In this document: positions 1 to 64,000 of the stretch, piece by piece
Numbering within the stretch: the first letter of the stretch is position 1
Layout: every line of letters begins with the position of its first letter
Assembly: GCF_900113605.1 (NCBI RefSeq)
Contig: NZ_FOPY01000008.1
Location: 1-64,000 of the forward strand
Length of the DNA: 64,000 nucleotides
Direction: 5' to 3'
Source of the DNA: Modicisalibacter xianhensis
GTDB lineage: Bacteria; Pseudomonadota; Gammaproteobacteria; Pseudomonadales; Halomonadaceae
Notes under the pieces: model-generated
Seen by the model: only the letters and a program-made list of their open reading frames with translations
The model's database searches: none
Told to the model about the DNA's origin: nothing
Position numbers and translations under genes: made by a program

Positions 1-372
1 AACCAAGTCGTCGCTGCGGAAAGTCTGCAAGTGAAGAACCTGCTCAAGAACCGCTCACTGGCGAAAGCCATCAGCAACGTGGGTTGGCATCAGATCACGA
101 CGATGCTGGCGTACAAGGCGCAGTGGTACGGGCGTTCTTTTGTCCAGATCGACAAGTTCTACCCTTCGAGCAAGCGTTGCCACGCCTGTGGTCACCTTGC
201 CGACGCCATGCCGCTATCAGTCCGTCAATGGGACTGCCCCGCCTGCGGCACCCGTCACGACCGCGACGTGAACGCGGCGAAGAACATTCTCAAGGCAGGC
301 AAGGCGATTCTCGCCGGCGCTGACAAGCTGCGAGAGCACGAGAACACTACCGCGGGGCACGCGGGAGGTTAA
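1..372 (+). CDS. tnpB: TnpB (IS605/IS1341-type OrfB), C-terminal part
   Basis: This is the 3' part of an RNA-guided nuclease of the TnpB family; the reading frame is open from base 1, so the N-terminus lies outside the window. A zinc ribbon is visible (CHACG followed about 20 residues later by CPACG), then the RuvC-III segment RHDRDVNAAKNIL, whose aspartate completes the DED catalytic set known for the family. About 124 residues are present of a usual 370-420. The stop codon is followed directly by the typical right end of such elements. Whether the protein is intact, and whether a TnpA partner exists, cannot be judged from here. Confidence 0.9.
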   Translation, partial: NQVVAAESLQVKNLLKNRSLAKAISNVGWHQITTMLAYKAQWYGRSFVQIDKFYPSSKRCHACGHLADAMPLSVRQWDCPACGTRHDRDVNAAKNILKAGKAILAGADKLREHENTTAGHAGG

Positions 373-489
373 GCCTGTGGAGTCTGTGTCAGTCTCTGCG
401 GGTAATCCCAAGGAGCAACGGACAGTGAAGCAGGAACCTGGACGGCGACAACCAGGAATCCTCGTCTTTCAAGGCGAGGAGGATGTCAA
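1..489 (+). mobile_element. IS605-family element, right part
   Basis: The tnpB 3' end is followed by about 115 bases ending in a hairpin (459-466 pairs with 473-480, one T-G wobble, loop TTTCAA) and the tail GAGGATGTCAAG. This is the usual architecture of the subterminal right-end hairpin of IS605/IS1341-type elements. The exact boundary (486-490) is inferred from that resemblance. The left end is outside the window. Confidence 0.75.
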
Positions 490-505
490 GAAGATTATCT
501 ACGTC
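373..505 (+). ncRNA. putative omega RNA (reRNA) with guide
   Basis: TnpB proteins are known to use an RNA made from the 3' end of tnpB plus the right end of the element, with the guide read from the flanking DNA. Here the scaffold would cover the tnpB tail and 373-489, including the hairpin at 459-480. The guide would be the first 16 or so bases after the element, starting near 490. No transcription evidence is available; the call is by position and hairpin only. Confidence 0.35.
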
Positions 506-615
506 AGACTCGAAGAAAGCGACAATGACAGGCCTGAGCTTAACGGCCTTGGACAAAGCCGGCCACGCGACCGGGACGTACCAAATTACCGCTGCCGCAC
601 GGAAAAAGAGATGTC

Positions 616-1758
616 ATGGCTTCAAAGTTCCTTCTGTGGACCATTCGTGTACTGACGTTCTGCATAGCCCTGGTGAGCGTGCTGCCAGAGATCCCCAGCG
701 GTCAGTGGTGGGTCAGGTTGTGGGAGTTCCCACGGCTTCAGCTGGCTTGGGCGCTGCTCCTGCCCTTGGTGCTGCTTGCCGTGCACGCCTGGTGGAAACG
801 CCCACGGAAAGAGCATGCAGTGTGGTTGGGCATAATCCTCGCGGCGGGGATATGGCAGCTATCACATATCCTGCCGTTCACTCCGGTCTGGCAGCCCGAA
901 GTCCCCGACGCTGAAATTCACCCCAACAAGGCCGGGGTGACATTCAAGGTCATGACCGCGAATGTTACCTACACCAACGACCGCTACAGCGAGGTTTTGG
1001 AGTTGGTGCAGCATGAGGATCCAGACCTTGTGCTGATGCTCGAAATCAACAGCGAGTGGAACGAGGGGCTGGCACCATTGAATGAACGCTATGCTCATCG
1101 GATTGGAGAGGTCCGTGGCGAGGGGCTGGGGATGGTGCTCTGGTCGAAATTCCCGCTACTGAAAAAAGAGATCAAATACCTGGTCTCCGAGCGCCGTCCC
1201 TCGATCTTTACGACCCTGGATATACCAGGAATCGGGCCGGTCCGTTATGTCGGTATCCATCCTGTCCCGCCAGGGCTGCGTGACCGGATTGACCGTAACG
1301 ATCAAACCTCCGAACGTCGCGACAGCCGAGTCCGAGACGCGGAGTTGATGCTAGTCGCCCGTGAGGTTGAAAAGGACGCAGACAACCGCTGGATCGTCAC
1401 CGGGGACTTCAATGACGTGGCGTGGTCGGATACGACGCAACTGTTCTCTGAACTGACTGACCTGAAGGACCCACGCCGTGGCCGACGGTTGCTGACTACC
1501 TATCATGCACAGCGCCCCCTATGGAGATATCCCATCGACCACCTGTTTGTCTCCGATGGCTTCCATTTGGCCGACTTCGGCCGGCAACGGGTGTTCGGCT
1601 CCGATCACTTCGCCATTACCGCGACCCTGGCCGTCGCGAATAAGGACATGGCAAAGCCGCGAGCCTCTGATGAGGAAGAAGAGAGGGCGCAGGAAATGGT
1701 CGAAGAAGGATTCGAAGACGCTGCTGAGCACGAGGTTAGCTCGTCACCGCGAGATTGA
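616..1758 (+). CDS. membrane-anchored endonuclease/exonuclease/phosphatase family protein
   Basis: The 380-residue product has three hydrophobic stretches in the first 95 residues (about 5-23, 36-55 and 65-82), then an EEP-fold domain (about 108-345). Family motifs are visible: DLVLMLEIN supplies the metal-binding Glu, GDFND the catalytic Asp/Asn, and SDHFAI is the terminal SDH motif. This is the arrangement of the YafD-like membrane EEP proteins. The substrate (nucleic acid, phosphoinositide or other phosphodiester) cannot be told. The C-terminal 35 residues are acidic and low in complexity. An AGAG-type ribosome site precedes the ATG. The gene sits between an IS right end and a toxin remnant, so it may lie in a small exchanged segment. 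Confidence 0.8.
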   Translation: MASKFLLWTIRVLTFCIALVSVLPEIPSGQWWVRLWEFPRLQLAWALLLPLVLLAVHAWWKRPRKEHAVWLGIILAAGIWQLSHILPFTPVWQPEVPDAEIHPNKAGVTFKVMTANVTYTNDRYSEVLELVQHEDPDLVLMLEINSEWNEGLAPLNERYAHRIGEVRGEGLGMVLWSKFPLLKKEIKYLVSERRPSIFTTLDIPGIGPVRYVGIHPVPPGLRDRIDRNDQTSERRDSRVRDAELMLVAREVEKDADNRWIVTGDFNDVAWSDTTQLFSELTDLKDPRRGRRLLTTYHAQRPLWRYPIDHLFVSDGFHLADFGRQRVFGSDHFAITATLAVANKDMAKPRASDEEEERAQEMVEEGFEDAAEHEVSSSPRD

Positions 1759-1782
1759 AGCGGTTAGACGGCGAAGGCTGCA

Positions 1783-1860
1783 TTGCTTTATATACAGGTT
1801 TATCAAGTGCTCGAAGACGAGCGCGTGATTAAAGTTCTCCGACTATGGAGCCAGGAATAA
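1783..1860 (+). pseudogene. YoeB/Txe toxin remnant (C-terminus only)
   Basis: In the frame ending with TAA at 1858-1860 the sequence reads VYQVLEDERVIKVLRLWSQE. This closely matches the C-terminus of the intact YoeB-like toxin at 6926-7189 (VYQVLEEERVVKVLRLWSRYE). An in-frame TAG at 1765-1767 and loss of similarity upstream show that only about 20-25 codons remain. No antitoxin gene is left. It is a relic of a second, diverged YefM-YoeB locus. Confidence 0.75.
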
Positions 1861-1917
1861 TAGCCGACACGCCTACAGGTCTGTCGAGTCGTGCCGACTA
1901 TCGACGGAAAGCCAGCG

Positions 1918-3183
1918 CTACACCTTGCTGACGATCAGCGCGGCATTGACCCCGCCAAAGCCAAAACCGTTGCACAGCACATGCTGTGTCGAGTGTTCGC
2001 GTGCCGACTCCGAGACGAAGTCCAGGTCCTGAATATCCTCATCGACGTTTTCCAGATTCAGGGTCGGTGGCAGCCGGTCGTGCATGGTCGCCAGGGCGGA
2101 GAAGATGCTCTCCACGCCGCCGGCGGCACCGAGCATATGGCCGGTGGCCGACTTGGTTGCGGAAATCGGAATGCCGGCGAGGGCGTCGCCAAAGGCATTG
2201 CGCAGGGCGGCGATCTCGGCCCGGTCGCCGACTGGCGTCGAGGTGGCGTGGGCATTGATATGATCGATTGCCTCGGGAGAGAGCCCTGCCATCTTCAGCG
2301 CTGCGCGGATGGCCGCCGCGGCTCCTGAGCCGTCTTCCGGGCCGGCGGTGATGTGATAGGCATCGGCGCTGGTGCCATAGCCACTTAGCACCGCCAGGGG
2401 CGTTGCCCCGCGTGCCTCGGCATGGGCCAGGGTTTCGATCACCAGCAGCCCTGCGCCTTCGCCCATGACGAAGCCGTTGCGAGCCTGATCGAAAGGGCGC
2501 GATGCCTTGGTGGGGTCGTCCTGTTCGGTGGAGAGCGCCTTCATGGCGTGAAAGCCGGCCAGCGACAGCGGGTCGATACAGGCCTCGGCGCCACCCACCA
2601 GCGCCACATCGGCTTCGCCACTACGTATCAGGCGCATGCCATCGCCGATAGCCTGAACACCCGCCGCACAGGCGGTTACCGGGCAGCCCAGCGGCCCGCG
2701 AAAGCCATAGCGAATCGACACATTGCCTGCCGCCAGGTTGGCCAGGAAAGCCGGCACGGTGAACGGCGAGAGCCTGCGGTGGCCGCGCGTCGACAGGGTG
2801 TTCTGCGCCTGGGTGATGGTAGGAAAGCCGCCGATGCCGGAACCGACAATGGTCGCGGTGGCCAGACGTTCCGCATCGCTGGTCGGAAACCAGTCGGCCT
2901 GGGTCAGCGCCTCTTCGGCGGCGGCCATGGTGTAGAGACTGAACAGTTCCAGCTTGCGCCGCTCCTTGGCATCGAGCACACGGTCCGGGTCGAGGCCGGC
3001 CTCGGGGTCGTCGGCGATGTCGGGCACTGACCCCGCGACCTTGATCGGCAGGTCACCGGTATCGAAACGAGTGATCGGGGAAATGCCCGAGCGGCCGGCA
3101 AGAAGGCGCTCCCAGCTCGCCTTGACGCAACAACCGAGGGGACTGATCATGCCCATGCCAGTGATGACGAGCGGTGATTGCAT
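1918..3183 (-). CDS. fabF: beta-ketoacyl-ACP synthase, FabF type
   Basis: A 421-residue condensing enzyme that joins malonyl-ACP to an acyl chain in fatty acid elongation. The Cys-His-His triad of the KAS II family is visible: Cys172 in TACAAG, His312 in HATST and His349 in TGHML, with a glycine-rich GFGFGGVNA end. The start at 3183 is chosen because the conserved N-terminus (MQSPLVITGMGMISPLG) begins there and AGGAAACC lies just upstream; the frame stays open to 3576 without family similarity. The gene stands alone, not in a fab operon, and is divergent from a TetR regulator. It is therefore probably an accessory KAS whose expression that regulator controls (inference). Confidence 0.9.
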   Translation of the reverse strand: MQSPLVITGMGMISPLGCCVKASWERLLAGRSGISPITRFDTGDLPIKVAGSVPDIADDPEAGLDPDRVLDAKERRKLELFSLYTMAAAEEALTQADWFPTSDAERLATATIVGSGIGGFPTITQAQNTLSTRGHRRLSPFTVPAFLANLAAGNVSIRYGFRGPLGCPVTACAAGVQAIGDGMRLIRSGEADVALVGGAEACIDPLSLAGFHAMKALSTEQDDPTKASRPFDQARNGFVMGEGAGLLVIETLAHAEARGATPLAVLSGYGTSADAYHITAGPEDGSGAAAAIRAALKMAGLSPEAIDHINAHATSTPVGDRAEIAALRNAFGDALAGIPISATKSATGHMLGAAGGVESIFSALATMHDRLPPTLNLENVDEDIQDLDFVSESAREHSTQHVLCNGFGFGGVNAALIVSKV

Positions 3184-3273
3184 GGTGGTTTCCTGAACGA
3201 CTTGGGATCGTGCCACGCTAGCACCCGGCTTTATATGATCAAGGTAATATTCAGCGTGGGAGTGTGAATCGCC

Positions 3274-3924
3274 ATGCCCTACTCGACGAACCACAAGGCC
3301 AGATCGCGGGAGCGCATTCTCAAGTCCGCTATCGAGCTGTTCAGTCGTAAAGGCTTCGAGAAAGTCTCCATTGGCCAGATCATGAAGCTGGCCAAGATGA
3401 CCCATGGTGCCTTCTACGCGCACTTCGCCTCGAAGGAAGCGCTCTACCATGCCTCGGTACAGGAAACCCTGGAGAGCAGCCGTGCAGCCAGGCTGGTGAA
3501 AGGGCCCTTGTCGGTAAAACACCTGACGGAGCTGGTATCCAATTGCTGGAACCTTCAGGAGCTGGAACGCAAGCACAAGCCGGGACCGGAGACGGTGTTG
3601 TTCAACGAGATTGGCAACGAGAATGCCGAGATCCGTACGCTGTTCGAAGCCTCTTATCTTCGCATGAAGAAGATGCTGGAAACCCGCCTCATCGCCCTGA
3701 GCCGCCTCAAGAAGCTACCCTTCGAGCCCGACCGCGACGTCATCGCCGATAAATCCCGTGTCATTCTCGCCTCGCTGGTCGGCGCCGTCGCCATCGCCAA
3801 GAGCCTGCCCGGTGAACTGGAGCGACAGCACATCCTCAATGCCGCTCAGCGCAATATTCTGCGGATGCTTGGCGTCAATGAAAGCGAACTGGAAAGCATG
3901 CTGGGCGACGTGGGCCAGGCCTAG
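3274..3924 (+). CDS. TetR family transcriptional regulator
   Basis: The 216-residue protein has an N-terminal TetR helix-turn-helix (about residues 9-55, with SIGQIMKLAKMTHGAFYAHF followed by SKEALY) and a variable ligand-binding C-terminal half. It is divergent from the FabF-like synthase, with only 90 bases between starts. That gap holds an inverted repeat ATTCA/TGAAT (3249-3253 and 3265-3269) that could be its operator. Control of the neighbouring ketosynthase in response to an acyl compound is a guess from position. Confidence 0.85.
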   Translation: MPYSTNHKARSRERILKSAIELFSRKGFEKVSIGQIMKLAKMTHGAFYAHFASKEALYHASVQETLESSRAARLVKGPLSVKHLTELVSNCWNLQELERKHKPGPETVLFNEIGNENAEIRTLFEASYLRMKKMLETRLIALSRLKKLPFEPDRDVIADKSRVILASLVGAVAIAKSLPGELERQHILNAAQRNILRMLGVNESELESMLGDVGQA

Positions 3925-4223
3925 GGCGCAGGGCAACCTCTTCGATTACTGAGCTCAGGGGAAACGGCATCCCCGTGGTCTCCATCAGCGTCTAAATCAG
4001 ACACTTTTGAGCAAGCTGTTCGCAGCCTAGGTGGTTGCTCTATAGGCTTTTCCTATCACGCCTAAAGCTTCTCTCTTCTTGACGGAGTTGTGCCTGAAAC
4101 CTTCACTGTTATTTGAGGGTGTACAGGAATTTCCAAGCCGCCAGCATGGGCCTGAGGGTAGTCCGTCACTTCCTTCTTCGGATATTCCTGCGGGCCACAA
4201 TCTAGTCGAGGAGAATAACTACG
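3925..4223 (+). promoter_or_regulatory. katG upstream region with OxyR-like half site
   Basis: No gene was seen here. The module ATAG-N7-CTAT at 4042-4056 is a perfect copy of one half of the OxyR consensus (two such modules 7 bases apart), with a weaker second half downstream. A TTGACG hexamer at 4079-4084 could be the -35 box, which would place the site where OxyR contacts polymerase. A GAGGAG ribosome site at about 4208-4213 precedes the katG ATG. Assignment to OxyR is inferred from motif and gene identity. Confidence 0.45.
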
Positions 4224-6422
<2,199 letters not shown>

Positions 6423-6464
6423 GGGTTAGACCCGTAGCGCGAGAAGCCTCTCGCTGATGGAACG

Positions 6465-6499
6465 AACCCCGAAGGCTGGATTCAGCCTTCGGGGTTTTT
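6465..6499 (+). terminator. rho-independent terminator of katG
   Basis: A perfect 14-bp stem (6465-6478 with 6483-6496), loop GATT, and a T-run at 6495-6499 form a textbook intrinsic terminator. Confidence 0.92.
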
Positions 6500-6628
6500 C
6501 ATTTTGCAGATCTCAAGAAAGAGGAATTGCTCAGTACCGCCTAATGCTAATGTTTGCGTTGTTCTTAACGTTACGGCTGGTTACCAAAGTCGCCGCTGTA
6601 CTTCGGAGATATACAAAACGTTCGTCTT

Positions 6629-6651
6629 GGCGTACGTACCAATGGGCGTAC
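6629..6651 (+). promoter_or_regulatory. possible YefM operator repeats
   Basis: GGCGTAC occurs at 6629-6635 and again at 6645-6651, 16 bases apart, with overlapping GTAC cores, about 40 bases before yefM. YefM-type antitoxins are known to bind GTAC-centred palindromes, so autoregulation here is plausible. The call rests on spacing and core only. Confidence 0.35.
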
Positions 6652-6686
6652 ACTTGATTGAAGTTTGAACACGCAAGAGGCTCGTC

Positions 6687-6929
6687 ATGAGGGGAGTCAC
6701 AGCAACTGAGGCGCGCAGTAACCTTTGTCGGTTGATTGACGAGACCGCCGAGTCCCATCAACTCATCGTCATCATGGGTAAGCGGAACAAAGCTGTTTTG
6801 GTATCCGAGGAAGACTGGTCGGCTATTCAGGAGACACTTTACCTGCTCTCCGTACCGGGGATGCGCGAATCTATTCGTGAAGGGATGGACACCTCCGTGG
6901 ATGAGTGTAATGAGGAGCTGGATTGGTGA
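6687..6929 (+). CDS. yefM: YefM/Phd family antitoxin
   Basis: An 80-residue protein with the Phd/YefM N-terminal DNA-binding fold (GVTATEARSNLCRLIDE, then a strand LIVIMGKRNKAVLVSEEDW) and an acidic C-terminal tail (about 55-80) of the kind that wraps the toxin. Its stop overlaps the toxin start. It should neutralise the YoeB-like toxin and repress the operon. Confidence 0.9.
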   Translation: MRGVTATEARSNLCRLIDETAESHQLIVIMGKRNKAVLVSEEDWSAIQETLYLLSVPGMRESIREGMDTSVDECNEELDW

Positions 6930-7189
6930 CATGGAAGTTGGTTTACACCAAGCAAGCCCAGAAAGATGCAAAAAAGCTGGCCTTCAGCGGCCTCAAACCC
7001 AAAGCCCAGGAATTGTTGGCGTTGATTTCAGAAGACCCTTACCGCAAGCCGCCTCCGTTTGAGAAGCTTATTGGTGATCTTGCGGGGACCTATTCACGCC
7101 GCATCAATATTCAGCGTCGTCTGGTCTACCAAGTGCTCGAAGAGGAGCGGGTGGTGAAAGTCCTCAGGCTTTGGAGCCGCTACGAATAA
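6926..7189 (+). CDS. yoeB: YoeB/Txe family mRNA interferase toxin
   Basis: An 87-residue RelE-superfamily toxin that, in known members, cuts mRNA in the ribosomal A site. The C-terminal YSRRINIQRRLVYQV and LRLWSRYE segments are diagnostic, with the conserved Arg and His/Tyr region near the end. The GTG at 6926 is chosen as start because GTGA overlaps the antitoxin stop by four bases, typical of translational coupling; a TTG at 6923 is the alternative. A broken copy of a relative lies at 1783-1860. Confidence 0.88.
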   Translation: MTWKLVYTKQAQKDAKKLAFSGLKPKAQELLALISEDPYRKPPPFEKLIGDLAGTYSRRINIQRRLVYQVLEEERVVKVLRLWSRYE

Positions 7190-7352
7190 TGCCTGACCAG
7201 CCTCTATTGCCGGACAATTTTTCCGCCGTCATGCGGTGCCTGAATTGCCGCAAAGATTTGTGTTAAATCTCTTTCAGCAAAGAGTCATGACCGTGACGCT
7301 CAAAGCCCTCGAGCTAGTTCTTGACCCGGGGCTTTTCGTTTCCGCTACGTAC

Positions 7353-8252
7353 TTATTTAGTCGCCAGCGCCACACCCACCTTTGAGCGGTTCGGTCGCCC
7401 AATCGCTTGGGTGATCCAGGTGCCGGTTCCCGCCAGCTTGTCCAGATCGATCCCCGTCTCGATTTCCAGCCCATCCAGCAGATACACCACGTCTTCACTG
7501 GCCACGTTGCCGGAGGCGCCCTTGGCGTAGGGGCAGCCGCCGAGACCGGCGACGGAGCTGTCCACCACGCTGATGCCTTCTTCCAGCACGGCGTAGAGAT
7601 TGGCCAGCGCCTGGCCGTAGGTATCGTGGAAATGGGCAGCGAGTTTGTCCATGGGAATGTCTCGGCTCACAGCCTCGATCATGCGCTTGGCCTTGAGCGG
7701 GGTGCCGGTGCCGATGGTGTCGCCGAGCGACACCTCATAGCAGCCCATCTGATACAGCGCCTTCGAGACCTCGGCGACCTTGGCCGGGTCAATCTCGCCT
7801 TCGTAAGGACAGCCGAGCACGCAGGAGACGTAGCCGCGCACGCGCACGTTGGCCTGCTTGGCGCGTTCCAGTACCGGTTCGAAGCGTTGCAGTGATTCTG
7901 CGATCGAGCAGTTGATGTTCTTCTGCGAGAAGGCCTCAGAGGCGGCGCCGAACACGGCGACTTCCTCGACGCCGCATTCCAATGCGGCTTCCAGCCCCTT
8001 GAGGTTGGGGGTGAGGGCGGAGTAGACCACGCCGGGGCGACGGGTGAGGCTGGTCATCACTTCGCGGTGATCGGCCATCTGCGGCACCCACTTGGGCGAG
8101 ACGAAGCTGGCGGCTTCGATATGCCGGATGCCTGACGCGCCGAGGCGGTCGATCAGTTCCAGCTTGGTGGCGGTGCTGATCGGCTCGGGTTCGTTCTGCA
8201 GGCCGTCGCGGGGGCCGACCTCGACCAGGCGGACTTGCTTAGGAAATGCCAT
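7353..8252 (-). CDS. liuE: hydroxymethylglutaryl-CoA lyase
   Basis: Last step of leucine degradation: HMG-CoA is split to acetoacetate and acetyl-CoA. The 299-residue DRE-TIM enzyme shows the N-terminal [11 protein letters not shown] motif (substrate and metal binding), [12 protein letters not shown] with metal-binding His residues, and the active-site Cys240 in [12 protein letters not shown]. It is the last gene of the liu operon. A 180-base gap to liuD holds a long palindromic repeat. No signal peptide; cytoplasmic. Confidence 0.95.
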
Positions 8253-8309
8253 CCCATTTACTCCGGTTGTCTCCGCTCAACTGATCCTGTCAACGCGGCT
8301 TGTCCGTCG

Positions 8310-8392
8310 ACAGGGCTATGCGGAGGCGCTGTAAATCCTTCCTTGGACGCTACATTTGCCATCCCTGGCAAATGACCTCCGCTTCGCCCTGT
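8310..8392. repeat. nested palindromic intergenic repeat, copy 1
   Basis: Three nested perfect arms share one axis: ACAGGGC/GCCCTGT (8310-8316, 8386-8392), GCGGAGG/CCTCCGC (8320-8326, 8376-8382) and CATTTGCC/GGCAAATG (8353-8360, 8367-8374). The left side carries an unpaired segment GCTGTAAATCCTTCCTTGG. The same segment and layout recur at 11370-11510, so this is a dispersed REP-like element between liuD and liuE rather than a simple terminator. Confidence 0.7.
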
Positions 8393-8434
8393 CCCCGGCG
8401 CCGCTAACCTTGGCGCTCTCAGTTTCGCTTCAGC

Positions 8435-10488
<2,054 letters not shown>

Positions 10489-10492
<4 letters not shown>

Positions 10493-11322
10493 GCACCCGG
10501 CTCCTTGTCGTTGTCTTGTTGGGGCTTCCAGGCGGGCGGGCGCTTGTCGAAGAACGCGCCCAGGCCTTCCTGGCCCTCTGCACTGACGCGCAGCTTGCTG
10601 ATGACCTGGCAGCAGCGTTCTCGGGTCGCGTCGCTGTCGGGGGCGCGGGCCACCTCGGCGAGCAGGGCCTTGGTGGCGCGGCTGGCCTGGGGCGAGGCGT
10701 CGAGCAGGGTGTTCACGTATACCGCGACGCGCTCGTCGATTTCCTGCTTGCCGGTGACTTCGTGGACCAGCCCCAGCGTCTGGGCGGTGGTCACGTCCAT
10801 GACCTCGGCAGTCAGCGCGTAGCGGCGCATCTGGCGGCTGCCGATGGCACGCTGTACGTAGGGGCTGATGACCGCCGGTGACAGGCCGATCCTGACCTCG
10901 GAGAGGCAGAAGCGCGCCGCCTCGGAGGCGATGACCAGGTCGCAGCACGCCGCGAGCCCGACGGCACCGCCGTAGGCTGCGCCCTGCACGCGACACACGG
11001 TCGGGCAGGGCAGGGTGTCGAGGCAATGCATCAGGCGCGACAGCTCGCGGGAGTCATCGAGGTTGGCATCGACGCTGTACTCGACCATGCGCTTCATCCA
11101 GTTCAGGTCGGCCCCGGCGGAGAAGTGTTTGCCTTCCGAGCCCAGCACCACCACACGCACCTCGCCTTGCTCGGCCAATTCGTGCAGGCGTTCGAGATGG
11201 CGGTTGAGCTCGGCAATCAGGGCATCGTCGAAGGCGTTGTGCACGTCGGGGCGCGCCAGGGTCAGCCAGGCGACGCCGCGCTCGTCGATGTTCAGCTTGG
11301 AATAACTTGATGTATCAGCCAT
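10489..11322 (-). CDS. liuC: methylglutaconyl-CoA hydratase (enoyl-CoA hydratase family)
   Basis: A 277-residue crotonase-fold enzyme that hydrates 3-methylglutaconyl-CoA to HMG-CoA. Oxyanion-hole segments are visible (GKHFSAGADLNWM and VQGAAYGGAVGL), with the acidic SEVRIGLSPAVISPYV region following. The start at 11322 (MADTSSYSK) is preferred because GGAAGAGAG precedes it; an ATG nine codons upstream is possible. Placement between liuB and liuD fixes the role. Its stop overlaps the liuD start by four bases. Confidence 0.92.
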
Positions 11323-11369
11323 GTTTGTCTCTCTTCCGGCTAGTCCCACTCACAGCGCGCGGCTTACCC

Positions 11370-11510
11370 GGGAACATGAACCGCGAAGACGCTGTAAATC
11401 CTCCCTTGGACGCTCCATTTTTCATCTGACCGCCATGGATGGCGGAAATGCCGGAATAGAAAGGATCATTTTCCGGCCCTGAAAAATGAGCTTCGCTTGT
11501 TCCTGTTCCC
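11370..11510. repeat. nested palindromic intergenic repeat, copy 2
   Basis: This relative of the 8310-8392 element lies between liuB and liuC. Arms are GGGAACA/TGTTCCC (11370-11376, 11504-11510), GCGAAG/CTTCGC (11383-11388, 11491-11496), CATTTTTCA/TGAAAAATG (11416-11424, 11480-11488) and an inner CCGCC/GGCGG hairpin (11430-11434, 11441-11445). The shared core GCTGTAAATCCTCCCTTGG is at about 11391-11409. Arm sequences differ between copies while pairing is kept, which indicates selection on structure. Confidence 0.7.
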
Positions 11511-11553
11511 GGTGCCGCTCACGTAGGCCTTGCTTTCGGGCCTTATGGGCCGG

Positions 11554-13161
11554 TCACATCCGGAATACGCCGAAGCGCGTCTCTTCCACGTCTGCATTCA
11601 TTGCCGCTTCCAGCGCCAGCCCCAGCACGTCACGGGTCTGCAGCGGGTCGATCACGCCGTCGTCCCACAACCGGGCGCTGGCATAGTACGGGTGGCCCTG
11701 ACGCTCGTACTGCTCGCGGATCGGGGCCTTGAAGGCGGCTTCGTCGTCGGCGCTCCACTCGCTGCCGTCGCGTTCGTACTGGTCGCGCTTGACCTGGGCC
11801 AGCACGTTGGAGGCCTGGTCGCCGCCCATCACCGAGATTCGCGCGTTGGGCCACATGAACAGCAGATTGGGGTCGTAGGCGCGACCGCACATGCCGTAGT
11901 TGCCGGCACCGAAGCTGCCACCGATCAGTACCGTGAACTTGGGCACCTTGGCGCAGGCCACCGCGGTGACCAGCTTGGCGCCGTGCTTGGCAATACCCTC
12001 CTGTTCGTACTTCGAGCCGACCATGAAGCCAGTGATGTTCTGCAAAAACACCAGCGGAATCTTGCGCTGGGCGCACAGCTCGATGAAATGCGCGCCCTTG
12101 ACCGCGGACTCCGAAAACAACACGCCGTTGTTGGCGACGATGCCCACCGGGTGGCCGTGCAGGTGCGCGAAGCCGGTGACCAGCGTGTCGCCGTAGTAGC
12201 GCTTGAACTCATCGAAGTCTGAGTCGTCGACCAGCCGGGCGATGATCTCGCGCACGTCATAGGGCTTCTTGAGGTCGGTGCCGACGATGCCGTAGATCTC
12301 GCGCGGGTCGAGGCGCGGCGGCTTGGATTCCTTCATCGCTGGCTGGCCGCGCTTCTGCCAGTTGAGGCGCGACACGGCGCGACGCGCCAGTTGTAGGGCA
12401 TGGGCGTCGTTGTCGGCATAGTGGTCGGCCACGCCGCTGACCTTGGCATGCACGTCGGCGCCGCCCAGGTCCTCGGCGCTGATCGTCTCGCCGGTGGCGG
12501 CCTTCACCAACGGCGGGCCACCCAAGAAGATGGTGCCCTGGTTGCGCACGATGATCGATTCGTCGGCCATGGCCGGCACGTAGGCGCCGCCGGCGGTGCA
12601 CGAGCCCATCACCACGGCGATCTGCGGGATGCCTTCGGCGGAGAGGGTGGCCTGGTTGTAGAAGATACGCCCGAAGTGGTCGCGGTCGGGGAACACCTCG
12701 TCCTGGTGGGGCAGGTGGGCGCCGCCCGAGTCGACCAGGTAGATGCACGGCAGGCGATGCTTGCGGGCAATCTCCTGGGCGCGTAGGTGCTTCTTCACCG
12801 TGAGCGGAAAGTAGGTGCCGCCCTTGACCGTGGCGTCGTTAGCGACGATCACGCACTCGACGCCGCTCACCCGACCGATACCTGCCACCACGCCGGCGGC
12901 GGGCACCTCGGTGCCGTAGACCTCATGGGCGGCCAGCGCGCCGATCTCGAGAAAAGGTGCACCCTCGTCGAGCAGGTGGTCGATGCGGTCGCGCACGAAC
13001 AGCTTGCCGCGCGATTCGTGGCGTTCGCGGGCCTTGTCGCCGCCGCCCCGGGCAATGCTCGCGGTCAGCGTGTGCAGCCGCTCGACCTCGGCGCGCATCG
13101 CCGCCTCGTTGGCCTGGAAGGCCTCGGTGCGCGGATTGATCTGGGTCGTCAGAATAGCCAT
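11554..13161 (-). CDS. liuB: 3-methylcrotonyl-CoA carboxylase, carboxyltransferase beta subunit
   Basis: A 535-residue acyl-CoA carboxyltransferase that transfers CO2 from LiuD-biotin to 3-methylcrotonyl-CoA. Both crotonase-like halves are present: the N-terminal CoA-binding half ([29 protein letters not shown]) and the C-terminal half ([31 protein letters not shown]), at normal family length. It starts 12 bases after liuA and is translated in the same operon. Confidence 0.96.
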
Positions 13162-13173
13162 GTGTCGTCGCCC

Positions 13174-14343
13174 TTATGCTGATTCCGAAAACAGCTCGCG
13201 CCCTATTAGCATGCGGCGAATCTCGCTGGTGCCGGCCCCGATCTCGTACAGCTTGGCGTCGCGCAGCAGGCGACCGGTGGGGTACTCGTTGATGTAGCCA
13301 TTGCCGCCGAGCAACTGGATGGCGTCGAGCGCGATCTGGGTGGCCTTCTCGGCACAGTAGAGGATCACGCCGGCGGCGTCCTTGCGCGAGGTCCGGCCGC
13401 GGTCGCAGGCGCCGGCCACGGCATACAGGTACGCGCGGCAGGCGTTCAGCGTGGTGTACATGTCGGCGACTTTGCCCTGCACCAGCTGGAACTCGCCGAT
13501 GGCCTGGTTGAACTGCTTGCGTTCGTGAATGTAGGGCACAACCACGTCCATGGCCGCCTGCATGATGCCGATGGGGCCGGCGGCGAGTACGGTGCGCTCG
13601 AAATCCAGCCCGCTCATCAGCACCTTGGCGCCGCGATTCTCCTCGCCGAGGATGTTCTCGGCCGGCACTTCGCAATCCTCGAACACCAGCTCGCAGGTGT
13701 TGGAGCCGCGCATGCCCAGCTTGTCGAGTTTCTGCGCGGTGGAGAAACCGGCAAAGTTCTTCTCGATGATGAACGCCGTGATGCCCTTGGAGCCCGCCTC
13801 GGGGTCGGTCTTGGCGTAGACCACCAGCACGTGGGCGTCCGGGCCGTTGGTGATCCACATCTTGTTGCCGTTGAGCACGTACTTGTCGCCGCGCTTCTCG
13901 GCACGCAGCTTCATCGACACCACGTCGGAGCCAGCGCCGGGCTCGGACATCGCCAAGGCGCCGACGTGCTCGCCGCTGATCAGCTTGGGCAGGTACTTGG
14001 CTTTCTGCTCGGCATTGCCGTTGAGCTTGATCTGATTGACGCACAGGTTGGAGTGCGCGCCATACGACAGGCCCACCGAGGCGCTGGCCCGCGAGATTTC
14101 CTCCATGGCGATGCAGTGAGCGAGATAGCCCATGCCGCTGCCGCCGTCCTCCTCGGGCACGGTGATGCCAAGCAGGCCCATGTCGCCGAGCTTCTGCCAC
14201 AGGTCGTTGGGAAAGACGTTGTCGTGATCGATCTGTGCAGCGCGTGGGGCAATCTCGTCGCGGGCAAAGGCGTTGACGTGATCGCGAAGCATGTTCAGCT
14301 CGTCGGGAAGGCCGAAGTCGAGGGGCGCGTAGGGGGCGTGCAT
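13174..14343 (-). CDS. liuA: isovaleryl-CoA dehydrogenase
   Basis: First committed enzyme of the pathway; an FAD acyl-CoA dehydrogenase that turns isovaleryl-CoA into 3-methylcrotonyl-CoA and passes electrons to ETF. The 389-residue protein shows FAD-binding [12 protein letters not shown] and MWITNGPDA, and the C-terminal [32 protein letters not shown] split over two conserved signatures. The start at 14343 is set by CAGGAG nine bases upstream and the conserved MHAPY start; the frame extends 12 codons further without support. First gene of liuABCDE. Confidence 0.95.
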
Positions 14344-14422
14344 GTTGAAGCTCCTGAGTCTTGTTGATTCGCAAGCCATGGCTGCTGGTGCGGATACGCG
14401 GCCTGCGATCCGTCATGTCAGG

Positions 14423-14451
14423 AGCATAGGAGGGGTTTACGTTAACGTAAA
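14423..14451 (-). promoter_or_regulatory. liu operon promoter with LiuR-type operator
   Basis: A perfect 16-bp palindrome TTTACGTTAACGTAAA lies at 14436-14451. On the minus strand it overlaps a -35-like TTTACG (14446-14451) and fills most of a 17-base spacer to TATGCT (14423-14428). MerR-family regulators bind such spacer palindromes. The sequence resembles the LiuR motif described in comparative genomics of proteobacterial leucine catabolism. No liuR gene is in the window, so the regulator acts from elsewhere. Confidence 0.7.
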
Positions 14452-14647
14452 GTAGAGCTTTGGTCGCACGACCAGTCGACCTGTTGCTTGACGAAGGTCA
14501 GGTTTGGGAAAGCGGGGTCGATCATCGACCAAGTGTCGAAACTACACTGACGTTGATGGGTGCAAGGCCCATCAATCTACACAACAACATGCTCCGACTT
14601 CGCCGGGCCCTGGACGACTCGACTTTCCGTCGGGGGAGGTTTCGATC

Positions 14648-15280
14648 ATGGCACAGGTAGATTGGCGTCTCGAAGGGGAGTGGCTCAAGAACTGCAACTG
14701 CGCGTTCGGTTGCCCGTGCGATTTCAATGCCCCGCCGACCCACGGTGAATGCTGGGGGCTCGTGGGCATGCACATCACCAAGGGGCATTACGAAAGCACC
14801 CGCCTGGATGACCTGTTCTTCGCCGTCGTGGTGCAGTTCCCTGGGCCTTTGCACGAAGGCAACGGCCAGGCACAGCCGATCATTGATGAACGCGCCAGTC
14901 CCGAGCAGCGTGAGGCGTTGTTCGAGATCATGTCGGGAAAGCACTCTGCAGAGGGAACGCTATTCCATATCTTCAGCATTATCGTAAGCACCATGCACGA
15001 CCCGATATTCGCACCGGTGTCGTTCGAGTTCGATGAGGAGGCTCGGACCGCCCGCCTGTCGATTCCTGAAGTACTCGAGACAGAGGTAGTGCCGATCCGC
15101 AATCCGGTGACCGACAAGCCTCACCGTATCCAGGTCGTCATGCCGGAAGGGTTCGAGCACATCAAGGGCGAGGTTGCCAGCGCCACTATCAAGAGCAACG
15201 GGGCAATTGCGTTCTCCACCCAGGGGTCACATAGCACGCTGGCGCATGTCGTGCAGACGCCCGAAGGGGTTGAGGCCTAG
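14648..15280 (+). CDS. DUF1326 domain protein
   Basis: A 210-residue protein of unknown function, with the conserved cysteine-rich N-terminus of the family (NCNCAFGCPCDFNAPP), which suggests a metal or thiol site. No signal peptide or membrane segment. The ATG at 14648 follows GGGGAGG; the frame is open upstream without support. It lies 17 bases before a DUF2182 membrane protein, a pairing seen repeatedly in other genomes, so the two probably act together. The function stays unknown. Confidence 0.85.
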   Translation: MAQVDWRLEGEWLKNCNCAFGCPCDFNAPPTHGECWGLVGMHITKGHYESTRLDDLFFAVVVQFPGPLHEGNGQAQPIIDERASPEQREALFEIMSGKHSAEGTLFHIFSIIVSTMHDPIFAPVSFEFDEEARTARLSIPEVLETEVVPIRNPVTDKPHRIQVVMPEGFEHIKGEVASATIKSNGAIAFSTQGSHSTLAHVVQTPEGVEA

Positions 15281-15297
15281 CCCAGGCGAGATCGGCC

Positions 15298-16071
15298 ATG
15301 GCGATATCGGTAGTCGAAAGGGCGCTGCGGCACGATCGTGTCCTCATGGCATCCGCGCTGTTGATCGTCGTCGTCCTGTGCTGGGCCTATCTGCTGTCTG
15401 GCGCCGGGGTGATGACGGGGATGGCGGACAGGATGGGCATGGCGCCAGTCGCGTGGACGCCGGCTCACGCACTGATGATATTCGTGATGTGGGCGATCAT
15501 GATGGTGGCGATGATGCTGCCTGGCGCGGCACCGATGCTCCTGCTTTTCTCGAGCGTAGCTCGAGCGCGGCAGTCCCCGGTGCGGCACATGCTACTGTCG
15601 GGGACGTTTGCGCTGGGTTACGTCGCGGTCTGGTCGGCGTTCAGCGTGGCCGCTGTTGGTCTGCAATTCATTCTGGAGCGCGCCGCGCTACTGTCGCCGA
15701 TGATGCAAACCACGAGCACCTTGATGGCGGGGGTGGTACTGGTCGCGGCGGGCGTTTACCAATGGACGCCGCTCAAGCAGGCCTGCCTCAGGCACTGTCG
15801 TTCACCGCTGGAATTCGTGCTCACGCAGTGGCGCGAGGGGCCGCGTGGCGCGTTAATGATGGGCTTGCATCACGGTGGGTACTGTCTCGGCTGTTGCTGG
15901 GTGCTCATGCTGTTGCTGTTCGTCGGCGGCGTCATGAACCTGGCCTGGATCGCCGGGCTCGCGCTGCTGGTGCTGGCAGAGAAGCTGCTGCCTGCCGGGA
16001 CTTGGGTGGGTCGGGCAACCGGGGCTGTACTGGTACTGTGGGGCGGCGGCGTGCTGTTCACGCTCCTTTGA
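15298..16071 (+). CDS. DUF2182 integral membrane protein
   Basis: A 257-residue protein with about six or seven hydrophobic helices (near 15-35, 57-85, 95-120, 130-150, 195-225, 235-257). It carries features of the predicted metal-binding membrane family: methionine-rich helix MIFVMWAIMMVAMMLPGAAPM, HHGGYCLGCCW and the loop LKQACLRHC. The His, Cys and Met clusters hint at copper or another soft metal (inference). It is translationally close to the DUF1326 gene and transcribed with it. Confidence 0.85.
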   Translation: MAISVVERALRHDRVLMASALLIVVVLCWAYLLSGAGVMTGMADRMGMAPVAWTPAHALMIFVMWAIMMVAMMLPGAAPMLLLFSSVARARQSPVRHMLLSGTFALGYVAVWSAFSVAAVGLQFILERAALLSPMMQTTSTLMAGVVLVAAGVYQWTPLKQACLRHCRSPLEFVLTQWREGPRGALMMGLHHGGYCLGCCWVLMLLLFVGGVMNLAWIAGLALLVLAEKLLPAGTWVGRATGAVLVLWGGGVLFTLL

Positions 16072-16083
16072 GAAACCAACGAA

Positions 16084-16111
16084 CTGGCCCCGATGCAGTC
16101 ACCGGGGCCAG
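16084..16111. terminator. hairpin between convergent genes
   Basis: A perfect 9-bp GC-rich stem (16084-16092 with 16103-16111) with a 10-base loop lies between the ends of the DUF2182 gene and the permease. It lacks a clear T-run on either strand, so termination is plausible but unproven. Confidence 0.4.
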
Positions 16112-16128
16112 CCAGACGAGAGAGTGGA

Positions 16129-17478
16129 TCAGACGTCGTTACGCATCGACTTTTCGCTGTGCGGCAGGATCAGGTTGAGCACGATGGCCACCAGCGCGCC
16201 CGGGATCAGGCCGGACTCAATGATTGCCTTGACGTTATCGGAATAGCCGGCGTACAGCCCTTCCTGGGCCGGCAGGCCGAGCGCGGTGGCCAGTGCCAGG
16301 GCCAGGATCAGCATATTGCGCTTGTTGAAGTCGATGCCGCTGAGCATCTTGATGCCGGCGCTGGCGATCATGCCGAACATGATCAGCACCGCGCCGCCGA
16401 GCACCGCATTGGGAATGCCCGAGATCAGCCCGCCCAGTTTGGGGAACAGGCCGGCAATCACCAAAAAGGCACCGCCGATGGCGACCACGAAGCGGCTGAC
16501 GACACCGGTCAGTGCCACGATGCCCACGTTCTGGCTGAAGCTGATCTGCGGAAAGGCGTTGAAGATCGCCGCGAAGACACTGGCCAGGCCGTCGGCCATC
16601 ACGCCGCCGGAGAGTTCCTTCTCGGTGGGTTCGCGGTTGGCACCGCCGACCGTGGTGCCGACGATGTCACCGATCGACTCGGCGCAGGTGACCACGGCGA
16701 GCAGCACCACCGGCAGGATGGCGCTCAGGTGAAATTCCACACCGATGGCGAAGGGCACCGGCAACGAGAACCAGTCCGCCTTGCCCACACTGGAGAAGTC
16801 CACGTAGCCGAACACCACGGCGACGATGAATCCCACCACCAGACCGACCAGTGGCGCGGTTTCCGACCAGATGCCGCGTCCGAACTGGTGCAGGCCGATG
16901 GTGATCGCCATGACCAGACCGGCCAGCAGCAGATGGTGCAGGGCGCCGAAATCCGGAGCGCCAAAGCCGCCGCCGACATACGCAAAGCCCACCGGCATGA
17001 GCAGCGCGCCGATCATGATCACGAACGCGCCGGTCACCACCGGCGGGAACAGGAAGCGCACATAGGGCAGGAACAGTCCCACCAGGGCCATTGCCACACC
17101 CCCGCACAATGCCGCCCCCAGCGCGGCCGGCACACCCATGCCCACGGCGATGGGAATCAGCACCGGCACGAAGCCGAAGCTGGTGCCCATGACGATCGGC
17201 AGGCGGGCGCCGATCGGGCCGAGGCCCAGCGATTGCACCAGCGTGGCGACCCCGGCGACGAACATCGCCGCCTGGATCATCATCGTCGTCTGGGCCTCCG
17301 ACAGGCCTGCCGCGCCAGCGATGATGATCGGCACGGTAACGTTGCTGACGAACATCGCCAGGACATGCTGGATCCCCAGCGGAATGGCGCGCCCCACGGG
17401 CGGCATGGCATTGACGTCATGGGTACTGCGGACCCTCGGGGGATCGGCCTGCAGCTGCTCGGAGGCGGGAGTGGACAT
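16129..17478 (-). CDS. NCS2 family purine/xanthine permease
   Basis: A 449-residue inner membrane nucleobase symporter with 12-14 hydrophobic segments. The NCS2 signature is visible in ISFSQNVGIVALTGVVSR and in the conserved Glu region VVTCAESIGDIVG, followed by AVLGGAVLIMFGMI. It follows the 8-oxoguanine deaminase with 74 bases between, so the pair likely imports and deaminates a purine. Xanthine, uric acid or guanine-type bases are candidates; the exact substrate cannot be read from the sequence. Confidence 0.88.
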   Translation of the reverse strand: MSTPASEQLQADPPRVRSTHDVNAMPPVGRAIPLGIQHVLAMFVSNVTVPIIIAGAAGLSEAQTTMMIQAAMFVAGVATLVQSLGLGPIGARLPIVMGTSFGFVPVLIPIAVGMGVPAALGAALCGGVAMALVGLFLPYVRFLFPPVVTGAFVIMIGALLMPVGFAYVGGGFGAPDFGALHHLLLAGLVMAITIGLHQFGRGIWSETAPLVGLVVGFIVAVVFGYVDFSSVGKADWFSLPVPFAIGVEFHLSAILPVVLLAVVTCAESIGDIVGTTVGGANREPTEKELSGGVMADGLASVFAAIFNAFPQISFSQNVGIVALTGVVSRFVVAIGGAFLVIAGLFPKLGGLISGIPNAVLGGAVLIMFGMIASAGIKMLSGIDFNKRNMLILALALATALGLPAQEGLYAGYSDNVKAIIESGLIPGALVAIVLNLILPHSEKSMRNDV

Positions 17479-17552
17479 CGTGACTCTCCATTGTTGTTTT
17501 CAAGGCGTTGTTGAAGTGGGTCGCAATGCAACATTCAGGCCGCATCGCGAAA

Positions 17553-18908
17553 CTACAGGGCGGCGCGCAATCGGCGTGCCGCCTCGTCATGCTTGGCCAT
17601 CAATGCCTCGAGATCGATATCGCAGGGCAGGGCGTCGATCACTCGCCAGCGCCCGGCGACCATCACCCGGTCGGCACGATGCGCCCCGCACAGCAGCAGG
17701 GCAGCCAGGGGGTTTTCCGCGCCAGAAAAGCGCAATTCGTCCAGCCGGAACAGCGCCAGGTCGGCCTGCTGGCCGGGCTCCAGGCCGCCGATGTCGTCAC
17801 GCCCCAGGCAACGCGCGGAACCTCGCGTGGCCCAGCGAATCACGGCTTCGTGAGTCAGCTCGCCCGGCGAGTAGCGCAGACGGCCGAGTAGCATGGCCTG
17901 GCGCATCTCCTCGGCCAGGTTGGAATGGTCGTTGGAGGCCGAGCCATCCACCGCCAGCCCGACCGGGGCGCCGGCCGCCTCGAGTTCCAGCGTGCGGCAC
18001 ATGCCCGAGCCCAGCACCATGTTCGATGACGGGCAATGCGCGATGCCGGTGCCCGCGCGGCCCAGGCGCTGCACCTCGTCGTCATTGAAATGGATGCCAT
18101 GGGCCAGCCAGGTGCGGTTCGACAGCCAGCCGCAATCTTCCAGGTAATCCAGCGGGCGCATGCCGAACAGGCGCTGGCAGTAGCCGGTCTCGTCCTCGGT
18201 TTCCGCCAGGTGGGTATGCAGGCGCACATCATGAGAGTCGGCCAGACTGGCACTTTCCTGCATCAACTCGCGGCTGACCGAGAACGGCGAGCAGGGCGCC
18301 AGGGCCAGGGTGACCATCGCCCCCTCGCCACGCTCGTGGTAGCGCTCGATCAGGCGCTGGCTGTCGTCGATGATCGTTTGCTCGTCCTGCACCACCGACT
18401 GGGGCGGCAGCCCGCCGTCGTCGCGTCCGACACTCATCGAGCCCCGGGTCAGCGCGGCGCGCACGCCCAGGCGCCGGGCCGTCTCGACCTGCTGGTCGAT
18501 GGCGTTGAGCAGCGCGCCCGAGAACACATAGTGATGGTCGGCCACCGTGGTGCAGCCGGACATCAGCAATTCGACCATGGCCAGTTCGCTGGCCAGCGCC
18601 AGTTGCGACTCGTCCAGGTTGGCCCATACGTCATAGAGCGTGGTCAGCCAGGGGAAGAGTTCCTTGTTGAGCGCAGGGGAGTAGGCGCGGGTCAGCGTCT
18701 GGTAGAAGTGATGATGCGTATTGACCAACCCCGGCAGCAGCACGTGCCGCGACGCATCGAACGTCGCATCCACTGGCTGGCTGGGCTGCCCTCCGGCGGG
18801 AACGGCCTCGACGATGCGTGATCCGGCCACCACTACGCCGCCAGCGGCGCGTTCGTCGGCGCAGGCCAGCGGGTGGCGGATCCATAGGGTCTGTGCAGTC
18901 TCGGTCAT
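17553..18908 (-). CDS. 8-oxoguanine deaminase
   Basis: A 451-residue amidohydrolase of the cytosine/guanine deaminase group. Metal and active-site motifs are in order: LPGLVNTHHHFYQTL, HTHLAETEDETGYC, the third metal His in WLAHGIHF, HCPSSNM and the Asp in AVDGSASND. The HTHLAETEDE form and overall length fit known 8-oxoguanine deaminases, which turn oxidised guanine into urate. The start at 18908 follows GAGGAGG; the frame extends 13 codons upstream. It forms a unit with the downstream NCS2 permease. Confidence 0.85.
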   Translation of the reverse strand: MTETAQTLWIRHPLACADERAAGGVVVAGSRIVEAVPAGGQPSQPVDATFDASRHVLLPGLVNTHHHFYQTLTRAYSPALNKELFPWLTTLYDVWANLDESQLALASELAMVELLMSGCTTVADHHYVFSGALLNAIDQQVETARRLGVRAALTRGSMSVGRDDGGLPPQSVVQDEQTIIDDSQRLIERYHERGEGAMVTLALAPCSPFSVSRELMQESASLADSHDVRLHTHLAETEDETGYCQRLFGMRPLDYLEDCGWLSNRTWLAHGIHFNDDEVQRLGRAGTGIAHCPSSNMVLGSGMCRTLELEAAGAPVGLAVDGSASNDHSNLAEEMRQAMLLGRLRYSPGELTHEAVIRWATRGSARCLGRDDIGGLEPGQQADLALFRLDELRFSGAENPLAALLLCGAHRADRVMVAGRWRVIDALPCDIDLEALMAKHDEAARRLRAAL

Positions 18909-19056
18909 GGGGCCTCCTCGGCATGGTAACGGTGACACCTCCTTCATGCTTTCAATGCCGAAGGGTTACCCGCTTGACTGCGGTTCAGGTGCCTTGCTGG
19001 ATGCCGGAGGTGTATTGTTTTGTGTACTGAAGTTGTATACCAAAATTGTCCATCAT

Positions 19057-19079
19057 GGTATCGATTGTCAATAGATACC
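19057..19079. promoter_or_regulatory. palindromic operator upstream of the purine deaminase
   Basis: A 23-base near-perfect palindrome is centred on 19068: outer arms GGTATC/GATACC (19057-19062, 19074-19079) and inner arms ATTG/CAAT (19064-19067, 19069-19072), with one mismatch between. It sits in the 250-base gap between the deaminase (minus strand) and the small lipoprotein (plus strand). A GTATAC core is close by at 19035-19040. A dimeric repressor, perhaps GntR type, is likely; its gene was not identified. Confidence 0.5.
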
Positions 19080-19158
19080 CGGCATTTGCCGATGCAACTT
19101 ACGTAGGGGGCACTTTTTCTTTAAGCTTCATGACTGCCACGAAAAAGAAGGAGGAGCC

Positions 19159-19350
19159 ATGCGCCCGCTTTTACTGATTGCCGCAGTACTTTCCCTGGGT
19201 ATTGTCGTGAGTGGTTGCAGCTATACCCCAGCGCGTATCGATCCTGAACCGATCATCGAGGTAGGTGACGGGCATCATGACCATCGCGACTATGACCATG
19301 ACAGGGGCGGTTTCTGTCCGCCGGGCCAGGCCAAGAAAGGACGTTGCTGA
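19159..19350 (+). CDS. small predicted lipoprotein
   Basis: The 63-residue product has a signal sequence with a lipobox (GIVVSGC, Cys20), so it should be lipid-anchored. The mature part is short, rich in His and Asp (a run of HHDHRDYDHD), and ends with two cysteines in FCPPGQAKKGRC. A strong GAAGGAGG ribosome site precedes the ATG. The composition suggests metal binding, but there is no recognised family. A GC-rich hairpin follows. Confidence 0.75.
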   Translation: MRPLLLIAAVLSLGIVVSGCSYTPARIDPEPIIEVGDGHHDHRDYDHDRGGFCPPGQAKKGRC

Positions 19351-19370
19351 ACGGTGTCGTTGAGCTGACC

Positions 19371-19395
19371 CGGGGCGGCCGGGCTGGCCGCCCCG
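19371..19395 (+). terminator. GC-rich hairpin after the lipoprotein gene
   Basis: A perfect 10-bp stem (19371-19380 with 19386-19395) with a 5-base loop, 20 bases after the stop. The T-run is weak, so it could be a terminator or an RNA-stabilising hairpin. Confidence 0.5.
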
Positions 19396-19431
19396 CATGA
19401 GGCTTTCGCTCTGCGGTTTCTCGGCGTATGG

Positions 19432-20250
19432 TTGAGAGAACGCATCTCAACGGCCATCGATAACAACAAGATCATGTCCTTCTTCAATTTGCGTGCCTGC
19501 AACCTGATGCAGCAATACATTGCCCACGAGCACCCTTACCACCAGTTGATCCTGGCGACCTCGGGCGTTACCGAGCTGCAGATCGAAGGGCGGGGCGAAC
19601 GCATCACGCGCGAGCGGGGCTGCCTGATCCCCTCGACCTACCACCACGAATACATTGGCGATGGCGCCAATCGCACCTTGGTGCTGGATATTCCGCTCGT
19701 CAACCTGGCGATGACGTCGTGTGCCGATGAGGTGGGTCGGCTCTTCGAGCGGCCACGCTTCTTCGAGGTACCTACCTCGCTCTACCAGTTGGCCAGTGGC
19801 CTGCTTCCGCAGGTGGAGCAGCACTCGGCGCTGCACACCGAGATCGCCACGCTGATCCTGCGGGCCATCTACCTCAACCTGCACGACGAGGCGCTCACCC
19901 TGGCGCCACCGCAACCGCGCGAGCATGCCCGGCTCGATCTCGAGCGCCTGGATGGCTATATCGATGCCCACCTGGCAACGGTGATCGTGGTCGAGGATCT
20001 TGCCGCCCAGTGCGCCTTGAGTCCGGGGCATTTCCATGCCTGCTTTCGCGAACTGACCGGCATGACACCGCTGGCCTACGTGCAGCAGCGCCGGCTGGCC
20101 CGTGCGCGTGAGCTGGTCGAGTCCAGCGCCCAGCCCATGGGGCACATCGCCTCGCTGGTCGGCTTTCGCGACCAGGGCAGTTTTTCCCGGGCGTATCGGC
20201 GCGCCTTCGGTGTCACGCCCTCCCTGCACCGCCGTGGCCTTCATCTCTGA
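19432..20250 (+). CDS. AraC family transcriptional regulator
   Basis: The 272-residue frame begins with an N-terminal cupin-like sensor (about 30-95, with HEHPYHQLIL and GCLIPSTYHHEYIGDG) and ends in the AraC double helix-turn-helix (about 170-265, with VEDLAAQCALSPGHFHACFRE and IASLVGFRDQGSFSRAYRR). The start is uncertain: TTG at 19432 or ATG at 19474, neither with a clear ribosome site. It stands just before the TRAP/deacetylase operon. A 21-bp-spaced direct repeat of the kind AraC proteins bind lies between, so it is the probable activator. Confidence 0.88.
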   Translation: MRERISTAIDNNKIMSFFNLRACNLMQQYIAHEHPYHQLILATSGVTELQIEGRGERITRERGCLIPSTYHHEYIGDGANRTLVLDIPLVNLAMTSCADEVGRLFERPRFFEVPTSLYQLASGLLPQVEQHSALHTEIATLILRAIYLNLHDEALTLAPPQPREHARLDLERLDGYIDAHLATVIVVEDLAAQCALSPGHFHACFRELTGMTPLAYVQQRRLARARELVESSAQPMGHIASLVGFRDQGSFSRAYRRAFGVTPSLHRRGLHL

Positions 20251-20301
20251 CAGGCTCTGACAACGCGTCGGGTGCATCTGGCATGGCGCATCGTCATTGC
20301 C

Positions 20302-20335
20302 GAGCCTGGGGCAAAAACGCCTGAGCTTGGGGCAA
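20302..20335 (+). promoter_or_regulatory. direct repeats, probable AraC-family operator
   Basis: GAGCCTGGGGCAA (20302-20314) and GAGCTTGGGGCAA (20323-20335) are direct repeats with one mismatch, offset by 21 bases (two helical turns). They lie 76 bases before the dctP start, which suits activation by the neighbouring AraC regulator. Confidence 0.55.
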
Positions 20336-20410
20336 GCGCCTTTCCAGCGGTCGGCTTAGGCTCAAGGGCATGCTGCTTTGATCCGTACAACGATAAGGAA
20401 GGAAAGGCAC

Positions 20411-21490
20411 ATGCATCCGAAGACGCTCCTCACGGTCACTGCCGTCGCGGCGGTGCTTCCGTTGTCCTTTGGCGCCGCGCAAGCCGAGGCCCAGGAATAC
20501 GAGATGGCCATCGCCACGCTGATTCCCGAAAACCTCACCAACAACAGCATCTATCCGGCCCTGGTCCACTTCAAGGACCTGGTCGAGTCGCGTACCGATG
20601 GCGATGTCGCGGTCACTATCTTCGGCGGTGGCCAGTTGGGCTCCGAGGTGGAAACCGGCTCGCAGGTCCAATCCGGCGGACGCGCCTTGCAGTCGACGAT
20701 CCTCACCTCTGGTGCCATGTCCTCGTTCTACCAGGACTATCAAGCCGTCACGGCGCCATTCTTGTTCGACAACTGGCGCCAGGCCTGGGCGTTCTTCGAT
20801 GGCGAGTGGTTCGCGAACTTCATGAAGGGCACCATCGATGCCGCCAACATGCGCTACCTGGGTACCTTCGATGACGGTGGCGGTTTCGTGGCCTTCACCA
20901 ACAACGAGCACCTGATCGAGACCGTCGACGATCTCGAGGGGCTGAACATCCGCACCGAGGAGAACCCGGCCCACGTCGCCACCATGCGCGCGCTCGGCGC
21001 TTCCGCCACGCCGCTGCCCTGGGGCGAGCTGATCACGGCACTGGAGACGGGCCTGGCCGACGGCCAGTTCAACGCGCCGGTGATCAATACCACCTACGGC
21101 CTGGACGAGGTCACCGACTACACCACGCTGACCGGGCACGTCTACAACAGCGCCAGCTGGGTGGTCAGCGAGGACTGGTACCAGTCGCTGCCCGAGGAGT
21201 ACCAGCGTGTGATCACCGAGTCCGCGCGCGAGGCCATTGCGCTGAGTCACGGCGCTTCCGGGGCACTGGCGACGGCCAGTTGGCAGAAGTCCTGCGAGCT
21301 GTTCGAGAAGTGCTACATCATGCCCGCCGACGAGCGCGCCAAGATGGCCGAGATTGCCCGCCCGGCCTGGAAGGAGTGGATCGTCAACGAGTTCGGCATG
21401 GACGAGCAACTGGTCAACGACCTGCTCGCCGAAGTGCAGACGCTGCGTGAAACACTCCCTGAGCAGGCCTACCAGCGCTACGGCCAGTAA
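20411..21490 (+). CDS. TRAP transporter substrate-binding protein (DctP family)
   Basis: The 359-residue protein has a Sec signal peptide (about 1-25, ending AQAEA) and is periplasmic. The TRAP binding-protein fold is recognised from the conserved core: GDVAVTIFGGGQLGSE, an Arg-containing LNIRTEENPAH segment that contacts carboxylates in the family, and ALGASATPLPWGELITALETGLADGQ. Two Cys residues near the C-terminus may form a disulfide. The ATG at 20411 follows AAGGAAAGG; the upstream in-frame extension is rejected because it precedes the signal peptide. First gene of a nine-gene operon. Confidence 0.93.
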   Translation: MHPKTLLTVTAVAAVLPLSFGAAQAEAQEYEMAIATLIPENLTNNSIYPALVHFKDLVESRTDGDVAVTIFGGGQLGSEVETGSQVQSGGRALQSTILTSGAMSSFYQDYQAVTAPFLFDNWRQAWAFFDGEWFANFMKGTIDAANMRYLGTFDDGGGFVAFTNNEHLIETVDDLEGLNIRTEENPAHVATMRALGASATPLPWGELITALETGLADGQFNAPVINTTYGLDEVTDYTTLTGHVYNSASWVVSEDWYQSLPEEYQRVITESAREAIALSHGASGALATASWQKSCELFEKCYIMPADERAKMAEIARPAWKEWIVNEFGMDEQLVNDLLAEVQTLRETLPEQAYQRYGQ

Positions 21491-21553
21491 GGCTAGCCGC
21501 CGCTGTGCCGACCGGCGCGGCGGCGTTTCCCGGACATTTTCCAGGACCGAGCC

Positions 21554-22096
21554 ATGTCGCTATTGAGTGCCGCCCGTCAAGTGAGCGATGGCGTCAATCG
21601 GGTCGCCATCGTGCTGTGTGTCGGCTGCGTGCTGGCCATGCTGGCCATCTCGTTCACCGGCTTCCTGTATACCCTGTTCACCGGCGATGCGCTGAGCTGG
21701 ACCTACTCGCTGGCGCGCCTGTTCCTGCCCTGGATCGGGCTGATATCGACTACCATCGCGTTGCGCTCCGGCGAACACGTGGCCATGACGCTGCTGGTGC
21801 GCCTGCTGCCGGCGCCGCTGGTCAAGCTGGCCGCCATCGCCACGCTGCTGGTCATGGCGGGCTTTGCGCTGCTGCTGATCTGGTATGGCTGGGGCTTCTT
21901 CCTGAATGCCTCGCAGGTCTACATGGTCTCCGACAACATCCAGATTTCCCGGCACTGGACGGCCATCACCGTGCCGTTGACCGGGGCGATCTTCCTGCTG
22001 CATCTCGTGCATGGCTATGACCTGCTCGAGCACTTTGACAACGAGAACGCCCTGATCGACGAGGCGCTCGGCGAGCCCCGGGAGAGCCACTCATGA
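21554..22096 (+). CDS. TRAP transporter small permease (DctQ family)
   Basis: A 180-residue inner membrane protein with four hydrophobic helices (about 17-42, 55-75, 92-117, 136-158), the standard DctQ layout, including the family-typical LPWIGLISTTIALRSGEHVAM. Its stop overlaps the large permease start by four bases. Confidence 0.92.
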   Translation: MSLLSAARQVSDGVNRVAIVLCVGCVLAMLAISFTGFLYTLFTGDALSWTYSLARLFLPWIGLISTTIALRSGEHVAMTLLVRLLPAPLVKLAAIATLLVMAGFALLLIWYGWGFFLNASQVYMVSDNIQISRHWTAITVPLTGAIFLLHLVHGYDLLEHFDNENALIDEALGEPRESHS

Positions 22097-23370
22097 CGCC
22101 TGCCATCGTTGCCTTTGTCGTCGTCCTGCTGATTGGCGCGCCGGTCGCCGTGGTCATGGCGGTCTCCGGGGTTGCCGGCAGTTATGCCCTGGGCGGCGAG
22201 CGTCTGGTCGGCATCATTGCCGACCGCATGTTCTCCGGCGTCTCGGGCTACATGCTGATTGCCGTACCATACTTCATCTTCACCGCCGAGCTGATGAACC
22301 AGGGCGGCCTGACCCAAAAGCTGATCACCTTCAACAACGCCTTGCTGGGGCGCGTGCGCGGTGCGCTGAGTCATGTCAACGTGACCGTATCGCTGTTCTT
22401 CGCCGGCCTGACCGGCGCGGCGATCACCGATACCGTGGCCATCGGCAAGATCATGATTCCTGAGATGAAGAAGCAGGGCTACGACGCCGAGTATGCCGCC
22501 GCCGTGACCGCCTGCTCATCGATCATCGGGCCGATCATTCCGCCCAGCGTTGTGATGGTCGTCTACGCCACGCTGCTGCGCGATATCTCGGTCATCGACC
22601 TGTTCGCCGGCGGCATCCTGCCGGGGCTGCTGATGGCGTTGACGCTGCTGATGACCAGCGTGGTGTTGGCCTGGCTGCGCGGCTATCCCAAGCAGGGTGC
22701 GACACCGATCAAGGTAGCGCTGATGGCGTTCTTCTCGGCGCTGCCTGCGCTGCTGGTGCCGTTGATCATTCTCGGCGGCATTCTCTCCGGCATGACCACC
22801 ATCACCGAGGCCTCCGGTTTCGCGGCGGTGTATGCCATTGCCATCGGCTTTGTCTTCTACCGCAACCTGACACTGCGCAAGGTATGGGACGCCCTGGTGA
22901 CCACGGTGCGCTTTTCCGGGGTAGTGTTCTTCCTGCTCGCCACCTCGGCGGTGCTCGGCTGGTTCGTCACCCGTTCGGGCATCGCCCGCGACGCGGCGGA
23001 ACTGATCACCACCATCAGCGATGTGCCGTTCATCCAGATCATGCTGGTGTGCTTGCTGCTGATCGTCATCGGCACGGTCATGGACGTGCTGCCGGCATTG
23101 GTGGTCATCGGCCCGGTGGTCGTGCCGGCCATGGTCAGCCTGGGGTTCGATCCGCTGCACTTCGCCATCGTCATGATCGTCACCCTGAACATCGCCAACG
23201 TGACGCCACCGGTGGGCATGACGCTGATGACCGCGGCACGTATCGCCCAGGTGCCGTACGAGCGGGCCATCGTTGCCTCGCTGCCGTTCTACGCGGCCTT
23301 CATTGCGGTGATCGTGCTGCTGGCGCTGTTCCCGGCGCTGTCGACCTGGATTCCCGGCCTGCTGGATTGA
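22093..23370 (+). CDS. TRAP transporter large permease (DctM family)
   Basis: The 425-residue membrane subunit carries the Na+-coupled transport path of a TRAP system, with about 12 helices. Family motifs include GLTGAAITDTVAIGKIMIPEMKKQGYD and SSIIGPIIPPSVVMVVYA, and a C-terminal NIANVTPPVGMTL. It is coupled to the small permease by an ATGA overlap and is followed after seven bases by the first deacetylase gene. Confidence 0.94.
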   Translation: MTPAIVAFVVVLLIGAPVAVVMAVSGVAGSYALGGERLVGIIADRMFSGVSGYMLIAVPYFIFTAELMNQGGLTQKLITFNNALLGRVRGALSHVNVTVSLFFAGLTGAAITDTVAIGKIMIPEMKKQGYDAEYAAAVTACSSIIGPIIPPSVVMVVYATLLRDISVIDLFAGGILPGLLMALTLLMTSVVLAWLRGYPKQGATPIKVALMAFFSALPALLVPLIILGGILSGMTTITEASGFAAVYAIAIGFVFYRNLTLRKVWDALVTTVRFSGVVFFLLATSAVLGWFVTRSGIARDAAELITTISDVPFIQIMLVCLLLIVIGTVMDVLPALVVIGPVVVPAMVSLGFDPLHFAIVMIVTLNIANVTPPVGMTLMTAARIAQVPYERAIVASLPFYAAFIAVIVLLALFPALSTWIPGLLD

Positions 23371-23377
23371 GGTGCCC

Positions 23378-24412
23378 ATGCAATGCTTCTATTCCCCGGC
23401 GCAGGATCGCCATGCGCCAGCCACGTTTCTGCTTCGCGGTGCGCCGGCACCCTCGCCGGAACGGCCGGAGCGCGCCGAGCGCCTGGCCGAGGCCCTAGGC
23501 GGCCTGGGGCTGCGGCTTTCATCACCCGCGTCCATCGATAGCCCTGGGCTGCGCCAGCGCCTGGAGACGATCCATACTCCGCGCTACCTGCAGTTCCTCG
23601 AGACCATCCACGCCCGCTGGCGCGCCATGCCCGGCGCTGCCGAGCTGGTGGCGCCTAACGTGCATCCCGCCGGCGGGGGGCATCATTACCCCGAGCACCC
23701 CATCGGGCAGGCCGGCTGGCACCTGCACGACATGGCCTGCCCGATCGGGGCGGACAGTTTCGCCGGCATCTTGGCCAGTGCCGCCAGCGCCGAGGCCGCG
23801 GCGGATGCGGTGAAGGGCGGCGAACGTGCGGCCTATGCGCTGTGCCGGCCGCCGGGCCACCATGCCGGCCCCGAGCGGGCGGGCGGCTTCTGCTTCCTCA
23901 ACAATGCCGCGCTGGCTGCCTGCATCCTTCGCGAACGCTACGCGCGCGTGGCCATCGTCGATGTCGACCTGCACCACGGCAACGGCACGCAGGACATCTT
24001 CTATGCGCGTGGCGACGTGTGGACCGGTTCGCTGCATGCCGACCCCAGCGAGTTCTACCCGTTCTTCTGGGGCGGTGCCGACGAGCGTGGCAGTGGCGAC
24101 GGTGAAGGCGCCAACCTAAATATACCGTTATCTATCGATAGCAATGGCAGAGGTTTTATCGAGGCCCTCGACCGGCTTCTAGAAGGCATGGCCGCATTCC
24201 GGCCCGAGGCGCTGATCGTCGCGCTGGGGCTGGATGCGCACAAGGACGATCCGCTGGCTGGACTGGCGCTGGACACCGAAGACTTCACGCCGATCGGCGC
24301 ACGACTGAACGCGCTCGACCTGCCCACCGTGCTGGTGCAGGAGGGCGGTTACCCAACGCCAAGCCTGGGCAACAACCTGGCGGCGTTCCTGCGAGGCTTC
24401 GGTACCACTTGA
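23378..24412 (+). CDS. histone deacetylase-fold amidohydrolase 1
   Basis: A 344-residue zinc hydrolase of the HDAC / acetylpolyamine amidohydrolase superfamily. Motifs: the catalytic His pair in CRPPGHHAGPERAGGFCFLNN, zinc ligands in IVDVDLHHGNGTQD, a later Asp in ALGLDAHKDDP, and the glycine-rich QEGGYPTP end. In bacteria such enzymes usually remove acetyl groups from small amines, consistent with its place behind a TRAP transporter. The ATG at 23378 (TGAGGTG upstream) is preferred over a GTG two codons earlier. An odd AT-rich patch with rare codons lies at 24115-24150. Confidence 0.88.
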   Translation: MQCFYSPAQDRHAPATFLLRGAPAPSPERPERAERLAEALGGLGLRLSSPASIDSPGLRQRLETIHTPRYLQFLETIHARWRAMPGAAELVAPNVHPAGGGHHYPEHPIGQAGWHLHDMACPIGADSFAGILASAASAEAAADAVKGGERAAYALCRPPGHHAGPERAGGFCFLNNAALAACILRERYARVAIVDVDLHHGNGTQDIFYARGDVWTGSLHADPSEFYPFFWGGADERGSGDGEGANLNIPLSIDSNGRGFIEALDRLLEGMAAFRPEALIVALGLDAHKDDPLAGLALDTEDFTPIGARLNALDLPTVLVQEGGYPTPSLGNNLAAFLRGFGTT

Positions 24413-24447
24413 CCCCGCAAGACACATCATCAAAAGGAGACCACGCC

Positions 24448-24807
24448 ATGGGCGTTATTCACTACACCGACGCCGGCAAGCGCATGAGCCAAGTGACCGT
24501 GCACAACGGCACCGTCTACCTGGCAGGCCAGGTGCCCCACGATCCGAGTGCCGACATGCAGGGCCAGACCCAACAGGTGCTCGAGACCATCGAGCGACTG
24601 TTGGATAACGCCGGCTCCGGCAAGGACCGCCTGTTGTCGGCGACGATCTGGGTCACCGACATGGCCGAATTCGACGCCATGAACGCCGCCTGGGATGCCT
24701 GGGTCGCGCCCGGCCGGCCGCCGGTACGTGCCTGTGTCGAGGCACGCCTGGCCAGGCCCGAGTGGAAGGTCGAGATCATGGTGGTGGCCGCGCTGGCGGA
24801 GGGCTGA
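24448..24807 (+). CDS. RidA/YjgF family protein
   Basis: A 119-residue protein of the RidA fold, which hydrolyses reactive enamine/imine intermediates from amino acid metabolism. The conserved GTVYLAGQVPHD start and the C-terminal GRPPVRACVEARLARPEWKVEIM with the substrate-binding Arg are present. The ATG at 24448 follows AAAAGGAG. Its place among an amino acid oxidase, a cyclodeaminase and an aminotransferase suggests it clears imines made by them. Confidence 0.9.
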   Translation: MGVIHYTDAGKRMSQVTVHNGTVYLAGQVPHDPSADMQGQTQQVLETIERLLDNAGSGKDRLLSATIWVTDMAEFDAMNAAWDAWVAPGRPPVRACVEARLARPEWKVEIMVVAALAEG

Positions 24808-24808
24808 C

Positions 24809-25798
24809 ATGCGCATCGTTTCCGCGGAGGAAGTCGCCGCGTCGCTGCCCTGGCTGGCGCTCGTCGACCGGCTCGGGGACACGTTCCTCGAAGGTGTCGA
24901 GGCACCGCCGCGCCATCACCATGCCATGCATCGCGACGATGGCGAGGCCACCATGCTGCTGATGCCCGCCTGGGAGCCGGCGGGCTATATCGGCATGAAG
25001 ATGGTCAACGTCTTCCCGCAGAATGCCGAACAGGGCCTGCCGGCGATCTCGGGGCTCTACGTACTCTGCGAAGGCCGTCATGGCCGGCCACTAGCCTGCA
25101 TCGAAGGCAGCGAGCTGACCCGACGGCGCACCGCGGCGGCTTCGGCGCTGGCGTCGCGCGCCCTGGCCAGGGAGGACGCCGAATCGCTGCTGATGGTGGG
25201 TACCGGCAAGCTTGCCCCGATGCTGATCGAGGCGCATGCCGCCGTTCGCCCGTTACGCCGCGTCCGGATCTGGGGGCGCAACCCGGACAAGGCCGCCAGG
25301 CTGGCCCGCGAGTATGCGGATCGCTTCGACTGCGCGGCGGTCGATGACTTGCAGGCGGCGGTGGGCGAGGCAGATATCGTCAGTTGCGCGACGCTTTCCC
25401 GTGAGCCGCTGATCCATGGCGACTGGCTGCGGCCCGGCACGCACCTGGACCTGGTCGGGGCGTTCCGGCCCGACATGCGCGAGAGCGACGCCGAGTGCCT
25501 GGCCCGCGGCGAGGTGTTCGTTGATACCTATGCCGGAGCGCGTGGCGAGGCGGGCGACATCCATCAGGCTGTTGACGAAGGCCGGTTCCGCTTCGAGGCG
25601 ATTCGTGCCGAACTGGCTGAACTGCTGCGTGGCGAGCAGCCGGGACGCGACGCCGCCGAAGCTATCACGGTGTTCAAGTCGGTAGGCGCCTCGCTGGAGG
25701 ACCTCGCCGCCGCCGTCGAGGTCTGGGAGCGGCTTCAGGACAAGAGCCAGGGCAAGGACCCAGGGAAGGATCAAGGCAAGGACGAGGAGACGGCATGA
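24809..25798 (+). CDS. ornithine cyclodeaminase/mu-crystallin family protein
   Basis: The 329-residue protein has the N-terminal substrate part (MLLMPAWEPAGYIGMKMVNVFPQN) and a Rossmann NAD(P) domain (LLMVGTGKLAPMLIEAHAAVRPLRRVRIWGRN). Family members include ornithine cyclodeaminase, alanine dehydrogenase and ketimine reductases; which reaction applies here is not decidable. The start at 24809 follows GGCGGAGGG and lies just after the ridA stop. The last 20 residues form a charged repeat (QGKD, PGKD, QGKD), which is unusual for the family. The stop overlaps the next gene by four bases. Confidence 0.85.
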   Translation: MRIVSAEEVAASLPWLALVDRLGDTFLEGVEAPPRHHHAMHRDDGEATMLLMPAWEPAGYIGMKMVNVFPQNAEQGLPAISGLYVLCEGRHGRPLACIEGSELTRRRTAAASALASRALAREDAESLLMVGTGKLAPMLIEAHAAVRPLRRVRIWGRNPDKAARLAREYADRFDCAAVDDLQAAVGEADIVSCATLSREPLIHGDWLRPGTHLDLVGAFRPDMRESDAECLARGEVFVDTYAGARGEAGDIHQAVDEGRFRFEAIRAELAELLRGEQPGRDAAEAITVFKSVGASLEDLAAAVEVWERLQDKSQGKDPGKDQGKDEETA

Positions 25799-26967
25799 CC
25801 TCACGCAGTTGCGGCTTCTACTGGCATGAGCGCTGCTTCTGGCACGATCCCGGCGCGATCGGCGTATTCTCGGCGCCCGGCGAGTACCTGCAGCCGCAGC
25901 CGGCCTCGGAGAGCCCGGAGAGCAAGCGGCGCCTGAAGAACCTGCTGGAAGTCTCGGGGCTCATCGATGAGCTGACGGTCAGCAAGCCACCGGCGGCGAC
26001 CCGCGACGACCTGGCGTGCTTTCATACCCCGCGCTATCTCGACGAGCTCGAGGTGGGAAGCCAGCGCGGCTGGGGCGATGCCGGTGAGGGCGCGCCCTAC
26101 ACGGCGGGGAGCCTGGCGGCAGCGCGCCAGTCGGCGGGGCTGGCGATTGCCGCCATCGACGACGTGGCCCATGGGCGCCACCGCACGGCCTACGCGCTGT
26201 GCCGCCCCCCGGGGCACCATGCCGAGGCCGATCGCGGGCGCGGCTTCTGCCTGCTGGGTAACATTCCCATCGCACTCAGGCGCCTTCAGAAACACCGCAG
26301 CGAATCGACACCACGACGCATCGCCGTGATCGACTGGGATGTTCACCACGGCAACGGTACCCAGTCGGCCTTCTACGACGATCCCGAGGTCTTCAGCGTG
26401 TCGATCCACCAGGCGGGCAACTACCCGCTGGATACCGGCGAGTTCGAGGAACAAGGGCAGGGCGATGCCCTTGGCACCACGCTCAACCTGCCGCTGCCAC
26501 CCGGTTGCGGCATCGGTGCCTATCGCCATGCCCTGCAGCGCCTGGTGTTGCCGGCCGTGACCGCCTTCCAGCCCGAGATGATCGTCATCGCCTGTGGTTA
26601 CGATGCCTGCGGCAAGGACCCGCTGGGCAAGATGCTGCTCAATAGCGCTGCCTTCGCCGAGATGACCGCCCAGTTCCAGGCACTAGCGGACCAGTTCTGC
26701 CAGGGGCGCCTTGTCATGATCCACGAAGGTGGCTATTCGGAGGGCTATGTGCCGCTGTGCGGCCATGCCGTGATCGCGACCCTGGCTGGCAGCCGTACTA
26801 ACGTTCACGACCCGCAAAATGCCGAGATCGCGGCGTGGAAGTATCAATCCCTGCAGCCGCATCAGCGTGAGCTGATCGAGTCGTGGCGACAGGGCTGGGC
26901 ACGTTACGGCAGCTTGAGCGAGGCCGATGCCCAGGTGGCATCATGTTGTGATATACACACGCGTTGA
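25795..26967 (+). CDS. histone deacetylase-fold amidohydrolase 2
   Basis: A 390-residue zinc-dependent deacetylase related to class II HDACs and distinct from the first copy. Visible motifs: CRPPGHHAEADRGRGFCLLGN, VIDWDVHHGNGTQSAFYDD, IVIACGYDACGKDPLG and HEGGYSEGYVP. Compared with copy 1 it has a longer N-terminus and C-terminus. It overlaps the cyclodeaminase gene as ATGA. Two different deacetylases in one operon suggest two acyl substrates or two steps on one substrate. Confidence 0.88.
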   Translation: MTSRSCGFYWHERCFWHDPGAIGVFSAPGEYLQPQPASESPESKRRLKNLLEVSGLIDELTVSKPPAATRDDLACFHTPRYLDELEVGSQRGWGDAGEGAPYTAGSLAAARQSAGLAIAAIDDVAHGRHRTAYALCRPPGHHAEADRGRGFCLLGNIPIALRRLQKHRSESTPRRIAVIDWDVHHGNGTQSAFYDDPEVFSVSIHQAGNYPLDTGEFEEQGQGDALGTTLNLPLPPGCGIGAYRHALQRLVLPAVTAFQPEMIVIACGYDACGKDPLGKMLLNSAAFAEMTAQFQALADQFCQGRLVMIHEGGYSEGYVPLCGHAVIATLAGSRTNVHDPQNAEIAAWKYQSLQPHQRELIESWRQGWARYGSLSEADAQVASCCDIHTR

Positions 26968-26982
26968 CGACAAGGATAGCGT

Positions 26983-28287
26983 ATGCGGATAGCCGTGATC
27001 GGGGCAGGCGTGGTGGGCGTGACCACGGCATACGCCCTGGCTCGCCGGGGCCATGACGTCGTCGTCATCGAGCGCCACGCTGCCCCGGCGGAAGAAACCA
27101 GCCGGGGCAATGCCGGCCAGCGCTCCTATGGCTACGTATATCCCTGGGCCTCTCCGGCTATGCTCAAGAAGGCGCTGCCCTGGCTGGTCAAGGCCGACGG
27201 CCCGCTGAAAATGTCGCTGCCACCGTCGCCCTGTACCCTGCAGTTCCTGCTGGCGACATGGCGCCTGGCCAAGACGCCGGGCCTGTTCGATAAGAACAAG
27301 CGGGCCATGCTCAGGCTGGGCGCCTATAGCCGGCAGTGCTTTCTCGAACTGCAGGACACGTTGTCGCTGGCATTCGATGGCGGGCACGGCGGGCTGATCG
27401 ACCTGGCCAGCGACGCTGCTACCGCGGAAGGGCTCAAGGCCAGCACCGGGCTGCTCGACGAGCTGGGCATCGATGCCCAGTGGCTCACGCCCGCCCAGGT
27501 CTACGATTACGAGCCCGGGCTCACGGGCGAGGCCCCGCTGTTCGGCGCGTTGCGCATGGCCCAGGACGGCACTGGGGATTGCCAGGAGTTCACCCGGTCG
27601 CTGGCCGAGCAGTGCCGCGCCATGGGCGTCGAGTTCCGCTGGCACACCGAGGTCGATTCGGCCACCACGCAACAGGGCCGCGTGACCGGCCTGACGTTGC
27701 GGCCCGCCACCCCTGCCGTGGCTCAGATCAAGGGCGCACCGGCAGGGCAGGCCGAGACGCTCGAGGCCGATGCCGTCGTGCTGTGCGCGGGCTGTGACTC
27801 ACGTACGCTGGGCAAGCGTTTGGGCCTGCGCCTGCCGATCTACCCGGTCAAGGGCTACTCGCTGACCGCGCCCATCCTGGACGATGCCAAGGCACCATGC
27901 TCCACGGTGATCGACGACCGCTACAAGGTCGTGGCGACACGCCTGGGCGACCGCCTGCGTGCGACTGGATTCGTCGAGCTGGCCGAGTTGAATAGAAATA
28001 TACCGTTATCTCGTTTGGCAACCATTCGCAAGGCCATTATTTCTCGTTTCCCTGGCGTGGCCAACCTCGACCGGGCCGAAACGTGGACCGGTTTTCGGCC
28101 CATGCTGCCTGACGGGCCGCCGGCCATCGGCAGGGGGCGCCAGGAAAACCTGTTCATCAACACCGGTCACGGCACCTTCGGTTGGACGCTCTCCGCCGCC
28201 AGCGCCGAGCTGACCGGGCAGTTGATCGACGGTGAAACGCCTGCACTCGATCTGGAAGCGTTCCATCCCCTGCGATTCGAGCGATGA
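26983..28287 (+). CDS. FAD-dependent D-amino acid dehydrogenase-like oxidoreductase
   Basis: A 434-residue DAO-family flavoprotein resembling DadA. An N-terminal dinucleotide fold (IAVIGAGVVGVTTAYALARRGHDVVVIER), the DadA-typical SRGNAGQRSYGYVYPWASP and the C-terminal FAD segment NTGHGTFGWTLS are present. Known DadA enzymes oxidise D-amino acids to 2-oxo acids plus ammonia through imines, which suits the RidA in the operon. It follows the second deacetylase by 15 bases and overlaps the frame upstream of the aminotransferase. An AT-rich patch near 27990-28025 repeats one in deacetylase 1. Confidence 0.88.
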   Translation: MRIAVIGAGVVGVTTAYALARRGHDVVVIERHAAPAEETSRGNAGQRSYGYVYPWASPAMLKKALPWLVKADGPLKMSLPPSPCTLQFLLATWRLAKTPGLFDKNKRAMLRLGAYSRQCFLELQDTLSLAFDGGHGGLIDLASDAATAEGLKASTGLLDELGIDAQWLTPAQVYDYEPGLTGEAPLFGALRMAQDGTGDCQEFTRSLAEQCRAMGVEFRWHTEVDSATTQQGRVTGLTLRPATPAVAQIKGAPAGQAETLEADAVVLCAGCDSRTLGKRLGLRLPIYPVKGYSLTAPILDDAKAPCSTVIDDRYKVVATRLGDRLRATGFVELAELNRNIPLSRLATIRKAIISRFPGVANLDRAETWTGFRPMLPDGPPAIGRGRQENLFINTGHGTFGWTLSAASAELTGQLIDGETPALDLEAFHPLRFER

Positions 28288-28316
28288 CTACACACCCACA
28301 ACAAGAAGGGCAGACC

Positions 28317-29255
28317 ATGGAATCGATCAGCGACCGCGACGGCTGGTTCTGGCTGAACGGGGAGTTCATTCCCTGGCGCGAGGCCAAGACGCACCTGCTC
28401 ACGCATACCCTGCATTATGGCATGGGCTGCTTCGAGGGCGTGCGGGCGTATGATGGGCCGAACGGTGCGCATCTGTTCCGGGTCGAGGCCCATACGCGGC
28501 GCCTGCTAGACAGCGCACACTCGCTCGACATGGGGCTGGAGACCACCGCGCCTGTGCTGATCGAGGCCCAGTGCGAGGCATTGCGGCGCAATGGGCTGAC
28601 CAATGCCTATCTCAAGCCGACCGTGTACTTCGGGGCTGAAGGGATGGGCCTGCGCGCCCAGGGACTGAGTACGAACGTGATGATTCCCGCCTGGTACCTG
28701 GATCATTACATCTCCGCGGACGCCGCCGAGCAAGGCCTGCGCGTGCTGACCTCGTCGTGGAGCCGGCATCACGTCAACATCAGCCTGTGCCGTGCCAAGA
28801 CCAACGGCCACTACGTCAACTCGATGCTAGCGCTGAATACGGCCGTGAAGGCGGGCTTCGATGAAACCCTCATGCTCGATCCCGAAGGCTATGTCGCCGA
28901 GGGCTCGGCGGAAAACATCTTCCTGGTGCGCGACGGCGTGCTGCATACACCCGAGGTGACTTCGTGCCTGCAGGGTATCACCCGCGATACGGTCATCGTG
29001 CTGGCACGCGAACGGCTGGGCATGACGGTGCATGAGCGTCGCATTACCCGCGACGAAGTCTACACCGCCGACGAAGCCTTCTTTACCGGGACCGCAGCAG
29101 AAATCCTGCCGATCCGCGAACTGGACGGGCGCCAGATCGGCCGGGGCGGGGAGCGCCCCGTGACACGCGAGATCCAGCGGCTCTACCGCAGCCTGGTGCG
29201 TGGCGAGCGCGACAACGGCCTGGCGGCCTATAGGGACTGGCTGCATCCTGTATGA
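28317..29255 (+). CDS. class IV aminotransferase, branched-chain type
   Basis: A 312-residue PLP aminotransferase close to IlvE: THTLHYGMGCFEGVRAY, the Schiff-base Lys161 in CRAKTNGHYVNS, EGYVAEGSAENIF and FFTGTAAEI. The start at 28317 is chosen for the AGAAGGG nine bases upstream; an in-frame ATG at 28284 overlaps the previous stop and is the alternative. As last gene of the operon it may transaminate the 2-oxo acid or amine made upstream rather than serve general valine/leucine synthesis (inference). D-amino acid or amine specificity cannot be excluded. Confidence 0.85.
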   Translation: MESISDRDGWFWLNGEFIPWREAKTHLLTHTLHYGMGCFEGVRAYDGPNGAHLFRVEAHTRRLLDSAHSLDMGLETTAPVLIEAQCEALRRNGLTNAYLKPTVYFGAEGMGLRAQGLSTNVMIPAWYLDHYISADAAEQGLRVLTSSWSRHHVNISLCRAKTNGHYVNSMLALNTAVKAGFDETLMLDPEGYVAEGSAENIFLVRDGVLHTPEVTSCLQGITRDTVIVLARERLGMTVHERRITRDEVYTADEAFFTGTAAEILPIRELDGRQIGRGGERPVTREIQRLYRSLVRGERDNGLAAYRDWLHPV

Positions 29256-29308
29256 TAGGCCATCTTTGATTGTCGAACTTGTCACAACCAAGTTGGAGAG
29301 TCATAATG

Positions 29309-29330
29309 TGTATCTACATCTGTAGATACA
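29309..29330 (+). promoter_or_regulatory. perfect inverted repeat, MazE-type operator
   Basis: TGTATCTACA (29309-29318) and TGTAGATACA (29321-29330) form a perfect 10+10 inverted repeat with a 2-base centre, ending 12 bases before the mazE start. The position suits autorepression by the antitoxin-toxin complex. Confidence 0.65.
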
Positions 29331-29342
29331 TGGGTGGTGGGG

Positions 29343-29603
29343 ATGAAAACCGAAATCAAGAAATGGGGCAATAGTGCTGCGCTACGGTTGCCCCGGCATC
29401 TGCTGACGCAAGCTCATATTGATGTGTCGAGCGCCGTCGAGGTCACGGTGGAGAACGGTAAGATCATCGTTCAGGCATCTGTCGATAAGCGAGGCAAGGC
29501 ACGTTTTCCCTATTCGGAAGACCAATTGTTGCAAGGGCTGGATGCAAGCACAGCTCATGCCGATGAGATTGCGTCAGTATCGCAGCGCGAGCTGGGTGAG
29601 TGA
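29343..29603 (+). CDS. mazE: MazE/PemI family antitoxin
   Basis: An 86-residue AbrB-fold antitoxin: MKTEIKKWGNSAALRLPRHLL is the swapped-hairpin DNA-binding end, and the C-terminal half (about 55-86) is the variable toxin-binding tail. The ATG at 29343 follows GGTGGGG. Its stop shares one base with the toxin ATG (TGATG). It should bind the inverted repeat just upstream. Confidence 0.9.
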   Translation: MKTEIKKWGNSAALRLPRHLLTQAHIDVSSAVEVTVENGKIIVQASVDKRGKARFPYSEDQLLQGLDASTAHADEIASVSQRELGE

Positions 29604-29965
29604 TGGCCCGATACGTACCCCAGCGCAATCATATTGTCTGGCTTGATTTTGAACCTACCAAAGGGAAGGAAATCGGAAAGTATCGCCCAGCCTTGATCCT
29701 GTCTTCCCAGCGCTACAATCAGCAGACAGGCTTGGTCATTTGCTGCCCGATCAGTACCAGCATCCGAGGTGGCCTGACTGAAGTGCCGGTTCATGGGCTG
29801 GATAAGGCCTCGGTCGTGGCTGCCAGCTTGATTCAGACCCTCTCGTGGAAAGAGCGAAAGGCATCGTACGTGTGTGAAGCAGGTGAGGGCGTAATGGAAG
29901 AGGTTCTGGCCCGGATCATTCCGCTGATTGGTGTCGATCAGGTCATTGACCGCTTTCTTGATTGA
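29603..29965 (+). CDS. mazF: MazF/PemK family mRNA interferase toxin
   Basis: A 120-residue toxin of the sequence-specific endoribonuclease family that cleaves free mRNA. The family start YVPQRNHIVWLDFEPTKGKEIGKYRPALILS with catalytic Arg (KYRPAL) and the later CCPISTSIRG and SLIQTLSW (Thr/Ser) are visible. ATG at 29603 is coupled to the antitoxin stop. Confidence 0.92.
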   Translation: MARYVPQRNHIVWLDFEPTKGKEIGKYRPALILSSQRYNQQTGLVICCPISTSIRGGLTEVPVHGLDKASVVAASLIQTLSWKERKASYVCEAGEGVMEEVLARIIPLIGVDQVIDRFLD

Positions 29966-30294
29966 CGTCTTGTCTCGACAAGTATACTTGCCACATTGAA
30001 GCACTCCCTACGCATAAAGAAATGCCATGGAGGGGCTCCATGGCAAAATCTCTTCGTCATCCCTGGTCAGCGTCCTGCTGCTCGGCCGTGGCCTGTCATC
30101 CCTGGGCACCTCCTGTGCCTGCCTTTCCCCTCTTTCTTTCCCTCTTCGTGTCCCTACACGCTGAACGACATTATCCCTTGTCTCGAGGGGGTGTACGGTA
30201 GCCCGTCAGCGCTATCCGGCAGATTCAGAGTGACGTTTCCTCATGACAACGACATTAACGTTGGGTGAAGAAATGTCGCCTGACGCTTGGCCGC
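29966..30294. other. gene-free stretch with a perfect hairpin
   Basis: No gene was seen between mazF and bioA. A perfect 10-bp stem (30023-30032 with 30036-30045, loop GGG) is the only clear structure. On the minus strand it is followed by TTTCTTT, so it may end bioA transcription; on the plus strand it lies 58 bases after mazF. The rest shows nothing recognisable. Confidence 0.5.
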
Positions 30295-31581
30295 TCACTG
30301 GTCGGGGTCGAGAAACCAGGCTTTCATCACCGAGGTGATCTGGCGCATCTCATCGGGCGTGGTGACATAGGCCGGCATGGTATACAGCCAGCGACCGAAC
30401 GGGCGTAGCCACACACCGTGCTGCCTGGCAAAGGCCTGAACCCCTTCGAGGCATTCCGCTGCCTTGGCCTCGATGACGGCCGTCGCGCCCAGCACGCGCA
30501 CGTCATCCACGTCAGAATGCTGGCGCAGGGCCGTATCTTCGAGCAGTTCATGGCGCAGGACGTCGTTCAGCGTGGCGATCTTGCCCAGGTAATCTTCCTC
30601 TTCGAAGATCGCCAGGCTCTCCAGCGCCAACCGGCAGGCCAGCGGGTTGCCCATGAACGTGGGGCCGTGCATGAAGGCATGGCCCGGGTCGTCGCTGAGA
30701 AAGGCCTCATAGACGCGACTCGTCGCCAACGTGGCAGCGTGACCCAGATACCCGCCAGTCAGTCCCTTGGAGAGCACCATGATGTCCGGTGTCACGTCGG
30801 CATGTTCCGCCGCGAAGCACTTGCCGGTGCGCCCGAAGCCGGTCGCGACCTCATCGAAAACCAGCAGTACGCCGAATTCGTCACACAGCTTTCGTGCGGT
30901 GCGCACGTAGTGCGGCGAGGTCATGTTGAGCCCGCCGGCGGCCTGCAGCAGCGGCTCCATGAGCAGGGCGGCGATTTCATGATGGTGGCGCTCGAGTGCC
31001 TGGCGTAGCGCGGCAATATCCGCCTCGACTGCCTCGCGTGGGGCATCGAACGGGGCCGTCGGGGCCGGGGCGAAATGATGACGGGGCAGGAATCCGGCAA
31101 ATAGCGAATGCATGCCTTCCTCAGGGTCGCAAACCGCCATGCACCCCGTGGTATCGCCATGATAAGCGCGCATTAGCGACAGCATCCTGTGCTTCTCGGG
31201 ATGGCCACGTTGTACCTGGTACTGCACGGCCATCTTCATGGCCACTTCCATGCCCACCGAGCCACTGTCCGAAAAGAACACATGGTTGAGCCCCTCGGGC
31301 GTGATGCGCACCAGGGCATCGGCCAGTTGCTGGGCCGGGTCGTGGGTCAGTCCGCCGAGCATGACATGGCACAGGGTATCCGCCTGGGCCTTGAGCGCAT
31401 TGACCAGGCGAGGGTGGCCGTAACCGTGGATCATGCACCACCAGGAACAGGTGGCATCCAGCAGGGCCTCATCGTCTTCGAGGTGCAGCCAGGCGCCCCG
31501 GCCACCGACGACTCGCGGTGCCTTCGGCTGGGTCTGCATCTGGGCATACGGGTGCCATAGCGTCGGGTAGGGGTGGGGCAT
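30295..31581 (-). CDS. bioA: adenosylmethionine-8-amino-7-oxononanoate aminotransferase
   Basis: A PLP class III aminotransferase of biotin synthesis, 428 residues, using S-adenosylmethionine as amino donor to make 7,8-diaminopelargonate. Conserved parts: LWHPYAQM, the cofactor region FSDSGSVGMEVAMKMAVQ, LVFDEVATGFGRTGK and the Schiff-base Lys in LSKGLTGGYL. It stands alone, away from other bio genes. A BirA-type box lies at 31594-31626 just upstream, so it is probably repressed by biotin-loaded BirA. Confidence 0.95.
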   Translation of the reverse strand: MPHPYPTLWHPYAQMQTQPKAPRVVGGRGAWLHLEDDEALLDATCSWWCMIHGYGHPRLVNALKAQADTLCHVMLGGLTHDPAQQLADALVRITPEGLNHVFFSDSGSVGMEVAMKMAVQYQVQRGHPEKHRMLSLMRAYHGDTTGCMAVCDPEEGMHSLFAGFLPRHHFAPAPTAPFDAPREAVEADIAALRQALERHHHEIAALLMEPLLQAAGGLNMTSPHYVRTARKLCDEFGVLLVFDEVATGFGRTGKCFAAEHADVTPDIMVLSKGLTGGYLGHAATLATSRVYEAFLSDDPGHAFMHGPTFMGNPLACRLALESLAIFEEEDYLGKIATLNDVLRHELLEDTALRQHSDVDDVRVLGATAVIEAKAAECLEGVQAFARQHGVWLRPFGRWLYTMPAYVTTPDEMRQITSVMKAWFLDPDQ

Positions 31582-31593
31582 GCTTCATACTCT

Positions 31594-31626
31594 TTGTTAA
31601 CCATTAACTTTAGATTAGGTTAACAC
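31594..31626 (-). promoter_or_regulatory. BirA operator of bioA
   Basis: TTGTTAACC (31594-31602), 15 bases, then GGTTAACAC (31618-31626): the arms pair at 7-8 of 9 positions and match the known bacterial BirA operator (TTGTNAACC-N14-16-GGTTNACAA type). It begins 13 bases before the bioA start in the gap shared with mvaT. Confidence 0.8.
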
Positions 31627-31767
31627 GTCTTGCCGGGCGGAGGAGAGAGACCGCTATATATGCCAAGGGCACACATCCAAATCACACGTAGGCAGAGATG
31701 GCTTGGCAGGCGAAATGACAACAACAATAATGAGGCGCAGCGACCCCTCATCAAAGGCAACGACCGC

Positions 31768-32169
31768 ATGTCCCTGCTAAGCGAATATCTGCTCAAGGAG
31801 CAGCAGCTCAAGGAACTCGACGACGAGCTGAGGGCCATGGAGCGCGACACGCAACTCCAGGCCGACCTGGCTTTCAAGACCCGCCTCGACACCCTCATGG
31901 CGGATTTCGACAAGCACACGGCCGACGTGGTGGCGCTGCTTGAGTCCCTGCCTGAGCCGATACCCACGCCGACAGTTCCGACCGCCTCACCAGACACGCC
32001 TGCAGCCCCCAGCGATGGCCGCCGCAAGCGCAAGACGCGAGTGTATGAAAACCCGCATACCGGCGAACGGATCGAGACCCGTAGCGCCAACCACAAGACG
32101 CTCAAGGCCTGGAAGGCAGAACATGGGGCCGAGACCGTCGAAGCATGGGTCTTGCCGGCCGAGAGTTGA
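31768..32169 (+). CDS. mvaT: MvaT/MvaU-type nucleoid protein (H-NS family)
   Basis: The 133-residue protein has an N-terminal coiled-coil oligomerisation part (about 1-60), a Pro/Ala-rich linker (about 61-88), and the MvaT DNA-binding end with VYENPHTGERIETRSANHKTLKAWK split over residues about 95-120. MvaT proteins bind AT-rich DNA and silence foreign genes. The start at 31768 (MSLLSEYLL) matches the family N-terminus; the frame is open upstream without similarity. The AT-rich polysaccharide block only 4 kb away is an obvious target (inference). Confidence 0.9.
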   Translation: MSLLSEYLLKEQQLKELDDELRAMERDTQLQADLAFKTRLDTLMADFDKHTADVVALLESLPEPIPTPTVPTASPDTPAAPSDGRRKRKTRVYENPHTGERIETRSANHKTLKAWKAEHGAETVEAWVLPAES

Positions 32170-32288
32170 TCGCTGTGTCGTTAGCGTTGAAAGCAGTCAG
32201 GCGAAATGTAATGAAGTGTTACGCAACGTAAGATAAGATAACCCTGATATCTGATTCCAGACTGAATCCGGTATTTCCCTGTTTTTGC

Positions 32289-32315
32289 AGCCCGACCTAT
32301 GGTCGGGCTTTTTTT
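32289..32315 (+). terminator. rho-independent terminator after mvaT
   Basis: A perfect 9-bp stem (32289-32297 with 32301-32309), loop TAT, then seven T. It lies 120 bases after the mvaT stop. The rest of the 391-base stretch between the two MvaT-like genes (32170-32560) holds nothing else clear. Confidence 0.88.
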
Positions 32316-32560
32316 GTGCCTTTCTGCCAAACATTTGCCAAATCGCTGGCATCAGGCTTGACGAATGTGCAGGGGTTGAGTTTCCATCCGTTAACTGCAT
32401 AAATGCACAGCTACCTTCAGGCTCGTCAGCCCGAACACGCCACCCGACGGCGCGCGTCTGAGAAGAATCGTGGGTTCCCGCAACAGGAACCAACACCCGG
32501 CCACACCGAATGGTCAATTTCACACTCGTTTCGTTGAATAACCCGTGGTTACCTTGATAC

Positions 32561-32830
32561 ATGAAATCTTCCAGATCCCAGTCTCGTCAGATGGACGAGA
32601 GAGAAAAGTTACGCAAGTTTCGTGAACTCGATGATGCCTTCGCCCAGGCCCTGAGAGAACTCGACAAGAGCAGCCCCAAGCCTGAACCTGAGGCCGAAGA
32701 AGTTCCGAGCCAGGAAGACCCCCAGGAATTCGAACGCCGCCTGCGCGCGCTGATGGCCGACTTCCAGCAGACCGATACCAGCGTCGATACCTTGCTGCGT
32801 ACCATGCTCAAGCTCGGCAAGATCGCCTGA
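32561..32830 (+). CDS. short MvaT-like protein without DNA-binding domain
   Basis: An 89-residue, highly charged protein. Residues 57-81 align without gaps to residues 36-60 of the neighbouring MvaT (11 of 25 identical, including LMADF and the V..LL pattern), the oligomerisation segment of that family. The C-terminal DNA-binding half is absent and the protein ends with LKLGKIA. Truncated H-NS relatives of this kind are known as antagonists that join and disturb the silencing filament; that role here is inferred. The start has no strong ribosome site; an internal ATG at 32591 is possible. Confidence 0.65.
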   Translation: MKSSRSQSRQMDEREKLRKFRELDDAFAQALRELDKSSPKPEPEAEEVPSQEDPQEFERRLRALMADFQQTDTSVDTLLRTMLKLGKIA

Positions 32831-33011
32831 ACGCCAGCGTCGCTTGCGCTAAGCCTTCAATTTTGCAGAAATTTCTTCGCTAGCGTTAAGTTTCATGAGC
32901 TAGTGCCGATAGGTCCCTTGCATTACAATCCCGTGTCAGCACGGCATGGCACCGTGCGTTTGACTGAATACTAGAAAGACGTCGCGATGATGACGTCCTC
33001 TGCAGGGACCG

Positions 33012-33758
33012 ATGATGAATAGCTATTCCCCTTCATCCAGCGATGAGATTTCGCTGGTAGATCTCGTCGTGCTTCTGGTCAGGCGCTGGAAGCTGATGCT
33101 CGCCGTTTTTGCGATGACCCTCCTGGCCGCCATTGCAGTGGCGCTCATGTGGCCGACCACCTATACCTACACTTCGCTGTATGCCATTGCCGAGACGCAA
33201 GACGACGAAGGGAAGGCCAAGCCCCTGGAAGCAGCGAACGCATTACTTGCCCGGCTGCGCCTCCAGATACAGCCCAGTGAGGTGCGCCAGCTATTGGCGG
33301 ATAAGCGATGGCACCAGTTGCCTTTCGACCTGTCATTCAGCCAGCCGCAGGGAACCGGGCTGATTGCCCTGACGACACAGGCCCAGGAAAGCCAGCAAGA
33401 GGCGGTAGAGCAATTGCATCGCGAGCTGCTGGACGCCTTGGCACACACCCAGCAGACACTCGTTGAACGTACCGAGCGGTCGTTGACGTACCGGCTCGAG
33501 GCGCTGCGCTCAGCCATCCAGCAGGTCGGGGTCGTCGACGGCAATTTGACAGCAGCCGTGAGCCGGCTCGAGGCGCAACTGACAGCATTGCAGGCAGGTG
33601 AGGTATCGCAGCTCGCGGTACGCAGCCTGGAGCCCCAGGGGGTTTCCGCCTGGCTTGTCGTCGTGGCAGGCGTTCTTGCAGGGTTGGTATTGGCTATCGT
33701 TGCTGCGTTTGGCAGCCATTTTTCCGGTGCCGTTAGACAACGGCTTACGCACGGTTAA
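33012..33758 (+). CDS. Wzz-like polysaccharide chain-length protein 1
   Basis: A 248-residue inner membrane protein with the Wzz layout: a conserved start [19 protein letters not shown], first membrane helix (about 29-50), a periplasmic coiled-coil region (about 60-205), and second helix (about 212-235). It lacks the cytoplasmic kinase of Wzc types. It closely resembles the second copy at 34040, including SLEPQG/SLEPAG before the last helix. It lies upstream of the ops site and so probably outside that operon. Confidence 0.82.
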   Translation: MMNSYSPSSSDEISLVDLVVLLVRRWKLMLAVFAMTLLAAIAVALMWPTTYTYTSLYAIAETQDDEGKAKPLEAANALLARLRLQIQPSEVRQLLADKRWHQLPFDLSFSQPQGTGLIALTTQAQESQQEAVEQLHRELLDALAHTQQTLVERTERSLTYRLEALRSAIQQVGVVDGNLTAAVSRLEAQLTALQAGEVSQLAVRSLEPQGVSAWLVVVAGVLAGLVLAIVAAFGSHFSGAVRQRLTHG

Positions 33759-33809
33759 CCTGTCGCTTACATGCGACGCAGCACACACAAAATTCATACG
33801 CCCGAAACC

Positions 33810-33834
33810 TAGAGGAGGGCAGAGGCCTCCTCTA
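33810..33834. repeat. hairpin between the two wzz-like genes
   Basis: TAGAGGAGG (33810-33818) pairs with CCTCCTCTA (33826-33834) around a 7-base loop. No T-run follows (AAAATA), so it may mark the end of the first transcript or a protein site. Confidence 0.45.
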
Positions 33835-33973
33835 AAATACCCGCTTGGCAAAATAACAGCGTGTAACAGAGCGAAAACACTGCACCAACGGCTCGGGAAA
33901 GTAAGCAAAGGGACGATCCGTTTATCCCGACCAAGGGCATCACGCTCGCGATATTTCAGGGCCTTGGGAAGCT

Positions 33974-34002
33974 GCCCGGAACAATCTCCGGGCGGTAGCG
34001 TG
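33974..34002 (+). promoter_or_regulatory. ops element (RfaH recruitment site)
   Basis: GGCGGTAGCGTG at 33991-34002 is an exact copy of the classical operon polarity suppressor. It overlaps a 7-bp stem-loop GCCCGGA/TCCGGGC (33974-33980 with 33987-33993). In enterobacteria RfaH binds the ops non-template strand in paused polymerase and prevents termination through long polysaccharide operons. It lies 38 bases before the second wzz-like gene and is on the correct strand. Confidence 0.85.
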
Positions 34003-34039
34003 CCCAAGCATTATTTGCGTTCAAGGATAGCGCCTCTCT

Positions 34040-34810
34040 ATGACCCCTCAAGACAACTCCACCTATCGTCAGTACGACGACGAAATCTCCCTGGTCGATC
34101 TCGCTACCATCCTGGTCCGCCGTTGGAAGGCGATGGCAATCATTTTTGTCATCATCGTCGGTCTGGCGCTTGCCTATGCGATACTTGCCCCGCGCTCCTA
34201 CAGTTACTCCTCCATCTATAACGTCGCTGAAAAGGCGCCTGGAGCACCGCTCGAATCGCCGGAGTCGCTAGTGGCCAAGGCCAAAAACCTCTATCTCGGC
34301 CCGGTAACACGAGAACTCCTGGCGAAGACAGGACTCGTCAACCTGCCTTTCGACGTACGTATCGAGAACCCGGAAGAAACGCTGCTGGTGACGTTATCCT
34401 CGCAAGCCAGCGAAGCCGACCAGGAGATTGTCGCCCAACTCCACGAAGGGGTGCTGGCTCGTCTGCAGCAGGGGCAGCAAAGCATGGTGGAGCGTCAAAC
34501 CGAAGCGTTAAAACGTCAGCTCGAGAGTGCCAGGCAGTCACTGGAAACGATACGTGGCTCGGAAAGCCTGGGGGCGGCTGAAGTCACGGCGAGCATCATG
34601 GGGCGAATCGCCAATCTCGAAGCCGAGCTTGAAGAGTTAACGGGCGGAGACGTTGGGCAAACAGCGGTACAGAGTCTGGAGCCCGCAGGGACGAGTCGCA
34701 TCATAATTGTTGCCCTAGCTATTGTACTGGGTGCCATTCTGGCCATTACCGGTGCCTTCCTGTTGCAGTTCAGCTCTCTCGTTCGGTCGAGCTTGAAAGA
34801 AAACGGTTAA
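34040..34810 (+). CDS. wzz: Wzz-like polysaccharide chain-length protein 2
   Basis: A 256-residue Wzz-type copolymerase: [19 protein letters not shown], first helix about 30-50, periplasmic coiled-coil part with Glu/Gln-rich helices (about 125-200), and second helix about 217-240. It controls chain length together with a Wzy polymerase in known systems. It is the first gene after the ops element and so heads the polysaccharide operon. It is a paralogue of the gene at 33012. Confidence 0.85.
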
Positions 34811-34830
34811 TCAAAAACGAGGAGCACGCT

Positions 34831-36156
34831 ATGAACGTGACGGTATTCGGGACTGGTTATGTCGGCCTGGTACAAGGAGCAGTGCTAGCGAACGCAGGCC
34901 ACAACGTTGTCTGTGTCGATGTCGATAGCCACAAGATCGAGCGCCTGAAGGAGGGGTTCATCCCGATCTATGAGCCGGGGCTGGAGTCACTGGTCAAGGA
35001 AAACTACAGCGAAGGCCGGCTCGACTTCACGACCGATTCTTCCCAGGCCGTGACACATGGCGATATCCAGTTCATTGCCGTCGGTACCCCGCCTGACGAA
35101 GATGGCTCTGCCGATCTCAAGTACGTGCTGGCCGTGGCCGAGACCATTGCACAGCATATGGACCGCCATCAGATCATCATCGACAAATCCACCGTGCCGG
35201 TCGGCACCGCCGACAAGGTCAAGGCCAGGATTGCCGACACGCTGGCAGCCCGCGGAAGGTCCGATCTCACCTTTGATGTGGTGTCCAACCCGGAATTCCT
35301 CAAGGAAGGTTCCGCCGTTGCGGATAGCCAGAAACCTGATCGCATCGTCATCGGCACGGATAGCGAGCATGCCGAGGAAGTGATGCGTGAACTCTACGCA
35401 CCATTCAACCGTATCCATGAAAAGATCATCGTCATGGATGTGCGTAGTGCAGAGCTGACCAAGTATGCCGCCAACTGCATGCTGGCCACCAAGATCAGCT
35501 TCATGAACGAGATGGCCAACCTGGCCGAGCGCTTGGGCGCCGATATCGAAATGGTCCGACAGGGCATCGGCTCCGATCCCCGCATCGGTTATCACTTCAT
35601 CTATCCTGGCGTCGGGTATGGTGGCTCCTGCTTTCCCAAAGACGTTCAGGCCCTGATTCGCACCGCAGACGGTATCGACTTCGATGCCAAGGTGCTCAAG
35701 GCCGTGGAAGCACGAAACTATGAGCAGAAGACGACGCTGTTCCAGAAGATCCAGAGCCACTACGGTGACGAGCTGAAAGGCAAAACCTTCGCCCTCTGGG
35801 GTCTGGCCTTCAAGCCTAACACAGATGACATGCGCGAAGCCCCAAGCCGCGTGCTGATGGAAGCGTTGTGGCAGGCCGGCGCCAAGGTTCAAGCTTATGA
35901 CCCCGAAGCCATGGAAGAAACCCAGCGCATCTATGGCAGCCGGGACGATTTGTCGTTGTGCGGCACCAAGGAGGCCGCGCTCAAAGGGGCTGATGCCTTG
36001 ATCATCGTGACCGAGTGGAAATCCTTCCGAGCGCCGGACTTTGAGCTGATCAAGCAGCAGCTAAGCCTACCGATCATTTTCGACGGGCGTAACTTGTATG
36101 AGCCCAAGCGGATGAGTAAGAAAGGAATTACCTATTACTCGGTTGGCCGGCTATGA
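34831..36156 (+). CDS. ugd: UDP-glucose 6-dehydrogenase
   Basis: The 441-residue enzyme oxidises UDP-glucose to UDP-glucuronate with two NAD+. Visible: the N-terminal fold [20 protein letters not shown], the catalytic Cys in [25 protein letters not shown] and the C-terminal UDP-binding domain. A related UDP-ManNAc dehydrogenase activity is a less likely alternative. It supplies an acidic sugar for the polymer. Base composition is still that of the host chromosome, unlike the genes after 36.2 kb. Confidence 0.92.
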
Positions 36157-36217
36157 AACCATGAGAGTCTTGTTGTATTTCAACAAGATTGGATTTAGTA
36201 AATAAATAGTAGAGATT

Positions 36218-37348
36218 ATGATTAAAACTTTGTGTGTATTCGGAACAAGGCCGGAAGCGATAAAAATGGCACCGTTAGCCTTGTCCTTGGCTGCTGACGG
36301 GCGTTTCGATGCCAAAGTATGCGTCACTGGACAGCATAGGGAAATGCTCGATCAGGTGCTGAATTTGTTCGAGCTAGTACCGGATTATGATTTAAATATC
36401 ATGAAGCCTGGACAGGATCTGTCAGACGTCACGACTGCCATTCTTCAGGGCATGAAGCACGTACTCAAGGAAGTCAAGCCAGACATCGTACTTGTCCATG
36501 GTGATACGGCGACCACATTTGCCACAACACTAGCGGCTTATTACGAGCGTATACCTGTAGGCCATGTGGAAGCAGGGCTGAGAACGGGCAATATCTATTC
36601 ACCCTGGCCTGAAGAGGCGAACCGAAAGCTGACTGGCACACTGGCCGAGTTGCACTTCGCTCCGACAGAGCGATCACGGCAGAACCTGCTGGAAGAGGGG
36701 ACGGCGCCAACCAAGGTGCATGTGACAGGTAATACGGTGATTGACGCGCTTTTGGATGTCGTACGTAAGTTGAAAGATAGCGGTACCTTCCAAGCGCGCT
36801 TTTCGTCACAGTTCGATTTTCTGGATGCTGAGCGCAAGCTGATTCTCGTTACCGGACATCGCCGGGAAAGTTTCGGAGGAGGGTTTGAGAGAATCTGTCA
36901 GGCGCTTAGGGAGACTGCAATAGCACATCCAGAAACGCAAATCGTCTATCCGGTTCATCTCAATCCCAACGTAAGAGAGCCCGTACAGCGGCTATTGTCG
37001 GATATCGACAACGTTCATTTGATAGAACCCCTCGATTATCTTCCCTTCGTTTACTTGATGAATCGAGCCGAGATCATTCTTACCGACTCCGGTGGCATAC
37101 AGGAAGAAGCGCCTTCGCTCGGGAAGCCTGTGCTAGTAATGCGTGAAACCACCGAACGACCGGAAGCAGTTATAGCAGGTACAGTCAAGCTTGTAGGTAC
37201 AAGCCAAGAAAAAATAATTACTGAAATTGAGCAATTGCTAACGGACAAGAAAGCATATCAAGAAATGAGCTATGCACATAATCCATATGGTGATGGTAAA
37301 GCTTGTTCTCGAATAAAAGAACATATTTACAATATGTTTAATATATAG
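36218..37348 (+). CDS. wecB: UDP-N-acetylglucosamine 2-epimerase (non-hydrolysing)
   Basis: A 376-residue GT-B-like enzyme that interconverts UDP-GlcNAc and UDP-ManNAc. Conserved parts: [47 protein letters not shown], and the C-terminal [28 protein letters not shown]. The gene is where composition changes, with an AT-rich 3' end. UDP-ManNAc is a likely building block of the polymer; no matching ManNAc dehydrogenase other than the Ugd-like protein is present. Confidence 0.94.
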
Positions 37349-37358
37349 GTATTTGTGC

Positions 37359-38099
37359 ATGGTCTTTTTTTTATTGCTCGCCGTTGTGATAATTTTTTCG
37401 TTCATACATTTAATTGAAGTAGCATCTTTTTTTGCAAGAGTGGCGGGAGTGAAAAAAGGAAATACTGCTTTTGGCTATGCGCTTCAGAATTCAGTCTTTA
37501 TGTTTACTCGTGTCTTTACAATGTTGTTGCTGCCTTTGTTAGGTTATTTAGTGGACTTAAAGATTAGCGAAGATTTTTATCTGGGTATGGTCGCGCTATC
37601 GTTACTTTCTGCTAGTTTTTTTGGTTATGTTGTTATAACTCACAAGGAAAGAGTGATAGCAGCTTTTCAAAAAATTATAACTGCTTACGAAGAAAATGGA
37701 AAATTGTTTTTTAAGATGATTTCTTTCCCTGTGCATTTTATGAGAACGTCAGGAGTTATAAAGAATAAGCCATCACTATATACTTTAAAAAATTATGTTA
37801 GAAACAGTTTTTTTTGGGGGGGGGCAATAATATTCGGCATTTATTCTATATCAGTGTTAATGTCTTTCTATTTTGGTTTGGTTTTTTATGAGTACAGAAC
37901 AACAATATCACAGCTTTCTGGGATTAGTAATGCGTTAGCCACAGTTATTTTAACATTTTACATCGAACCAAGAATGTCAGGGATTATTGATAATAATAAA
38001 GAGAGCGCTGTTGATAGTATAGAGTGCTTAATGTATGGAAGAGTAATAGGCACATTTGTGTGTTTTGTGTTCTTTTGTTTGTATATTGTTTACAATTGA
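37359..38099 (+). CDS. Amj-type lipid flippase family protein
   Basis: The 246-residue polytopic membrane protein (about six helices) resembles the Amj (alternate to MurJ, DUF2837) lipid II flippases: an N-terminal FIHLIEVASFFARVAGVKKGN, FTRVFTMLLLPLLGYLVD, and QLSGISNALATVILTFYIEPRMS near the end. It is in a polysaccharide operon that lacks a visible Wzx, so it probably flips undecaprenyl-linked repeat units (inference). The ATG at 37359 is preferred over a TTG six bases upstream. A T8G9 run at codons 151-156 makes it a candidate for phase variation. Confidence 0.75.
   Translation: MVFFLLLAVVIIFSFIHLIEVASFFARVAGVKKGNTAFGYALQNSVFMFTRVFTMLLLPLLGYLVDLKISEDFYLGMVALSLLSASFFGYVVITHKERVIAAFQKIITAYEENGKLFFKMISFPVHFMRTSGVIKNKPSLYTLKNYVRNSFFWGGAIIFGIYSISVLMSFYFGLVFYEYRTTISQLSGISNALATVILTFYIEPRMSGIIDNNKESAVDSIECLMYGRVIGTFVCFVFFCLYIVYN
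37808..37824 (+). repeat. T8G9 homopolymer tract inside the flippase gene
   Basis: Eight T followed by nine G encode FFWGG (residues 151-155). The G run is extreme for an AT-rich gene. Gain or loss of one G would shift the frame and remove about 90 residues, including the last helices. Confidence 0.9.
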
Positions 38100-38120
38100 A
38101 GACTTATAGTTGAGGCTTGC

Positions 38121-39209
38121 GTGAAAATATTGGTGATGTGTCAAGACTACCCTAGCGATAAAAACAAGTACGCGATGTCCTATGTGCATACAAGGAATAT
38201 TAATTATCAGTTTTATGGACACGAAGTTTACGTGTTAAGTTTTAGCGCTGAAAGAAGCTATAGCTATCAAGGAGTAAAAGTTTTTTCTGAAAAAGATTTA
38301 CCTAAAAAGGAATTTTCAGAAGCAGAAGTGGTTTTATCTCATGCCCCTAATTTAAAAAATCATGTTAGGCTTCTATTGCAAATTAAAAATCAGCAGGTTG
38401 TTTTTTTCATACATGGGCATGAGGTCTTGAAAAAATATAAGGATTATCCTCAAGAGTATCCTTGGAAAAGATCCAACAAGCTTAAGGAATTTTTGCATAG
38501 GGCATATGATGAAATAAAAATTAGCTCATTAAAATATTTATTCAAAATAATAGGGTTGAGAAATGATGTAAAATTTGTTTTTGTAAGCAAGTGGATGAAG
38601 CAGCAATTTGCTAAAAATGTTGACTTTAAATTTGAAAATAAGTATATCTCCACTATTATCCCCAATGCTTCACATAACTCTTTTTTGACAAAATCCCATA
38701 GAAAAATTGAAAATTGTTTAGGCGATTTTATTACGATAAGGCCATTGGATGACTCTAAATACGGTGTTGATTTAGTAGTTAATTTTGCATTGGCTAATCC
38801 GTGCTATCAAATCCACTTGTATGGTAAAGGAAATTATTTCAAACATAACGAAAAGCCAAGAAATATTGTTTGGCATGATTGTTTTATAGAGCAATCAGAA
38901 ATACCAGGCTTGCTGGATAAATATAAAGCAGCATTAATGCCTACACGATATGACTCGCAAGGAGTTATGATGTGCGAGATGGCCTGTTATGGAATACCAT
39001 TAGTTACCACTGACATGGAAATAACGAAAGAGATGCTGTTGGGTTTCGATAATGTCTATCTTTTAAAAGAAAGTGATTTCAGTAAAAAATTTAATATCAA
39101 AGTTGAGGAAATGATAGAAGAAAAAAGATCAACAGCCAAACTTAGGTTCGATGCAAAGACACTTATTGGTCAAGAGATTCAATTTTTTACAGACGGTCAA
39201 GTAAATTAA
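38121..39209 (+). CDS. glycosyltransferase, GT-B fold (GT4-like)
   Basis: A 362-residue cytoplasmic protein. The GT4-type C-terminal nucleotide-sugar signature is seen in LMPTRYDSQGVMMCEMACYGIPLVTTDMEI, with a basic central region. The N-terminal half (KILVMCQDYPSDKN) fits the acceptor domain. Start is GTG at 38121. Strongly AT-rich with rare codons for this genome. Sugar and linkage are unknown. Confidence 0.75.
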   Translation: MKILVMCQDYPSDKNKYAMSYVHTRNINYQFYGHEVYVLSFSAERSYSYQGVKVFSEKDLPKKEFSEAEVVLSHAPNLKNHVRLLLQIKNQQVVFFIHGHEVLKKYKDYPQEYPWKRSNKLKEFLHRAYDEIKISSLKYLFKIIGLRNDVKFVFVSKWMKQQFAKNVDFKFENKYISTIIPNASHNSFLTKSHRKIENCLGDFITIRPLDDSKYGVDLVVNFALANPCYQIHLYGKGNYFKHNEKPRNIVWHDCFIEQSEIPGLLDKYKAALMPTRYDSQGVMMCEMACYGIPLVTTDMEITKEMLLGFDNVYLLKESDFSKKFNIKVEEMIEEKRSTAKLRFDAKTLIGQEIQFFTDGQVN

Positions 39210-39211
39210 AG

Positions 39212-40186
39212 ATGACCTTAGAGCTATTGTCATATTTGTATTTATGCGCATTATGCTTTGTTCTCATAAAAATAAAAGACAAGGTGAGGTCGGTTACATA
39301 TGTGTTCATTTCGCTTTTATTTTACTCAATAATTGTTAGAATCTCTGGCTTTGATGTTGATATGAAGGTTTATACAGACGTCTTAAAAAAAGACGATCTG
39401 GATGGTTTTTATTACCTGAAAGAGCCAGTATACTGGTATTTTTCACATTACTTATATAAGGTAATAAATTCTGAAACTTGGACGTTTGTTATTATTGATA
39501 GCATGGTGTTTTTTTTAACAATTAAAAGCGTAAAAAATCTAAAACTGCCTGTTTATACAGCTCTCGCATTGCTATTGTTTTTTCCTTACTTGCTGGGCCT
39601 GCAAAACGTATATAGACAGCTTTTAGCAACTGTTTTATTAGTTTATTTTTATAGCATTTGTTATAAAAATAGTAGCAATGGCCATAAGCTTTTTGTATTT
39701 ATAATTGCTGGCTTGACGCATAATGTCGCGTTATTATTTTTCCCTATTTATTTTCTTTTCAAAAGTAAAGTGTCGCTAATATTTTTTGTTTTATCTGGCG
39801 CACTAATATTAATCTTGCTTCCCTATGTTGTTTCTTATAAATCAGTATCAGAGACTGGTCTCGAATTAAAATGGTTTTATGTTTCAATTATTGGGATAGT
39901 TTGTATCATATCAGCGTTTTTTTACTTTACTTATGACCTCTTAAAGATAAATATTTTCTTATGCAACCTTTATTTGTTTGTTATTTCGTTATATGCATCG
40001 TTTATTTTGGGAGGTGCGCAGTCTGAGAGGCTTAGTATGATTTGTTTGGTTCTATTATTGTGTAATTTATTCGTTCAAATAGAAAGTAGATTTAAAGAAA
40101 AGAAAACAATTGCATTTATTACCTGCGTTGCATTGTTTTTACCTTCTTTTTTATTTTCTAGCACTTTTTACTTTTTAACCACCTGA
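39212..40186 (+). CDS. EpsG-like polysaccharide polymerase
   Basis: A 324-residue protein with about ten hydrophobic helices. It has the EpsG/Wzy-type pattern: an acidic loop after helix 2 (SGFDVDMKVYTDVL), then GLQNVYRQLLATVLL and GLTHNVALLFFPIYFLF with conserved Arg, Gln and His-Asn. It most likely polymerises repeat units in the periplasm. AT-rich; starts two bases after the preceding gene, so it is in the same transcript. Confidence 0.75.
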   Translation: MTLELLSYLYLCALCFVLIKIKDKVRSVTYVFISLLFYSIIVRISGFDVDMKVYTDVLKKDDLDGFYYLKEPVYWYFSHYLYKVINSETWTFVIIDSMVFFLTIKSVKNLKLPVYTALALLLFFPYLLGLQNVYRQLLATVLLVYFYSICYKNSSNGHKLFVFIIAGLTHNVALLFFPIYFLFKSKVSLIFFVLSGALILILLPYVVSYKSVSETGLELKWFYVSIIGIVCIISAFFYFTYDLLKINIFLCNLYLFVISLYASFILGGAQSERLSMICLVLLLCNLFVQIESRFKEKKTIAFITCVALFLPSFLFSSTFYFLTT

Positions 40187-40216
40187 AGTTTTCCAAAGTT
40201 GGAATAGAATTGTCAC

Positions 40217-40996
40217 ATGGCTAAAGTTTCAATAATTATGCCTCTGTATAAATCAGGAAATTACTGTTTTGAGGCTATAGAAAGCGTGTTGAACCAAAGC
40301 TATCAGGATTGGGAGTTAATTTTAGTTGATGATGCTTCGGGAGATTCAACTTTACATATAATTAAAGAAAAGTATAACGATAAACGCATTTTGACATATG
40401 AGCTTGAAAAAAACAGTGGACCAGCGGTGGCTCGAAATCACGCTCTTTCAAAAGCCCATGGGCGTTATATAGCTTTTTTGGATTCGGATGATTTATGGAG
40501 GCCTAAAAAGTTAGAAAAGCAGTTAAAGTTTATGATATCAAACGATATCGAGTTTAGCTACACTGCTTATGAGAAAATTAACTATAAGGGGGAGCACATG
40601 GGTTTCGTTGGCGTTCCTGATTCAGTCAACTATAATGTTTTGTTAAAAACATGTGTAATAGGTTGCCTAACCGCAATTTATGACTCTGCCAAACTGGGTA
40701 AAGTCAACATGCCCGAAATAAGTAAAAGACAAGATTTTGCACTTTGGCTGAAATTGTTAAAGAAGACTAAGTTTGCCTATGGAATTCCAGAGCCGCTAGC
40801 AATATATAGAGTTCATTCCGATGGAATATCTTTCAATAAAAGAAAGGCTGCCATATATACGTGGAAAGTATATAGAGAGGTGGAAGGTTTTAGCGTATTA
40901 AAAAGCACATATTATTTTTTCCATTATGCGATACGTGGCTTAATCAGGGCGAAGTGGCCAACTTTAGCAAGAAAGCTTGGTGTCATGCATAAGTGA
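40217..40996 (+). CDS. family 2 glycosyltransferase
   Basis: A 259-residue GT-A enzyme: KVSIIMPLYKSGNYCFEAIESVLNQS, the nucleotide-binding LVDDASGDST, the RNHALSKAHGRYIAFLDSDDLW segment with the DxD-type metal motif, and a later KRQDFALWLKLL catalytic region. It adds one sugar to the lipid-linked repeat unit; specificity is unknown. Confidence 0.9.
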   Translation: MAKVSIIMPLYKSGNYCFEAIESVLNQSYQDWELILVDDASGDSTLHIIKEKYNDKRILTYELEKNSGPAVARNHALSKAHGRYIAFLDSDDLWRPKKLEKQLKFMISNDIEFSYTAYEKINYKGEHMGFVGVPDSVNYNVLLKTCVIGCLTAIYDSAKLGKVNMPEISKRQDFALWLKLLKKTKFAYGIPEPLAIYRVHSDGISFNKRKAAIYTWKVYREVEGFSVLKSTYYFFHYAIRGLIRAKWPTLARKLGVMHK

Positions 40997-41029
40997 AATT
41001 CTTTAATACTAGTAGATACAGGTGGGGCT

Positions 41030-42307
41030 GTGGATATAAGTTATGAGCGCCGTCATTCGAGATGGTATGAAAAAATTCTTTTAGGTATGTCTTTTCAATT
41101 GCTAATAGGGCTTCCAGTAATAATCTGCGCTCCCGCTATTAATCGCTGGGGATGGGATTTCTGGATGTATTTACCTGATGTGCGGGTAAATACTTTGGCT
41201 GCTATAGGTGGGGCTTTTTTAATAATAGTTTTTTCATTAAGAAGGCTTCTAAAATTTCCTGGTGTTAAAGTTGTAGCTTATATCGCTCCTACGGTAACAA
41301 TATGCTTCTTAATTTCTATGGCTATACTTTTTTTTGCTAGAGAAAGGTACTCTAGGCAAGTTTTGTTTACTGGATATTTGCTCAGTATGCTCTGGTTTTT
41401 TTCTGGTTATTTTATTGGCTTACGTTACCGTAGATTAAAGCTTGCAGTTATCCCTGTTGGTCAAGCACTAAATTTGTTGCCGACTTCTAATATAGAGTTG
41501 CGCTATCTTAAACAACCTACATTAAATAGAGTTCGAGTGGATGGTATAGTTGCTGACTTACATGATGAAGGTCTAACTGCAGAATGGGAAAAGTTTTTAG
41601 CAAAGTGCACGCTTTCTCATATTCCCGTCTATCATATTAAGCAAATTAAAGAATCAATTACTGGAAGAGTTGAAATCGAACACCTTTCTGAAAATGCGTT
41701 TGGAACTCTATTGCCATCACCTATGTATAGTTTTTTTAAAAGGGTTGCAGATATCGCACTTGTGTTGATTATTCTTCCGCTAACCCTTCCTGTAATGTTA
41801 ATAACAGCTATAATTATCAAATTAGATAGCCCCGGTCCTGTCTTCTTTACACAGGATAGAGTTGGTCAAGGTAATCGTAGTTTCAAAATATACAAGTTTA
41901 GGAGTATGGCCAAAGATTCAGAAAGTAATGGTGCTCGCTTAGCTCAGTCGAACGATATGCGAATTACTCGAATAGGTAGGTTTATCAGGAAAACTAGATT
42001 AGATGAGTTTCCTCAGTTTTATAATGTTCTTAGAGGAGATATGAGCCTTATTGGACCTAGGCCTGAGCAGAGAGCTTTTGTAGATTTGTTTGAAGAGCAA
42101 ATACCATTTTACATATATAGGCATGTAGTTAAACCTGGAATTACTGGTTGGGCACAAGTAGTTCATGGTTATGCGAGTGATGCTGATGATACACGGATAA
42201 AAATTCAGCACGACTTTTATTACATAAAAAATTTTTCATTCTGGCTTGATGTGCTTATTGTTTTTAAAACTATAAAGACTTTGCTTACTGGTTTTGGTGC
42301 TAAATAA
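41030..42307 (+). CDS. polyprenyl glycosylphosphotransferase (initiating sugar transferase)
   Basis: The 425-residue enzyme attaches sugar-1-phosphate to undecaprenyl phosphate and starts repeat-unit assembly. N-terminal helices (about 17-37, 60-76, 83-105, 116-137), a soluble middle part, then the catalytic domain (about 240-425): KRVADIALVLIILPLTLPVM, KFRSMAKDSE, RKTRLDEFPQFYNVLRGDMS, LIGPRPE and PGITGWAQV. GTG start at 41030 with GGTGGGG before it. Galactose- or glucose-1-phosphate are possible donors, given galE next door. Confidence 0.92.
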   Translation: MDISYERRHSRWYEKILLGMSFQLLIGLPVIICAPAINRWGWDFWMYLPDVRVNTLAAIGGAFLIIVFSLRRLLKFPGVKVVAYIAPTVTICFLISMAILFFARERYSRQVLFTGYLLSMLWFFSGYFIGLRYRRLKLAVIPVGQALNLLPTSNIELRYLKQPTLNRVRVDGIVADLHDEGLTAEWEKFLAKCTLSHIPVYHIKQIKESITGRVEIEHLSENAFGTLLPSPMYSFFKRVADIALVLIILPLTLPVMLITAIIIKLDSPGPVFFTQDRVGQGNRSFKIYKFRSMAKDSESNGARLAQSNDMRITRIGRFIRKTRLDEFPQFYNVLRGDMSLIGPRPEQRAFVDLFEEQIPFYIYRHVVKPGITGWAQVVHGYASDADDTRIKIQHDFYYIKNFSFWLDVLIVFKTIKTLLTGFGAK

Positions 42308-42317
42308 GGTGTCTGTG

Positions 42318-43337
42318 ATGAATGTGCTTGTTACTGGTGGGTGCGGATATATTGGGTCTCATATGACTCTTTCTCTTATTGAAAACGATTACGAGGTGGT
42401 TGTTTTAGATAATTTTTCAAATTCCTCACTTGAGTCGCTAAAGCGTGTTGAAGTATTAACTGGCAAAAAAGTGAATTTTATTGAAGGGGACGTATGCGAC
42501 AAGGTTTTGTTAAAACATATTTTTTCGCAGTATAATATAGACCATGTTTTACACTTTGCTGGTCTCAAGTCAGTAGGTGAAAGTGTCAATAAACCACTTC
42601 AATATTACGAAAATAATGTTTTAGGTGCCCTGTCCTTGTGTCATGTCATGGATCAAGTAGGGGTACGAAATCTTATTTTCAGTTCTTCAGCTACCGTCTA
42701 CGGTGATGCTAAGATAATGCCTATCCATGAAGGAATACCTACGGGTAGCCCTACTAATCCTTATGGTCGGTCGAAACTTATGATAGAAGAAATTCTTAAT
42801 GATCTAGTTAAAGCCGACCTTGGCTGGTCAGTAGGTATACTGAGGTATTTTAATCCAGTCGGGGCTCACCCAAGTGGAGTGATCGGAGAGGATCCAAATG
42901 ATATTCCCAATAACCTCGTTCCCTTTATTTCACAAGTTGCTATTGGTTTGAGAAAAGAGTTATCTATATTTGGCAATAATTACGACACTTTCGATGGCAC
43001 AGGCGTTCGTGATTATATCCATGTTATGGATTTAGTTGATGGGCACTTGAAAGCCATGAAAAAGATTTCTAATAAAACAGGTTTGGAAATATGGAACCTA
43101 GGAACAGGAAACGGCTACTCTGTATTGGAAATAGTTAAAGCATTCGAAAATGCTTCGGGAAAAAAAGTCCCCTTTAAGTTTGTGTCTCGTCGTGAAGGTG
43201 ATGTGGCCTCTTGCTGGGCAGACGCTACAAAGGCTGAAAGAGAGTTAAACTGGAAAGCGAAGTGCTCTTTGGTTGAGATGATGGAAGATACATGGCGTTG
43301 GCAAAGCAATAACCCAAATGGTTACAAGACAAGTTGA
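42318..43337 (+). CDS. galE: UDP-glucose 4-epimerase
   Basis: A 339-residue extended SDR that interconverts UDP-glucose and UDP-galactose (or the N-acetyl forms). The NAD fold VLVTGGCGYIGSHM, the Ser of SSSATVYGDA, the catalytic YGRSK and the C-terminal DYIHVMDLVDGH and GTGNGYSVLEIV are present. ATG at 42318. It is the last AT-rich biosynthetic gene of the operon. Confidence 0.93.
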   Translation: MNVLVTGGCGYIGSHMTLSLIENDYEVVVLDNFSNSSLESLKRVEVLTGKKVNFIEGDVCDKVLLKHIFSQYNIDHVLHFAGLKSVGESVNKPLQYYENNVLGALSLCHVMDQVGVRNLIFSSSATVYGDAKIMPIHEGIPTGSPTNPYGRSKLMIEEILNDLVKADLGWSVGILRYFNPVGAHPSGVIGEDPNDIPNNLVPFISQVAIGLRKELSIFGNNYDTFDGTGVRDYIHVMDLVDGHLKAMKKISNKTGLEIWNLGTGNGYSVLEIVKAFENASGKKVPFKFVSRREGDVASCWADATKAERELNWKAKCSLVEMMEDTWRWQSNNPNGYKTS

Positions 43338-43417
43338 TTCCGGTATTAATGCTAAGAGTATTAGCCTGTAAATAACTGCTTTGTTACAGTGTATAGTGTT
43401 ACCAAAAGGCCTTAAGG

Positions 43418-44785
43418 TTGAGTATAAATTATTCATTGCAGTCACCCTATACACCTTTTAGTTGTTGTCCAAGGATTATTTGGTGCTTAGGGAGTATAGG
43501 GTTATTTTTTTACGCTTTATTCTTAGTCCTATTCCCCGTCATAGGCGGGCCAGCAGAAACCTTCATGGCAGTGCTTGGCTTGTTTTCTTTGCTCCTCTGG
43601 GGAGGGAAGCTTCGAAAAGGCGCAGCGTTGTGGCTCTTACTAACCGTTATTTTTTTACAAGTGCTTTCTTGGTGGCTTGGCTATTTGCATCATCCGCAAT
43701 GGGTCGAAGAAAACCCTAAAATTGACCGCCTCGCGAAGCTTTTTATATTCATAAGTGTTGCTTGGTGGCTTGGAGGAAGTACTGTTCGTACTTTCTTTAT
43801 TTGGGGAGTTGCGTTGCTTGGCTTTTTTACTGCGCTATTTTTTCACGGGGACGGATATATTGAATGGTTTAAAGGTGTAAGTGGGTATCGGGTGGATTTC
43901 GGTATTCGTAATGCTCAGCATACTTCCATGTATTTCGGTGCAGGACTCTTGGGGTTGCTAGCCTTTGCAAGACGCAGCTTGTTTGGAGGCAGGTGGTTAA
44001 TATTTCGCCGTTTGGTTTGGGCAATTTTTTCAACAGTTTTCATTACCGGTGTAATAATTACACAAACCCGTGGAGTATGGCTGGCATTGATTTTCGTGCT
44101 GCCAATAATGGCTGGCCTTTTCTTTTGGTGGTATTTGCATACATTTCCTCAAAAAAACTCTCGACGGGTACTCTTTGCTGGATTTATAGCTATTTTTGCA
44201 GTGGCAACTGTTATCGGTAACATTGGCTATGACACCCTCGCAAAGCGTCTTGAAACGGAGAAGCCAGCGATAGAAAGTATTCTAACTGGAGATTTTTCTA
44301 AGATTCCTTACAGCAGTGTTGGGGTTCGTATTCATACATGGCGCGCCGCTGCGGAGTGGATCGCTGAACGTCCGATCGTTGGTTGGGGGGCTGATGGCCG
44401 TAGCCTGGCCATTGACGAGACGGAATGGATGCCACAACGGATCAAGGACCAGTACGGCCATCTTCATAATTACTTTCTTGAACTATGGGTCGCCTACGGC
44501 TTGCTAGGTGTTGCAGTTTTCGCTGCCTTGGCTTTCTGGGTAGGACGTGGCACGTGGCTGGCCTGGCGTAGTGGGGTAATGCCGAACGACATGGCTTTGT
44601 TCGGTGTCTCGTTCTTTATCTACTGGGTCATCGTCAATCAATTCGAGTCGTACAATTCCTTTTGGACGGGCGTGTTCGTGCACAATCTTGTCGTGGGTGG
44701 GTTGGTTACCCATTACTGGCGTTGGCAATTGACCCGTGCACGAGATGACGATAGCCAGCCGCAACCTACCAGTCAGCCGGAATAA
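43418..44785 (+). CDS. O-antigen ligase family membrane protein
   Basis: A 455-residue protein with about ten helices and the Wzy_C/WaaL-type periplasmic loop: ITQTRGVWLALIF, RIHTWRAAAEWIAERPIVGWGADG and the conserved HLHNYFLELWVAYGLLG. Members join O-antigen to lipid A-core or polymerise chains. Since an EpsG-like polymerase already exists, ligase is favoured. The TTG start at 43418 is uncertain. Composition rises from AT-rich to normal within this gene. Confidence 0.82.
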   Translation: MSINYSLQSPYTPFSCCPRIIWCLGSIGLFFYALFLVLFPVIGGPAETFMAVLGLFSLLLWGGKLRKGAALWLLLTVIFLQVLSWWLGYLHHPQWVEENPKIDRLAKLFIFISVAWWLGGSTVRTFFIWGVALLGFFTALFFHGDGYIEWFKGVSGYRVDFGIRNAQHTSMYFGAGLLGLLAFARRSLFGGRWLIFRRLVWAIFSTVFITGVIITQTRGVWLALIFVLPIMAGLFFWWYLHTFPQKNSRRVLFAGFIAIFAVATVIGNIGYDTLAKRLETEKPAIESILTGDFSKIPYSSVGVRIHTWRAAAEWIAERPIVGWGADGRSLAIDETEWMPQRIKDQYGHLHNYFLELWVAYGLLGVAVFAALAFWVGRGTWLAWRSGVMPNDMALFGVSFFIYWVIVNQFESYNSFWTGVFVHNLVVGGLVTHYWRWQLTRARDDDSQPQPTSQPE

Positions 44786-44795
44786 GGGACTTATT

Positions 44796-45932
44796 GTGCA
44801 CACCCTGGTGATCGTACGCAGCCTGAAGATGGGCGGCATGGAGCGGGTGGCTTGTAACCTCGCTGACGCCTTTGCCGAAGCCGGCCATGATAGCCATATG
44901 TTGGTGTATCGCAAACGCGACCAAGGGCTGGCGCCGGAGCATCCCGACGTCAGGGTGCATGTCTTTCCGCTGCGCTGGTGGATCCGTGCCACCATCGTTG
45001 GCTTCTTTCTGGAACTGTTGGCACGTTTGGTCATGAATCCCTTGATCCCTCGTTCGTATTTTGTATGGACAGGATGGCTAGGCGGTCAACTGCTGCGCCT
45101 GTGGCTGTGGCGGTTCGAGAAGCGCCATGGGCGGCTGGATAGAATTGTATTCCGAGGGGTGGGTACCTTCGAGTTGGTCTGGAGCTATCGCGATGTACGG
45201 GCCCGCTTTGTTTTGGAGAACAACCTGCCAATCAAGAAGGATGCCTGGCGTTATCGGCTGTGTGCCAAGTGCCTGTATCCCGGTAAGCACTTAGTGGCTG
45301 TGTCGCAGGGCGTGGCGGAGACAGTTCGCCAGGCCCAGGCCAAGTGGTCGTTTCAACCGGCGTCGTTGCAGGTGATCGTCAATCCTTGCCCGGTGGGGCG
45401 CATTCGCGAGTTGATGCTCGAGGAAACACCCGATTTGCCTGACGAACCTTATATCGTCAACGTGGCGCGCCTGGTGCCACAGAAAGACCATGAACTGTTA
45501 TTGCGTGCCTATGCCCAGGCACAGCCCGAGCTACCCTTGGTCATTGTCGGCGATGGCCCTTTACGGCAATCGTTGGAGGATTTGGCAACGAACCTGGGGA
45601 TTGCCGATAGGGTGCATTTTGCCGGTCATCGAAACAACCCTTACCCTTGGATGCATCATGCCCGGTTGTTTGTGCTGAGTTCCCGGGTCGAGGGGATGGG
45701 CATCGTGCTCACGGAGGCGTTGGCCTGCGGCACGCCGGTCATATCCGTCGATTGCCCTGGGGGAATTCGTGAAGTGCTGAAGGGGGAGCTGGAATCTGCC
45801 ATCGCCCCCCATGACATCCCCGGTCTAGCTGACAAACTGAAAACCGCTCTCAACGGGCCTAAGCCTGCTATAAGTGATAAGTGGCTGCATGATTTTTTAC
45901 CGGGTCGCGTTGTAGATCGCTTCCTTGAGTAA
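44796..45932 (+). CDS. glycosyltransferase family 4
   Basis: A 378-residue GT-B enzyme: N-terminal RSLKMGGMERVACNLADAFAEAGH, and C-terminal IVNVARLVPQKDHELLLRAYA and SSRVEGMGIVLTEALACGTPVISVDCPGG, with the retaining GT4 E-x7-E pattern. The GTG at 44796 is chosen because AAGGGA lies six bases before it and it follows the ligase stop; the frame is open earlier and overlaps. It probably adds an outer core or O-unit sugar. Confidence 0.87.
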   Translation: MHTLVIVRSLKMGGMERVACNLADAFAEAGHDSHMLVYRKRDQGLAPEHPDVRVHVFPLRWWIRATIVGFFLELLARLVMNPLIPRSYFVWTGWLGGQLLRLWLWRFEKRHGRLDRIVFRGVGTFELVWSYRDVRARFVLENNLPIKKDAWRYRLCAKCLYPGKHLVAVSQGVAETVRQAQAKWSFQPASLQVIVNPCPVGRIRELMLEETPDLPDEPYIVNVARLVPQKDHELLLRAYAQAQPELPLVIVGDGPLRQSLEDLATNLGIADRVHFAGHRNNPYPWMHHARLFVLSSRVEGMGIVLTEALACGTPVISVDCPGGIREVLKGELESAIAPHDIPGLADKLKTALNGPKPAISDKWLHDFLPGRVVDRFLE

Positions 45933-45973
45933 CGAGGTCATGTGATTCCTATCTGTGCGGGCGCTGAAGCACT

Positions 45974-47200
45974 ATGGCTAGGATGGCTGTCGACAAACAG
46001 GACCTTTCGAATCCGCGCATTGGGCATCTGGTGAGCCTAAAGAACCTTGGCGGGATAGAGCGTTACTTCACGCGATACTATGCCCGTTTCGCTGCCGAAT
46101 ATGACCAGCACATATTGAAGCAGACCGATGGCATTCATCCATTACTCTCGCCTTATTACAAACAGCATGCGGCTGGGCGTATCCACAGCATCAAAGGGCC
46201 TGGAATCATCAAGATACCCCGTGCCTTCCCAGGCCTTCGCTTTCGCTATCAAAAGGCGCTGCTCGTACGGCTGAGGATAGAAGCGATTCTGGTCTGGGGA
46301 AAGATTGTCAATCACCCGCTGAGCTTTCCGGACAACATGCCAGTCGTTCATTTCGAGCGGGGCAGTGCCTGGCTGGTGAATGATCAGCCCGCCTTGCATA
46401 CCTATCTGAAGCGTCTCGACGGAGCGCTATGCAATTCCCATGCGGCGCTGCGTATGCTGCATTTGAAGTGGGAGTTGAGCACCGACTTGCCTTCACGTGT
46501 TCTTTATAACTCCATTGAGTTACCGGCCAACCATGCGGTACATCCCGAGGGGCGTTTTCGTCTGGGCTTTGCAGGCCGTCTGGTGCCGTTGAAGGCACCC
46601 ATGGTAGCGCTGGAAGTGTTTGCCGAGTTGAAAACCCAACATCCCCACGCGGAGTTCTGGATAGCCGGGGAAGGGGCGTTGGAGGATACGCTGCGCAAGC
46701 AGGCCAAGCAGTGGGGGTTAGAAGACAGCGTGCGCTTCTGTGGGTTGGTCGATGACATGGCGTCGTTCTATTCGTCGTTGGATGCTTTTATTTGCCCCTC
46801 CTGGCGTGAGCCATTCGGCAATGTGGCGCAAGAGGCCTTGGCTTACGGCGTGCCTACTCTGGTCGGCGCTGTCGACGGGCTGGCGGAACAGGTGCGGGAT
46901 GGCGACAACGGTGCCGTGCTATCGCCCAGGCGTGAACGTCGCGAGCTGGGCAAATACGGCCAGGCATGTCTGCAGGGGCCTGACGAAGTCTATTCCCCGG
47001 AGCAGGATGCCATCGTCCAGGCGGGCATTCTCGAGCCGGAAGAGGCGGCGCGGGTATTGGGAGAATGGGCCGAAAACCCTGCCCTTCGCCGCGAGATGGG
47101 CGCCAAGGCGCGAACGAGGATTCGCGATGAGTTCAATATCGATCAGTACGGCCAGCAACTGGTCGGCTTCATGAGCGAAGTTATTGCCAGACGACGGTGA
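45974..47200 (+). CDS. glycosyltransferase family 4
   Basis: A 408-residue GT4-type enzyme. The donor-binding half shows LGFAGRLVPLKAPMVALEVF, FWIAGEGALED and CPSWREPFGNVAQEALAYGVPTLVGAVDG. A likely insertion (about 310-345, rich in charged residues, QACLQGPDEVYSPEQDAI) lies near the C-terminus. The gene ends three bases from the convergent YrbL-like kinase. Probably LPS core assembly, from context. Confidence 0.85.
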   Translation: MARMAVDKQDLSNPRIGHLVSLKNLGGIERYFTRYYARFAAEYDQHILKQTDGIHPLLSPYYKQHAAGRIHSIKGPGIIKIPRAFPGLRFRYQKALLVRLRIEAILVWGKIVNHPLSFPDNMPVVHFERGSAWLVNDQPALHTYLKRLDGALCNSHAALRMLHLKWELSTDLPSRVLYNSIELPANHAVHPEGRFRLGFAGRLVPLKAPMVALEVFAELKTQHPHAEFWIAGEGALEDTLRKQAKQWGLEDSVRFCGLVDDMASFYSSLDAFICPSWREPFGNVAQEALAYGVPTLVGAVDGLAEQVRDGDNGAVLSPRRERRELGKYGQACLQGPDEVYSPEQDAIVQAGILEPEEAARVLGEWAENPALRREMGAKARTRIRDEFNIDQYGQQLVGFMSEVIARRR

Positions 47201-47203
47201 CGT

Positions 47204-47812
47204 TTAGTTTCCAACCGCCGGTTCCCGCCACTTAGCCATGCGTCTCATGAAGTGCGCCCATTGGCGCTCGACCTTGCTGCGCCCCAGCATGGGCACGATA
47301 GCTGCCAGCTTGATGAAGTCATGATCGCCCAGCCCATCGATGAGATATAGGCGTGGGCTGTCGGCGCGAGTCATGTCACAGGCGATGTTGCTGTCCCGCA
47401 GGTCGCTGGTGAAGATCCGATTATCCAGCAAGTAGCGGTGAAATCGTTCCAGTGCCGGAGCGATGTCCGCATAGTGTATCTCCCGCCGCGCCAATAGGTG
47501 CTTCAGCGTGTCGAGCGGCTTGCCGTCTCGATCCTGCATCAGGTCGAATACCAAACCTTCCCCCCGGTCCGTCATTACCCAGCCGTGCATGCGCGGTAGA
47601 TATGTCCAGGCAATGTCGCGCTTCTCCAGTTTCCGGTAATACGCATGATCCCTGGCATTCTGGCTGCGGCGGCTCTTGTTTCGATGAGTGATCTTGATGC
47701 ACAGCCCATCGTCGTTCGGGTGCCTGAAGCAGGCGCGCTCTGAGCCTTGGCCAATCAGCAGGCTGTCGTCGAGGTCGAGTAGGTCGTGTAGCACTGGTTT
47801 TCTTCTTGTCAC
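47204..47812 (-). CDS. YrbL-like kinase-fold protein
   Basis: A 202-residue protein of the YrbL / LPS-kinase-like group: IGQGSERACFRHPNDDGLCIKI (glycine loop and ATP-Lys), the catalytic-type FTSDLRDSNIACD and LYLIDGLGDHD (metal Asp). In enterobacteria yrbL is part of the PhoP response. Its place among core glycosyltransferases suggests a role in LPS core phosphorylation or surface stress (inference). Confidence 0.8.
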   Translation of the reverse strand: MTRRKPVLHDLLDLDDSLLIGQGSERACFRHPNDDGLCIKITHRNKSRRSQNARDHAYYRKLEKRDIAWTYLPRMHGWVMTDRGEGLVFDLMQDRDGKPLDTLKHLLARREIHYADIAPALERFHRYLLDNRIFTSDLRDSNIACDMTRADSPRLYLIDGLGDHDFIKLAAIVPMLGRSKVERQWAHFMRRMAKWREPAVGN

Positions 47813-47829
47813 GTGGCAATTCGTTCCGG

Positions 47830-48969
47830 CTAGTCAGTCGTCAGGCTTCTGAATGATACTTTGAGCTTTTCGTATTGGCGCTCATGGGAATAGTTCTTGG
47901 CCAACTCGGCCAACTGTTGACCAAGTGTTTCTCGTTCAGGCGATTCAAGGAGCTGAGCAATACGTTCCGCCCAGCTCTGCATGTCCATGTCGAGCACCAG
48001 CTCAGGGTGCAAGTCTCGTATCAGCTCCGAGGCGCCAACCCAGTCCGACACGACGCTGGGTGTGGCGCAGGCCATGGCTTCCAGCGCGACACGGCCGAAC
48101 TCCTCGATGTGCGCGGGCAGCACGAAGACATCCAGCGCGCCATACAGGCGTTCGACGTTAGGCTCGGTACCGCGCCAGATGATCAGGCTATCGATGCCCA
48201 AGGCCTCCGCCTGTTTCCGGTAGGGCGTGGTGTCGTCCTTGCCGACCACCAGAAAGCGGCATCGCTGCGGAAGCAGGTGGTTGAGGTGGGCCGCGATCTC
48301 GAGAAAGCCATCGAGGTTACGCTTCTTGAAGTTGCCGGAGGTGATCAAGCCGACCAGAAAGGTCTCATCGTCGGCTCCGAATTCTCTACGTGTGGTTTGC
48401 CGGTCGCGCCTTGCCATATCGGGGTTGAACTGTTGCGGATCATAGCCCGGGTAGCTGACCTCGATCTTGTCGGCGCTGATGGCGTAGCGCTGCATGAAGT
48501 CGTCCGCCATCATCTGCGAGTTCACCGCCACGCGTTTGAAGCCACCCTGCATCAGGACATGATCGTGAATCGCGGCGACTTCATGATCCTTGGGCAACGC
48601 TTTGCCGTGGATTCGCTGGCTGGCCAGATGAACACAGTTATGCATGTAGACGACATCATTGCTGACGGTGTCGCCATGGCTGACGAGCAGATCGGGGCGA
48701 TGGCGCTTGCACCAGGCCTGGACGCGACGATTGAACCAGAAACGCCGGAACTTCCCCTTGAACGGCCAGCGCGGCAACTTGACGAAGGTGGCGCCGGCCC
48801 GTTGCGCCAACTCAGCCTTGCCACGCTCGGCCAGGATGACGACACGGTAGCCAAGCTCTTGAAGGGCAGCGGCCTGTTCGAAGGCATTGCGGCTGGCACC
48901 GGTGTTCTTCTCGACCTGGCGAATGGCGATGGCTGCCAAGGGGGCTTGTCGCGAAGTGGGCGAAGTCAT
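47830..48969 (-). CDS. glycosyltransferase family 4 (WaaG-like)
   Basis: A 379-residue GT4 enzyme. IRQVEKNTGASRNAFEQAAALQELG begins the acceptor domain; VGLITSGNFKKRNLDGFLEIAAHL and VFVLPAHIEEFGRVALEAMACATPSVVSDWVGASELI form the donor site with the E-x7-E motif. The layout resembles LPS core glucosyltransferases. The start is uncertain: 48969 fits the family, while the frame is open to 49056. It is 17 bases before the YrbL-like gene, so they form one unit. Confidence 0.85.
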   Translation of the reverse strand: MTSPTSRQAPLAAIAIRQVEKNTGASRNAFEQAAALQELGYRVVILAERGKAELAQRAGATFVKLPRWPFKGKFRRFWFNRRVQAWCKRHRPDLLVSHGDTVSNDVVYMHNCVHLASQRIHGKALPKDHEVAAIHDHVLMQGGFKRVAVNSQMMADDFMQRYAISADKIEVSYPGYDPQQFNPDMARRDRQTTRREFGADDETFLVGLITSGNFKKRNLDGFLEIAAHLNHLLPQRCRFLVVGKDDTTPYRKQAEALGIDSLIIWRGTEPNVERLYGALDVFVLPAHIEEFGRVALEAMACATPSVVSDWVGASELIRDLHPELVLDMDMQSWAERIAQLLESPERETLGQQLAELAKNYSHERQYEKLKVSFRSLTTD

Positions 48970-49175
48970 GGCGTTTTCGTTGCGACCTGGATCAAAGTTG
49001 ACAGGGGTGCATAGGCTACGCTGAGAAATACCTTGCGGCAACTTGACACTAGGCATCCGCGGAAAGCTGCTATAGGGTGCAGCGCTGCGCTTATCCTGGC
49101 TCGTGGCGTCAGCGTAACCGCGTTATACTAATTAACAGACTAATAAATTTGCAGAGGAACATCGTCAGGCCTGCT

Positions 49176-50054
49176 ATGTCGGCACCGAAAAAAATGCCAC
49201 GGACCCCGTCCGGCGAAGCCTTGTCAACGGACTTGTACGATCCCAGGCTGCGTTGGTCCATGTGGCGCGCACGCTGGACCTCTACGACTCGCGAAGCGTT
49301 CGAACGTCGTGTCATTCGCCCGCTGGAGGATCGTCTGTTCCAACGTTGGCTGACCAACGGCTTTCTGGCCGACCAGGTCGAAGAGATGGGGCTGCCTTAC
49401 CGTAGTGTCGATGACTATCTTGGCGAAAGCTTGGATTTGCGTATCGATCCTCGCCAATTGATCTGCTCTCTGTCGATGAAGAAGTCCTTCCCGAAATCGA
49501 ACCAGCGCAACAAGGCGAAGAATCTCTTCATCTGGAAAGGTGACTGGGATCTCGTTCGCTACGATTTTCATAAAGGGCAGCGCTATACGTTCATCAACGA
49601 TATCTGGCTGAACCGCCATGCGCTGGAGCAAAGCCAGGCCTATCGCGAGCTAGTATCGCTGATTGAAAAGGGCAAGCCGTTCACGTCGCATCAGAAAGGA
49701 TTGTTGCTTAACACGCCGGACAAGGTGCTTGCTTATCTGGAAACCTATGTCGGCTACATGAACGAGATGGCGCGTACCGGTTTCGATAACAGCCTAGGTA
49801 AGGATCGGCTGGGCGTGGCAATCGATCGCCACGGCGGTATCGTGAAGATCAATCGTGGGCTGCATCGCCTGGCCATGGCGCAGGTGCTAGGCCTTGAGGA
49901 GATCGTCGTCCGCGTGCGAGCCGTGCACGCCGACTGGTGGCGTGATGTCATGCAGGGCGAAACCGGCGAGAAGGCGTTGCAGAACATGGCCGAGGCACTA
50001 CGGGAATCTAAACCGGCGGGTCTGGAGCCGGGGAAGACGGCAGACAGAGCGTAA
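49176..50054 (+). CDS. unknown protein with ParB/sulfiredoxin-like C-terminal segment
   Basis: A 292-residue soluble protein. The N-terminal half is basic and aromatic with no known motif. Near the C-terminus LGVAIDRHGGIVKINRGLHRLAMAQVLGL resembles the ligand segment of ParB/Srx-fold proteins (a G-x-HR-x-A pattern). No signal peptide. It is divergent from the GT4 gene and probably belongs to the surface-sugar locus; similar proteins may act in polysaccharide regulation or modification, but no function can be assigned. The start at 49176 is the first with a normal N-terminus; the frame is open to 49077. Confidence 0.6.
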   Translation: MSAPKKMPRTPSGEALSTDLYDPRLRWSMWRARWTSTTREAFERRVIRPLEDRLFQRWLTNGFLADQVEEMGLPYRSVDDYLGESLDLRIDPRQLICSLSMKKSFPKSNQRNKAKNLFIWKGDWDLVRYDFHKGQRYTFINDIWLNRHALEQSQAYRELVSLIEKGKPFTSHQKGLLLNTPDKVLAYLETYVGYMNEMARTGFDNSLGKDRLGVAIDRHGGIVKINRGLHRLAMAQVLGLEEIVVRVRAVHADWWRDVMQGETGEKALQNMAEALRESKPAGLEPGKTADRA

Positions 50055-50067
50055 AGATCAAGTAGAT

Positions 50068-50478
50068 TCAGGCCAGCTTTACCACTCGCTTGGCGTAGTC
50101 AAGCAGATCATCCGTATGCTTTTGGATGATGGCGATCACGATTGGCAAATGTACCGCTTGATAGTCATGCACTGCGATATTCCTGAAGCCAGTCATCTGC
50201 TTCATGACGGTGGCGAGTCGCGTGTCGAGAAGTTGAGCCTTGGCAAGAATGTCGAATACGTCTCGGGCGCTCTGGGGTAAGCCCAACTGTTTCAATCGAA
50301 TTAGGCGGTTTCCGGCATCGATAGCCGCCTCGCAGGCACGCTGAAGGTTGAGGATGGCGGCATCTTGGCGTGTCTGATCGTTTTCGAACGTTTCGGGGTG
50401 CTTGTCATACTCTTCCCGTGCGCGGAATACGCAGCGCTCTATCGTAGCGGCCTTGTTCAGCAGGACATCATCTGCCAT
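50068..50478 (-). CDS. hepT: HepT-like ribonuclease toxin (DUF86)
   Basis: A 136-residue HEPN-domain protein. The active R-x4-6-H motif is in GFRNIAVHDY, with the tyrosine that MntA modifies in characterised systems (RNxAVHxY). Known HepT enzymes cleave RNA and are silenced by AMPylation of that Tyr by MntA. The ATG at 50478 overlaps the mntA end by 11 bases, so the two are coupled. Confidence 0.9.
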   Translation of the reverse strand: MADDVLLNKAATIERCVFRAREEYDKHPETFENDQTRQDAAILNLQRACEAAIDAGNRLIRLKQLGLPQSARDVFDILAKAQLLDTRLATVMKQMTGFRNIAVHDYQAVHLPIVIAIIQKHTDDLLDYAKRVVKLA

Positions 50479-50878
50479 GGACGTGCCCACGCTGTTTGAT
50501 ATCCGCGATCAACTCCCGCCGCTGAATGGCAAGATCCCAGTACTGGCTCATGGTAGCCAGTTCGAACTCATCGGCCTCGAGATCCCGGCTCCATAGCCGT
50601 TGGCCTTCCGATACGATCTGATGCTGCATGACGGTCGAGGCACTGCGCAAATCGACTAGGTCGACGTCACGATTCAGTAGGTCTGCCAATTGCCCTGTCA
50701 GTTCCCAGCGAAGAGTGCCGGCGAGCGGGGAGGGAAGCAGCGCCGCCAAGTCGACATCACTTATTGCATTGGCGTTGCCTTTGGCCTGGCTGCCAAAAAG
50801 GTAGACGGCTTGAAGGTCTGGCAAGGCATCTTTCAGATAATCAAGGCAGCGTTTCAGCTCGGGTCGTGCCGTTTTCAT
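50468..50878 (-). CDS. mntA: MntA-like nucleotidyltransferase antitoxin
   Basis: A 136-residue minimal nucleotidyltransferase with GSQAKGNANAISDVDLA, the G-S-x10-D-x-D motif, and a further Asp in DVDLVDL. In known pairs it adds AMP groups to HepT to neutralise it. GGAGCG precedes the ATG. First gene of the pair on the minus strand. Confidence 0.9.
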   Translation of the reverse strand: MKTARPELKRCLDYLKDALPDLQAVYLFGSQAKGNANAISDVDLAALLPSPLAGTLRWELTGQLADLLNRDVDLVDLRSASTVMQHQIVSEGQRLWSRDLEADEFELATMSQYWDLAIQRRELIADIKQRGHVHGR

Positions 50879-51001
50879 GAAGCGCTCCGCTGAATGACAG
50901 AATCTGCACTTTACGATTTGCCCTCAATCCTGGCAAACGTCGATTCCTAACCCGCTCGACTTGCCGGTCCTGGATTGGGGGCGAAACGTTCTCCCGCGAT
51001 C

Positions 51002-51032
51002 CGAAAAACAATCCCGGCATTGAGCCGGGATT
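51002..51032 (-). terminator. rho-independent terminator of the TctC-type gene
   Basis: AATCCCGGC (51010-51018) pairs with GCCGGGATT (51024-51032) around a 5-base loop. On the minus strand the stem is followed by GTTTTTCGG, a fair T-run. It lies 30 bases after the stop of the minus-strand binding protein. Confidence 0.82.
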
Positions 51033-51062
51033 GAGCGTGACCGACAGAACCGGGGATCTGAC

Positions 51063-52046
51063 TCAACCGGCGCCCATGCGCTGCGAGAGGTCCTCGATGT
51101 CCTTGACCTGATCGAGGACGAACTGCTCGAACTCCTGGCCTTTCATGGTGAAGGGCATCAGGCCATTGCTTTCCATGGCCTGCTTCCACTCGTCGCTCTG
51201 GGACAGTTCCTGGATGGTGGATATCCAGAACTGCTTGGCCTCATCCGACACGTTGGGCGGAATGTAGAAGCCGCGCCAGTTGGGCGCCAGCACATCGATG
51301 CCTTGCTCCTTCGCGGTGGGAATGTCCGCCAGGTCGCCTTCCAGGCGCTCATCGGAGAGCAGGGCCAGGATGCGCAGATCCCCCGACTCCCTGAAGCCCT
51401 TGGCTTCGGAAATGTCGCCACTGAACACGTCGACGTGCCCACCGACTACCTGGGTCAGTGCCTCACCACCCCCTTCATAAGCCAGATAGCGGATCTGGCT
51501 CAGGTCTTCCACGCCTGCCTTGTCGGCAAACATCAATACTTTCAGATGATCCCAGCTCCGCTTGGCGTCGCCGCCGGCAAAGATGACCGAGCGCGGGTCG
51601 TCGTTAAGTGTCTTGGTCAGATCGTCCAGCGTCTTGAATTCGGAGTCCTTGGGCACGGCGATCACGCCGTAGTCGGCGCCCAGCGCGGCGACCCAGTTGA
51701 CCTGATCGGCGGTCATACCCTGGAACAGGCCTTGGGCCAGGCCAGCCGAGGTCACGGTGGAGGCGGCGACCAGCAGCTGTTCGTCGGCGGGGCGCTTGCT
51801 GATGACGTGGGCGTAGGCGACCCCGCCCGTCGCGCCAGGCATATTGATGGTCTGCACGGCCTGGGGAACCATGTCGAGCTCCTGCAGGATCCTGCCTACG
51901 CTGCGGCAGGTGAAGTCCCAGCCGCCCCCGGGGTCGGAGGGAGCGATGCAGTCGACCTTGCCGTCAAGTTCGAAACTCATCGCACTGGATGCGAACGTCA
52001 GCGCGACACCGGCTGCGGCGAGCAGGGCTGTGCATTTGCGTTTCAT
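51063..52046 (-). CDS. tripartite tricarboxylate transporter binding protein (TctC family) 1
   Basis: A 327-residue periplasmic receptor with a signal peptide (about 1-25, ending SSAMS). The Bug/TctC fold is recognised by IAPSDPGGGWDFTCRSVGRIL, NMPGATGGVAYAHV, and a C-terminal QEFEQFVLDQV. The start at 52046 follows AAGGAG. It has no TctA/TctB neighbour of its own; the fused permease 3.5 kb away already has another receptor. It may share that permease or work with one elsewhere. Context (CoA-transferase, HMG-CoA-lyase-like) suggests a C5-C6 dicarboxylate. Confidence 0.85.
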   Translation of the reverse strand: MKRKCTALLAAAGVALTFASSAMSFELDGKVDCIAPSDPGGGWDFTCRSVGRILQELDMVPQAVQTINMPGATGGVAYAHVISKRPADEQLLVAASTVTSAGLAQGLFQGMTADQVNWVAALGADYGVIAVPKDSEFKTLDDLTKTLNDDPRSVIFAGGDAKRSWDHLKVLMFADKAGVEDLSQIRYLAYEGGGEALTQVVGGHVDVFSGDISEAKGFRESGDLRILALLSDERLEGDLADIPTAKEQGIDVLAPNWRGFYIPPNVSDEAKQFWISTIQELSQSDEWKQAMESNGLMPFTMKGQEFEQFVLDQVKDIEDLSQRMGAG

Positions 52047-52180
52047 GGACGACTCCTTGTTTGTTGTATGTGTCGTAATACAGCGGCGTGTCTGCCTTGC
52101 ACCGTATCCCAAGGCTTACGGGGCTAGAAGTAGCATTTCAGAAAGTGAGGGTTCGTCGGGCGCGAAGGATGCGGAGCAGG

Positions 52181-53077
52181 TTAATCGCCGGCTCTTCCCG
52201 TCAGGTGATCCACCAGATGGCGCGCTGTTACTGGAAGCGCATCGTACTGGCGCATGCCGATGACGGTTTCCCGCGTGGCCCAGGTATCGCTGAGCGGGAT
52301 GCTGCAGAGCTGCAGGTCGCCCAGTTCGCGGTAGATGGTCTGCTCGGGGAGGACGCCTATGCCCATGCCATGGTGGATCATGCGGCATATGGCATCGAAG
52401 CTGCGTACCTGGATGCGCATGTGCAAGGTCCTGCCGGCCCGGCTGGCGTGTTCGTGCAGCAGGTCCTGTAGCGAGGAATCCTGTTGCAGCCCGATGAAGT
52501 CTTCATCGGCCGCCTCTTCCAGATAAATAGATTTGCGGCCGGCGAAGGCATGATTTATCGGCGTGACCAGAACCAGGCGGTCGCTGCGGTAGGGCAGAAC
52601 CTGCAAGCCCTCGTAGGGAACATGGCCGGCGAAGATGCCGATGTCCGTCAAGCCTTCGCGCAGTGCGCTGATGGCTTCCGAGCTGACGCGCTCCTGCAGG
52701 TCGAGCTTGATCTGCGGGTAGCGCTGCGAAAAGGTGCTGAGGTCCTCGGGCAGGAAGGCGATGATCGCCGAGGTGTTCGAGTGGATCCGCACGTGCCCCT
52801 TGATGCCGGTGCCGTACTCGCTCAGGTCGGCTTGCAGGCGTTCGATGTTTTCCAGGATCTTGCGCGCGTGATGCAGGAAGGCATGGCCTGCGGGGGTCAG
52901 CTCGACGCCGCGCGGGCGACGGTAAAGCAGGACGGTGTCCAGTTGCGCTTCCAGGTCGCTGATGCGCTTGCTGGCCGCCGCCAGGGCCAGATGCTCGCGT
53001 TCCGCCGCGGCGGTGAGACGGCCTTCGTCGGCCACCGACACGAACAGCTTCAGCGTGACGAAATCGAACCGCCCCAT
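52181..53077 (-). CDS. LysR family regulator
   Basis: A 298-residue LTTR with the N-terminal winged helix (FVTLKLFVSVADEGRLTAAAEREHLALAAASKRISDLE) and the C-terminal co-inducer domain (about 90-295). It is divergent from the CoA-transferase gene with 145 bases between, and upstream of the TctC-type gene. It is thus the probable activator of either or both. Confidence 0.9.
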   Translation of the reverse strand: MGRFDFVTLKLFVSVADEGRLTAAAEREHLALAAASKRISDLEAQLDTVLLYRRPRGVELTPAGHAFLHHARKILENIERLQADLSEYGTGIKGHVRIHSNTSAIIAFLPEDLSTFSQRYPQIKLDLQERVSSEAISALREGLTDIGIFAGHVPYEGLQVLPYRSDRLVLVTPINHAFAGRKSIYLEEAADEDFIGLQQDSSLQDLLHEHASRAGRTLHMRIQVRSFDAICRMIHHGMGIGVLPEQTIYRELGDLQLCSIPLSDTWATRETVIGMRQYDALPVTARHLVDHLTGRAGD

Positions 53078-53221
53078 ACGGCATTCCCCTCGATACGGTA
53101 TCGTTGAAACGCCATCTTACTCAAGCCTTCGCCGGAGGCGAAAGCTAACTTGTTCAATGCCTAATTGTTCCTGCCAGGAGCGCGACGCATCCTGAGCCTC
53201 ATCTAGCTAAGGAGTGAGCCG

Positions 53222-54427
53222 ATGAACCCCACCGATTCCCGACGCCTGCCGCTGGAAGGTCTCAAGGTACTCGAGCTTGGCCAGCTAATCGCCGGCCCCT
53301 TCGCCACCAAGATGCTGGGGGAATTCGGCGCCGACGTGATCAAGATTGAACCGCCCGGCACCGGCGATCCCCTTCGCAAGTGGCGAATGGTCGAGGAGGG
53401 CACGTCGCTGTGGTGGCACGTGCAGACGCGCAACAAGCGCTCCGTGTCTCTGGATCTGCGTTCCACCGAAGGGCAAGAAATCGTGCGTCGGTTGGTCAAG
53501 GAGGCCGACGTGCTGGTCGAGAATTTCCGCCCCGGCACGCTGGAAGGCTGGGGGCTGGGCTGGGACGTGCTATCCGAGCTGAACCCAAGCCTGATCATGG
53601 TGCGCATTTCCGGCTATGGGCAAAGCGGCCCCTATCGCGACAAACCCGGCTTCGGGGTGATCGGCGAGGCCATGGGCGGCCTGCGCTACCTGACCGGCCA
53701 TGCGAGGCAGCCCTCGGTGCGCGTGGGGGTCAGCATCGGCGACTCGCTGTCGGCGTTGTACGCGGTGATCGGTACGCTGCTGGCCTTGCAGGAGCGCCTG
53801 CGAAGCGGCCGCGGACAGGTTATCGATGTAGCGCTGTACGAGTCGGTGTTCGCGATGATGGAGAGCCTGATCCCCGAATATGATGCCAGCGGCAAGATTC
53901 GTGAGCCCAGCGGCAGCTCGCTGCCCGGCATCACGCCGTCCAACGCCTATCTGTGCCGGGATGACGATTACGTGCTGATTGCCGGTAACGGCGACAGCAT
54001 CTTCAAGCGCCTGATGGGAGTGATTGGTCGCCAGGACCTGGCGACGGACGAGCGCTTTGCGCACAACGACGGGCGCAGCCGGCATGCCGAGCTGATCGAT
54101 GGGGCCATTGCCGAGTGGACCCGCAAGCGCTCGCGCCAAGAGATCCTCGAACGACTCGACGAGGCCCGGGTGCCGGCGGGCTATCCCTACACGGCGGCGG
54201 ATATCGTCAATGACCCGCACTATCTGGCGCGGGAGATGATCCAGACCATTACCACGCCGGCCGGGCGTTCGCTCAAGGTTCCCGGCGTACTGCCGAAGCT
54301 CAGCGCCACCCCCGGGCGGCTCGGCCAGGGCGGCCCCGACCTGGGGCAACATACCGAACAGGTGCTCGATGAGCTGGGCATCGACGAGGAAACGCGCCAG
54401 AAACTGCGCCAGGGCGGGATCATTTGA
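53222..54427 (+). CDS. CaiB/BaiF (class III) CoA-transferase
   Basis: A 401-residue family III CoA-transferase. GLKVLELGQLIAGPFATKMLGEFGADVIKIEPP is the CoA-binding start, and the catalytic Asp174 lies in VSIGDSLSALYA as in formyl-CoA transferase. It moves CoA from a donor such as succinyl-CoA to a carboxylic acid. The next gene is an HMG-CoA-lyase-like enzyme, so 3-hydroxy-3-methylglutarate or citramalate are reasonable acids (inference). Confidence 0.9.
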   Translation: MNPTDSRRLPLEGLKVLELGQLIAGPFATKMLGEFGADVIKIEPPGTGDPLRKWRMVEEGTSLWWHVQTRNKRSVSLDLRSTEGQEIVRRLVKEADVLVENFRPGTLEGWGLGWDVLSELNPSLIMVRISGYGQSGPYRDKPGFGVIGEAMGGLRYLTGHARQPSVRVGVSIGDSLSALYAVIGTLLALQERLRSGRGQVIDVALYESVFAMMESLIPEYDASGKIREPSGSSLPGITPSNAYLCRDDDYVLIAGNGDSIFKRLMGVIGRQDLATDERFAHNDGRSRHAELIDGAIAEWTRKRSRQEILERLDEARVPAGYPYTAADIVNDPHYLAREMIQTITTPAGRSLKVPGVLPKLSATPGRLGQGGPDLGQHTEQVLDELGIDEETRQKLRQGGII

Positions 54428-54457
54428 GCGAGAATACCTTTATCAAGAGTACCGAGC

Positions 54458-55375
54458 ATGTCACGTATCTACATCAATGAAGTGGCGCCGCGCGATGGCC
54501 TGCAGATCGAAGCGGCGTTCGTGCCCACACCGGACAAGATCGCTCTGATCGACAAACTCTCGGCGACCGGCCTGGCCAGGATCGAAGCCACGTCGTTCAC
54601 CTCGCCCAAGGCGATTCCCAACCTGCGCGATGCCGCCGAGGTCATGCAAGGCATTCGCCGCCAGCCGGGGGTGATCTACACGGCGCTGGTGCCCAATCTC
54701 AAGGGTTGTCAGCGCGCGCTGGAATGCGGCGTGGAGGAAATCAACCTGGTGATGTCGGCCAGCGAGTCGCACAGCTTGGCGAACCTGCGCATGACGCCCG
54801 AGCAATCCCTGGCGCAGTTCGCGGAGATCGTGGCTCATGCCCGGGGCAGCGGGGTGTTCAACAATGCGTCGCTTTCGACCACGTTCGGTTGTCCGTTCGA
54901 GGGCCATGTGGATGAGGGTCGGGTCATGACGTTGATCGAGCGGCTGCTCGAGACAGGCGTGCAGGGCATCACGCTGTGCGATACCACCGGGGTGGCCAAT
55001 CCGGCCCAGGTCAAGCGGCTCTGTCAGGGCGTGGTGGCACGCTGGCCCGATGTGCCTTTTACGCTGCACTTCCACGATACGCGTGGGATGGGGCTGGCCA
55101 ATGCGCTGGCCGCCTGGGAAGCGGGCATCGTGCACTTCGATGCCTCGTTGGGTGGGCTGGGTGGCTGTCCTTACGCACCGGGCGCCACGGGCAACGTGTG
55201 TAGCGAGGATCTCGTACACATGTTCGAGCAAATGGGCGTGCACACCGGCGTCGATCTGGATGCCCTGATGGCGGTATCGGCAACGCTGCCCGACCTGGTG
55301 GGGCACGACACGCCCGGGCATGTGGTCAAGGCGGGCAAAGCCGACCGGCGGTATGCAATGCCGGAACGCGGTTAG
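54458..55375 (+). CDS. HMG-CoA lyase-like DRE-TIM enzyme
   Basis: A 305-residue second HMG-CoA-lyase family enzyme. Motifs EVAPRDGLQIEA, FHDTRGMGLANALAAWE and the Cys237 of GGCPYAPGATGN are conserved. It differs from LiuE in sequence and is placed with a CoA-transferase, so it may cleave the CoA ester made by it, for example HMG-CoA or a citramalyl-type CoA. It follows the transferase by 30 bases. Confidence 0.85.
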   Translation: MSRIYINEVAPRDGLQIEAAFVPTPDKIALIDKLSATGLARIEATSFTSPKAIPNLRDAAEVMQGIRRQPGVIYTALVPNLKGCQRALECGVEEINLVMSASESHSLANLRMTPEQSLAQFAEIVAHARGSGVFNNASLSTTFGCPFEGHVDEGRVMTLIERLLETGVQGITLCDTTGVANPAQVKRLCQGVVARWPDVPFTLHFHDTRGMGLANALAAWEAGIVHFDASLGGLGGCPYAPGATGNVCSEDLVHMFEQMGVHTGVDLDALMAVSATLPDLVGHDTPGHVVKAGKADRRYAMPERG

Positions 55376-55426
55376 AGGCTAGGCAGAGCGAGAATGCCAC
55401 GAAGTCTGCCGTGATGCTGACGCTAA

Positions 55427-55529
55427 AGGCACACCTCCGCTGGGAGCTGTGCCTAAAAGGCCTGTTATGGATTGGTATTGCATCAGGTCGGGAAGACCTG
55501 CCGGCGCAACTAACATTGGCCGGCAGGTC
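55427..55529. terminator. two hairpins between convergent genes
   Basis: The first stem pairs 55427-55433 with 55448-55454 (inner CTCC/GGAG). The second is a perfect 11-bp stem (55495-55505 with 55519-55529), eight bases beyond the end of the TctAB gene. Neither has a strong T-run. They probably stop transcription from both sides. Confidence 0.5.
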
Positions 55530-55537
55530 ATCAGGGC

Positions 55538-57502
55538 TCAGCTGAAAAACCAGGGGTCCAGGAGGCCGCTGGGATAGGTCAGCGTCAGGAAGTGCGCCAT
55601 GCCGACAAGGAAGGCAACCACGCCAATAGCCATACCCGCTGCTGTCCACAGCTTCAATCGGGCGATGCCCAGCAGGAATACCAGACAGAACAGGGCAGCC
55701 GTACTGATGAAACCCAGGCCGAGGATGACCGCGATCAGCGCGCAGAAGCCTGTCAGCCAGACCAGCTCTTCCCGGCAGGCCTGGTGTTGCCACTGTGGCC
55801 GGCGCAGCGCATAGCGTGCCGCCTCGGCGAGACAGCCCAATGCCATGATGGCAATGGCCAGCATGGGAAACACACTGCCCAGCATCGAGAGGCCGGCGAC
55901 ATCGCTCCAGGCGAAGGCCGCCAGACCCAGCAATCCAGCCAGTAGCAGAACGTCTACCGCACCGATCATGGGGGATTGCTCGGCTGCCTTCGCCGTCTCG
56001 GGACTGGCGGTGACGCCGCTTGTCTTCGATTGGCGGCGCTTCACCCATAGCGCCTTGAATGCAGGAATGAACAGTACCGCCAGGATCAGTGCGCCGATAA
56101 TCAGCACGCCGGGACGGGCAAACGCCGCGCTGCCCTGGAACTGGACTGCTTGATAAAAGTAGGTCTCGGCGCCTGGCGCTAGAACGAAGCCAATCAGGAA
56201 GGCCGGACGAGACCAGTTGGCCTTCTTGAACAGCACGCCTATGGCTCCGACCACGGCCAGGGCGACCAGATCGCCCGTGGCCCGGGTCGCCTGATAGGCG
56301 GCAAACAGGATGAGGACGGTGATCAGCGGTGCGAGGATGGTGAAGCGCACTCGGGTGAGGCTGGCTACGGGGCCGGCAAGGCCCAGGCAGAGCCCGGCAC
56401 CGACGATGTTGGCCAGGGCGAGCGACCAGATGATGGTATAGGTCAGGTCGAGGTGGGTCTCGATCATGCTGATGCCCGGCTGTAGGCCGAGCAGAAGCAG
56501 GCCGCCGAGGAAAACCGCTGCACTGCCCGAACCAGGCACGCCGAACAGGAGCGTAGGTACCATCGCGCCGCAGGCGCAGGCGTTATTGGCCGACTCCGGT
56601 GCAATCACGCCGCGGATGTCACCCTGGCCGAACTCGCCCTTGTCCTTGGCGCTCTGCACGGCGTGGCCGTAAGTCATCCAATCGACGACGGAACCGGCCA
56701 GCCCGGGAATAGTGCCGATCAGGCTACCGAACCCCGCACAACGCGCTACCAGACCGCGTTCCCGGCGTACATCCCGAAAGCCCTGGCGCCATCCTTGACC
56801 AAGCCGGCAGGGTTCGTTGGCGATGGTCCCTCGTTGCACCAGGAGTTCGATGATTTCGGGCAGGGCGAAGATACCCAGCCCCACTACGACCAGGGGCAGG
56901 CCATCGTAGAGGTAGTCGAGGCCGAAGTTTAGGCGAAACTCGCCGGTAGCCGGCGCCATGCCCATGCCGCCGACCAGCAGGCCCAGCCCGCAGGCGGCCA
57001 GTCCCTTGAACAGGTCGCGTCCCGAGAGGACGGCGACCATCGATAGCCCCAGCAGGGTCAGCATGAACAGCTCTGATGAAGAGAACGCCAGGACCAGTGG
57101 CTGGGCTATGAGAATGAAGCCAGTGAGTACCGCGGCGCCGATCAGGCCGCCAGCCATGGATGACAGGAAGGCGCTGGAGAGGGCCCGGGCCGCCTGGCCG
57201 CGCTTGGCCAGTGAGAAACCGTCGATTACCGTCGCTTGCGAGGCACTGGAGCCCGGGATGCCAAGCAGCACTGAGGCAAAGGTGTCGCCGGTAGGAATCA
57301 CGGCCACTAGGCCCATCAGCATGCCCAATGCCACCGAGGGGTCCATGCCATAAAGGAAGGGCAGCAGTAGTGACATGCCGGCGATTCCACCGAGGCCGGG
57401 AATGATGCCGACCACCAGGCCGACGATGACCCCAAGCATCATGTAGAGGAGATGGGAGAGGGTGAAGACCTGCCCCAGACTGGAGAGAAGGATGTCGAAC
57501 AT
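55538..57502 (-). CDS. tripartite tricarboxylate transporter permease, TctA-TctB fusion
   Basis: A 654-residue membrane protein. Residues about 1-490 form TctA: GIIPGLGGIAGMSLLLPFLYGMDP, the family repeat IPTGDTFASVLLGIPGSSASQATVIDG and its second copy GAMVPTLLFGVPGSGSAAVFLGGLLLLGL. After a linker (about 488-510) four more helices (about 513-650) match a TctB small subunit. TctA and TctB are usually separate genes; here they are joined, which fixes their ratio. The binding protein is encoded immediately upstream. Confidence 0.88.
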   Translation of the reverse strand: MFDILLSSLGQVFTLSHLLYMMLGVIVGLVVGIIPGLGGIAGMSLLLPFLYGMDPSVALGMLMGLVAVIPTGDTFASVLLGIPGSSASQATVIDGFSLAKRGQAARALSSAFLSSMAGGLIGAAVLTGFILIAQPLVLAFSSSELFMLTLLGLSMVAVLSGRDLFKGLAACGLGLLVGGMGMAPATGEFRLNFGLDYLYDGLPLVVVGLGIFALPEIIELLVQRGTIANEPCRLGQGWRQGFRDVRRERGLVARCAGFGSLIGTIPGLAGSVVDWMTYGHAVQSAKDKGEFGQGDIRGVIAPESANNACACGAMVPTLLFGVPGSGSAAVFLGGLLLLGLQPGISMIETHLDLTYTIIWSLALANIVGAGLCLGLAGPVASLTRVRFTILAPLITVLILFAAYQATRATGDLVALAVVGAIGVLFKKANWSRPAFLIGFVLAPGAETYFYQAVQFQGSAAFARPGVLIIGALILAVLFIPAFKALWVKRRQSKTSGVTASPETAKAAEQSPMIGAVDVLLLAGLLGLAAFAWSDVAGLSMLGSVFPMLAIAIMALGCLAEAARYALRRPQWQHQACREELVWLTGFCALIAVILGLGFISTAALFCLVFLLGIARLKLWTAAGMAIGVVAFLVGMAHFLTLTYPSGLLDPWFFS

Positions 57503-57538
57503 GGCGTGGTTCTTCGCGTTGTCGTGTCGGAATCGAGC

Positions 57539-57565
57539 CGGCTCCGTCGCTAGGCGACGGAGCCG
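57539..57565 (-). terminator. intercistronic hairpin between tctC and tctAB
   Basis: A perfect 12-bp stem (57539-57550 with 57554-57565), loop TAG, between the receptor gene and the permease gene. There is no T-run. Such hairpins between receptor and permease genes often stabilise the receptor mRNA and lower downstream expression. Confidence 0.65.
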
Positions 57566-57571
57566 AAGAGA

Positions 57572-58702
57572 TCAGCGCGTGGCCAGGTGGACGTCGAACT
57601 TGTCCGCCAGCCAGGTGATTAGCCACTGGCGCGTCTCGTCCTTGATGGACATGGCATCTTCGAGGTGAGCCGAGACCGTATCACCGATGATGGGTGTATA
57701 GGGGCCGAGCTGAGCTGCCGATTCCTCCTTGAACTTGTCGGTCTTGATGAAGTCGCGGGCCGCCTGTCGGTAGGCCTCGGTAAGTGCCTCCGGGGTATCG
57801 ACCGGCACCATCACCAGTTTCTGCAGGGCGTAGCCCGAGGCAAAGAACTTGCGATAGGCCTCGTAGGCATTGCCAGACGGTGCCTCGCCCTTGGTCTGCT
57901 TGTAGACCTCGTTGAAGGTCGGCAGGTCCGGGAAAGTCGGGTCGCGGACGATCTGGCCTTCGTCGTTGAGCACGCCCAGGCTGAACAGTGGGATCGCCTT
58001 GCCGTCGTCGACCAGCGGTTGGACATTGCTCAGGTAGGCCGAGGTGGTTTGGAAGTCAATGTTCGCCTCGCCACGCTCGAAGGCCAGTCGACCCTCACCG
58101 CGGCTACGCATCCCGAACACCGGGTCGACATCGACGTCCAGCATATCGAGAGCGATCAGCACTGGCAGTTCGACCCCGGTAGGCGATTGGGCGGCCAGCT
58201 TGACCGGCTGCTTCAAGAGGGCTTGCAGGGCGCTGTCGGCATCCTGACCCATCTCGGGCGAGGCGTAGACAACGCCACCGGTCGGCGTGGCGAGTATCGG
58301 TTTCCAGTCGGCATAGTCGTAGCGTACACGGGGGTCGCCGAGCATGGCCGGATACTGGGTCGATGCCGATGTGCCCAGCCACTGGCTGCCATCGGACTTG
58401 GCGCGTACCGCGAACAGGTTGGCACCATTGATCGAGCCGCCACCAGGTACGTTGTCGATCATGATGGTCGGCTCGCCAGCGAGAGACTCGCTGAACCAGG
58501 GCGCGAAGAAGCGTGCCCAGACGTCGGTCCCTCCACCTACGCCAAAGGGAATGGTCCACTTGATGGTGTCGGGCACGTCGGTATCCGCGGCATTGGCCGT
58601 GGCGGGGAGCATCAGTGTGCTCAGTCCGGCACACAGCAAGCCGAGCCTGGCAGCGTGCTTCAGGCGGGTGTTGAGTGTCTGTTGGGAGGTTAAAGGGCGC
58701 AT
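57572..58702 (-). CDS. tripartite tricarboxylate transporter binding protein (TctC family) 2
   Basis: A 376-residue receptor with a signal peptide (about 1-38, ending ATANA). TctC-type core: WTIPFGVGGGTDVWARFFAPWF, IDNVPGGGSINGANLF. The start at 58702 follows AAGGAG. It precedes the fused permease in the same direction and is its likely partner. An isomerase of the GalD type is encoded upstream, so a tricarboxylate or unsaturated dicarboxylate is the likely ligand. Confidence 0.85.
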   Translation of the reverse strand: MRPLTSQQTLNTRLKHAARLGLLCAGLSTLMLPATANAADTDVPDTIKWTIPFGVGGGTDVWARFFAPWFSESLAGEPTIMIDNVPGGGSINGANLFAVRAKSDGSQWLGTSASTQYPAMLGDPRVRYDYADWKPILATPTGGVVYASPEMGQDADSALQALLKQPVKLAAQSPTGVELPVLIALDMLDVDVDPVFGMRSRGEGRLAFERGEANIDFQTTSAYLSNVQPLVDDGKAIPLFSLGVLNDEGQIVRDPTFPDLPTFNEVYKQTKGEAPSGNAYEAYRKFFASGYALQKLVMVPVDTPEALTEAYRQAARDFIKTDKFKEESAAQLGPYTPIIGDTVSAHLEDAMSIKDETRQWLITWLADKFDVHLATR

Positions 58703-58757
58703 GGCGTGACTCCTTGTTGTTGTGTGGCTCTGGTTGTTTTACTGGGGTTAATGCGAT

Positions 58758-59891
58758 TTAGCAGGCCTTCGCCTCAGTGGCACTGGCCGATAGGTTGCCG
58801 GTTACTGTGCCGGGGTAATACAGCGTGCCGGCCATGATCTTGCGTGCCGTACGCACTAGCGAGACGCGGGCGACGTCATGCGGGTTCTGTCCACGATGCT
58901 CGATGTCGAGATCGATATAGCCTGAAGGATGCTCGAGGCGAGCATGGTCCAGTGAGTCACCGTCAATCAGTCGTCCGCTAGTGACAGCAATACGGTTGGC
59001 AATCGTGCCCGGGACGCTGACCGCCGTCGCCAGGGCGATGGCGCCGGTAACGGCGAGTGCCTTGTGGCAGCGATGCGGCACGAAGTAACGGGCGCGTAGC
59101 GTCGCATCGGCCTCGCTTGCTGCCGAAAGTAGAATCGGCTTGGGCAGGACGCCTTGGCTGACGTCACCCAGCCCCATACGTTGTCCGGCTTCGCGACGAA
59201 TGGCTTCGAGCCGAGCGAGCAGGAGGGCATTAGCATCAAGTTCAGCGGGCGTTTCGTTTCCCGTCAGGTCGAATGCCCTGGCATCAATCAGCACGGTGGG
59301 TGTCGCGGCATCGAGGCAAGTCACTTCGACACCGTCGATGACTTCCTGCGCCTGGCCGGTAGGCAGCAAGGCGCCGGTCTTGGTGCCCACAACGTCGAGG
59401 AAGCTCAATTGGATGCCTGCTGCAGTACCCGGAACGCCACTGATCCGGGTATCCCCTTCATAGAGTATCTGTCGTGCAGGGGTGGGGACGTGACACTCGA
59501 TGAGTCGCTGCGTATTGAGGTTGCGAACCCGCACCACGGTCATGCCGTCAAGCGCCTCGACCAACCCGGTTTCTATTGCGTAGGGGCCAACGGCAGAAAG
59601 CATATTGCCACAGTTGGGATTGAAGTCGACGCGACGACCAGGACCATCGACCTGAGCGAACAGGTAATCGACGTCGGCTTCTGGATGCTGGGAGCGTTCG
59701 ACGATAGCCACCTTGCTGGTCAACGGATCGCTGCCACCGATGCCGTCGATCTGCAGAGCATGTCCGGCACCCATCAGGTTGAGCAGGGTCTCCGTCCGTG
59801 CCTCTGGCGATTCAGGCAGGTCGTTCATGCGCAGGAAGGGGCCTTTGGAGGTGCCACCGCGCATGATGATGCAAGGAATGCTATTGATCAT
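58758..59891 (-). CDS. 4-oxalomesaconate tautomerase / PrpF-type isomerase
   Basis: A 377-residue PrpF-family enzyme with IPCIIMRGGTSKGPFL, DGIGGSDPLTSKVAIV, NPNCGNMLSAVGPYA, EVTCLDAATPTV and FVPHRCHKALAVTGA. It is close to GalD (4-oxalomesaconate tautomerase of gallate breakdown) in motif spelling. PrpF itself isomerises 2-methylaconitate, so a methyl-branched tricarboxylate is the alternative. ATG at 59891 follows AAAGAGTG. It likely acts on the compound brought in by the TTT transporter; no other gallate genes are near. Confidence 0.8.
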   Translation of the reverse strand: MINSIPCIIMRGGTSKGPFLRMNDLPESPEARTETLLNLMGAGHALQIDGIGGSDPLTSKVAIVERSQHPEADVDYLFAQVDGPGRRVDFNPNCGNMLSAVGPYAIETGLVEALDGMTVVRVRNLNTQRLIECHVPTPARQILYEGDTRISGVPGTAAGIQLSFLDVVGTKTGALLPTGQAQEVIDGVEVTCLDAATPTVLIDARAFDLTGNETPAELDANALLLARLEAIRREAGQRMGLGDVSQGVLPKPILLSAASEADATLRARYFVPHRCHKALAVTGAIALATAVSVPGTIANRIAVTSGRLIDGDSLDHARLEHPSGYIDLDIEHRGQNPHDVARVSLVRTARKIMAGTLYYPGTVTGNLSASATEAKAC

Positions 59892-60039
59892 TGCCGTTTC
59901 ACTCTTTGCCAAAACTCATGAACTGAGCATGTCACCCCCTATTTGATGCCTCAAATGCAAATAAGATCTCTATAAGATGTGGAAAACGCATTAATGTGAT
60001 ATGTTGTTTAATGATCAACTACCAATGCAAGAATCGCCT

Positions 60040-60957
60040 ATGATGCATCGCATTGAATTTCTCGATTTGCAGGCTTTTGTCCAAGTTGCTGAATTGGGCA
60101 ACTTTCATGAAGCGGCGCAGCGTCTTCATTTGTCGCAACCCGCGCTGTCGAGACGCATCCAAAAGCTCGAGGAGGCGCTTGAGGTGTCGCTTCTCGAGCG
60201 CACTACCCGGCGTACCTGGCTGACCACGATCGGAACCGACTTCTTGCCACGGGCCCGTAGGATGCTCGAGGATTACGAATCGTCGATCCTCGGCATCCGT
60301 GAGCTGGCAACACACCAGAAGGGAACATTGACCATCGCCTGCCTACCCACGGCGGCATTCTATTTCCTGCCCAGCGTCATTCGGCGTTTCAACGAGGCTT
60401 GGCCAGGCATTCGCATTCGCATTCTCGATGTCAGTGCCAACGAAGGGTTGGAGCGGGTAATCAATGGCGAAGCTGACTTCGGTATCAACATGATTAGCCC
60501 GCAGCTGCCTGAAGTGTCTTTCACGCCACTGCTGCGCGACCCTTTCGTGCTGGCACTGCGCTCCGACCACCCCTTGGCTGCCAAGGAGACGATCACCTGG
60601 GCCGACTTGGAAGCGGTGCGCATGATTACCGTCAGCCGTGATAGCGGCAATCGCACGCTACTGGACAATGTGCTGTCGGCAGAGGGTATCAGCCTCAATG
60701 GCTTCTACGAGGTCCAGCACCTTTCCACCTCCCTTGGGCTGGTGGAGTCCGGTCTGGGTGTCGCCATCTTGCCGAGAATGACCATGCCGGGTGCGGACCA
60801 TGACACGCTTTGTTCTCGGCCACTGCCCGAGCCACGGATACAGCGCACCATCGGACTCATCCAGCGTAATGACCATGCGTTGTCGAGTACCGCCGAGTTG
60901 TTCATTGAAACGCTGTTGGCGCTGTGGGGAGAGAAAGCCCGGAAAAAACCTTCCTAG
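60040..60957 (+). CDS. LysR family regulator
   Basis: A 305-residue LTTR: FLDLQAFVQVAELGNFHEAAQRLHLSQPALSRRIQKLE is the winged helix, and the rest is the LysR substrate domain. It is divergent from the GalD-like gene and probably controls the isomerase/TTT transporter operon. Earlier in-frame ATGs exist at 60001 and 60025; 60040 gives the usual N-terminus. Confidence 0.9.
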   Translation: MMHRIEFLDLQAFVQVAELGNFHEAAQRLHLSQPALSRRIQKLEEALEVSLLERTTRRTWLTTIGTDFLPRARRMLEDYESSILGIRELATHQKGTLTIACLPTAAFYFLPSVIRRFNEAWPGIRIRILDVSANEGLERVINGEADFGINMISPQLPEVSFTPLLRDPFVLALRSDHPLAAKETITWADLEAVRMITVSRDSGNRTLLDNVLSAEGISLNGFYEVQHLSTSLGLVESGLGVAILPRMTMPGADHDTLCSRPLPEPRIQRTIGLIQRNDHALSSTAELFIETLLALWGEKARKKPS

Positions 60958-61094
60958 AACCCCCCTGGTTCCCTGCCTTGGCTCGCGATATGGGCCAAGG
61001 GGCTGGGTGCGTCCATGATTCAAGATGCCTAGGCTTTCGGTTTCAGCCAGAGCCATCTAAGGTGCAGGGAGTCGATCCGCAAGGAGCACCGATC

Positions 61095-61391
61095 GTGAAG
61101 TACACGTTCAATTACCAGATCATTCGTCGTGGTGAGGAGCGCCCGGTAAAGGGCGATACGGTCCAGTTGCGTGAAGATGAGAAGACCGGCCAGCACCTGA
61201 TACCCAATGTTGGCGATTATGTTCAGGTACAAAAGCATTTCGGCGACAAGACGCCATTGATGGGCCGCGTCAAGACGCGCCTGTTCAATTATTCCAATGC
61301 CATCTACCCGGACAGGAACACCTGCCATATCAATATCGTCCTCGAGGAGCCGGAAGAGGACGTAAGGGAGCGGTTGAGCAGTAACGAATGA
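61095..61391 (+). CDS. small conserved-looking protein of unknown function
   Basis: A 98-residue charged protein, starting KYTFNYQIIRRGEERPVKGDTVQL and ending in a Glu-rich tail. The GTG at 61095 is chosen because AAGGAG lies eight bases upstream; the longer open frame is poorly supported. It has the look of a small beta-rich domain, but I do not recognise the family. It overlaps the MATE remnant start by four bases (ATGA). Confidence 0.65.
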   Translation: MKYTFNYQIIRRGEERPVKGDTVQLREDEKTGQHLIPNVGDYVQVQKHFGDKTPLMGRVKTRLFNYSNAIYPDRNTCHINIVLEEPEEDVRERLSSNE

Positions 61392-61594
61392 GCCCGGGGC
61401 GCCGCACGCCGTCTTCTCTGCTGGGAGGGTCGATTCTCGGCTCGCTGCTCAAGCTCTCGATTCCGATTGTCCTGGCCTTTGTGCTGTCGCGCGACGGCGT
61501 GCTGGGTCTCGAAGGTCTGTGGAGGGCGTATCCGGTCACCAACGTACTGATTGCCGTAGTGACCGTCATCTGGTTCATGAAAGGCGATTGGTAG
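61388..61594 (+). pseudogene. MATE efflux transporter, internally deleted remnant
   Basis: The 68-residue frame joins the start of a MATE transporter (GSILGSLLKLSIPIVLA, the usual first helix) to its C-terminal end (LGLEGLWRAYPVTNVLIAVVTVIWFMKGDW). A full protein has about 450 residues; roughly 380 are missing and the frame is kept. The join lies in a short hydrophobic segment present in both ends, so deletion by similarity is likely. A two-helix product could be made but cannot work as a transporter. Confidence 0.6.
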
Positions 61595-61685
61595 CAGTGG
61601 CAGCTAGTGGAAAGCGACCCCTTGGCGGAGCGTGTTACGGAAGAAGTGCTGATCGAGGAAAGCTCGGCCTAAGTAGATATGTGCA

Positions 61686-62942
61686 TCACTCGATGCGCCA
61701 CTCGGGCTGAAGATTTCGCCAATGTTCCTTTAAACGTTGCTTGTGCTCAGGAAGCATGGGACTTTCGCGTAGCAAGGATTTCCATTGTTCTCTGGCTCGT
61801 TGCATCGTGTCATCGAGCGCAATGCGAATCGCCGGCCAAGGCACGCCAACGGCCTTTGCCCAAGCTTGGAAATCTTCGTGGCGAATTTGGTACCAGCGCT
61901 TTTGACCATTGAGATTCAGGGCAAATTCGTTCTCTTCCGGGATGTAGGCTTGCGTCATGACAATGTCGTAGGCGGGTGCCAGAACTGGTATGCGCCTGTC
62001 GGGATAGAGCAGGCTCCAGTTTTTCAGGTGGGCATCGCCATTGGCTAGAAGTATGTTAACAAGCAACCGTCTTGCGAACTGCTGCACGCTTGCAAGGCCA
62101 TCTTCAGTATAATCGCGAAGCAAGCGACCTATCTGTTCATAGTTTGGGCCTTGGTATTTCTCATGGGGGTAGCGAAAGAAGACCTGAGCCATGTCTTCTG
62201 TATGGTGGCGCTCATGCATTCCTCTATCGAAGCGCTTGATGGCGTAAACCCAAGGCTCTGCAGGCAAGTTGATCTCGGGGAGCCCTTCCAGGTCATCTAG
62301 TGTTACCAGGCGTGTTTCAGGTGTTTCTATACCCACTACCATGGCAAGCCGCATGGCAGTGTATTCATTGACAGGGACGCCACGGTGTCGGGTCGAGGGT
62401 GTCTTGATGATCCAATCGCCCAGTTCATCGCTATGTCCAAAATGAAACCGTCCTTCCTTTTCGCGCATTGAAAACTTCATTTGGATACCCGCCAGTGAAA
62501 ATCCACGGGTGGGCTGAAGCGTGCGCTTTATAGGAACGATGCTAGTTCGATGCTCAAGTAGCTGTTTTGGGATATCTTCGATGTCGAGAGGAATGGCGGT
62601 TATCGCGCCTGGCAAGTCTTGGCCCAGTTGTGCAAGAAGAGGAAATTCATTGTCGGGATGCACTTTCAAGCTTTGGGCTAGCCAATCACGCAATGCGCCT
62701 TCTGGAAGAAGATTGGAAAAGTAGGGGTGAAGCCTTTGTCGGCGGATCCAGGGCTTAGCCATGATTTGAGAAGCTTTGGGGAACCCGGGGCGAGTCGTCA
62801 GGGTAAATGTGTAGCGTGCTGGATCGCTCCGGTAGCTTTCACTGAAGAGCATGACAGTACGGCCACTTTGGTAGCCCGCAAGGTACCCGACATGCTGGTC
62901 GTGCAGCCGGATATCGAGTGCTTGTAGGGCGTCTCCCTTCAT
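61686..62942 (-). CDS. hipA: HipA family toxin kinase
   Basis: A 418-residue Ser/Thr kinase of the HipA type. Known HipA phosphorylates glutamyl-tRNA synthetase and halts translation. The N-terminal subdomain (about 1-105), GFSLAGIQMKFSM (ATP region), WIIKTPS with the ATP Lys, and the catalytic NILLANGDAHLKNWSLL and APAYDIV are visible. The start overlaps hipB by four bases. Codon use and composition are somewhat more AT-rich than neighbours, suggesting transfer. Confidence 0.92.
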   Translation of the reverse strand: MKGDALQALDIRLHDQHVGYLAGYQSGRTVMLFSESYRSDPARYTFTLTTRPGFPKASQIMAKPWIRRQRLHPYFSNLLPEGALRDWLAQSLKVHPDNEFPLLAQLGQDLPGAITAIPLDIEDIPKQLLEHRTSIVPIKRTLQPTRGFSLAGIQMKFSMREKEGRFHFGHSDELGDWIIKTPSTRHRGVPVNEYTAMRLAMVVGIETPETRLVTLDDLEGLPEINLPAEPWVYAIKRFDRGMHERHHTEDMAQVFFRYPHEKYQGPNYEQIGRLLRDYTEDGLASVQQFARRLLVNILLANGDAHLKNWSLLYPDRRIPVLAPAYDIVMTQAYIPEENEFALNLNGQKRWYQIRHEDFQAWAKAVGVPWPAIRIALDDTMQRAREQWKSLLRESPMLPEHKQRLKEHWRNLQPEWRIE

Positions 62943-63268
62943 TCTCTTTCCTTAGACTCCGTGTTTCCTTGCTCTAGGTCATCTAGTAGGCCATGCCAAG
63001 GGTCTTCATCGGGAGCAGGTGGTGTCGGCTCATCCAGTGTCTCGTTATCTTCAAGCACTTGCCTGACGGCGTGTAGCTTCTCGCGCGGAATAAGCATGAG
63101 TTCAGCGTTAAGTCCTTGAGCAACGAGCTGCAACGAGTCAAGTCTCGGATTACCTTGGCTTTCAAGCCGCTGGTATTGCTGGCGCGACATGCCGATGCGG
63201 CTCTCCATGGCTTGTTGTGTCAAGCCTAGCTCGCAACGGCGACGCTTGATTTGGGCATGCAAGGTCAT
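62939..63268 (-). CDS. hipB: HipB-like antitoxin (Xre family)
   Basis: A 109-residue protein with an Xre helix-turn-helix (about 5-60: IKRRRCELGLTQQAMESRIGMSRQQYQRLES) and an acidic C-terminal tail. It should bind HipA and repress the operon. The start at 63268 fits the HTH start; the frame extends 15 codons upstream through the palindromes and is rejected. Confidence 0.88.
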   Translation of the reverse strand: MTLHAQIKRRRCELGLTQQAMESRIGMSRQQYQRLESQGNPRLDSLQLVAQGLNAELMLIPREKLHAVRQVLEDNETLDEPTPPAPDEDPWHGLLDDLEQGNTESKERE

Positions 63269-63275
63269 ATTTTGC

Positions 63276-63320
63276 AACTTATAAGTTTCATTAAAAGCAG
63301 TATGGCAACACATGTGTTGC
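63276..63320 (-). promoter_or_regulatory. hipBA promoter palindromes
   Basis: Two perfect palindromes: AACTTATAAGTT (63276-63287) and GCAACACATGTGTTGC (63305-63320), 8 and 37 bases before the hipB start. Extra GCAAC copies lie beyond at 63335-63339. They are probable HipB binding sites. Confidence 0.6.
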
Positions 63321-63420
63321 TATTCAATGCTGGATGCAACTTTCAAGTGTCATGTTGCTCGCTTGCCAAACCCGGCAAGGCGCATACCTTGAAGGGAACG
63401 ACCCAAGCAAGGTGTTGACC

Positions 63421-64000
63421 ATGATGTATGCACTCAAGTCATCGATCGGCATGGTGACGGCAGCCATGCTGGTGTCTCCGCTGGCGCTGGCCCAGCCGGA
63501 CAGTCCCATGCAGACGCAGGCCGGGGACGCCAAGGTCGATGTGCTGGCCGAAGGACTCGTCCACCCCTGGGGCATGGCGTTTCTGCCCGATGGCCGGCTG
63601 CTGGTGACCGAACGCGAGGGGCGTCTGAGAATCCTCGATAGCGACAATTCGCTGTCGGACCCGGTCGAGGGCGTGCCCGAGGTATTCAATCAGGGGCAGG
63701 GCGGTCTATTGGACGTGGCGCTCGATCCGGATTTCCCGCGCAATAGCCTTGTCTATCTATCCTTTGCCGAGCCCGGCGATGGTGGCGCTTCCACGGCGCT
63801 GGGGCGTGGGCGTTGGGAAGATGACAGGATCCAGGATTTCGAGGTCATCTTCCGCCAGCAACCCAAGGTCTCCGGCGGCAATCATTTTGGCGGGCGTATC
63901 GTCTTTACGCCGCAGGGCACGCTGTTCCTGACCATGGGCGAGCGATTCAAGTTCGAGCCCGCCCAGGACCTGTCCAATCATCTTGGCACCATCGCCCATC
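63421..64000 (+). CDS. PQQ-dependent aldose sugar dehydrogenase family, 5' part
   Basis: The frame is open to the end of the window (193 codons), so the gene is incomplete. A signal peptide (about 1-25, ending ALAQ) targets it to the periplasm. Beta-propeller start of the YliI/Asd family: VLAEGLVHPWGMAFLPDGRLLVTEREGRLRI, then QGQGGLLDVALDPDF and SGGNHFGGRIVF. AAGGTG precedes the double ATG. It oxidises aldoses using PQQ in known members. Confidence 0.88.
   Translation, partial: MMYALKSSIGMVTAAMLVSPLALAQPDSPMQTQAGDAKVDVLAEGLVHPWGMAFLPDGRLLVTEREGRLRILDSDNSLSDPVEGVPEVFNQGQGGLLDVALDPDFPRNSLVYLSFAEPGDGGASTALGRGRWEDDRIQDFEVIFRQQPKVSGGNHFGGRIVFTPQGTLFLTMGERFKFEPAQDLSNHLGTIAH

Follow-up and report, generated by a model that had tools for sequence, protein, structure and literature searches.

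An Amj-family protein as putative repeat-unit flippase in surface polysaccharide operons without Wzx

Introduction

Which protein moves the repeat unit across the inner membrane when a Wzy-type polysaccharide operon has no gene for Wzx? Wzx is taken to be a normal component of Wzy-dependent assembly and is also used as a serotyping marker (PMC4732683, in the passages available). The question is raised by a 64,000-nucleotide stretch of the Modicisalibacter xianhensis genome (positions 1 to 64,000 of contig NZ_FOPY01000008.1; hereafter the window), in which the only transporter-like gene of a surface polysaccharide operon resembles Amj, known as a lipid II flippase. An earlier paper asks if Amj serves lipid II alone or is promiscuous (PMC4990322, available in part), and the accessible portions of two other papers treat Amj solely as a lipid II flippase or as a reporter (PMC12826051, PMC11081497). 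The lethality of murJ amj loss in Bacillus subtilis is relieved by overexpression of UppS (PMC12096821, partial text), so that, as far as that text goes, the accepted role of Amj is itself debated. We found no prior report of Amj in a polysaccharide locus in the literature searched, which was limited to listings, the beginnings of abstracts and selected passages, the original Amj paper being outside its scope.

Results

The window amj gene belongs to a run of 13 genes, all on the forward strand, that begins with two wzz genes and ugd and ends with two genes for GT4-type glycosyltransferases. The Wzz-like chain-length proteins (33012–33758 and 34040–34810) match PF02706 at 30.9 and 30.7 bits, respectively (cut-off 25.5). 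In the leader, 37 nt 5' of the second wzz, lies an exact ops-like element, GGCGGTAGCGTG (33991–34002, forward strand), a motif that we take to be ops, the recruitment site of RfaH. The 11-base degenerate ops core has this single match in the window, where 0.37 matches are expected and 35 of 100 shuffles contained at least one; no JUMPstart was found in the window in a search allowing three mismatches. After the wzz pair come a dehydrogenase of the UDP-glucose 6-dehydrogenase type (Ugd, 34831–36156; PF03721, PF00984 and PF03720, with TIGR03026 above cut-off) and the UDP-GlcNAc 2-epimerase WecB (36218–37348; PF02350, and TIGR00236 at 528 bits, cut-off 210). The amj open reading frame (37353–38099 from a TTG start, or from an ATG at 37359) starts 4 nt past wecB, and 21 nt downstream of it begins the gene for a GT4-type glycosyltransferase (38121–39209; PF13692 at 27.8 bits, cut-off 27). 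The remaining genes encode an EpsG-type polymerase assigned to the Wzy role (39212–40186; PF14897 at 45.6 bits, cut-off 30.1), a TuaG-like GT2 glycosyltransferase (40217–40996; PF00535, and NF047683 at 290 bits, below its cut-off of 400), a priming phosphoglycosyl transferase (41030–42307; PF02397 at 230 bits, with TIGR03025 above cut-off), the UDP-glucose 4-epimerase GalE (42294–43337; TIGR01179 at 455 bits, cut-off 262), an O-antigen ligase-like protein for which ligase and polymerase cannot be separated by sequence (43418–44785; PF04932 at 73.4 bits, cut-off 31.7), and the two closing GT4-type enzymes (44736–45932 and 45974–47200; both PF00534). Priming transferase, polymerase, Wzz and ligase-type protein, the set expected of Wzy-dependent assembly, are all present by Pfam or NCBIfam, and the operon parts named in a preliminary description of this DNA (PF02397, PF14897, PF02706 twice, PF04932, and the GT2- and GT4-type enzymes) were all recovered. 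Each gene from amj to galE has a GC content of 0.30–0.40, compared to 0.57–0.60 for both wzz genes and ugd, a difference that fits an acquired cassette.

Three approaches indicate that the window encodes no Wzx, as the same description had held for the operon. None of the 20 window proteins scanned with Pfam matched a MOP family. Among a non-overlapping set of window open reading frames, those picked for at least eight hydrophobic segments encoded only DctM, the EpsG protein, the Wzy_C protein and TctA, and a MOP HMM run over the 64 kb gave no match. In leave-one-out analysis this HMM recovered 15 of the 19 proteins of its set, some of which are near copies of each other; the four missed were two MurJ-type proteins, one MatE protein and L106. 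Because of these misses, open reading frames with at least eight hydrophobic segments were also checked by Pfam or, for the loci L025 and L027, by the annotation of the record. The 20 scanned proteins likewise include no ATPase or permease for ABC-type export of O antigen or oligosaccharide.

The source genome does encode MOP proteins elsewhere, these being MurJ (468 bits), a MatE-type protein on contig C25, and a single PF01943 Wzx on contig C30 (47.4 bits). A Wzx from another locus could consequently flip the window repeat unit in trans, with Amj in an accessory role, and the relaxed specificity discussed for some flippases (PMC4990322, in the part available) would allow for this. The C30 gene, however, is part of a different polysaccharide locus, one that encodes a PF02397 priming transferase of its own together with a WecG-type transferase and a GalE-type epimerase. 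Judged by this gene content, the C30 Wzx most likely serves its own locus, although a role in trans cannot be excluded from sequence. Thus a wzx outside the window, which would have told against the preliminary description if needed for the window polymer, does exist; that it is needed is unlikely, yet not excluded. The C30 locus (L015:250-11705) also contains, along with Wzx, sulfotransferase-like, PAPS-reductase-domain, GTP_EFTU (CysN-like) and inositol-phosphatase-type genes. This content suggests that the C30 polymer may be sulfated, and the sulfate-activation-type genes, like the locus's own priming transferase, argue against service to the window.

The window protein itself (246–248 amino acids) could be assigned to the Amj family with little ambiguity. 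PF10997 was its sole Pfam match at E≤1 (E = 1.8e-25; 90.2 bits, cut-off 27), with residues 15–239 aligned to profile positions 4–242; no NCBIfam model matched. The proposed likeness to Amj is therefore upheld by the HMM search, and the better match to another family that would have undone it was not found in Pfam at E≤1. In profile-profile comparison, the Amj proteins of polysaccharide loci aligned to canonical Amj with a probability of 99.6 over 228 columns, with other Bacillota Amj proteins used in place of B. subtilis Amj itself, whereas comparison with ten MOP proteins gave an hhalign probability of 0.7, meaning no detectable homology. Residues in common with canonical Amj are R29, G32, L44, R53, P61, S189, N193 and P206 (numbered from the TTG start); that R29, R53, N193 and P206 have a role in diphosphate binding is only a guess.

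A structure model of the protein (37359–38096) is of modest quality (pLDDT 64.5), having been built from two sequences, and is too weak to support a claim about the fold. Six long helices are present in the model (residues 2–33, 36–66, 71–94, 149–179, 184–212 and 217–245), in line with the roughly six membrane helices expected of an Amj protein. It is most like the membrane domains of ABC exporters (Z up to 9.1, rmsd 3.6 over 133 residues), a similarity within the noise expected for helical bundles, and a Foldseek search with it gave no match at E≤0.001. Sequence searches of the PDB detected no relative, the two matches at E>1 being cytochrome subunits, and none was found in the viral contigs and phages searched.

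We examined what occupies the corresponding locus in congeners. Of 11 genomes of the genus searched, the source genome included, the wzz pair of the window is shared by two, G118 and G038, in neither of which a profile search found Amj. In G118 the order wzz-wzz-ugd is followed by four genes of rhamnose-pathway type, which include members of the RmlD and RmlC families, and then by a Wzx confirmed by Pfam. In G038 a Wzx, also confirmed by Pfam, lies approximately 12 kb from the wzz pair with unrelated genes between. Wzx is therefore present and Amj absent in both comparable loci, with G118 the clean case, and Amj and Wzx constitute a natural swap at the wzz-pair locus. That both congeners have a Wzx nearby and no Amj also speaks against flipping of the window unit in trans.

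The preliminary description had called for a survey of amj genes in polysaccharide loci, and in such a survey the pattern recurs. With near-identical or same-genus loci counted once, a divergent amj was found in six distinct polysaccharide loci, none of which (0 of 6) has a wzx of its own: the window; the locus of Edwardsiella hoshinae with its plasmid copy; a Sphingobium plasmid; a galF-gnd locus of G948 and E. coli; the locus of G1519; and that of G1418 and G1563. The other divergent members match PF10997 at 54.6–79.1 bits, above the cut-off like the window protein. In E. hoshinae (G939) the order is dcuC, wecB, wecC, amj, polymerase, glycosyltransferase, heparinase-like gene and glycosyltransferase, followed by genes for a sugar-phosphate nucleotidyltransferase, a galE-type enzyme, Ugd and an epimerase, some of these names being taken from an annotated near-copy plasmid module. 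The cluster contains no wzx, and the sole PF01943 match of the genome at E≤1 is WzxE of the ECA pathway (701.6 bits; NCBIfam cut-off 325), whose gene is flanked by those for WecE and WecF. An O-antigen-type module of 10.9 kb, 97.4% identical to E. hoshinae, occurs at L025:8591-19503 (NZ_CP034402.1) and L031:6596-17506. Copies of this module are flanked by IS26, carry a dcuC fragment, and are borne by E. coli and Enterobacter hormaechei plasmids; the amj gene of the module was present in 5 of 5426 E. coli genomes.

On the plasmid of Sphingobium YBL2, amj lies among wecB, wecC and a glycosyltransferase gene on one side and, on the other, genes for a polymerase, a glycosyltransferase, a priming transferase, an acetyltransferase, an aminotransferase, a ligase, an export protein and a kinase. 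PF01943 had no match anywhere on the plasmid records W01 and W02. The loci of G1519, G1418 and G1563 contain wecB, wecC, amj and genes for a Wzy_C-type polymerase, a heparinase-like protein, a priming transferase and a Wza-type protein; two of these three stretches also encode Wzc. No MOP gene was found in the 60 kb around each of these amj genes. Across the six loci, wecB, usually with wecC, lies at most three genes from amj in five (window 36218–37348; L025, L027, L031, L074-L076), hinting that the polysaccharide branch of Amj may handle units with ManNAc or ManNAcA.

The chromosomal galF-gnd locus was found in G948 and in 4 of 5426 E. coli genomes, with the order galF, cytidylyltransferase, CDP-glycerol glycerophosphotransferase, GT2, polymerase-like gene, amj, GT2, gnd, ugd and wzz. 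In E. coli SC516 (L040:6027-15586) and three other strains this cluster adjoins an O8-type wzm/wzt locus, so that in these four strains the polymer of the Amj cluster may be a capsule and not the O antigen. Its product may be a glycerol-phosphate-bearing capsule or O antigen, expression as O antigen being unproven. Of the E. coli O-groups, 185 have wzx and wzy and 11 have wzm/wzt (PMC4732683, as given in the passages available); a galF-gnd cluster that holds a polymerase-like protein and Amj and, inside it, neither wzx nor wzm/wzt is exceptional. The polymerase-like proteins at L031:10764, L040:9707 and L077:2837 have no Pfam match and were assigned from where they lie, from their size or from how a near copy is annotated.

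These loci also bear on flipping in trans by another Wzx, such as WzxE or WzxC in the enterobacteria. The only Wzx around the galF-gnd cluster is WzxC of colanic acid, encoded just upstream of galF in G948 and the E. coli strains, and G948, like E. hoshinae, has WzxE as well. PF01943 genes occur elsewhere in G948, G1418, G1563 and G1519, and the six places inspected, out of 19, had no clear polysaccharide neighbour. A trans-acting flippase is thus formally possible in each of these cases, as it is for the window with its C30 Wzx. On the other side, Amj fills the gap repeatedly, in six distinct loci, and together with the dedicated setting of the C30 gene and the congener swap this leads us to regard a trans-acting Wzx as an improbable explanation, if still the most serious of those considered. 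The six loci can also be set against the proposal that export of the unit is carried out directly by the EpsG or the Wzy_C protein, Amj being a helper coupled to polymerase or ligase. Polymerase types vary among the Amj loci and transport cannot be read from them, which leaves room for this proposal; Amj is nevertheless the constant membrane protein across loci whose polymerase differs or has no Pfam type, and we give the proposal hardly any credence.

A further protein lies at the edge of the family. G1349 encodes, in a polysaccharide region, an even more divergent Amj-like protein of 230 amino acids with six hydrophobic segments (L077:4745-5437) that scores 26.8 bits (25.1 in the genome search) against the PF10997 cut-off of 27. 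It was left out of the main counts for this score and for a Wzx approximately 32 kb away on the contig; on its similarity it suggests that the Amj family may reach beyond the Pfam cut-off. Three weaker matches were dropped as below cut-off (G633, 18.9 bits; G640, 22.9 bits; G1053, 21.1 bits). The neighbourhood of the G633 match appears metabolic, and that of G1053 unrelated, with three stops inside the Amj-like match.

To place the divergent proteins within the family, PF10997 matches above cut-off were counted, own genomes being included where part of a set. Such matches occurred in 1 of 201 genomes of the family, 1 of 369 of the class, 3 of 322 of the order and 7 of 398 of the phylum. They were also present in 2 of 392 genomes from the family to which G939 belongs and in 46 of 298 from family f213. 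In the tree described below, the canonical Amj proteins of f213 cluster with those of Novosphingobium. Scores were bimodal, most exceeding 280 bits and a few full-length proteins scoring far lower. Besides the window protein, the low-scoring full-length proteins above cut-off are those of G939, G948, G1519, G1418 and G1563, the enterobacterial and Sphingobium plasmid proteins having been found by tblastn; low scores are likewise seen for canonical copies that are truncated (G703, G1410). The genomic context follows the same division. All nine divergent rows above cut-off have 6–9 polysaccharide genes within 8.5 kb (window 9), and G1349 has three, whereas 30 of 31 canonical neighbourhoods have no polysaccharide match within that distance and the other has two weak SDR matches. 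The count took in every open reading frame out to 8.5 kb, or as far as the stretch extended where it ended sooner. Several canonical stretches, namely L083 and those with 8-kb flanks, fall short of 8.5 kb on one side, and the canonical copies include the fragments L024 and L078. The polysaccharide reference set was assembled from the window, L015, L027, L031, L034, L038 and L040, leaving only L074-L077 as independent positives. In annotated records, Amj is solitary in Novosphingobium, Spirosoma, Paraburkholderia and five Bacillota plasmids.

A maximum-likelihood tree was built from 31 chosen rows (10 divergent, 21 canonical), omitting the short loci L044-L073, many of which hold the same genes. 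All Amj proteins of polysaccharide loci fell on one side of a single branch, with support of 96/91 when G1349 was included, 100/100 without it, and again 100/100 after additional removal of the window and Sphingobium rows; the window protein did not group with canonical Amj. The program flagged long branches. As the tree is unrooted, whether a lipid II flippase became a polysaccharide flippase or the reverse remains open.

The separate branch bears on the possibility that Amj in polysaccharide loci is an ordinary lipid II flippase, a backup for MurJ that offsets competition for Und-P. The homology of the window protein to canonical Amj does extend over its full length, and, in the partial texts available, B. 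subtilis Amj substitutes for E. coli MurJ and murJ/amj lethality is relieved by more UppS (PMC12096821, PMC4990322). The source genome, however, already has a MurJ scoring 468 bits, the proteins of polysaccharide loci form a branch apart that has diverged further than solitary Amj, and a MurJ backup would leave the loci with no flippase of their own. We therefore think a backup role very unlikely.

Discussion

From the anatomy observed here (family membership, gene content, absence of Wzx at the locus, recurrence, a separate branch, and Wzx in the congeners), we infer with a probability of roughly 0.8 that, in place of Wzx, Und-PP-linked repeat units are flipped by a branch of the Amj family dedicated to this task. 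That the protein is a flippase, which substrate it carries, and the premise that nothing else flips the window unit are inferences made without transport or genetic data. The window operon would accordingly make a surface polysaccharide of the Wzy type that is probably acidic. The PF02397 enzyme would prime undecaprenyl phosphate, and the glycosyltransferases would lengthen the unit with sugars supplied by WecB, Ugd and GalE. Passage of the Und-PP-linked unit through the inner membrane, for which Wzx is responsible elsewhere, would fall to the Amj-family protein, after which the EpsG-type protein would polymerise it under the control of Wzz, and the ligase-like protein would join the chain, probably to lipid A-core. 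Amj would derive from the fast-diverging branch found in polysaccharide loci and would have arrived with the low-GC cassette.

The preliminary description saw here a cell-wall flippase family serving polysaccharide export. Service to export is supported by operon, recurrence and congeners, its function remaining inferred, while the notion that the protein was drawn from cell-wall synthesis is not established by an unrooted tree. A broader proposal, which we favour with appreciably less assurance, is that PF10997 is a second, Wzx-independent family of flippases for Und-PP-linked glycans, with a slow branch for lipid II and a fast one for O-antigen, capsule and exopolysaccharide loci across Proteobacteria, including E. 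coli, that moves between species with its cassette; Wzx would then not be required by the Wzy pathway. The NCBI names on the polysaccharide branch, 'DUF2837 family' and 'lipid II flippase family protein', are labels given by homology, and if the main reading is true the latter is functionally wrong for this branch. The same reading would explain loci seemingly without a flippase and would bear directly on whether Amj is dedicated to lipid II, the question posed in the accessible part of PMC4990322. A non-homologous, half-sized replacement of Wzx would also provide a small natural system for studying the minimal needs and the specificity of a flippase.

Like Amj (YdaH) of B. subtilis, a lipid II flippase of PF10997, the window protein is a full-length match to the family; unlike canonical Amj, proteins of its type lie in polysaccharide operons rather than alone, form a separate branch, and score 55–90 bits compared to more than 280 for most solitary proteobacterial Amj. 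It holds the same place in a Wzy-type operon as Wzx (MOP, PF01943), which the congeners have instead, but is without detectable homology to Wzx and has approximately 246 amino acids and six long helices as against about 12 transmembrane segments. The Wzk/PglK ABC flippases likewise flip Und-PP glycans without a MOP protein, whereas the Amj operon has no ATPase gene among the 20 proteins scanned. Wzk can also replace MurJ (PMC4990322, available in part). The teichuronic acid operon is similar in its enzymes, in that the best NCBIfam equivalogs are TuaD for the window Ugd and TuaG for the GT2 enzyme, neither reaching cut-off. The flippase for teichuronic acid is TuaB, a MOP protein, and where that operon has TuaB the window has Amj.
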